Below are positions 1-29,595 of a stretch of DNA of 29,595 nucleotides, one piece after another. Each line of letters opens with the position of its first letter. Position 1 is the first letter of the stretch. The position numbers were made by a program, and so were the translations under genes. A model generated the notes under the pieces. The model did not search any database. It saw nothing but the letters and a program-made list of their open reading frames with translations, and was not told where the DNA came from. Origin of the DNA: a virus; IMG/VR virus record IMGVR_UViG_3300024262_000176, positions 1 to 29,595 of that record; one strand, 5' to 3'.

Positions 1-33
1 GTAGTTAATACTGCACATGACGCCGGGTTAGGG

Positions 34-1257
34 ATGCTATGTAGTTGTAGTATATGTAATGCACATATTACAGAAAATAACTGTTATAATGACAGTGAGG
101 TACATAATGGCTTATCTTTTATGAGGTGGCCCTTTCCAGTTTGTATAGATTTAGAGGACTGTAGTGTTGGCAGGCATATAGGTTGTACGTGTCACTTTTC
201 TTTTGGTTATACTATACGAATTTGTTGGGATTGCTTTGCAAGTATTAGTGGTGCTTATTATAGGTATGTAGATAGTAGTATAAATACATTTATTACTGCT
301 ATAGGTACATCCCATAATGATGACTCTCTTTGTGTAGCAAATAGCCTAAATGCTATAGCATCAAGAAGTGAAGAAGATTATGATGATAACTCAAGTTGCA
401 GGTATTGTGATAGAAATGATAGTAGTGTTACTGCCCATGAAGATACGTGGGGTAATGATATATATTTATGTGAAAGATGTGAAAGAAATGGAAATCATTT
501 AATACATGATTATACATATGAACCTGAATTAACATTCTATGAGACTATTAAAGATAAACGAACAGAGTTATTTTATGGTATTGAATTAGAAGTAGAAGTT
601 TTACCTGATTTTAGAATACCAGATGTAATAAGAAAATTACCAGACTTTACTTATGTTAAAAGCGACAGTAGTATTATGAGGGGTTTTGAAATTGTTTCTC
701 ATCCTGCTACTTATAATTGGCTATTAGAGCATATTGATGATTGGAATAACATTTTAGATATACGTAACTACGGTTGTCGTAGTTATAATACACGAACATG
801 CGGTATGCACATACATATGAGTAAGGCCGCTTTTGGTAGACATCACTTGTATAAGTACTTATATTTTATGTATAATCCAGTTAATAAGACAGCAATAACA
901 CAAATCAGCCAGCGTGAGGATTGTTTATTGGATAGGTGGTCTGGTTTTAATAACGACCTTAGAATGATAAAAGCAAAAGCATTAACTCGTGCTGAAGTGG
1001 GTGATAGACATACGGCTGTTGGTCTTGGACGTATAAGTACTGTAGAACTAAGAATATTTAGGGGGACATTAAACCCAGTAGCATTTTGGAAAAACATAGA
1101 GTTTGCACATGCGTTGTATAACTTTACTAAAGATAATGGATTAAAAAGTATGATATGGATAATGTTTATAGAATATGTTAAGGCTAACAAGCGTGACTAT
1201 CCAAACCTAAACAAGTTTTTATTCTGTGAACAAACTGAAACTATACTGAATTATTAG
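34..1257 (+). CDS. Amidoligase-family enzyme (COOH-NH2 ligase, GS-like fold) with N-terminal Cys-rich region
   Basis: Probable ATP-dependent ligase that joins a carboxylate to an amine. The C-terminal half (about residues 178-365) carries the motif pattern of the phage/bacterial amidoligase_2 family: YGIELEVE (181-188, metal-binding acidic residues), K-x-D-S-S with GFEIVSHP (209-224), CGMHIHMS (256-263) and VELRIFRGT (337-345). The N-terminal 150 residues hold paired cysteines (C3/C5/C8, C51/C53, C64/C67, C122/C125, C146/C149), suggesting zinc knuckles for substrate or partner binding. The next gene, in the same frame after six codons, is a class II glutamine amidotransferase that could supply ammonia or process the product. 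The frame is open to base 1 and the ATG at 34 has only a weak Shine-Dalgarno, so the true start may lie left of the window. Family assignment is by motif recognition; the substrate is unknown. Confidence 0.75.
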   Translation: MLCSCSICNAHITENNCYNDSEVHNGLSFMRWPFPVCIDLEDCSVGRHIGCTCHFSFGYTIRICWDCFASISGAYYRYVDSSINTFITAIGTSHNDDSLCVANSLNAIASRSEEDYDDNSSCRYCDRNDSSVTAHEDTWGNDIYLCERCERNGNHLIHDYTYEPELTFYETIKDKRTELFYGIELEVEVLPDFRIPDVIRKLPDFTYVKSDSSIMRGFEIVSHPATYNWLLEHIDDWNNILDIRNYGCRSYNTRTCGMHIHMSKAAFGRHHLYKYLYFMYNPVNKTAITQISQREDCLLDRWSGFNNDLRMIKAKALTRAEVGDRHTAVGLGRISTVELRIFRGTLNPVAFWKNIEFAHALYNFTKDNGLKSMIWIMFIEYVKANKRDYPNLNKFLFCEQTETILNY

Positions 1258-1260
1258 AAA

Positions 1261-1278
1261 GGAAGGGTAGCAACTATT
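1261..1278 (+). promoter_or_regulatory. Shine-Dalgarno GGAAGG followed by probable ATT start codon
   Basis: GGAAGG (1261-1266, preceded by AAA) lies 9 bases before ATT at 1276, which is directly followed by TGT (Cys). The first conventional start in this frame, TTG at 1282, is 15 bases from the Shine-Dalgarno and would remove the Cys that class II amidotransferases need as residue 2. An in-frame TAG at 1255-1257 excludes any earlier ATG, GTG or TTG. Spacing and family logic both favour ATT. Confidence 0.6.
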
Positions 1279-2241
1279 TGTTTGATAATAGTAAAACCGG
1301 CAGGTACAGTGATAACGAGACGTACATTAAAAACAGGCTTTCAGGCTAATCCAGATGGTGCTGGAATGATGTACACGCATGACAATGTACTCGAAGTTGT
1401 AAAAGGATTCTTTCACTTTCGGGGATTTTATAAGACGTTTAGGAGTATTGAGCGTGCATTTCCAAAAACTAATATAATAGTACATTTTAGAATAACTACC
1501 AGTGGATTAAAGAATACTCCTAATTGTCATCCGTTCGTAGTTGACGATACATTGGCATTTGCACACAATGGGATATTTTTAGGATTGGGCACACTATTAG
1601 AATCTGATACTATGATATTTAACAAAACAGTATTACAGTTGTTACCAAAGGGGTTTCTTGATATACCACGTATCAAAGAAGCATTAGATTTATACATACA
1701 AAGAGGTTTTTGTAAGCTGGCATTTCTAGATAAGGATAATAATTATACTATTATAAATCCAAGTGCCGGGGAATGGAACAACGGCGTATGGTTTTCTAAT
1801 ACATCATATGAGGATAGGGCTGTATTCGGTTTTACTAAATATGATTATAACGGGTATGATTATTCTAATACATATCGTAACTGTTCAATGTGTAGACAAT
1901 TAATACCACTAAGAGAAATGGAATGGCATGAAGAAGTGGGTGGTTTTGTATGTGATGTGTGTAATTACTCTACTCAGACATCTGCAGGTGACGACTGTGA
2001 GGTATGTGGGGTATGTGGTTTCTACCCAAGTGAAACGTCCCATGCAGGAATATCATACTGTGCAGATTGTTGGAATGAATTAACAATGTCATATAAAGTG
2101 CATTGTCCATGTTGCCATGAGTATACTACACTAAGACTATTAATGTCTGATGATTATAAATGTGATTCGTGTGGAGCATATGTAACTCCTGATGAATATA
2201 AAGATTTGTTACACCAAACAGCCATGAAAGGTGTTGATTAA
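1276..2241 (+). CDS. Class II (Ntn) glutamine amidotransferase with C-terminal zinc-ribbon array
   Basis: Likely hydrolyses glutamine, giving ammonia to a partner, or cleaves a gamma-glutamyl-type amide. Read from ATT at 1276 the protein begins M-C-L-I-I-V-K-P-A-G, placing the nucleophile Cys at position 2, exposed once Met is removed. Other Ntn amidotransferase signatures follow: NPDGAG (25-30), HFRITTSG (70-77), NCHPF (83-87), AHNG (96-99) and a WNNGVWFSN strand (167-175). Residues about 200-300 hold repeated Cys pairs (C203/C206, C226/C229, C241/C244/C247, C262/C265, C277/C279/C280, C296/C299), probably two or three zinc ribbons. It follows the amidoligase in the same frame with 18 bases between the stop and the ATT, so the two are probably co-translated partners. 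If translation began at the TTG at 1282, catalysis would be lost. Confidence 0.8.
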   Translation: MCLIIVKPAGTVITRRTLKTGFQANPDGAGMMYTHDNVLEVVKGFFHFRGFYKTFRSIERAFPKTNIIVHFRITTSGLKNTPNCHPFVVDDTLAFAHNGIFLGLGTLLESDTMIFNKTVLQLLPKGFLDIPRIKEALDLYIQRGFCKLAFLDKDNNYTIINPSAGEWNNGVWFSNTSYEDRAVFGFTKYDYNGYDYSNTYRNCSMCRQLIPLREMEWHEEVGGFVCDVCNYSTQTSAGDDCEVCGVCGFYPSETSHAGISYCADCWNELTMSYKVHCPCCHEYTTLRLLMSDDYKCDSCGAYVTPDEYKDLLHQTAMKGVD

Positions 2242-2636
2242 TGTCTATTAAAAATGAAATACATAAATATTGGTTGGTAGTAGTTGATAACTTTGATGAG
2301 TTGTGCATACACACGATATTTAATACAAAAGTATTAGTTATTAATTTAGGTAACAGGCATGGAACAAGGTGTTCAGGTTACGTAGATATAATTACTATAG
2401 ATGGTAAGTACATAGCACGTTATCCCGGTAAAAGTATAGTAGAAAGTTTTGAGGCTACCCGTAGTAAAAATAAGCTACTTAGAGATTTATTACTCAAGGC
2501 AAGATTAAATGATGCAGGTAATAAAATAAAGGAAGCCGAACAATTACAACAATTTGATGGTGAGAGTGTACCTGATTTGTCTTTTAGTACACTCGGTGAA
2601 GCATGGCGAGAGTGGACGAGGCGACGCCCAAGCTAA
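2241..2636 (+). CDS. Hypothetical protein, 131 aa, basic C-terminus
   Basis: Not recognised. The start is fixed by a TAATG overlap with the amidotransferase stop and a GAAAGG Shine-Dalgarno 9 bases upstream. The first ~75 residues are predicted beta-rich (KYWLVVVDNF, TKVLVINLGN, VDIITIDGKYIARYPGK), followed by a charged helical segment (LLRDLLLKARLNDAGNKIKE) and a Trp/Arg-rich end (AWREWTRRRPS) that could bind nucleic acid or a partner. It has no cysteine clusters, unlike its neighbours. Its position directly behind the amidoligase/amidotransferase pair makes it a candidate accessory protein or substrate of that pair, but this is inference from position only. Confidence 0.6.
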   Translation: MSIKNEIHKYWLVVVDNFDELCIHTIFNTKVLVINLGNRHGTRCSGYVDIITIDGKYIARYPGKSIVESFEATRSKNKLLRDLLLKARLNDAGNKIKEAEQLQQFDGESVPDLSFSTLGEAWREWTRRRPS

Positions 2637-2665
2637 AGAGATTATAGATATATAGGAGAAGCTGA

Positions 2666-2953
2666 ATGAAAGTATTAACATTATGTGATTATTGTGGCTG
2701 TAAGTTACAGGTAACTACTGATAAATCCAAAGAAGAAACAACGTTTATGTGTCCTTCATGTAATAAAGTAAACTATTTAGACTTGTGTAAAATAATTACT
2801 AATACATCAGGTATTACAGCTACTACTAATATAGTGTCTACTAATAATGCTATTAATAGTAATAAGAAACCTGTAATGACTGAACAACTTGCACTTGAGC
2901 AGTTGAAGGCATTTTGTATAAAAAATGACTATTTACTACCTTCTATACTGTAA
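2666..2953 (+). CDS. Small zinc-ribbon protein, 95 aa
   Basis: Residues 7-34 form a clear zinc ribbon: CDYC (C7/C10, with a further C12) and CPSC (C29/C32), separated by about 18 residues. A Thr/Asn-rich low-complexity linker (46-66) leads to a short helical C-terminus (EQLALEQLKAFCIKNDYLL). The start has GGAG about 10 bases upstream. Probably a nucleic-acid or protein adaptor; the exact role is unknown. It sits between the amidotransferase cluster and the recombination gene. Confidence 0.6.
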   Translation: MKVLTLCDYCGCKLQVTTDKSKEETTFMCPSCNKVNYLDLCKIITNTSGITATTNIVSTNNAINSNKKPVMTEQLALEQLKAFCIKNDYLLPSIL

Positions 2954-2991
2954 CATATTAACTAACTAAATTATTTTATAAGGAGACCAAG

Positions 2992-3762
2992 ATGAGTAAT
3001 GAAAACATGAAATTATGGAATGCAGTGTGCGAGACAGACCCAGCAATTACTAAGCGTGTAACCATGCGTGGAAACTTCACTGCTATTGACTCACAGACAC
3101 AGGTTAAAAGAGCTACTGAATTATGGGGTAGTTATGGAGCAAACTGGGGATTAAAAGATGTAAAGTTCAATGAGTTTAGGGAAGGTGATAAGATTGTAGG
3201 ATTAATGGCCTATGGTACATTTATATACCCGAACTGCTTAACAGGTTTTCCAATAGCTGCTGACATGCCATACAAATCTAACGATGATTGTGTTAAGAAA
3301 TTACAAACAGAGTGTATATCTAAAGCACTATCAAGGTTGGGATTTAACAGTGATGTATTTGAAGGTAAGTTTGACGACAATAGGTATGTTTCTGAAATGA
3401 CAAAGAAATATGCACAGCAGAAACAAGACTTACAAACAGATATTACTAAGTCTAAGGTGGCTGAACCAGAAGTAGTTGAGCCCAAAGTTGATATACCCAT
3501 AGGTGGCCTTCATCATTTAGTGGAAGCACAAGAGAATGAAATACTTAATATGATAGAGGATGAATTGACAATGGGTTGTGATGATAACTATAAAGGTGTA
3601 GTAGATATGGATTTACTAAGACAAGCTATCATAGGGGAGTATGGTAAGTTACCACTTAAAGAATCCTCTGTGCGTACCGTAGTTGATAAGATGCTGGAGC
3701 TATGTAAAGATGACAACTCCTTGATATTTGTTGATACTGATGATGTTATTAAAGGAATCTAA
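2992..3762 (+). CDS. Probable Rad52-like single-strand annealing / recombination protein
   Basis: Residues 1-130 match the pattern of a phage family often annotated as Rad52/Rad22-like or single-strand annealing protein: KLWNAVCETDP (7-17), a TKRVTMRGNFTAID-type strand, RATELWGSYGANWGL, and the hallmark SNDDCVKKLQTECISKALSRLGF / DVFEGKFDDNRYV region. A charged linker (about 140-175) separates this core from a helical acidic tail (about 180-256). Such proteins anneal complementary single strands in phage replication and recombination, normally with SSB and an exonuclease. SSB (4884) and a RecB-like nuclease (15459) are both present here. It has a strong Shine-Dalgarno (AAGGAG). The assignment rests on recalled family pattern; a structure prediction showing the Rad52/RecT-like core would settle it. 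Confidence 0.5.
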   Translation: MSNENMKLWNAVCETDPAITKRVTMRGNFTAIDSQTQVKRATELWGSYGANWGLKDVKFNEFREGDKIVGLMAYGTFIYPNCLTGFPIAADMPYKSNDDCVKKLQTECISKALSRLGFNSDVFEGKFDDNRYVSEMTKKYAQQKQDLQTDITKSKVAEPEVVEPKVDIPIGGLHHLVEAQENEILNMIEDELTMGCDDNYKGVVDMDLLRQAIIGEYGKLPLKESSVRTVVDKMLELCKDDNSLIFVDTDDVIKGI

Positions 3763-3764
3763 TA

Positions 3765-3953
3765 ATGAATAAGCAACTGTTTAGGTTTAGATGTAAGAAA
3801 TGTGGCGGTATTATAGGTGTGAATATAGAAGGTAAGCCTATATGCGGTTGCAGCGTCTGGCCCGGCAATACAGTAGATTATGATACTGGTTGGTCAAAAG
3901 AGTGCCAAGATAAGTTAGGTGATACTACTAATGTTAAGTTAGGGAAACCATAA
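3765..3953 (+). CDS. Small Cys-rich (zinc-ribbon-like) protein, 62 aa
   Basis: Contains CKKC (C10/C13) and CGC (C27/C29) around a short hairpin, a minimal zinc-ribbon arrangement, followed by a polar tail with one further Cys. The start is 2 bases after the previous stop with AAAGGA upstream, and the stop overlaps the next ATG (TAATG), so it sits inside a translationally coupled chain. The function is not recognisable. Confidence 0.55.
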   Translation: MNKQLFRFRCKKCGGIIGVNIEGKPICGCSVWPGNTVDYDTGWSKECQDKLGDTTNVKLGKP

Positions 3954-4474
3954 TGTACTTCTGGACTGCTGATGAGCATTATAATCACAAAAATATTATT
4001 AAGTATTGTAATAGACCATTCAAAACTATAGAAGATATGAATGAGACTTTGATTGCTAATCATAATTCTATGATAGGTCGTAATGATACTACTATCCACG
4101 TTGGTGATTTCTGTTGGTGTAATAATAGACTCGACGCTGACCAATTTATACTTAGATTAAATGGTAATCACATATTTCTTAAAGGTTCTCACGACCACTG
4201 GTTGCCTGATTCAGCTAAGTATATATGGCGTAAAGAGATATATGGGCAGTTTATAATGGTATGTCATTATGCTATGACAATATGGGAACGTAGTCACTAT
4301 AATAGTTGGCACTTGTTTGGTCATAGTCATGGCAGACATCAGGGTATTGGTAAATGTTTTGACGTAGGTGTTGACTGTTTTAACTTCTATCCTGTATCGT
4401 TTAATGAAGTGGCTGAGATAATGAGAACTAAACCAGATAATATTAATTTAATAAAGGAGAATAATGGTAACTAA
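3953..4474 (+). CDS. Calcineurin-like metallophosphoesterase (small phage type)
   Basis: A dimetal phosphoesterase likely acting on nucleotide or nucleic-acid phosphoesters. Motifs in order: D7-E-H9 (metal site 1), followed by the family's NHKNIIKYCNRPF; GD at 51-52; GSHD at 78-81; CH at 104-105; and GHSH at 123-126. The usual GNHD motif reads GSHD, so the metal-bridging Asn is Ser; a GNH occurs just upstream at 71-73. The length of 173 aa is normal for this family. The gene overlaps the preceding stop by one base (TAATG) and the following gene by 11 bases. The natural substrate is unknown; the context suggests nucleic-acid metabolism. Confidence 0.8.
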   Translation: MYFWTADEHYNHKNIIKYCNRPFKTIEDMNETLIANHNSMIGRNDTTIHVGDFCWCNNRLDADQFILRLNGNHIFLKGSHDHWLPDSAKYIWRKEIYGQFIMVCHYAMTIWERSHYNSWHLFGHSHGRHQGIGKCFDVGVDCFNFYPVSFNEVAEIMRTKPDNINLIKENNGN

Positions 4475-4769
4475 AATATGGTATAGTGTACAAAATTGTG
4501 GTGATGGTAGTGCCTACCCAATGTTATGTAGTTCTAAAGAGCTTGCTAAACTCGACCAAGAATATATGGATGAGGGTTGGGGTGAAGATTGTGTAGGTTG
4601 TATTACTATCGAATCAGATGCTTCTATTATAGGTATAAAAGAAAAGGTAGAAACACCAGAGAGCATGTTAGCAGAAATTAATAAGTGGAATAGTCCTGAT
4701 GATGATTATTATCCACATGAAAAGGTAAAAGCATTAATCGAATTAATTAATAAAATGAAAGGAAATTAA
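4464..4769 (+). CDS. Hypothetical protein, 101 aa
   Basis: Not recognised. It starts inside the end of the phosphoesterase gene behind a good Shine-Dalgarno (AAAGGAGA). The N-terminal half looks like a compact alpha/beta domain (WYSVQNCGDGSAYPML, then a VGCITIESD strand); the C-terminal 35 residues are an amphipathic helix with charged repeats (HEKVKALIELINKMKGN). It has three Cys residues without a clear zinc pattern. Confidence 0.6.
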   Translation: MVTKIWYSVQNCGDGSAYPMLCSSKELAKLDQEYMDEGWGEDCVGCITIESDASIIGIKEKVETPESMLAEINKWNSPDDDYYPHEKVKALIELINKMKGN

Positions 4770-4770
4770 T

Positions 4771-4854
4771 GTGGATGACAGTATAACTATATTATTATAT
4801 GTATGTGTATGTGTATTACTATATTACTATGTGTGTATGTATTGGTGTAAATAG
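4771..4854 (+). CDS. Candidate membrane micropeptide, 27 aa
   Basis: A GTG-started frame two bases after the preceding stop, with AAGGA about 7 bases upstream. The product starts (M/V)DDSITILL and continues as a Val/Leu/Tyr/Cys-rich hydrophobic stretch of about 19 residues (four Cys overall), ending WCK. This is the composition of a single transmembrane helix with acidic outer and basic inner ends. It fills almost all of the space before SSB. The DNA is a TA/TG low-complexity run, so a chance open frame is possible. Confidence 0.4.
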   Translation: MDDSITILLYVCVCVLLYYYVCMYWCK

Positions 4855-4883
4855 AATAAACTTAGATATTGAAAGGAAAAGAA

Positions 4884-5258
4884 ATGAGTAATTTCAATTT
4901 GTGCGTGCAAGAAGGAAACATGACTTCAGACCCCGAAGTTTCTTATGCAGCAAGTGGGGCAGCAGTAGCTACGTTTTCTATAGCTGTTAACCGAAAGTAT
5001 AAAGATAAGGAAAGTGTGTTGTTTATGCCTTGCGTATCGTTTGGTAAGCTGGCTGAGATTCTTATCAAGTATGGTGGAAAAGGTAAGAAGCTGTTAGTTA
5101 GTGGATACCTAAGTGATGATAGTTATGTTGATAGAAACGATAGTACAGTACATCGTATTAAATTATATCTTGATACAGTACGCTTTATTGGTGCGTTTCA
5201 AAAGGTAGAATCCGATACTGTAGAACCGTCAACTAAACCCGAAGAACCTGACTTTTAA
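4884..5258 (+). CDS. ssb: Single-stranded DNA-binding protein (SSB)
   Basis: OB-fold SSB of bacterial/phage type, 124 aa. The N-terminus reads NLCVQEGNMTSDPEV, followed by AVATFSIAVNRKYKD, the core strand FMPCVSFGKLAEILIKYGGKG and KLLVSGYLSDDSYVD, the standard SSB order of strands. The acidic tail ends EEPDF, resembling the conserved DDxPF-type tip that recruits replication partners. The start is taken at the ATG at 4884, behind AAAGGAAAAG. A longer TTG frame from 4869 would place the Shine-Dalgarno inside the gene and add MKGKE, which is unlikely. It acts with the helicase, primase and polymerase encoded downstream and with the annealing protein upstream. Confidence 0.85.
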   Translation: MSNFNLCVQEGNMTSDPEVSYAASGAAVATFSIAVNRKYKDKESVLFMPCVSFGKLAEILIKYGGKGKKLLVSGYLSDDSYVDRNDSTVHRIKLYLDTVRFIGAFQKVESDTVEPSTKPEEPDF

Positions 5259-5270
5259 TAGGAGATTAAT

Positions 5271-6092
5271 ATGCCTAACCCAAATAGAGGTTCGGGAGTA
5301 CGTGCTAGTATACTTAGAGACAGTATACCTGAATCTGTTAAATCTAAAGCAGCACCAAAGAAAAAGACTAAGCGTTATGTATCCAAAGATGGTTTTGAAA
5401 CTGTTAGACTTGTACGTGGATTTTCTATGATACGACCACTGTGGTCTGTGATACAGGAAGTTAGTGATAGGTCTAAAAAAGAATGTTTTATATGTGGTGG
5501 TTATGCTCGTTGGTGTGCGTCACCTAAGTATAATCCAGCAATACCAAAGGATTTAGATATATATTGTGAAGATACTAAGACGTTTGATATATTAGTATCT
5601 GAGTTATATGGATTAGGACTAAGAGTAGAGCATGATGGTGATATGGCTCTTACGTTTGCACATCCTACTAAGGGTGAGTTCCATACTATACCCCCCATAC
5701 AGGTTATTAAACCTATGAAGAAGGGAGCAGTAGTAACTGATGGTGGTGTAATAAACGTATTATCTAACTTTGATTTTACTATTGTACGTGCGGCAATCTC
5801 AACACCTACACAGGTATTAGTAGATGCTGATTTTCTACATGATGAAGTAAGTAATGTGTTACGTCTAAAGAATATACATTGTCCAGTTAGTTCTTTATTG
5901 CGATGTATAAAGTATACTAATAAAGGCTATTGGTTATCTCCTGTAGAATCCTTAAAGTTATTTGAGGATTGGATGAATAGGCCACAATCATATCGTGATA
6001 AGATAACAGGACTCGTTACGAAGTTAACAGCAGACGGTGAGTTATCTAAAAAAGAAATAGAAGAGCTTGAAGCTTTGATGCGTATTGACTAG
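5271..6092 (+). CDS. Nucleotidyltransferase-fold protein
   Basis: Contains a Pol beta-type nucleotidyltransferase core: GGYARW (76-81, the glycine-rich nucleotide-binding turn), then DLDIY with D94/D96 as metal-binding acids, and NFDFTIVRAA (166-175) supplying the probable third Asp (D168). The N-terminal 50 residues are basic and probably disordered (KSKAAPKKKTKR), consistent with RNA or DNA contact. The C-terminus is helical and charged (ELSKKEIEELEALMRID). Proteins of this shape occur in many tailed phages and are annotated as putative nucleotidyltransferases; their targets (tRNA ends, proteins or nucleotides) are mostly undetermined. It has a good Shine-Dalgarno (AGGAG) and sits between SSB and the helicase. 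Confidence 0.65.
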   Translation: MPNPNRGSGVRASILRDSIPESVKSKAAPKKKTKRYVSKDGFETVRLVRGFSMIRPLWSVIQEVSDRSKKECFICGGYARWCASPKYNPAIPKDLDIYCEDTKTFDILVSELYGLGLRVEHDGDMALTFAHPTKGEFHTIPPIQVIKPMKKGAVVTDGGVINVLSNFDFTIVRAAISTPTQVLVDADFLHDEVSNVLRLKNIHCPVSSLLRCIKYTNKGYWLSPVESLKLFEDWMNRPQSYRDKITGLVTKLTADGELSKKEIEELEALMRID

Positions 6093-6101
6093 GAGATACT
6101 A

Positions 6102-7001
6102 ATGCTCTACACAAACGAACGTAAATTATGTAAGCTACAAGATCGTTTGCCCACTGTTATATCTGATATAGGTAAACCAGATATGAGTATCCCAACAGGT
6201 ATAGCTTCATTAGATGATAAGATGAATGGGTTATATCCCAGTGATTTAATTGTTATTGGTGGTCGTCCGTCGATGGGTAAATCTTCTTTGTTAACTGACA
6301 TAGCATTATACATCAGTCGTAACAGACACGTGCTTATATTTAGTTTAGAAATGACTGCGTATAATTTAACACAACGTATGCTATGCAACTTAGCTGGCGT
6401 TAGTTTATTTAAGTTACGTAAGAATACTCTAACTGAACGTGAACTATGTGATATTAATAATACGTCCAAAGTATTATACAAGCCTGATAACTATAATATA
6501 TCTATTGATGAGACAACAAGGATAACACCGGATGATATGGAAGAAACTATAAGTATGCTTAATGACTCTGGTGACAAAGTTGATTGTGTACTTATTGATT
6601 ACATACAGTTGATGGGCCTACGTAGTTCATGTGAGAATAGAAACCAAGAGCTATCAGTTATATCAAGACAGCTTAAAGCAATAGCTAATAAGTTTGGTAT
6701 ACCTGTTGTAGTTCTATCTCAGTTAAATAGAAGTGTAGAGTATAGAGAAAACAGACGACCACTAATGAGTGACTTACGTGACTGTGGTTCTATTGAACAA
6801 GATGCAGATGTAGTTTTATTATTGTATCGAGAAGGGTATTATACTAGAGTTAATAACCCAGACGCTATTGATAACGGGACAGCAGAAATGATATTAACTA
6901 AGGTAAGAAATGGTGCTACTGGGATAGCTGTAGCTACATGGGATGCAGAAGGGATGAGTTTTAATCCGAGACTCAGATTAAATATGGAGGATAACTTTTG
7001 A
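6102..7001 (+). CDS. Replicative DNA helicase, DnaB type (RecA-like domain only)
   Basis: Ring helicase that unwinds DNA 5' to 3' at the fork. Motifs: Walker A GGRPSMGKSS (53-62), catalytic Glu in SLEM (E83), Walker B VLIDYIQL (163-170), the H3 segment SQLNRSVE (206-213), and DLRDCGSIEQDADVVL (224-239), with a KVRNG-type arginine-finger region near 272. At 299 aa it lacks the ~150-residue N-terminal domain of bacterial DnaB that binds primase, keeping only a short leader (1-25). It must therefore contact its primase (gene at 8245) differently, as several compact phage helicases do. AGGAG lies upstream of the ATG. The end overlaps the HNH endonuclease start. Confidence 0.9.
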   Translation: MLYTNERKLCKLQDRLPTVISDIGKPDMSIPTGIASLDDKMNGLYPSDLIVIGGRPSMGKSSLLTDIALYISRNRHVLIFSLEMTAYNLTQRMLCNLAGVSLFKLRKNTLTERELCDINNTSKVLYKPDNYNISIDETTRITPDDMEETISMLNDSGDKVDCVLIDYIQLMGLRSSCENRNQELSVISRQLKAIANKFGIPVVVLSQLNRSVEYRENRRPLMSDLRDCGSIEQDADVVLLLYREGYYTRVNNPDAIDNGTAEMILTKVRNGATGIAVATWDAEGMSFNPRLRLNMEDNF

Positions 7002-7489
7002 AAAGATATAAAGATTATAATTATTTTATTACTAAGAGCGGGTTAGTATGGTCAGGATTTACTAATAAATGGCTGAGTCCTTTTTCTAATAGAGATGGTT
7101 ACGCAGAGATATCTTTAAGCAAAGAAGGTAAACAACAAACTCGTTTAGTACACAGATTAGTTTTAGAGGCGTTTGTTGGGCCATGTCCAAATGGTAAAGT
7201 GTGTAGGCATTTAGATGGTAATCCTGCAAATAATAATTTGAGTAATATATGTTGGGATACCCAAAGTAATAACTTAAAAGATAAAGCTAAACATAATACT
7301 GTGCCTTGGGGCGAGACTTCCCCCAATCATAGGTTAGAGAAAGAAGAAGTCCAAGCTATTAGATATTTGTATTTGAAGTGTGGTTTAACCCAAAAAGATA
7401 TAGCTGATAGATACGATATTACACAATCGCACGTATCACGATTAGTAAATAAAAACTGTTGGTCACGACTAAGTTTAGGAGAATTTTAA
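6998..7489 (+). CDS. HNH homing endonuclease with C-terminal helix-turn-helix
   Basis: A free-standing mobile endonuclease. The HNH_3-type core spans about residues 48-95: VHRLV (H52), CRHLDGNPANNN (H71, N78-N80) and LSNICW. A short N-terminal segment (YFITKSGLVWSG) resembles NUMOD-type modules, and the C-terminus (LTQKDIADRYDITQSHVSRLV, about 130-150) is a helix-turn-helix for target recognition. Translation starts at TTG (6998), which overlaps the helicase stop as TTGA, with GGAGG 7 bases upstream. The element sits neatly between helicase and the next small gene without damaging either, as expected of an endonuclease that spreads into conserved replication loci. Confidence 0.8.
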   Translation: MKRYKDYNYFITKSGLVWSGFTNKWLSPFSNRDGYAEISLSKEGKQQTRLVHRLVLEAFVGPCPNGKVCRHLDGNPANNNLSNICWDTQSNNLKDKAKHNTVPWGETSPNHRLEKEEVQAIRYLYLKCGLTQKDIADRYDITQSHVSRLVNKNCWSRLSLGEF

Positions 7490-7490
7490 T

Positions 7491-7889
7491 ATGAAGTTTG
7501 AATCTAAATTTAATATTGGTGACAGGGTATTCAATATTGTTAATTATCCTGAAGTTACTTATCTTGATTGTCCAACGTGTGAAGGTAGAAAAGCAATAAC
7601 TGTTGGAAACGAAACATTTACTTGCCCAAAGTGTCATGGACGGGGCGGTTTTAGTAAGAGAGGTGAAAATAAATGGATTGTAAAAGACGGGTCATTAGCT
7701 ATTGGACAGATACGTATAGTACATGGGCCTAAACCAGAAGAAAGTTATATGTGTCTTGAAACAGGTGTTGGTTCTGGTAACGTGTATTATGCTAAAGATT
7801 TATTTACATCACGACAAGAAGCTGTAGATGAGTGTTGGGAGCGTAATGCTGCTGTGGTTGTACCAGATAGCCCACTAAAGGAATCTTAA
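7491..7889 (+). CDS. DnaJ-type zinc-finger protein, 132 aa
   Basis: Residues 27-53 contain C-P-T-C-E-G-R (C27/C30) and C-P-K-C-H-G-R-G-G (C45/C48), half of a DnaJ-like CxxCxGxG zinc finger. No J domain is present. The surroundings are beta-rich (FNIGDRVFNI at the start, then KWIVKDGSLAIGQIRIVHG). Such small phage proteins probably act as adaptors or folding helpers, but the function is unproven. The start has a strong AGGAG Shine-Dalgarno. It is located between the HNH element and the LigA-like small protein. Confidence 0.6.
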   Translation: MKFESKFNIGDRVFNIVNYPEVTYLDCPTCEGRKAITVGNETFTCPKCHGRGGFSKRGENKWIVKDGSLAIGQIRIVHGPKPEESYMCLETGVGSGNVYYAKDLFTSRQEAVDECWERNAAVVVPDSPLKES

Positions 7890-7892
7890 TCT

Positions 7893-8243
7893 ATGAGTAA
7901 GAGCGATACCAAAATATTTTCAGAAGCAACACAGAAACTATATGATGCTATCATGGAGATTAAATATGGACGACCTTTCCACAGCTTCAATTTTATTATG
8001 TTGCATAATATATATATGTTGGGTAGTGTATTGTACTATCACTTAGATGAAAGTATATTATCTGATACAGACTTTGATAAATTATGTAAGTACCTACTAG
8101 CTAATTTTGATGAGGCTAAAAAAGTTATACGACATGCAGATGAAACCTTTATTAAAGCTAACTTAGAGGCTGGTACTGGATATAGTATTAAGTTTAGTGC
8201 GATATGGTGGAACATAGCACAGCATTATCAGAGGATAAAGTAA
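7893..8243 (+). CDS. Hypothetical protein resembling the Ia domain of NAD-dependent DNA ligase
   Basis: A helical 116-aa protein. The segment LYYHLDESILSDTDFDKL (about 47-64) resembles the Ia-domain motif of bacterial LigA, usually YYVLDxPxISDAEYDRL, which in the enzyme binds the nicotinamide end of NAD+. No nucleotidyltransferase, OB or zinc domain of a ligase follows, so it cannot be a ligase by itself. It may be a relic, an NAD(+)-binding protein, or a chance resemblance. It has an AAAGGA Shine-Dalgarno and is followed directly by primase. The similarity is recalled, not computed. Confidence 0.45.
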   Translation: MSKSDTKIFSEATQKLYDAIMEIKYGRPFHSFNFIMLHNIYMLGSVLYYHLDESILSDTDFDKLCKYLLANFDEAKKVIRHADETFIKANLEAGTGYSIKFSAIWWNIAQHYQRIK

Positions 8244-8244
8244 T

Positions 8245-9075
8245 ATGAAACTACAGGATTTTAATATTGTTGATGAGTGTAATCATTATTACACAGCATT
8301 TTGTCCAATACATAATGATGTTAATACTCCTAACGTTACTATTACTAGGATTGGTAAGTATATAGGTCACTGGAAATGTTGGGCTTGTGGTGAAGAGGGC
8401 GTAGTTAGTGATATGGTATTACAAGGTATCAACAAAACTATCATACATAAACCTAAACAGAGAGTTGGTATAAATTGGAAATCTCTGAATAGGTATTATA
8501 TAAATAAAGGTAAGCTAAATAGCAGTAAGTTATTAGAGTTGGCAGATAGTTTAGACCTACCTTTGTGGACGCTTGTTCAGCTTGGTTTAGGTTATGATGG
8601 TAAAGCTTATACTTTTCCTGTACATAATGAGGATGGGGAGATTATTGGTATCGCCCTAAGATTTCCTGATGGTAGTAAGCGAATGGTTAGAGGTAGTGAA
8701 GTAGGTATATACTTAGGTAGCAATGTGTTAGATGTATCATGGGCTAGAATTAGGAATAGGTTAGTAATATGTGAAGGGGCTACTGACTTAGCTACTATGC
8801 TGCGTATATATTCAACTGCTATAGGAATGTTTAATAATGAAACTCCAATAGAGATAGTATATAATTATATATTAAAACATAAACCAGCCGAAACTATTAT
8901 ATTTCCAGACGGGGATACGCCGGGTGTAAACGGTGCTAATAAACTAGCACGTAGAATAATGGATATCACTCATGTAAAAGTTTTCCCTATGCTTGCTGGA
9001 TATGATGTAAGGAAGTACTTTGCTGAGAAAGATAGAGAAGCAGTCTCATATATTTTAGAGTGTATACATGCCTAA
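8245..9075 (+). CDS. DNA primase (CHC2-like zinc finger plus TOPRIM)
   Basis: Synthesises RNA primers for the fork. The N-terminal zinc finger is C20-P-I-H23 with C45-W-A-C48, the order found in DnaG-type primases. The TOPRIM domain follows, with the catalytic Glu in VICEGATD (E177) and the metal-binding D-x-D in IIFPDGD (D222/D224), then the usual GVNGANKLARRI helix. At 276 aa it is compact, with a shortened RNA-polymerase core and no obvious DnaB-binding C-terminus. This fits a helicase that lacks the primase-binding domain. Its end overlaps the endonuclease VII gene by 8 bases. Confidence 0.85.
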   Translation: MKLQDFNIVDECNHYYTAFCPIHNDVNTPNVTITRIGKYIGHWKCWACGEEGVVSDMVLQGINKTIIHKPKQRVGINWKSLNRYYINKGKLNSSKLLELADSLDLPLWTLVQLGLGYDGKAYTFPVHNEDGEIIGIALRFPDGSKRMVRGSEVGIYLGSNVLDVSWARIRNRLVICEGATDLATMLRIYSTAIGMFNNETPIEIVYNYILKHKPAETIIFPDGDTPGVNGANKLARRIMDITHVKVFPMLAGYDVRKYFAEKDREAVSYILECIHA

Positions 9076-9409
9076 GAAAAAACAATCAGCAGAAGAATTA
9101 AAACGTAAGAAACGTGTTAGACACTACCGAAATGCTTATGGCATATCTATAGAAACCTATAATAAATTATTAAAGTCACAGAAGTATAGGTGTGCTATAT
9201 GTAACAAACCTAATCTACCCACTGACCAGCACTTTGATATTGATCACAACCATAAAACAGGTCATGTTAGAGGGCTGCTATGTGGTTATTGTAACCGTAG
9301 TATTTTACGCTTTTTCCGTGACAATAAAGTTATTGCTGAGGGATTGGTTAAGTATTTATCAAGAGCATTAAAGGAAGATAAGTTGTGGAAAAAGAACGTG
9401 CGTTGGTGA
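9068..9409 (+). CDS. Endonuclease VII-like Holliday junction resolvase
   Basis: A His-Me finger nuclease of the phage T4 gp49 (recombination endonuclease VII) type, which resolves branched DNA before packaging. The signature elements are C42-A-I-C45, the catalytic DIDHNHKTGHVRGLLC block (57-72) with H60 and H62, and C72-G-Y-C75-N76 completing the structural zinc site. The N-terminus is strongly basic (KKK, KRKKRVRHYRNAYG) for DNA binding. At 113 aa it is the short form without T4's extra C-terminal dimerisation helices. It starts inside the primase end with a weak Shine-Dalgarno, so it is probably translationally coupled. Confidence 0.9.
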   Translation: MPKKKQSAEELKRKKRVRHYRNAYGISIETYNKLLKSQKYRCAICNKPNLPTDQHFDIDHNHKTGHVRGLLCGYCNRSILRFFRDNKVIAEGLVKYLSRALKEDKLWKKNVRW

Positions 9410-9516
9410 CGTAGTGTTTTGTTGGGTATAACAACATTCTCTCGGAGTGGCGTTGGTGCAATAGCACTACTTACCAACATAATATTAATTATATTATTAT
9501 TTAGAAAGGTTAAAGC
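9410..9516 (+). promoter_or_regulatory. Intergenic leader with inverted repeats and promoter-like AT stretch
   Basis: The largest gap in the plus-strand block. It holds a hairpin TGTTG/CAACA (9420-9436), a second possible stem GTTGGT/ACCAAC (9452-9478) that competes with an inner GTGC-AATA-GCAC hairpin (9456-9467), and a direct repeat CGTTGGTG (9401-9408 and 9451-9458). An AT-rich stretch follows, with a possible -10 TATTAT (9495-9500) 18 bases after TTACCA (9471-9476), then GAAAGG before the next ATG. It could be a promoter or attenuator for the next gene; no proof from sequence alone. Confidence 0.3.
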
Positions 9517-10152
9517 ATGAAAACAATAACAATCATATTTAGTATTATATTAATGACAGCAGGATTAGGTTGTGTAGCACTATCAAGTTATGTTACACCA
9601 GCAGATGTAGACAACAAGGCTGTGCAGTATGTAGTTGATGCTGGTATAGCTGAACTAAATGATTATAAAGCTTGGTATCCTAACTTAGCTTTAGCTGAAC
9701 GATTAGTAGACAACCTTGATTCTGCTAACTTATTAAATCAGCAAGTGTTACAACAGGAAATGGATAAAGATAATACAGTGTATAGTATATTTAGAGGTAC
9801 TGCTGTTAGTAATCGTACTAAAGGTAGAGAACGGGAAGAAGCTTTATTCAGTGAGACAGGTATACTTCCCCTTGGTCTATCTATGTTAGGTGCTGGTGGA
9901 TTTGCTGGACTACTAGGCCTTATGCGTAAGAGACCACAGGACTGGACGCTAGAGGAAGTTGACAGTGCTATGGTAGAAGTTAAAGGAGAAGTAACTGAAA
10001 AAGATAGACAGCTAATGCAACTAGTTAAAGGTATACAGAACTTCCTTGATACTACTGATAATCCTGACGCACTTAAAGTAGAGTTAGATAAGACACAGGA
10101 CGCTAACACTAGAGTAGCTGTTAGTGTAATTAAAACATCTAATAATGTATAG
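9517..10152 (+). CDS. Membrane-anchored protein with N-terminal signal segment and second helix
   Basis: Not recognised. Residues 4-24 (TITIIFSIILMTAGLGCVAL) look like a signal anchor, possibly a non-standard lipobox around C19 (the -3 residue is Gly, not Leu). A polar domain of about 90 residues follows, then a Gly/Leu-rich second membrane helix (about 116-136) and a charged cytoplasmic-type tail with predicted helices (EEVDSAMVEVKGEVTEKDRQ). The topology would place residues 25-110 outside the inner membrane and the tail inside, or a short hairpin with both ends inside. Candidates include an envelope/superinfection-exclusion protein or a lysis-accessory protein. It follows the structured leader at 9410-9516 with GAAAGG upstream. 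Confidence 0.5.
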   Translation: MKTITIIFSIILMTAGLGCVALSSYVTPADVDNKAVQYVVDAGIAELNDYKAWYPNLALAERLVDNLDSANLLNQQVLQQEMDKDNTVYSIFRGTAVSNRTKGREREEALFSETGILPLGLSMLGAGGFAGLLGLMRKRPQDWTLEEVDSAMVEVKGEVTEKDRQLMQLVKGIQNFLDTTDNPDALKVELDKTQDANTRVAVSVIKTSNNV

Positions 10153-10160
10153 GAGAGTAG

Positions 10161-10337
10161 ATGTATATTAAAATAGTACAATTAAAAAATGGTAGGTGGG
10201 TATGGTATATTAAGTCTGCTAACGGAGCTACCGTAGCCAGACCACCTAATACATATGCTCGTAAGTGGACAGCCAACAGAGCTATAAGAAACCTATTACA
10301 TGAGTTTGGTTATTGTTTAGGAGATAAACATGGGTAA
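10161..10337 (+). CDS. Small YegP/DUF1508-like protein, 58 aa
   Basis: Short gene behind GGAGAG, 8 bases after the previous stop and overlapping the next start by 8 bases. The sequence MYIKIVQLKNGRWVWYI then KSANGATVARPPNTY and RKWTANRAIRNLL follows the beta-beta-beta-alpha pattern of YegP/DUF1508 domains, in which a strand pair with W-x-W and an NG turn precede a helix. The function of that family is poorly defined. Tight spacing on both sides supports it as a real gene. Confidence 0.6.
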   Translation: MYIKIVQLKNGRWVWYIKSANGATVARPPNTYARKWTANRAIRNLLHEFGYCLGDKHG

Positions 10338-10779
10338 AGGTGCAAGGTATCGTCCTGTTAATCAAGATAGGTACGGTAAAAACTATGATACTATTTTTAA
10401 TAGGAGAGATAGGTTAGAACGTATGCCAGAACCAAAAGTTACAGTTAATGTTGACTATCCTAGTTTTGTGGATTGTCTTCGTAATGCGATTACTGAGATA
10501 ACTCCCGAACAATTCCATTTACTACATGCTGCTGTTGGTTTATCAGGTGAGTCAGGTGAGTTGCTTGATATAGTAAAGAAGCATGTATTCCAGACACATA
10601 GCTTAGATAAAGAAGAAGTAAAGAAAGAGTTAGGTGATATATTATTCTACCTTCAATTTATGTGTAATGTTTTAGGAACAACTATTGAAGAGGTTAAGCA
10701 AGGTAATATTATTAAACTAACTAAACGTTATCCTAACCAGAAGTTTGACCCCGAACGAAGTAAGAATAGAGAGGAATAA
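10330..10779 (+). CDS. MazG-like nucleotide pyrophosphohydrolase
   Basis: Probably converts (d)NTPs to (d)NMPs and pyrophosphate, adjusting the nucleotide pool or lowering alarmone signals during infection. The all-alpha NTP-PPase signature is present: LSGESGELLD with E74/E77, and ELGD with E100/D103 after 22 residues, the classic ExxE...ExxD metal site. Downstream KRYPNQKFDPERS matches the C-terminal region seen in phage homologues. The N-terminal 40 residues are basic and probably flexible. The gene belongs with the two other nucleotide-related genes at 11059 and 11888. Confidence 0.85.
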   Translation: MGKGARYRPVNQDRYGKNYDTIFNRRDRLERMPEPKVTVNVDYPSFVDCLRNAITEITPEQFHLLHAAVGLSGESGELLDIVKKHVFQTHSLDKEEVKKELGDILFYLQFMCNVLGTTIEEVKQGNIIKLTKRYPNQKFDPERSKNREE

Positions 10780-10781
10780 AA

Positions 10782-11054
10782 ATGCCGTATACTAAACCAG
10801 AAAGTAGGACAGAAATTAAAACGTTAGCAGAACAGATGATTAAATATATTAACGCATCCGGAGATTTAACTTATGCTATATCATTGTTGATGCATCTTGA
10901 GACTTTGAAAGCTAAACAATCGTATACAAACATGAGCCGCATACGTGCCACTGCACAAGATTCTGCTGATGAATACTATCGAGCAGTTATGGCCCCATAT
11001 GAGGACGAAAAGCGTGCAGAGAATGGCCCAGTTAGCGTGTTAGATAGGGAGTAG
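10782..11054 (+). CDS. Conserved phage protein, DUF6899-like, 90 aa
   Basis: No known activity. It resembles a widespread small phage family starting MPYxxxExR and ending with E-Y-Y-R-A-V-M-A-P-Y-E-D-xK...NGPV; here those blocks are at residues 1-9 and about 64-84. It is a helical protein. It lies 2 bases after the MazG-like gene and 4 bases before the diphosphohydrolase gene, where related phages also often carry it beside nucleotide-pool genes. Family recall only. Confidence 0.55.
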   Translation: MPYTKPESRTEIKTLAEQMIKYINASGDLTYAISLLMHLETLKAKQSYTNMSRIRATAQDSADEYYRAVMAPYEDEKRAENGPVSVLDRE

Positions 11055-11058
11055 TATT

Positions 11059-11499
11059 ATGAATGTTAAAGATGGTAATCCAAAAGATATGCTGGGTTCA
11101 GCTAAAGCATATACCCATCTTATTCCTACTGCTCCATTATATGAAGTAGGACTAGCTATGTTTGAAGGTGCAAGAAAGTATGGGGCACACAACTACCGAG
11201 CTATCGGTACTCGTGCTACTGTATACTATAATGCAGCTAGACGACACATGGATGCATGGTTAGAAGGTGAGGATATAGACCCCGATAGTGGTATTCATCA
11301 TCTGATGAAAGCGGTAGCATGTTTTATGGTGCTTAGAGATTCAATGATTATGGGTAACTTCGAAGATGATCGACCGCTACGTTATGCTGATGGGTTCTCT
11401 ATTGAGAAGTTTAATAAATTAACTGAGGATATAATAAATAAGTATCCTGAATGTGTTGAACCGTTTACTGAAGTTAATTCAAAAAAGGAGCAAAGTTGA
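11059..11499 (+). CDS. dATP/dGTP diphosphohydrolase-like protein
   Basis: Carries the pattern of the phage dATP/dGTP diphosphohydrolase N-terminal family (DUF5664-type): GNPKDMLG and the L-I-P start, KYGAHNYR (about 41-48), RHMDAWLEGEDIDPDSGIHHL (71-91; in sequence H72, E80, D84, H89/H90) and a following AVACFMVLRDS helix. These His, Glu and Asp residues probably bind metals. Family members remove pyrophosphate from purine deoxynucleotides, and in some phages this supports altered DNA composition. The gene ends TTGA, overlapping the TTG start of the LAGLIDADG element. Confidence 0.75.
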   Translation: MNVKDGNPKDMLGSAKAYTHLIPTAPLYEVGLAMFEGARKYGAHNYRAIGTRATVYYNAARRHMDAWLEGEDIDPDSGIHHLMKAVACFMVLRDSMIMGNFEDDRPLRYADGFSIEKFNKLTEDIINKYPECVEPFTEVNSKKEQS

Positions 11500-11891
11500 A
11501 AGATAACATACCATCATGGGAATATGTTGCAGGTTTTTATGATGGGGAAGGTTGTTTTAGAGTTTATCCATATAAGAATACAAATTCTAATGGACATATA
11601 TATACAGGAGAACGTCCGTTTGTTGTTGTATCACAGGTTAAAGATAACAATAAAGTTTTACATCTTATTTCCAATAAATTTAAGGACTATGATATAAAAC
11701 ATTCTTTTTACGAAGATAAGTATAAAGAGTATAAACATATTGGGCGACCTATGTCAGTTATTCAAATAACGGATAGACGAAGCTGCAAAGTTTTTATAGA
11801 GTATGTTCTTCCTTTTCTTATAATAAAAAAAGAGGAAGCTAAAATAGTTTTAACTTTTTGTAGGAGAAAATTAAAATCAAAGCGTACATGA
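11496..11891 (+). CDS. LAGLIDADG homing endonuclease, single-motif type
   Basis: One LAGLIDADG motif is visible as WEYVAGFYDGEGCF (8-21), with D16 and E18 as likely catalytic acids, followed by the beta strands (FVVVSQVKDN, MSVIQITDRRSC) and a helix of the saddle-shaped fold. With 131 aa and one motif it should work as a homodimer. Translation starts at TTG (11496) overlapping the upstream stop as TTGA, with AAGGAG about 9 bases before. It ends ATGA with the next gene. The pentamer CAAAG occurs just before its start (11491-11495) and near its end (11878-11882). The gene appears inserted between two nucleotide-pool genes. Confidence 0.8.
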   Translation: MKDNIPSWEYVAGFYDGEGCFRVYPYKNTNSNGHIYTGERPFVVVSQVKDNNKVLHLISNKFKDYDIKHSFYEDKYKEYKHIGRPMSVIQITDRRSCKVFIEYVLPFLIIKKEEAKIVLTFCRRKLKSKRT

Positions 11892-12289
11892 GCCATTCTA
11901 TACGTGGTCGAGCCGGTAATGCTGCGACAGGTGAGGACATGCTAGCTAATAATAAGAAAGCTATTGAAGTTGGTGTTGAGCTACGTAGATTATGTCCCGG
12001 ACTAAGGTTATATATTCCTGCCGAAATGGATTTCTTTTTACAAGACAAAGGTATTGAACCTATTGAGATAGGAGAAAAAGTTATCCTTGCTCTGGACTGT
12101 AAGATTCTAGAACAGTGTGATACACTATTAGTATACACAGGCCCAGATGATTATGTAAGTGGTGGTATGCAAATAGAAATTAATCATGCACCAGTAGATT
12201 GTATGCAGATTTTCTATTTTGATGAAGTAACACATGGAGTTGTGAAGATTATAAATTCTTTAATTAAAGGTAATGATAAGGAGAACTAA
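11888..12289 (+). CDS. Nucleoside 2-deoxyribosyltransferase-like (DUF4406-type) protein
   Basis: An alpha/beta protein of the nucleoside deoxyribosyltransferase/DUF4406 type: SHSIRG (2-7) at the substrate loop, EDMLANNKKAIEVGVELRR helix, LRLYIPAEMDF, then LALDCKILEQCDTLLVY (about 67-83) and the family's SGGMQIEINHA (about 90-100). Known relatives exchange bases on deoxyribonucleosides or hydrolyse nucleotides; here it probably belongs with the pool genes beside it. The ATG at 11888 cuts into the expected first strand: the frame upstream reads K-A-Y before M, and ATC at 11876 lies 9 bases after AGGAG. Either start is possible; the ATG has poor Shine-Dalgarno spacing because of the inserted LAGLIDADG gene. 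Confidence 0.6.
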   Translation: MSHSIRGRAGNAATGEDMLANNKKAIEVGVELRRLCPGLRLYIPAEMDFFLQDKGIEPIEIGEKVILALDCKILEQCDTLLVYTGPDDYVSGGMQIEINHAPVDCMQIFYFDEVTHGVVKIINSLIKGNDKEN

Positions 12290-12984
12290 TGAGTAACATT
12301 TTAGTATCAGGTGATCTTCATTGTCCTTGGCAGCGTGCTGGTTATTTACAATTTCTAATAGATTTATACTATCAATGGAATTGTGATGAGGTTATATTTA
12401 TTGGAGACGTAGTAGATATGCACGCGGTATCCTTCTTTAATACAGACCCCGGTTGCCCCAGCGGTTTAGAAGAATACATTAGAACCAAGGAAGCAGTAGC
12501 TAAGTTTTATAAAGCGTTTCCTAAAGCAACAGTTGTATTAGGTAATCATGATAAACGTGTAGTTAGAAAAGCCAGAAGTGCTGATATACATGAAGTCTTT
12601 ATTAAGTCCTATGCTGATATTTGGGAAACGCCGGGATGGGATTGGGTTGAAGATTGTATACGTGATGATATTTATTTTTATCACGGAGACGGGCAGGGTG
12701 GAGAATATCCTGCTGCTAATGCCGTAAGAAAAATGTTGATGTCAGTTGTAATGGGACATAATCACACTGCATCAGGTATAAAATATTATAGCAACCCTAC
12801 GCAAAGGTTCTTTGCACTTGATACAGGAGCAGGTTGTGATGATAGGGCATTAGCGTTTGCTTACGCTGGTAATAATAAACGTAAGAGTGTATTGAGTGCT
12901 GCTGTTATTATTGACGGTACGCCTTATCTTGAACCTATGTTGTGTGGTAAGGGAGAACCATATTGGGATGGTAATTTCAAATAA
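12289..12984 (+). CDS. Calcineurin-like metallophosphoesterase (second copy type)
   Basis: All five dimetal phosphoesterase motifs are present: GDLH (D9/H11), GDVVD (D40), GNHD (N86/H87/D88), YHGD (H132) and GHNH (H157/H159). At 231 aa it is unlike the smaller enzyme at 3953, and the two are not recent duplicates. It lies immediately upstream of the polymerase with one-base overlaps (TAATG) on both sides, so it may act on DNA ends or on nucleotides in replication. AAGGAG precedes the ATG. Its substrate cannot be read from sequence. Confidence 0.85.
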   Translation: MSNILVSGDLHCPWQRAGYLQFLIDLYYQWNCDEVIFIGDVVDMHAVSFFNTDPGCPSGLEEYIRTKEAVAKFYKAFPKATVVLGNHDKRVVRKARSADIHEVFIKSYADIWETPGWDWVEDCIRDDIYFYHGDGQGGEYPAANAVRKMLMSVVMGHNHTASGIKYYSNPTQRFFALDTGAGCDDRALAFAYAGNNKRKSVLSAAVIIDGTPYLEPMLCGKGEPYWDGNFK

Positions 12985-14036
12985 TGGATAAACATATACT
13001 TACAAAATGGACAGAGTTTAGGGACTGGTGTAGGGGTGATATCTCTACACTAGCTCTGGACTTTGAGTGTACGAACGCCAGCTATCTTGGATTGCAGGTA
13101 GCTGGTTGGTCGGCATGTAATGGAGAATCACTATGCTATGTAGACGTATTAGATAACCCACAGTATCAGATATTATGTAATCAGTTAGCTCATATACTAC
13201 GTGATAAAGTTAAGTGTTTGATAATGCACAATGCCCCCTTCGATATGCGTATATTAAAACAACTAGACATACAACATACAGATAATATATTCTGTACTAT
13301 GACAGCAGCACACCTATTGAACGAGAACACACCTAAAGGTTTAAAGTGGCAGACAGTACACGTATTAAAACAAACACGTGAGACACTAAACTTTAGTGAT
13401 GCTATATCAGAGGGCTTTCATTCACGTAAATTCTATGAGTATGCTACTGATGATGCTGTTAATACATTTGATTTATATAAGCTTCAAGTTCCCCAATTAA
13501 AGAAACAGGAGTTATGGGATTTGTGGTATAATATAGAACGCCCGTTTCAGTATTGTCTAAGAGACTTGGCTATAAACGGCGTGTTAGTTGACAAAGTTAA
13601 CTTGGTTGCTGCACAAGAGCAGACTACTCAAGATGTTAATGAGTTAGAGATAGAAATGTATAAGTCTGCTGGCGTTAGTTATTATACACAGATGTTATTA
13701 GACGGGGGTTACGAAATTATCCCAAAGGTCAACTTGAACAGCCCACTACAACTTATTGATTTGTTACAACATCTTGGTGTTACATTAAAAGAAACAACAG
13801 ATGGTGGACAGTTAAGTACTAAAGAAGCTGTATTAGTATCAGTTAGACGTCAGCATCCGTTTGTAGGGTTGTTGTTAAAGTATCGTACTATTAGTAAAAT
13901 GCTTAATGGATTTCTTATACCACTACCTAAGTTTATACAAGCAGATAGTAGGATACGTGGTTCGTTTCACAATTGCGTGGCAGTAACTGGTAGGTTATCG
14001 TGTACTAAACCTAGTTTACAATGTTTACCTAAATAG
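12984..14036 (+). CDS. Family A DNA polymerase, N-terminal part (3'-5' exonuclease and thumb)
   Basis: First half of a split replicative polymerase. The proofreading exonuclease has Exo I D26-F-E28, Exo II N83 with F86-D87 and Exo III Y153-x-x-D156, so all catalytic residues are intact. The thumb follows, including NLNSPLQL (250-257) and the template-contacting TGRLSCTKPSLQCLPK end (335-350), which in ordinary PolA proteins runs straight on into motif A. The gene stops with TAG at 14034-14036, and the rest of the polymerase starts 11 bases later in another frame. The product should associate with the palm/fingers protein to form an active enzyme. Confidence 0.85.
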   Translation: MDKHILTKWTEFRDWCRGDISTLALDFECTNASYLGLQVAGWSACNGESLCYVDVLDNPQYQILCNQLAHILRDKVKCLIMHNAPFDMRILKQLDIQHTDNIFCTMTAAHLLNENTPKGLKWQTVHVLKQTRETLNFSDAISEGFHSRKFYEYATDDAVNTFDLYKLQVPQLKKQELWDLWYNIERPFQYCLRDLAINGVLVDKVNLVAAQEQTTQDVNELEIEMYKSAGVSYYTQMLLDGGYEIIPKVNLNSPLQLIDLLQHLGVTLKETTDGGQLSTKEAVLVSVRRQHPFVGLLLKYRTISKMLNGFLIPLPKFIQADSRIRGSFHNCVAVTGRLSCTKPSLQCLPK

Positions 14037-14046
14037 GAAATTAAAT

Positions 14047-14814
14047 ATGGCTAAGGTAGATGTAAGATCATTTATAATAGCACCTGATGGTAAGGTATTA
14101 CTCTGTGCTGATTATGCTGGACAGGAGCTACGTGTATTGGCACACGTGGCTCAAGAGCCAACAATGATAGCGGCGTTCTTAAAGAACCAAGATGTACATT
14201 TGCTCTTAGCTAATGACTTCTATGACTTGAATACTCCAGAAGAATATATTACCACTACTCATTCAGAGTATAACAGTACCAAGACTAAGTTTAAGCAACA
14301 GCGTAATGATATCAAAACTGTTAACTTTGGGCTAGCTTATGGAAAGACTAAGTATGGGTTCGCTGCTGATTGGGGTTGGTCTGTGCCCAAAGCTGAACAA
14401 TTCATAGCAAAATACTTTGAGCGTTTTCCTCAGATTAAAACAGCTATTGATAAATGTAATGAGCTAGTTAAGAAACAAAAAGCTATACGTAACCTAACTG
14501 GACGTATACGTAGGTTCGACCATGTAGATGATAGGGTGTTACGGCAGGCATTTAATTTCTGTATTCAGGGTGCGTCTGCGGATATGGTAAAGAAGGCTGC
14601 GGGCGATACTTATAAGCTATGCCAGCTACGTCCTGAGTGGGACTGTAAATTAGTATTAAGTGTACATGACGAGTTAGTGTATGAAGTTAACGATGAGTAC
14701 AAAGATATAGCATTAGCTGAAATTAAGTACACTATGGAACACGCTGTTGAGTTGTGTGTTCCTATGATAGTGGATATAAATTATGGTTTAAATTATTCAA
14801 TAGCCAAGGGCTAA
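14047..14814 (+). CDS. Family A DNA polymerase, C-terminal part (palm and fingers)
   Basis: Second half of the polymerase. Motif A is DYAGQELRVLAH (D22), motif B RNDIKTVNFGLAYG (R86, K90, F94, Y98, G99) and motif C VHDE (207-210; D208 catalytic), all intact. TGRIRRF (151-157) is also conserved. It has its own ATG with AGGAAA 6 bases upstream. The frame is shifted +1 from the N-terminal part, and joining them directly would add about eight residues (NRKLNMAK) not expected at that point. That favours two real genes rather than a sequencing slip. F94 at the ddNTP-discriminating position is the common Phe form. Confidence 0.85.
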   Translation: MAKVDVRSFIIAPDGKVLLCADYAGQELRVLAHVAQEPTMIAAFLKNQDVHLLLANDFYDLNTPEEYITTTHSEYNSTKTKFKQQRNDIKTVNFGLAYGKTKYGFAADWGWSVPKAEQFIAKYFERFPQIKTAIDKCNELVKKQKAIRNLTGRIRRFDHVDDRVLRQAFNFCIQGASADMVKKAAGDTYKLCQLRPEWDCKLVLSVHDELVYEVNDEYKDIALAEIKYTMEHAVELCVPMIVDINYGLNYSIAKG

Positions 14815-14829
14815 GAAAGGAAATTAATA

Positions 14830-15165
14830 ATGAGTAAAGAACTGATTGCCGGGTTTATAATTATACTTATACTGGGTTGTGTTTTAGCAGCGTACTCTGT
14901 AGCATTACAACATAAAACAAATGAACTCGATGCATTACAAAACAAGTATGATACTAGGGAGTCATATCAGGGAGAAAAGTTTCTTTTAGTTTGGTATCAT
15001 GATGATACATATGTATATCAAACTAGAGAATTTAGTATACCAAATTATAAATTAAATGAGTTATTTTATATCCTATCAGATTTTGAATTAAGGTATAAAA
15101 ATTATTCTATAGAAGAAAAAGTTACAATGGAGATAAATAATGGCAGAAGAAATGATAACAATTAG
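14830..15165 (+). CDS. Small single-pass membrane protein with coiled coil, 111 aa
   Basis: An N-terminal hydrophobic helix (about 5-26, ELIAGFIIILILGCVLAAYS) is followed by a heptad-like stretch (HKTNELDALQNKYDTRES) and a beta-rich domain (KFLLVWYHDDTYVYQT, then FSIPNYKLNELFYILSD). The predicted orientation is N-in with the bulk outside. This resembles the inner-membrane spanin plan but the globular part is not typical of a spanin, so the role is open. AAAGGA is well placed before the ATG. Confidence 0.5.
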   Translation: MSKELIAGFIIILILGCVLAAYSVALQHKTNELDALQNKYDTRESYQGEKFLLVWYHDDTYVYQTREFSIPNYKLNELFYILSDFELRYKNYSIEEKVTMEINNGRRNDNN

Positions 15166-15277
15166 TAAAAAACTATACGACCAATTAGTTGAATCAGACA
15201 GAATATTAGATGCCTTGAATGCTGCTGGTGTAGACAATTGGGAAGGGTATGAGTTTGCTATGGAGGACTCACAATGA
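15140..15277 (+). CDS. Small conserved phage protein, 45 aa
   Basis: Short gene starting inside the end of the previous one, with GGAG upstream and an ATGA overlap with the next. The sequence has the recurring phage pattern MITISKxxYDxLVExxRxLxALxxAGVDNWEGY, ending in an acidic tail. Function unknown. The tight coupling and recognisable pattern support it. Confidence 0.6.
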   Translation: MAEEMITISKKLYDQLVESDRILDALNAAGVDNWEGYEFAMEDSQ

Positions 15278-15459
15278 AAGCATTTGAGAAGTGGTGGAAG
15301 AATCCTGATAATCAGTTTTATCTTGTGGATTATGTGGGGGAAGATTTAGCAGAAGTAACTTGGAGAGCAGCGTTAACGTTCGCCATAGAACGATCTAAAT
15401 ATGCCAAAACGTTTGGACATTTACAATCCGAACTAGTAGATGAATTAGGAGACGAATAA
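15274..15459 (+). CDS. Small conserved phage protein (MKAFEKWW type), 61 aa
   Basis: Begins MKAFEKWWKNPDNQ and continues with a helical WRAALTFAIERSKYAKTFG segment, a pattern frequent in small phage proteins of unknown function, often beside the 45-aa type gene found here. ATGA coupling at the start and TAATG at the end place it in one translation chain with the nuclease gene. Truncated echoes of its first codons occur at 16979 and possibly 17153. Confidence 0.6.
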   Translation: MKAFEKWWKNPDNQFYLVDYVGEDLAEVTWRAALTFAIERSKYAKTFGHLQSELVDELGDE

Positions 15460-16298
15460 TGGAACTAACAAATAAACCACATTACCCAATGCCTGTAGTT
15501 GAGGCAGCAAGGGCACAGATATATCACCCTACTATGGATACGTTACGCGTTACTGAACTGATAGACTCCCCGTTGATTAAGCGTCTAACAATAGAGAACT
15601 GGAATAACTTATCTATTGATGTAGATGAGATAGTGTATTCCTCTTTATTTGGCACAGCTTGGCATGAATTTGTAGCTAAGTATGAAGCTGATGCTATGGT
15701 TGAACGTAGATGGTATGCTAAGTTACCTGATACAGATATGATATTATCAGGTCAGACAGATATCTTTAAGCCACAGGAAGGTGTAATCGAAGATAATAAA
15801 ACTCAGTCAGCATGGGCTTTTGTATTCAGTACACCTACATGGGAACGCCAGCTTAATGTCTATGCCTACCTAGTAGAAGCTAACGGTTATAATGTTAGAG
15901 AACTATGGATAAATTCTTTCTTAAGGGACTGGTCTCAATACTTAGTTAAGAAATCTAACAGTGATTATCCTGCACATAAGTTTCATAGGATTAAGTGTAA
16001 TCTATGGGATGCTAACAAACGACATAAATATATACTAGAAAGATTAGCAATACATAATGACCCTAACTATGTATGTTCTGATGAGGAACGTTGGAGACGA
16101 CCTACTACATGGGCAGTAAAAAAGAAAGGTACTAAAACTGCCAGACGTGTATTAGATTCTAAAGATAAAGCTGAAAATTGGATAACAGAAAATAAACCCA
16201 AGGGAGATATCTATGTTGAGAAGCGTGACGGTGGGTGTATAAGGTGTCTCGACTACTGTACTGCACGTTCTATATGTCCCTATAAAGATAAGGAGTAA
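15459..16298 (+). CDS. PD-(D/E)XK nuclease, RecB/Cas4-like, with C-terminal four-Cys cluster
   Basis: Probable exonuclease or end-processing nuclease for recombination. Nuclease motifs: GTAWHEFV (H69), SGQTDIF (D101), IEDNKT (D112-x-K114) and QLNVYAY (Q131, Y135), matching the H...D...[DE]xK...QxxxY order of RecB-family enzymes. Cysteines C260, C263, C267 and C273 at the very end form a compact cluster (spacing 2, 3, 5) like the Cas4/AddB iron-sulfur site, but with all four together rather than one far upstream. Its natural partner may be the Rad52-like protein at 2992. It has a strong AGGAG-type start. No CRISPR array or Cas1 is seen, so Cas4 here means fold only. Confidence 0.8.
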   Translation: MELTNKPHYPMPVVEAARAQIYHPTMDTLRVTELIDSPLIKRLTIENWNNLSIDVDEIVYSSLFGTAWHEFVAKYEADAMVERRWYAKLPDTDMILSGQTDIFKPQEGVIEDNKTQSAWAFVFSTPTWERQLNVYAYLVEANGYNVRELWINSFLRDWSQYLVKKSNSDYPAHKFHRIKCNLWDANKRHKYILERLAIHNDPNYVCSDEERWRRPTTWAVKKKGTKTARRVLDSKDKAENWITENKPKGDIYVEKRDGGCIRCLDYCTARSICPYKDKE

Positions 16299-16300
16299 AG

Positions 16301-16588
16301 ATGAGTTTTAATGAAATATTTTGTATAGAAGAAACAAATGAAGTTGCTTTAATTGGCTCAGGATACACAAATAATACAAGCCCATGCCAAATAGTTAGGC
16401 CAGATATGGATATAGTTTGGTATTCAGTTTTGTGGAAACGAAATGGAGAATATCGCATTTTTTCAGCAGAGTTACTTGATAAAATATATCAACTAAGAAA
16501 GAAAAAAACAAAATCTGTTGCTATGATTTGGAAACAAGGTATATTGGTTGATACAAATATAGGTAAAATTTTATATGATCAAGGATAA
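16301..16588 (+). CDS. Hypothetical protein, 95 aa
   Basis: Not recognised. A mixed beta protein (EIFCIEETNEVALIGSGY, then VWYSVLWKRNGEYRIFS) with a basic helix (KIYQLRKKKTKS) and a final VAMIWKQGILVDT strand pair. AAGGAG precedes the ATG, 2 bases after the nuclease stop. It may be an accessory of the nuclease, by position only. Confidence 0.5.
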   Translation: MSFNEIFCIEETNEVALIGSGYTNNTSPCQIVRPDMDIVWYSVLWKRNGEYRIFSAELLDKIYQLRKKKTKSVAMIWKQGILVDTNIGKILYDQG

Positions 16589-16594
16589 AGTATA

Positions 16595-16741
16595 ATGAGA
16601 AAATTACTATGTAAGTTATTTCATAAAAAACATTGGGTGTATTGTTATCATATTAATACATCTAGTTGTCATTGGTTATTTAGTGGTAAGGGTATGACTA
16701 TGTACCATTGTAATTGCTGTAATAAATTAAGGATAAAGTAG
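16595..16741 (+). CDS. Small Cys/His-rich protein, 48 aa
   Basis: Short gene with AAGGAT upstream and its stop 1 base before the next ATG. MRKLLCKLFHKKHW at the start, a central C-x-Y-H and CHW, and CNCC at the end make a probable zinc knuckle, similar in plan to the small DUF1660-type prophage proteins (LLCKLFxHKW...C..C). Function unknown. Confidence 0.5.
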   Translation: MRKLLCKLFHKKHWVYCYHINTSSCHWLFSGKGMTMYHCNCCNKLRIK

Positions 16742-16742
16742 A

Positions 16743-16982
16743 ATGAACTTTAATAAAACTATTCAATTAAAAAAATATACTGTGAGTCTCACATACTATG
16801 CTTATATAAATAAGTGGTTTCTTCCTCTAGGTCTGGCATGGTGGAATAAGAAATCAAAACTTAGATATGCGTATGCAGCAGGAAATCCTGTGTGTTATTA
16901 TACAAAACTATATGAAATCTCTATAGGGTTTTTATGGCATAGGTTTGTAATTCAATGGCATTATAAGGAGAAAGTAGAATGA
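16743..16982 (+). CDS. Aromatic-rich hypothetical protein, 79 aa
   Basis: Not recognised. Unusually rich in Tyr, Trp and Phe with strands such as YTVSLTYYAYINKWFLPLG and LYEISIGFLWHRFVIQWHY, suggesting a small beta sheet, possibly membrane-associated. It ends as ATGA with a 13-codon remnant. The start follows AAGGAT with 10-base spacing. Confidence 0.45.
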   Translation: MNFNKTIQLKKYTVSLTYYAYINKWFLPLGLAWWNKKSKLRYAYAAGNPVCYYTKLYEISIGFLWHRFVIQWHYKEKVE

Positions 16983-17020
16983 AAGAGTTTGAGAAGTGGT
17001 TTAGAGTAAATAAACCTTAA
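16979..17020 (+). pseudogene. Truncated remnant of the MKAFEKWW-type gene
   Basis: A 13-codon frame, MKEFEKWFRVNKP, whose first 21 bases nearly repeat the start of the gene at 15274 (ATGAAAG then TTTGAGAAGTGGT in both). It stops early with TAA. It is best read as a decayed or recombined copy of the 5' end. A coupling peptide is also possible, since it overlaps the previous stop as ATGA. Confidence 0.4.
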
Positions 17021-17042
17021 TGATAGATAAGGAGTTAGATCA

Positions 17043-17156
17043 ATGAGATATGTATATGGAATAATAACAGGATATGTCCTATGCCTATTCATTAATTTAT
17101 ATGGGTGGCAGAATATAGTTAATGGTATTACTAAACTTGTGGAGAGTGTGAAATGA
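17043..17156 (+). CDS. Single-helix membrane peptide, 37 aa
   Basis: AAGGAG lies 9-10 bases before the ATG. The product has one hydrophobic helix (YGIITGYVLCLFINLYGW, about 5-22) and a short amphipathic C-terminus (VNGITKLVESVK). It ends as ATGA with the next 11-codon frame. Small membrane peptides of this type often tune host envelope functions, but no specific role can be given. Confidence 0.5.
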   Translation: MRYVYGIITGYVLCLFINLYGWQNIVNGITKLVESVK

Positions 17157-17188
17157 AAGAGTTTAAGATTGGGGAACAAATAAAATGA
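17153..17188 (+). CDS. Eleven-codon bridging ORF, MKEFKIGEQIK
   Basis: Starts as ATGA on the stop of the membrane peptide and ends as ATGA on the start of the zinc protein at 17185, with GGAGAG upstream. It may be a coupling peptide or another remnant of the MKxFEKW family (first codons ATGAAAGAGTTT shared with 16979). Too short to call a protein with confidence. Confidence 0.25.
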   Translation: MKEFKIGEQIK

Positions 17189-17436
17189 GTAGAGGAAATT
17201 ATCTGTGGGAGTGCACTAACAAGAAATGCAAGAAAAGGCTTGTGGGCTGGGCAGAGACAGTTCATGGTGGTATTGTAAAAGAGGGTGGTGATTATTCTCA
17301 TGCAAGTGAGAACGGTAATATAATGTTGTGTCCAAAATGTAAAAAGAAGTTAGATAGATACTATACTACTTGCGATGAATGTGGTTGCCAAACAACTGGA
17401 GGTATGAGCAGTTGTGCTAACTGTTATAGTAAGTAA
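17185..17436 (+). CDS. Double zinc-ribbon protein, 83 aa
   Basis: Cysteines occur as C10/C15, C49/C52, CDECGC (C63/C66/C68) and C77/C80, enough for two zinc sites, with a Gly/His-rich middle (VHGGIVKEGGDYSH). Probably a nucleic-acid or protein adaptor; no enzyme motif. GGGGA lies about 9 bases before the ATG. It lies just before an HNH nuclease gene. Confidence 0.55.
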   Translation: MSRGNYLWECTNKKCKKRLVGWAETVHGGIVKEGGDYSHASENGNIMLCPKCKKKLDRYYTTCDECGCQTTGGMSSCANCYSK

Positions 17437-17451
17437 ATTTAAGGAATTAAA

Positions 17452-17997
17452 ATGAGAAAAAAGAGACCTAAATTATCAGAAGTAATAAAGAGCTATGGTA
17501 TGCGTGGATACAACGGCCTAAGTATTAAAGATATATATAGCGTGGAGGATAATACTGCCAGACCTATACAGGCTGATATAATTATAGGGATGGGAAATGG
17601 TGCAAGAAAATATAACGTCCATAAAATGCAGCACAATACTAAATTGTGTGAAGTAGAGGTTATTGAACTAGTACCATATTACCTACAAAAAACTATTCCA
17701 GCTAGTACAGATTTGAGTTGGCATGGGTGGGTATACGGCGGAGAGCCTACACCTACTAATGATTATGATACTGCTGAATGGCGTAAACTTAGAACAACAG
17801 TACTTAAACGAGATAAACATAAATGTCAGGAATGTGGTACAAATAAATGTCTTACTGTTCATCACGTTAAACCAAGACAAGGCGGTGGTAAAAATGAAGC
17901 TAGGAATCTAATTACCTTATGTAGTAAATGCCATGATTTAATCGAAGTGGGGCTATCTGAGGCCTTAAATGAAAACAGTGATGGGCAGGACGAATAA
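17452..17997 (+). CDS. HNH endonuclease, 181 aa
   Basis: The C-terminal domain (about 105-165) is a classic HNH nuclease: WRKLRTTVLKRDKHKCQEC (C125/C128), LTVHHVKPRQGGGKN (H137/H138), NLITLC (N152) and CSKCH (C157/C160/H161). The N-terminal 100 residues (SEVIKSYGMRGYNGLSIKDIY, then a GMGNGARKYNVHK loop) are a separate uncharacterised module. It could be a homing-type nuclease or a packaging-associated HNH protein; its place at the end of the early block, next to a hairpin, is compatible with a mobile gene. Confidence 0.8.
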   Translation: MRKKRPKLSEVIKSYGMRGYNGLSIKDIYSVEDNTARPIQADIIIGMGNGARKYNVHKMQHNTKLCEVEVIELVPYYLQKTIPASTDLSWHGWVYGGEPTPTNDYDTAEWRKLRTTVLKRDKHKCQECGTNKCLTVHHVKPRQGGGKNEARNLITLCSKCHDLIEVGLSEALNENSDGQDE

Positions 17998-18036
17998 ATC
18001 ATAAAACAGCTTAAATCTAATTTATAGAATATATAT

Positions 18037-18062
18037 CCCCATTATTGAGCTAATAATAGGGG
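18037..18062 (+). terminator. Stem-loop, possible transcription terminator
   Basis: CCCCATTATT pairs with AATAATAGGGG through ten base pairs with one bulged A and a five-base loop (GAGCT). It is followed by TGGTTTTA, a weak T tract. It lies between the HNH gene and the last two early genes, so it may be a partial terminator or an mRNA-processing hairpin. Confidence 0.4.
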
Positions 18063-18081
18063 TGGTTTTAGGAGATTAAAG

Positions 18082-18297
18082 ATGAGTAATGGGAACACAG
18101 TTAATCATTGTAAGGATTGTTGTTGTGCAAGAAGTTGGGAAGCATTAGGCATAACCGTATATACAGGTAAATCAATACCGGAACATATTGTTGAACTTCA
18201 AGTAGAAAATAGGACACTAAAGAATCTTCTTTTAAATTATATACCACCATTACAATATGAAGAACTATTAGCTGAGATTACTAAGTTAAATAAATAG
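18082..18297 (+). CDS. Small protein with Cys cluster and leucine-zipper-like helix, 71 aa
   Basis: The N-terminus contains H-C-K-D-C-C-C (C10/C13/C14/C15). The C-terminal half is a long helix with leucines at heptad-like spacing (IVELQVENRTLKNLLLNY, then YEELLAEITKLNK). Likely a dimeric small regulator or adaptor; unproven. AGGAG precedes the ATG. Confidence 0.5.
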   Translation: MSNGNTVNHCKDCCCARSWEALGITVYTGKSIPEHIVELQVENRTLKNLLLNYIPPLQYEELLAEITKLNK

Positions 18298-18309
18298 AAA
18301 GGATAAGTC

Positions 18310-18489
18310 ATGATACTAAAAGAATTTTTAGATATTTATAATTATGCTCCATATGATGTAAGAGAAACTGCAGAAGCAGCAACAGATATAACAGACCATA
18401 TAGATTTATCTAACGCAGCTAAAGAATACTTAGATAAAGAACAAGCATTTTTTGATGAGTTAGATAAAATATCATTTGAGTTTGGATAA
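18310..18489 (+). CDS. Small acidic protein, 59 aa
   Basis: Last gene of the plus-strand block, with GAAAGGAT upstream. It is strongly acidic and helical (RETAEAATDITDHIDLSNAAKEYLDKEQ, shown here as its central charged region). Composition resembles DNA-mimic or adaptor proteins, but this is only a resemblance. It ends 2 bases from the convergent late block. Confidence 0.5.
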   Translation: MILKEFLDIYNYAPYDVRETAEAATDITDHIDLSNAAKEYLDKEQAFFDELDKISFEFG

Positions 18490-18491
18490 TA

Positions 18492-18647
18492 TTACCTAAA
18501 CATAGATACTACTATACCAATTGCAGTTACAATAAAGTAGTATACATACTTAGCATGGGTAGCTTTATGCTCAACGCTATCATTTTTTAACCAGCGAATA
18601 TCGGTGTGCATCTCTATAATAAGTTTATCTCTTTCGCTATCGTTCAT
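18492..18647 (-). CDS. Internal-start short form (51 aa) of the holin-like protein
   Basis: Met66 of the 116-aa frame has its own Shine-Dalgarno: AAAAAGGG (18662-18655 on the minus strand) 7 bases before the ATG at 18647. The 51-aa product carries the complete charged helix plus transmembrane anchor. Dual starts are established for some phage holins, where the long form delays lysis. Here the long form adds about 65 basic residues rather than a few. Confidence 0.4.
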   Translation of the reverse strand: MNDSERDKLIIEMHTDIRWLKNDSVEHKATHAKYVYYFIVTAIGIVVSMFR

Positions 18648-18842
18648 TGTGTTGCCCTTTTTACTATGGGTGGTAAGAGTACGGATACTCCTATCACCCC
18701 TTTTTTTATTCTTATGAGCCAATGTATAGAACTGAACTCTGTGTTTAGCAGTAAGGCTCTCTTGTTCGAATCTTGATAAGTTAAACCAAGACTTATTATA
18801 TGTATCCCTAGCTATCTTATCCTTCCACCGTTGTAAATCCAT
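18492..18842 (-). CDS. Holin-like small membrane protein, long form (116 aa)
   Basis: Last gene of the minus-strand late block, the usual position for lysis genes. Residues 1-65 are basic and helical (MDLQRWKDKIARDTYNKSW, then FEQESLTAKHRVQFYTLAHKNKKRG). The C-terminus has one transmembrane helix (about 99-115, YYFIVTAIGIVVSMF). The region from residue 66 (MNDSERDKLIIEMHTDIRWLK) resembles XhlA/holin-type proteins with an N-terminal coiled coil and a C-terminal membrane anchor. The start overlaps the stop of the 1304-aa gene (TAATG-type). A second start within the frame is described separately. Holin function is inferred. Confidence 0.5.
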   Translation of the reverse strand: MDLQRWKDKIARDTYNKSWFNLSRFEQESLTAKHRVQFYTLAHKNKKRGDRSIRTLTTHSKKGNTMNDSERDKLIIEMHTDIRWLKNDSVEHKATHAKYVYYFIVTAIGIVVSMFR

Positions 18843-21800
18843 TACCTACCTCTCTTACGCCCGCTTCCTCTACCACTTCCCCTACTGCCACTACTTGGTG
18901 GCTCTTCACCAAGTGCGTAGCTAGACCATATTAATCTACGTGGGTCACGAGTGTCTAAACTGTTTAATTCCATTATACCTTTTATGGTACGCTTAGGTTG
19001 GCTCCAAGGTATGCCACCAGCCCTAGCAGCTGCCCCTGCTAAATGTACTCCCGCACCAGCATAATCAAACTCACCATCTTTAGTACTAGTACTGGCATCA
19101 TATAATTCCTTAGCCCAACCAAACCCTACAGTGGATGAAGGGTCATATCCATTTAGTACAGCAGATATAATCTTACCAAATACAAATAATGGTGCTGCTG
19201 CAAATGACGCCATATCCTTAGCCCAATCCTCTGGGTCAGGTGGTGTGAATCCCCTATTGATTAAACCAAGAACTGTGGCTGGTAAAATATAACTCATCAA
19301 TACCCTGTATGCTGCTAGGCCGGGAGATATCTCACCACGCTTGGTAGCACCTAATATATTATGAGACCAATAGTTATAGTTCTGATTAATCTGGTTCTGG
19401 AATAATGTAAACAGTTTAGATAATTCACCGCCCCTAAAGAAATGTGGCAAGTCCATAATATCTGCCATAGGTTGAGTTCGTTCTATTACTGAATCAGCAT
19501 AGGTGATAGCATCTGCCTCTGATACAGACTTCATCTTCATATCATAAGCAGCTTTCCAAGCTGTAGTAACTGTAGCTTGGTCTAACAAACGCACAAAGAA
19601 TAAAGCCTTTTCTGATAAGGCCCTCTTACCACCAATCTGCTGACGAACACTTCTACGCCTTGCCATCTCACGTATTTCACGTTCCATGTTTCTATGCTTC
19701 ACTACTACAGATTTACCATGTACAAAATCTTTTAATGCTTTAGGATTTCTAGCACCTTCTGCAAATGCTGCCATAGCATATGGTATCATCCTAGGGTCTT
19801 CTGCTAAAGCTAAAGACATGGATAATGGTTGTTTAAGTGCAGTAACAATATTCAATCCTAACGCCGAAACAACTGAATTACGTCTTAGTATACCAACAGT
19901 TCTAGATAACCAATCATTCTCTAATGATGTACGTTCACTAGTCACGTCCTGTAACCACTTATCTAGTATCTTATTACCAGCACCACGAGTCTTTTCCTGT
20001 ATAATCTTTCTAAAGTTCTTATTCTTTATAACCTTATTAACATTATATACAGGTAGAGCCATAGCTTTATAATGCTCTACTGTTCTAGCATGTGCAACAT
20101 AGTTAGACAATGCATCTAAGTTTAATGCACCAATACCTTTAGTACGTTCCTTGGTCATTGTTTTTACTAGGCCCAGTTTAGGTTCAGCTACCTCACCTAG
20201 TAGTTGGGTTATCAAATCATCAAACTCTTCTTCAGCATTAACAAACCTAGCAATCCTACCTTCAGGTAATTTACGTATGCCTGAGTAACCTTTAATCTTA
20301 GGGAGTGCTGTTCCAGTAGTCTTAAAGTATTTATCTGCTATCTCATCATAGTCAGAACTATACTGTTCTAATAACCAGCGTCCCATTTCTACTAGTTTCT
20401 CGTCCTGAATAAACTCACTTAAAACTAGTTGAATATCTTCATCACTTAACTTATTACCCTCTTTTAAATTCTTGAGTTTATCAGCATCCTTAGTAGCTAA
20501 GAATATTTCTAACATATCTACAGGCCTTAGTTTTAAATCAGGCCTAATTTCAATCCTCTTATTGTATAGTTCTCTAATGTTTATATCCTTACTGACTAGG
20601 AAATCATTAAGCTGCTTCATCCTATAACTACGACCAAGTGCTGATTGGGCAACAGCAGCCCTAATAGGTTTCCATATATATTCTTTTAATGAACCATTAG
20701 TTCCACCATCTAACCATTCTATCATACGACCGATACGGGCCATACCCCAATGGTAATGTGTAATTGTATCCTTGACAACATCTTTAATTTCTGTAGTTCT
20801 GCTTTTACGTGAGCCTATAACTTTAGCATTAAACGCATCCGGATTTGCTTTTGCTAGGCCAGCAACTATCTCATTAACTTCTTTATCTATAGCATCTTTG
20901 TACGTAACTTCTTGAGTAGCTGGTGTACGTAAATCCTGTAGTGTAGATATAGCATCATTAAGTGACAACCCTACTGATATTAATTTAGCTAGTTCTTTAA
21001 CTACAGTAGTCTTAGGGTTATCAAACTTCTTTCTCTCAAAAAACTCTATACGTCCTTCCTTCTTTGTTTGCTCCTTCTGCTCCTCTGATTCGGCAGCAGC
21101 TTTACTCTTAGGTGCATCTGATCTTCCACTACTACTAGCTTCTATATCCAATATAACCTCTTCGCCTGTTACAGAGTCTACATATTTATCACCTTCTCGT
21201 ATAACCTCTTGCTCTGTTATACCAGTTCTACTACCAGATGTAGTTTTATAAACATTAACTTGTGGTTCAGCCCTTTCACTTATAATTTGTTTAGTACCCT
21301 CTTCTTCTTCAAGCTCGCTAACAACTACCTTCTCTGCCCATGCCCTAGCCCTATCTTCAGGTACGCCATCCTCTATAAGTTCCTGAGTCATAGTATCTAC
21401 TTTCTTCTGCCAGACACTTTCCTCTACATTTTGGTCATTAATAGTGGGTAGCTCTTGTTCCCTACGTTCCATGACCTCATTATTTTCAGACATCTCCACT
21501 ACTTCATCTACTGTCATGTCTCCGTTACTAACTGATTCTAATGCTTCAAATATATTACCACCAAATGTTTTGTTAACTTCTTCAGGTGTCCACTCATGTT
21601 TAGCCTCAGATACAATATTTGAACCTTGTATATTAATAGGTTCACTTACTGAGTCAGCAGCAAACCCCGCAACTGCTTTACCGGCTCCCGGTAGTGCAAA
21701 TGCTATTGCCATATATGGTAAGTTCTTGAGGTCTGATTCTAATGCACCATTCATTCGTTCCAAAAAACCAGCACCTTTACCAGCACCAAAGTCATCAATA

Positions 21801-22756
21801 TTAAATATAGCCCTTAGTTGGTTACCATAAAATTCCTCACCAAGCTCACTAATCATACCATCAAAACCAGCACGAGTACTTATCTTACTAATAAAATCTA
21901 AGGTTGTGTGGTTCTTATGTAACTTTAACCACTTAGCCTGTGCTTTACCTAACACCTTACCTAAAAAAGGTGTACGTATTAAAGCTTTACCCATAGCTGG
22001 GCCAACAATTTCACCAGCTTGTTCAGACAATACTTCTATATAGTGATCTCCTAAACCTTTTATAATGGACGTCAACGGTGCTTCACCTGAATCCTTTACT
22101 TTGATCTCACCATTTGGGCCATAAGATATACCAGTAGGTAACTGACGCTTTAGTACAGATACAGCAGCACGTTGGGGTAATCCTACAGAACGTAGTGCTG
22201 CACCAGTAGCATACTTAGCAGTACCTATAGTTGCTTTTGCTACCAAGTTCTTAGCCTGTCCTTTAAGTAACTTCTCAGCTATTTTTATTACACCCTTTTC
22301 TCCTAACTTTTTAAGGCCACCAGTAGCTAGGAACTCAATCATAAATGCTGGCATCTCTCCTACAATTCTACCAACCTTGCCAGCACCAGTATATTCTTTA
22401 TTTACTTCTGTTAGGTAACGTTCTACCACTTCCCTGTCACGTTCTTTAGTTGAGTAAGCTGCAGGTCTATGTGCCTGTGCCCCAAAACCCATAGATGCTT
22501 CACGTGTAGGCTCCCTATAATTATAATCTTTAGTATTGAGTCTACTAGTAGCATCTATCACTTGAAGCATTTCAGCCGCATGAATAGCACTACCTAAGAA
22601 TGGAACCTTACGACGTGGGTTTTCTAGGGTTGATTTCCAGAACCCTTGTCCAAAGTCTGTTGATGTCTTAGGCGGCTCCATCCCTAACAAGTCATTCATA
22701 GTTTTAGGAACAGCCTCTGGTATCGGTTTATTTAACAGGTCATTTAGAGTAGTCAT
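18842..22756 (-). CDS. Large internal virion/ejection protein candidate, 1304 aa
   Basis: A very large protein in the late block, between a coiled-coil protein and the holin-like gene. The N-terminus repeats a short motif (TLNDLL at 3-8, TMNDLL at 19-24). A hydrophobic segment lies near 347-370 (MAIAFALPGAGKAVAGFAAD). An acidic, probably disordered stretch (about 400-590) precedes a long helical region, and the C-terminal third has SALGLNIVTALKQPLSMSLA and LSKLFTLFQNQINQNYNYW, blocks seen in large phage proteins with LPD-type domains. Two more hydrophobic helices follow. The end is a Ser/Gly/Arg tail (SGSRGSGRGSGRKRGR). No lysozyme motif was seen. Role in DNA ejection is inferred from size, position and membrane helices. 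Confidence 0.5.
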   Translation of the reverse strand: MTTLNDLLNKPIPEAVPKTMNDLLGMEPPKTSTDFGQGFWKSTLENPRRKVPFLGSAIHAAEMLQVIDATSRLNTKDYNYREPTREASMGFGAQAHRPAAYSTKERDREVVERYLTEVNKEYTGAGKVGRIVGEMPAFMIEFLATGGLKKLGEKGVIKIAEKLLKGQAKNLVAKATIGTAKYATGAALRSVGLPQRAAVSVLKRQLPTGISYGPNGEIKVKDSGEAPLTSIIKGLGDHYIEVLSEQAGEIVGPAMGKALIRTPFLGKVLGKAQAKWLKLHKNHTTLDFISKISTRAGFDGMISELGEEFYGNQLRAIFNIDDFGAGKGAGFLERMNGALESDLKNLPYMAIAFALPGAGKAVAGFAADSVSEPINIQGSNIVSEAKHEWTPEEVNKTFGGNIFEALESVSNGDMTVDEVVEMSENNEVMERREQELPTINDQNVEESVWQKKVDTMTQELIEDGVPEDRARAWAEKVVVSELEEEEGTKQIISERAEPQVNVYKTTSGSRTGITEQEVIREGDKYVDSVTGEEVILDIEASSSGRSDAPKSKAAAESEEQKEQTKKEGRIEFFERKKFDNPKTTVVKELAKLISVGLSLNDAISTLQDLRTPATQEVTYKDAIDKEVNEIVAGLAKANPDAFNAKVIGSRKSRTTEIKDVVKDTITHYHWGMARIGRMIEWLDGGTNGSLKEYIWKPIRAAVAQSALGRSYRMKQLNDFLVSKDINIRELYNKRIEIRPDLKLRPVDMLEIFLATKDADKLKNLKEGNKLSDEDIQLVLSEFIQDEKLVEMGRWLLEQYSSDYDEIADKYFKTTGTALPKIKGYSGIRKLPEGRIARFVNAEEEFDDLITQLLGEVAEPKLGLVKTMTKERTKGIGALNLDALSNYVAHARTVEHYKAMALPVYNVNKVIKNKNFRKIIQEKTRGAGNKILDKWLQDVTSERTSLENDWLSRTVGILRRNSVVSALGLNIVTALKQPLSMSLALAEDPRMIPYAMAAFAEGARNPKALKDFVHGKSVVVKHRNMEREIREMARRRSVRQQIGGKRALSEKALFFVRLLDQATVTTAWKAAYDMKMKSVSEADAITYADSVIERTQPMADIMDLPHFFRGGELSKLFTLFQNQINQNYNYWSHNILGATKRGEISPGLAAYRVLMSYILPATVLGLINRGFTPPDPEDWAKDMASFAAAPLFVFGKIISAVLNGYDPSSTVGFGWAKELYDASTSTKDGEFDYAGAGVHLAGAAARAGGIPWSQPKRTIKGIMELNSLDTRDPRRLIWSSYALGEEPPSSGSRGSGRGSGRKRGR

Positions 22757-22757
22757 A

Positions 22758-23702
22758 TTATTTTCCTAACGCAGTTCTAATAGCTTCAGGAGTCCATCCC
22801 CTATTGATAAGAATCTGATACGTTTCTTTATCGGCGTCAGTTTTAACATAGTCTGGGGTAGCCACTTCTGACGGTGAACTAAGTTGAGACTGGAATAGTT
22901 GTGCAGCTTGATAAAGTTGTCTCGCTGCTGGCGTAGCTTCAGTTAGTTTACCATCTTTATCCCTAACTGCTAGTGGTACTATAGTTGTACCCCAACCGGG
23001 ATTAATGTCAGCGTTCTCTTCAAAGTCATCCATAATAGCAGTTACTTGATCAAGCTGTTTAATTCTATCAAATTCAAGATTTCTATTTGTAGGCCTTGTA
23101 TCCAAACCAGTTTGTATACGTGCAGCTTGTTGGCGTTCCTCTTCACTTAGATATTCATATGCGGCAGGTTTAAGACCATACTCTTGTTTCTCTTGCTCTT
23201 CTCGTAATCTCATAGCTGCATCATGCTCACCTAATATTTGTGATACTTCTGGAATACCATCATCCTTATATGTTAATGCGTTTCTAAAATCCATATCATC
23301 ATAAGTTTCTTTTGATAGATCACCACTCTGTCTTAGACTATTTATATATGATTTGGTATCTGAAAATTGTCCATATCTTTCAGAACGTACTCTCTCTTTT
23401 TGTGCAAAGTCAGCTTGAGAGATCATCTCCATCTTCTCTACTTCCCACTCCTTTGCCCTAGCTTCGGCATTTAACCTAGCTTGTCCTAATCTAAGTTCTT
23501 GGGCAAACTCTTGGGCAGAACGCATCTGTATCTTTTGAGCTTCCCAATCCATAGCTTTCTGTTGCATAGCTTCTTGGGCTGCTCTAGCATTAGCAATTCT
23601 TACATCTTCTGCAAATCGTTCTCTAGCTTTACCTTTACCAATTATTTCACCAGCTAAAGCTTGTGACTGTGCTTCACCAGCAGGTCTTATTTCTATCGCC
23701 AT
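22758..23702 (-). CDS. Coiled-coil structural protein candidate, 314 aa
   Basis: The first ~200 residues are Ala/Glu/Gln/Arg-rich and strongly helical (ANARAAQEAMQQKAMDWEAQ, ARLNAEARAKEWEVEKME), giving long coiled coils. The C-terminal 110 residues are more globular (PGWGTTIVPLAVRDKDGK, then DKETYQILINRGWTPEAIR). It precedes the 1304-aa gene in the same operon with a one-base gap. In short-tailed phages such helical proteins are often internal core or ejection proteins. Identity is inferred from position and composition only. Confidence 0.5.
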   Translation of the reverse strand: MAIEIRPAGEAQSQALAGEIIGKGKARERFAEDVRIANARAAQEAMQQKAMDWEAQKIQMRSAQEFAQELRLGQARLNAEARAKEWEVEKMEMISQADFAQKERVRSERYGQFSDTKSYINSLRQSGDLSKETYDDMDFRNALTYKDDGIPEVSQILGEHDAAMRLREEQEKQEYGLKPAAYEYLSEEERQQAARIQTGLDTRPTNRNLEFDRIKQLDQVTAIMDDFEENADINPGWGTTIVPLAVRDKDGKLTEATPAARQLYQAAQLFQSQLSSPSEVATPDYVKTDADKETYQILINRGWTPEAIRTALGK

Positions 23703-23872
23703 TACTCTATTACCTCAATTATAATCGTAGATTTTATCATTTCCACATCGCATATCTCATAGAAACAGCAATCATGTTTATAGTTGCACATAATATTACT
23801 AGACCTGAAACACGGGCGACGGCCTTCGGCCTGTTGTAACCACCTAACCTTTTGTATTAGAAGTTGTTTCAT
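23702..23872 (-). CDS. Cys-rich small protein, 56 aa
   Basis: Bounded by TAATG junctions on both sides: its ATG overlaps the tail fibre stop and its stop overlaps the next ATG. This exact fit supports a real gene. The N-terminus is basic (MKQLLIQKVRWLQQAEGRRP), the middle has five Cys within about 25 residues (C21, C29, C35, C36, C41), and the end is hydrophobic and acidic (STIIIEVIE). GGTGGG upstream may serve as Shine-Dalgarno. It contains a GGCC-TTC-GGCC palindrome that is GC-rich against its surroundings. Function unknown. Confidence 0.5.
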   Translation of the reverse strand: MKQLLIQKVRWLQQAEGRRPCFRSSNIMCNYKHDCCFYEICDVEMIKSTIIIEVIE

Positions 23873-26658
23873 TATACCCACCAACCCTTAACAGTTATTG
23901 CAATGAAATCACAGGAAGTAGTGCAGTCATATTCAATCACTCTACCCGTATCACAAGGAACTATACAATCCAACGCTGTGTAAGCATTGGCTACTACACT
24001 ATAGCACTGAGAGACACTTCTTGTATTTGAGTTGCCATTTTTTCTAAACTTTATTCTTGACCCAACCAAATCATCCTGAAGAACTACCGCCAGCAAAACA
24101 GCCTTGGCCCCAACAGGAACAATAGCGGACAAGTCCAGATCATAATAAGTACTTGTTAGCATGGTTAAGTCCGTCTCACTATAGTCGACGGTTGCTGGGT
24201 CTCCTCTATCGACAAACCTATGTCCAAGATTGGTGGGTTTAATTTTCTTATGAACAGAATCTGTATCATCCAACACAGGTATAAAGTCTGCTGCTGCATC
24301 TATCGTGGTTATCTCTGTTAACTGTCGAACATCCAACCCAAGCTGGAAATCAGTACCAGCATCATCGCTAAACCATAAAGTATTGGGTGCTCCTGTCTTT
24401 GCCCATATCTGACCATGATTTGCAATGTTAGTAGCTTGATCAGCTTTCTCAGCAAGGAACAAAGAGTTAGAACCAACAATATTTCCTGTCACCTCTATCT
24501 GATTATCTGTGTCGTCGAAGGTTATTTGTGGTGTACCGTCCGAACATCCAATTATTGAATTACTTACTGGTAATACTAGATGTCCAGACAATGATATAGT
24601 TTTACCGGCTGGTACAGCAATACCATAATTAAAGGTTACAACACCTGTTGTATTAAATGCGAACGCACCACCATCACTATTAACCCCATTGAGTTGAAGT
24701 GTGTCACCATCATGTGTATGTGCAGCAGGAGCAACTACTGAATCATCAACATACTTTTTGTTAGCAATCATAGCATCTGTAGTTGGGGCTGCGTCTGAAG
24801 ATAGTACGGCCCCGGCAGCAAGAGTTACTAAACCTGCATCCCCTATGATAGATACTCTATCACCATTTACATTATCTCCTATATGGAGATCATCAGCTTC
24901 TACGTACATATAATAATAATTAAGTGTACCAGCAGCATCTGCATTAGGGTATAAAAATAAACGTGCCCCGTAAGTACCACTTGCCGCTCCATGGCACGTT
25001 ATAACACCAGCAGTAGTATCTTCTACACCAACAACAATGTTCCCACCCAGTGCGTAAACTGTTTGAGCTATGTTAACATGCGTACCTAGAATACTAATAA
25101 CAGGAGTACCTGCTATTTCTAATGTAAGTGTATTAGCAGCTTTATTTATACTACCACAAGTTACTTCCCCTGTACCTAAACTGACATTACGGTTAAATGT
25201 TACAGTTCCAGTAGTGCTAAACGAGAAAGCACCACCATCACTATCTATACCATCACACTCTAATGTCTGTAGATTATGTAGGTGAGCAGTTAGAGAATAT
25301 AATCCAGCATGGTCTCCCCAACCAACTGCAGTATCATAACTAGCGTGGTCGTAAGTTAGTTCATGAGCAGCTACAGCAGCAGCACCAGTTCCAGCAGCAT
25401 CTACACCTATAGAAGTTCTAAGAGTTGCTCCTGTTTCCCAAGCGAATACTCCTGCCCCTGTACCTACTAGCATATAGCTGTCACCAGTTACAGGGCCAAC
25501 TGTATTCAAATCGTCAAGCACATCTCCATGACTCTGCCATACTCCACTGTCTACATTGGTTGAGAAGTAACTGTCGTCTGCACCTTCCATATATAAGGTC
25601 ACTACAGAAGCTAATGCTCCTGCACCAACATTGGCATAGACATCCAAAATAAGACGGGACGTACTTGCAACTTCTACATCAGCACCCAAAACAGCATGTA
25701 CTTCATAACTTAATTCCACTTCAGTTAGGCCAGTAGAAACCTCTGTAGTTGCTACTGTCGTTTTATTTGAAGTTCCATCAGCATCCACCCGGCTAATGAC
25801 TCCATACAACTCTGTGATTCTATGATTACTCGCACCCTTCTTAGCATGGAAATGAAATGGAATAATGCCTTGGCGAATTGTTGTGGTTCCCGGCTCACCT
25901 GCCTCAGTAATAAAACCTTGTACTAATTGATTATCACCCTCAGCAAGTGCGGGTGTTACTACTGTACTACTAGCTTCTCCTGTTTCACGTGGGTAGGAAG
26001 TAAGATAAGCACCAGCAACAGTATTAGATAAGAAGAAATCTTTTCTTGCACCAAGAGCAAGGTCTACATATTCTTTGGTGGCAAGGTGTGTTCCTGATGT
26101 TGGGGTAACTCCTGTCACTACACCAGTAAATGTCCCACCTGCGAACTCAGGACTCGCTCCCGTATGTAAATCCTGTGGTGCAGATAGAGTAATAGAACCA
26201 GCAGCGTTAGCCACCGTCACTCTGTTAGCAGTTCCTGTGAGAGTAGCCAGCACAGGGTCGTTTCCAGTAGAACCTATAGGTAATTGTCCATCTGTACCTT
26301 CAGCCAAAACTGTAACAGCACCTGTACCTGAGCCTAGCATTAAGCCATGATTTGTAATAGTAGCAAGTCCAGTACCACCTTTGCTAGCAATTAGTGGGTC
26401 GACGATACCTATTGTGATAGTGCCATCACCATCATCAGCTATATTTATTTCATTAGCTGTACCAGTTACCCAACTAGCTAAATCAGTAGATACTAATCCC
26501 TTTGAAGCATCAGTAGAAATAAGTCTAGATGCAGTTAAATCAGTAAGTGTTAATCCAGCAAACGTAGGATTAGCTGTTGGCCCTAACTTAGTAGAACTTT
26601 TTGCTGTTGCTTGGCGTACTGATACCCAATCGTGATCTTTTATATTAGAAGTTAGCAT
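23872..26658 (-). CDS. Tail fibre / receptor-binding protein, 928 aa
   Basis: Gly/Thr/Ala/Asp-rich beta protein with internal repeats typical of trimeric phage fibres. Landmarks: SKGGTGLATI (92-101), GTHLATKEYVD (189-199) and IANKKYVDDS (631-640), which are common fibre connectors, AHTHDG (646-651), and YDTAVGWGDHAGLYS (441-455). Two repeat pairs are visible: GTANEINIADD.GTITIG (66-84) with GTANRVTVANAAGSITLS (142-159), and SDGGAFxFxTTGxVTFN at 473-489 and 661-677. The C-terminal ~110 residues (820-928) form a separate domain with several Cys, likely the distal tip. It probably binds the host receptor. There is no peptidase or lyase motif. Confidence 0.75.
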   Translation of the reverse strand: MLTSNIKDHDWVSVRQATAKSSTKLGPTANPTFAGLTLTDLTASRLISTDASKGLVSTDLASWVTGTANEINIADDGDGTITIGIVDPLIASKGGTGLATITNHGLMLGSGTGAVTVLAEGTDGQLPIGSTGNDPVLATLTGTANRVTVANAAGSITLSAPQDLHTGASPEFAGGTFTGVVTGVTPTSGTHLATKEYVDLALGARKDFFLSNTVAGAYLTSYPRETGEASSTVVTPALAEGDNQLVQGFITEAGEPGTTTIRQGIIPFHFHAKKGASNHRITELYGVISRVDADGTSNKTTVATTEVSTGLTEVELSYEVHAVLGADVEVASTSRLILDVYANVGAGALASVVTLYMEGADDSYFSTNVDSGVWQSHGDVLDDLNTVGPVTGDSYMLVGTGAGVFAWETGATLRTSIGVDAAGTGAAAVAAHELTYDHASYDTAVGWGDHAGLYSLTAHLHNLQTLECDGIDSDGGAFSFSTTGTVTFNRNVSLGTGEVTCGSINKAANTLTLEIAGTPVISILGTHVNIAQTVYALGGNIVVGVEDTTAGVITCHGAASGTYGARLFLYPNADAAGTLNYYYMYVEADDLHIGDNVNGDRVSIIGDAGLVTLAAGAVLSSDAAPTTDAMIANKKYVDDSVVAPAAHTHDGDTLQLNGVNSDGGAFAFNTTGVVTFNYGIAVPAGKTISLSGHLVLPVSNSIIGCSDGTPQITFDDTDNQIEVTGNIVGSNSLFLAEKADQATNIANHGQIWAKTGAPNTLWFSDDAGTDFQLGLDVRQLTEITTIDAAADFIPVLDDTDSVHKKIKPTNLGHRFVDRGDPATVDYSETDLTMLTSTYYDLDLSAIVPVGAKAVLLAVVLQDDLVGSRIKFRKNGNSNTRSVSQCYSVVANAYTALDCIVPCDTGRVIEYDCTTSCDFIAITVKGWWV

Positions 26659-26661
26659 GAA

Positions 26662-27288
26662 TTAATAACCACCAAAGTCAGTTCTCAACCACTCGCTCAA
26701 TGACTTATGAGGCTTTGTAGCTACGGGCTGGGGTTGTGGTTGCTGCTGTTGCGTAGAAGCCTGTGCTATCTGTGCCTGAACCAAATTATTATAATCTGGA
26801 TACGGATTCTGTATTCTTTCTACAAATCCAGCCAAACCTAACTGAGCTTCTGTCTTACGCTGACTTAGCATATCTTCTAACTTGAGACGTGACGGTTCAG
26901 TAAACTCACTAGCTACTCGTGTGGGAACACTGGCTGCTGTAGTTGTACCGAATAATCCAGATGATATAAGGTTCTGTGTTTCATTACCCACCAGTTTATT
27001 AGATTGGGTCTCTATATCTTTAAGTCCTGAAGCACGTAGAGAGTTTTCACTACCAGTTAAACCATTTAAAATACTACCATATAGTCCTCTAATTTCTGTC
27101 TCTCTAGCTTTGTTGGACTCTTTAGCCTCAGCCTCCATTTTTTCATATCTGCCTGTAAGAGATGTATCCACCCCTTGTTCCTGATTCCACCTGTTCTTTA
27201 CGCTCCCTACACTGACTCCGTGTGATCTAGCTTTTTTCATGGCCTCGTCTAAACTTATATTTTTCAAATCTAGTCCAGCATAAGACAT
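26662..27288 (-). CDS. Structural/internal protein candidate, 208 aa
   Basis: Helical, charged protein (LDEAMKKARSHGVSVGSVKNRW, then RYEKMEAEAKESNKARETEIRG; each a separate helix) with a Gln/Pro-rich linker near 175-190 (QQQQPQPQP) and a short conserved-looking end (SLSEWLRTDFGG). One-base overlap with the upstream gene and a 3-base gap to the fibre. Likely a virion or assembly component by position. Not recognised beyond that. Confidence 0.5.
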   Translation of the reverse strand: MSYAGLDLKNISLDEAMKKARSHGVSVGSVKNRWNQEQGVDTSLTGRYEKMEAEAKESNKARETEIRGLYGSILNGLTGSENSLRASGLKDIETQSNKLVGNETQNLISSGLFGTTTAASVPTRVASEFTEPSRLKLEDMLSQRKTEAQLGLAGFVERIQNPYPDYNNLVQAQIAQASTQQQQPQPQPVATKPHKSLSEWLRTDFGGY

Positions 27289-28823
27289 TATACTTTTCCT
27301 GCCCTTCTTGTATCAAACATAACTTTATTAATTCCCCAAGATTCTGATGCGTTAGAATTACTTAATTTAATTCCACAATATGCTCCCCTCATTCGTGGGC
27401 GTATCTTATTTTTTCTACCAGAGCCTGTAAGTTCTGCTGTCTTAAATGGAGCAGCACCATCTATTATATCTTCTAATACTGTCTCAGCATCATCCCCTTT
27501 ATATAGTGAATATGTTACTCCGTCTGAATCAGTAAACTCACCATCTGCTGAACCACCAGCCAGTTCAAATACTAGTTCAGTTAACTTACCTTTAACATCT
27601 AGTTCTGATAACGGGGTTATAGGATATACTACATAAGATGATATAGCTTCATCACTAGCACCAATGTCATCATCTTTAGCTGTATTAACTAGCTTACGAA
27701 TATACCCATCCTTGCATCCAAAAAGTAAGTCAGAGTAGTCTGGGTCATTAGCATCATAAGACAATAAAGAGTATACTCCGCATTCTTCTGGATAAGTCTC
27801 TGGAAAGAACCCACGAGTTTTGAAACTATAGAAATAATTAGAGTTAACACCTGAAGCTAATACTGTAATACAAACAACAATACCTTGACGCTTCTTGTCA
27901 TACCCCATTGTAATTCTATGTGTAGAGGTATCAGCACCTTCTTCATTTATAATATTAGGTAGTAGTGTTTCGGTTAAGTTTGTTATACCTGAGAAATTAG
28001 ATTCTATTTTATATAAGCCGCCTGTACCCCAAAAATATAAGTTTCTATTATCATCAAAGCACCAGCTATTAGAGCCATACATACCAGTAGTATCACTTAG
28101 GTTATCTAGTGAACCGCCTGATACTGGGTCACCACGTAAAATCCATATAGTAGAAGCACAACCAAATATTAGATAATCATCATGGAAGGATATCAACGAT
28201 CTAACTATATCAGGACATTGCCCAGCGTCAGCATTATTACCAGCTACTGCACTCATCGGGTCATTAGCACCGTATAAGAAATCAAATGGTTTAGCTACCC
28301 TTGACATATACCATTGATTAGGATATTCGGGATTACCTGATATCACTAACCTTCCTCTATATACGCAGATTAAATATGCTTTGTTTGGTATAGCACCGTA
28401 ATCTGTAGCATTGCCAGCAAATACTGTCCAATCATACCAATGTGGGGAAGCTACTTCAACAGCACCAGTAGCGAATGATATAGCATTACCATCATCGTCA
28501 GTACCAGTAATAGTTTCAGCAGCAAAAGTTTCTGTTGTAATACGATATCCATAAATAGTAGCTGCGGCATCATCAGTATCTGCAGTAATATAATCTACTA
28601 TCATCTTTGCACCAGATGTACCACCAGTTAGTATAGTACCAGAATCAGGAGCAGCCGTACCTATATCTGTAGTTGCTATCTTTGTATTAATAAAATCAGC
28701 TACTTTTAACTTAGCCCCATTAGCTATGAATACTTTTTGAAATGCTGAAGCCATTGTTAGTTGATCAGAAGTATCGAGATCACCGTCACTTGCAGCAAGT
28801 AATGTCATATCAGTATCTGCCAT
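27288..28823 (-). CDS. Tail nozzle/stabilisation-like protein candidate, 511 aa
   Basis: Beta-rich protein. After an N-terminal Asp/Thr-rich domain (1-125) come blade-like segments: RGRLVISGNPEYPNQWYMSR (about 156-175), DPMSAVAGNNADAGQCPDIV, FHDDYLIFGCASTIWILRG, RNLYFWGTGGLYKIESN and DLLFGCKDGYIRKLVNT, spaced like repeats of a beta-propeller. Such proteins form or cap the tail tube in short-tailed phages and are usually next to fibre genes, as here. The C-terminal 120 residues (ELDVKGKLTELVFELAGG) form another beta domain. The exact protein type needs a fold search. Confidence 0.45.
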   Translation of the reverse strand: MADTDMTLLAASDGDLDTSDQLTMASAFQKVFIANGAKLKVADFINTKIATTDIGTAAPDSGTILTGGTSGAKMIVDYITADTDDAAATIYGYRITTETFAAETITGTDDDGNAISFATGAVEVASPHWYDWTVFAGNATDYGAIPNKAYLICVYRGRLVISGNPEYPNQWYMSRVAKPFDFLYGANDPMSAVAGNNADAGQCPDIVRSLISFHDDYLIFGCASTIWILRGDPVSGGSLDNLSDTTGMYGSNSWCFDDNRNLYFWGTGGLYKIESNFSGITNLTETLLPNIINEEGADTSTHRITMGYDKKRQGIVVCITVLASGVNSNYFYSFKTRGFFPETYPEECGVYSLLSYDANDPDYSDLLFGCKDGYIRKLVNTAKDDDIGASDEAISSYVVYPITPLSELDVKGKLTELVFELAGGSADGEFTDSDGVTYSLYKGDDAETVLEDIIDGAAPFKTAELTGSGRKNKIRPRMRGAYCGIKLSNSNASESWGINKVMFDTRRAGKV

Positions 28824-29533
28824 TATATATCCTCATAATAAAATCCATTGCTTCCTGCAACAACTAATCGTTTATAATTAATATTACTAGAGATATCCAC
28901 AAGTACTGAACCTAGATTACCTGACATAGCTCCTACCCCTGCGATAGTTCCCGATAATTCACTAATTGAATCTGAACTTAAATTTCCAGATGCTGCACCT
29001 ACACCAACTATTGTACCAGATAATTCTGAATAAGTTATTCCTGACCCTGCAACAGCATAAATAGCATTAAGATAATCAGCATTTTCATTACTCGCACCCC
29101 AAGTTGCCGGAAGAGTTGCTGCCGCAAGAAAAGAATCACGTAAACCCCCAGTGGTTTTATAATCAATTTTTGTTGCTGTGGACGTGTTATCTATTTGATA
29201 TGCAAGCCAATAAGTAGTCTCGGCAACTACGTCCCAATCAACTGTTACTACTTTCCATCCAGCCGCAGTACCTTTTGCATTAGTATCATCTACATAAAGT
29301 CTCGCATTTGGTTTATCATTTCCAACGTCATGGCTGTAAAGTCCTACTTCAAAATTAGTTTCCTCTGAATAATTATCAGACCACCAACCTATTTCTGTTA
29401 CCTTAGTTACTCCTGCACCAGTAACTACTTTCATAGCCCCAGCATACCCATCACGGGTAGTTCCAGTACCCCCGGGGTCTCCAACAGGAGCTTCTGTTAC
29501 AAAACCACAATTTGTTCCAAGTATAAGTGCCAT
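28823..29533 (-). CDS. Beta-rich structural protein with 22-residue tandem repeat, 236 aa
   Basis: Residues 1-165 look like a jelly-roll/beta-sandwich (KVTEIGWWSDNYSEETNFEVGLYSHD, read as consecutive strands; then TTYWLAYQIDNTSTATKIDY), which in phages often binds sugars or decorates the virion. Two tandem copies of SELSGTIxGVGAxSGNLxS (169-187 and 191-209) follow, then the end KRLVVAGSNGFYYEDI. The stop overlaps the next ATG as TAATG. Placed just upstream of the nozzle-like gene, so a decoration, fibre-base or adaptor protein is likely. Confidence 0.5.
   Translation of the reverse strand: MALILGTNCGFVTEAPVGDPGGTGTTRDGYAGAMKVVTGAGVTKVTEIGWWSDNYSEETNFEVGLYSHDVGNDKPNARLYVDDTNAKGTAAGWKVVTVDWDVVAETTYWLAYQIDNTSTATKIDYKTTGGLRDSFLAAATLPATWGASNENADYLNAIYAVAGSGITYSELSGTIVGVGAASGNLSSDSISELSGTIAGVGAMSGNLGSVLVDISSNINYKRLVVAGSNGFYYEDI
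28907..29029 (-). repeat. Tandem 66-base repeat encoding SELSGTI-GVGA-SGNL
   Basis: Two in-frame copies with a 66-base period (residues 169-187 and 191-209 of the 236-aa protein). Protein identity between copies is high, while the DNA differs at several third positions, suggesting selection on the protein rather than a very recent duplication. Confidence 0.7.
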
Positions 29534-29534
29534 A

Positions 29535-29595
29535 TTATGTTCTTACACAAATATAAATAACTATGATAATAAGAACAGGAATCGTGCCTCCGATA
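29535..29595 (-). CDS. Partial gene: C-terminal membrane helix
   Basis: A minus-strand frame enters from the right edge and ends at TAA (29537-29535), one base before the ATG of the 236-aa gene. The visible residues IGGTIPVLIIIVIYICVRT are a hydrophobic helix with a basic end, so the upstream protein may end in a membrane anchor. GGAGG near 29592 is also followed by ATT, leaving a tiny peptide as an alternative. Only 19 residues are seen. Confidence 0.35.
   Translation of the reverse strand, partial: IGGTIPVLIIIVIYICVRT

Follow-up and report, generated by a model that had tools for sequence, protein, structure and literature searches.

A family A DNA polymerase gene split in the thumb-to-palm loop of a virus and of two relatives, and a putative two-chain PolA

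Split genes for PolA, PolB and NrdA are already known from phages. For PolA, the OM43 phages MEP401 and MEP402 (Zobellviridae) carry the gene as two ORFs separated by a small one, as do most group I genomes, and their authors considered an intron, according to the parts of the paper that deal with this gene (PMC10580990). In the open-access literature searched, as far as the retrieved parts of the papers go, this is the only split PolA that its finders did not tie to an HNH gene, and the passages of PMC11348598 and PMC6302109 covered by a search for the word “split” hold no account of split PolA genes. In the Vibrio phages JA1 and VchO139-I, HNH genes split several genes including that of the DNAP, and introns were suggested (PMC3670811, passage on these genes). 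For family B, the section of PMC2988022 on the T4-like Aeromonas phages 25 and 44RR describes gene 43 as split into 43A and 43B, with the cause left unsure; the gap holds a homing gene in one phage and only untranslated sequence in the other, and 43A and 43B of phage 25 co-purify with polymerase activity. The same section reports nrdA of phage Aeh1, which is split by the homing gene mobE and whose split products are active together, and the T4 topoisomerase as a further phage gene split by homing-gene insertion (PMC2988022). Split PolIII and PolB are described in parts of PMC7824862 and PMC6892783. In the Bacillus phage Moonbeam, polA is annotated in three parts with homing genes, and a group I intron match stays below the threshold (29.1 bits, gathering cut-off 50).

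The window, i.e. the whole stretch of 29,595 bases that was analysed, is a virus record with a phage-type replication block on the plus strand, in which two adjacent genes encode the polymerase. The upstream gene polA-N (12984..14036, plus strand) encodes 350 aa with the 3'-5' exonuclease, the thumb and the first part of the palm; the thumb runs as far as TGRLSCTKPSLQCLPK (...SLQCLPK, then TAG), so that the protein ends in LQCLPK. The downstream gene polA-C (14047..14814, plus strand) encodes 255 aa with the palm and the fingers including motifs A, B and C, and its first residues are MAKVDVRSFIIAP (MAKVDVRSFI). The two proteins match consecutive parts of the same profiles, namely positions 656-987 and 995-1230 of phrog_17, and in Pfam DNA_pol_A_exo1 together with positions 28-132 of DNA_pol_A for polA-N and positions 140-379 of the 381 positions of DNA_pol_A for polA-C. 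When aligned with PDB sequences, the end of polA-N corresponds to ...LQNIP of Klenow (1d9d chain position 357), and polA-C resumes at Klenow chain position 366, nine positions past the end of polA-N. Reading by eye revealed DFE, NAPFD and YATDD, which we take to be the exo motifs, together with TGR in polA-N, and CADYAGQELR, R..K...FG.AYG and VHDEL in polA-C, which we take to be motif A, the O-helix residues and motif C, respectively. As both domains, the exo motifs and motifs A, B and C are present, the window pair has the features of a family A polymerase with 3'-5' exonuclease, and it is confirmed that polA-N and polA-C are two parts of one such enzyme. The ORFs, the Pfam matches and the PDB alignments bear out the first-pass annotation, which had described a PolA split between the thumb and motif A, with motifs in both halves, a polA-N ending at LQCLPK-TAG and a separate polA-C in the +1 frame; the spacer between the stop and the ATG measures 10 nt (14037-14046).

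The locus shares with MEP401 the division into an exonuclease with the N-terminal part of PolA and a C-terminal part of PolA, split between the thumb and motif A. However, MEP401 is cut roughly 12-16 residues beyond this point (SRYGE / MILNADAKALE; by eye), with a 77-aa ORF without assigned function in the cut, and only 2 of the 35 window proteins, neither of them a polymerase half, find a match in the first 16 kb of MEP401. An assignment of the window to the MEP401 type was rejected because cut position, small ORF and lineage differ, the last as judged from these first 16 kb. Gene 43A/43B resembles the window in that a replicative polymerase is encoded in two adjacent genes, but it belongs to family B, and Aeh1 NrdA differs in being a ribonucleotide reductase with the homing gene still in place. 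In Moonbeam and Vibrio phage JA-1, homing genes break up polA in the conserved region that is also cut in the window, but the Moonbeam cut is at TG(R), upstream by about a dozen residues, and that of JA-1 is inside motif A; an intron would not fit into the window junction. In MEP401 (L024, 6111-8221), Moonbeam (L020) and JA-1 (L106), polA is thus interrupted a dozen or so residues either side of the window cut, and this stretch of the gene looks like a hot spot for interruption. The profiles phrog_12241, phrog_9556 and phrog_2573 also end or start near the window cut; for phrog_2573, which the C-terminal parts of Moonbeam and JA-1 match, polymerases interrupted in other phages account at least partly for this boundary. 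New, as far as the open-access literature was searched, are the bare split with 10 nt, the exact loop in which it lies, and the set of intact, HNH-split, ORF-split and bare-split genes among related viruses.

At the junction (14034..14046, plus strand), the TAG stop of polA-N (14034-14036) is overlapped by an SD-like AGGA (14035-14038), which lies 8 nt before the ATG of polA-C. An SD match of at least 4 bases was found at 25 of the 29 scored plus-strand starts of the window, a chosen set from which ORFs with TTG starts are omitted and in which the start at 4881 is placed wrongly by a few bases and the match at 3953 lies at a poor distance. polA-N is one of the four starts without such a match and, as it lacks an SD of its own, its translation is probably coupled to that of the preceding metallophosphoesterase gene (12289..12984, plus strand), which ends on the first base of polA-N. 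The polA-C frame, which is shifted by +1 relative to polA-N, contains no stop over the 20 codons that precede its ATG (13987..14046, plus strand; stop-to-stop ORF 13987-14811) and overlaps the last 50 nt of polA-N, and this stretch is the only site where a frameshift could join the two genes. The profile match of the polA-C frame starts three codons before the ATG. Read across, the loop of the window would comprise about 10 residues from LPK to the next conserved R, compared with 8-9 residues in six intact relatives, and would therefore be only one to two residues longer. The first-pass annotation had counted about eight extra residues in a direct fusion and had argued that a single-base change would not give a typical protein, but neither the count nor the argument survives this comparison, and the near-normal loop keeps both a frameshift and an indel among the readings to be weighed. 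A programmed +1 frameshift near the TAG, giving one full-length polymerase and perhaps a short one in addition, would suit the 50-nt overlap and the read-across loop. However, no known +1 slip motif was seen by eye at the window junction, and the SD-like AGGA at the stop suits initiation at the ATG of polA-C, so that we consider such a frameshift unlikely.

As one frame change decides whether the halves are joined, and as intact relatives exist, a sequencing or assembly error also had to be considered as the origin of the split. The contig IMGVR_UViG_3300009149_000116 (37.7 kb; L001) is 99.94% identical to the window over 10,763 aligned positions and differs from it by 6 substitutions and one indel (window 11143), all of them outside the junction, which is identical in both. 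The two are differing assemblies, which does not imply that their samples are independent, and the same junction in a second contig that differs elsewhere makes a one-off assembly error unlikely; together with the two relatives described below, whose polA is split by whole ORFs, this leaves an error as the cause very improbable. The indel itself lies in a gene of the dATP/dGTP diphosphohydrolase family (11059-11499), where L001 is one base short and acquires a stop in its copy, and it represents either real variation or an assembly error.

Related viruses, among which the first-pass annotation had suggested looking for the same split or an intact gene, provided both. The N and C halves of L009 (3300024433_000030) are 54% and 56% identical to those of the window, respectively. 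Its N half ends in LQQLPK-TAA, so that the cut is at the same residue as in the window, and its C half begins with METFMDIDIRSCIIAP; the halves are in different frames, and the cut holds an ORF for an HNH endonuclease (up to 187 aa) that overlaps both of them, i.e. a homing endonuclease gene lies between the halves. In L097 (JAHPYZ010000033.1, binned as Lokiarchaeota), the N half ends in LQNLPRPGEF, cut in the same loop as in the window, and is followed by three small ORFs of 56, 52 and 60 aa and then by the C half; the 56- and 52-aa ORFs and the last 49 residues of the 60-aa ORF have no Pfam match. Since whole ORFs lie inside these cuts, no single frameshift could give one chain in L009 or L097. 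This also counts against a frameshift in the window, which is thus possible in the window alone. A homing endonuclease gene is absent between the window halves, which only the 10-nt spacer separates. A group I intron in the window polA was rejected, as this gap is too small and no Rfam intron match was obtained; Rfam gave no intron match in the window, L009 or L097 up to E = 1. A split intein was likewise rejected, judging from space, because polA-N stops one residue past LP and the conserved R follows directly on the first six residues of polA-C, which leaves no space for intein segments.

Intact polA genes were found in L014, L015, L027, L093, L094 and L096 (the match in L095 is the same as in L094), with 8-9 residues between LPK, LPS or, in L027, LRR and the conserved R, e.g. 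LPK-DNTGPLPL-R in L014. The intact polymerases of L014 and L015 have the same flanks as the window and are 45-54% identical to it per half. Such intact relatives had been named in the first-pass annotation as a result that would refute its reading, yet split relatives (L009, L097) exist as well, so their presence does not decide the matter. A single open frame across the loop is the rule: 60 of 68 viral loci, which include several near copies and do not count the known phages, are open, two are split (the window's twin and L009), four reach the contig edge and two have no match over motif A. A scan of genome contigs confirmed two loci, one split (L097) and one intact. In the phage collection, no relatives of the window were found at the DNA level, and at the protein level the C half matched 2,928 records and the N half 1,097, in every case with less than 60% identity. 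The numbers of the 35 window proteins that are matched are 17 in L009, 14 in L014, 13 in L094, 11 in L097, 5 in L015 and 3 in L093, and these shared proteins place the viruses L009, L014, L097 and L094 in a single broad lineage to which the window also belongs. For L027, of which the first 20 kb were covered, and for L096, matches are confined to the two polymerase halves, so that a relationship is shown for the polymerase only. Two of the contigs with relatives of the window polymerase are in archaeal bins, L097 as Lokiarchaeota and L096 (DYHK01000001.1) as Aenigmarchaeum. Because 11 of the 35 window proteins are matched in L097, this contig is a virus of the window lineage, which either has an archaeal host or was misbinned.

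The AlphaFold2 model of the intact L014 polymerase (17 rows) has a mean pLDDT of 91.8 and a Klenow-like fold, with Bacillus Pol I as the best Foldseek hit in the PDB (TM 0.84 by query length, 28% identity). Its lowest 10-residue block, residues 341-350 with a pLDDT of 66, spans LPK and the beginning of the loop, and a cut in a loose, length-variable loop would be of the kind that two chains can tolerate. Divergence between the window and L009 at codon positions 1/2/3 is 0.41/0.31/0.58 in the N half and 0.39/0.24/0.51 in the C half, a pattern as would be expected if both halves are still selected as proteins, with the values averaging the time before and after the split. This pattern argues against a recently broken polymerase that is non-functional or complemented by the host, as do the motifs, all of which are intact, the identical split in two contigs and the split relatives. 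A one-base difference that breaks a gene does occur between the two contigs, at window 11143, and would suit such a decay; nevertheless, we regard a broken polymerase as highly unlikely.

With some confidence, we infer that the window polymerase is a two-chain PolA, separately translated and assembled non-covalently into a Klenow-like enzyme. Both chains would be made from one message, the upstream gene giving the exonuclease and thumb chain of 350 aa and the downstream gene the palm and fingers chain of 255 aa. Ribosomes would start the second chain at its own ATG from the SD-like site across the first stop, either re-initiating there or initiating afresh, and the chains would then join non-covalently to form an active Klenow-like polymerase. 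Non-covalent assembly appears possible because the cut sits in a loop of variable length that is poorly ordered in the L014 model. The open 20-codon frame upstream of polA-C and the near-normal loop also suit a frameshift to one chain or a one-base lesion, and the single open frame at 60 of the 68 viral loci likewise speaks against two chains. The two-chain polymerase is preferred for the window mainly because L009 and L097 show no other route to a working polymerase. The two-subunit PolA proposed in the first-pass annotation has therefore gained support from the second contig with the same junction and from the same-loop cuts of L009 and L097 with ORFs inside.

How the split arose is a separate question, and the two origins considered do not compete in probability with the two-chain polymerase. 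In one, insertion of a homing endonuclease into the loop divided the gene, and the later loss of this element left two genes behind. The HNH ORF at the same cut in L009 makes this plausible, and a gene of the same family is found elsewhere in the window, namely a free-standing HNH_3 endonuclease gene with HTH upstream of polA (6998..7489, plus strand), which is 36% identical to the HNH ORF splitting the L009 polA. However, no scar is visible at the window junction: a 14-column likeness (2 mismatches) to the 3' end of the L009 HNH was rejected as being at chance level, and the best junction match to the L009 HNH region scores 18, a value that 16% of random 24-mers drawn from the window and 6 of 27 other gene starts also attain. 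The first-pass annotation had counted three nuclease genes in the early block, and these are present upstream of polA (the HNH_3 gene, an endonuclease VII-like gene at 9068-9409 and a LAGLIDADG gene at 11496-11891), with a fourth, an HNH gene (17452-17997), downstream. All four belong to types that often occur as homing genes, and they are interspersed with the replication genes.

The trees bear on the same origin. The polymerase tree (19 rows, junction columns removed) groups the window, L009 and L014 in one clade (96/95), without support for any particular order within it. A constraint of all three split rows to one clade was rejected (p-AU 0.003), whereas a clade of the window and L009 was not (p-AU 0.60), the tree constrained in this way scoring even higher, so that the polymerase tree alone would permit a common insertion. 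A second tree was built from seven genes shared by five contigs (L094 41% filled), namely the amidoligase-like, GATase-like, SSB, 5271-6092, DnaB, primase and Cas4-like exonuclease genes. Here L009 joins the intact L014 (100/99) and a clade of the window and L009 is rejected (p-AU 2.6e-5), so that an ancestral insertion would need a re-fusion in L014 or a transfer. The loss of a homing element, which the first-pass annotation had offered as a possible origin, hence keeps its plausibility through L009 but lacks a scar in the window and a matching grouping of the shared genes, and can be put forward only tentatively. Two of the genes adjoin each other in the window, the amidoligase-like gene (34-1257) and a glutamine-amidotransferase-like gene (1282-2241), and both are matched in L009, L014 and L097 and more weakly in MEP401.

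In the other origin, a small indel in an intact gene created the stop, and the nearby SD-like AGGA and ATG rescued the second half. The 20 codons ahead of polA-C still hold no stop in its frame, the three codons by the ATG align to the intact loop region, and only 10 nt separate the genes. However, a matching stretch of three codons could be due to chance, and cuts of two relatives in the same loop with insertions are not what a random indel predicts, which leaves the indel a possible origin that we would not favour at even odds.

As the three split polymerases do not form one clade, there were either several splits, or a split followed by re-fusion or by transfer of an intact gene. The trees force at least two changes between split and intact, a count of changes and not of gains. 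In our judgement separate splits are likelier, because a re-fusion must restore the open loop exactly. The halves also differ in their trees, with the window joining L009 in the N-half tree (98/96) and L009 joining L014 in the C-half tree (78/93). Shared sites number 59 for the window with L009 and 60 for L009 with L014 in the N half, compared with 21 and 59 in the C half (Fisher p 0.0012), while AU tests on the conflict are not decisive (p 0.064 and 0.090). A reassortment of the halves exactly at the cut was rejected, given these AU tests and a change of signal along the protein roughly near residue 200 instead, with bins of both kinds before it. Residues 1-200 tend to join the window with L009, and residues 200-602 join L009 with L014. 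From these signals, a mosaic descent of the polymerase among the window, L009 and L014 is likely.

For the lineage as a whole, in which one member is binned with Lokiarchaeota, the balance is even on whether a single-chain PolA was turned more than once into an obligate two-chain enzyme, every split falling in the one thumb-to-palm loop, homing genes providing one of the routes and the split persisting where no homing gene is present. Intact, homing-gene-split, small-ORF-split and bare-split polA genes in one set of viruses form a natural series from a single chain to a heterodimer, and this series allows one to ask whether selfish genes drive the formation of heterodimers. If the halves do assemble, family A polymerases could readily be cut in this loop to make conditional or exchangeable versions of them.
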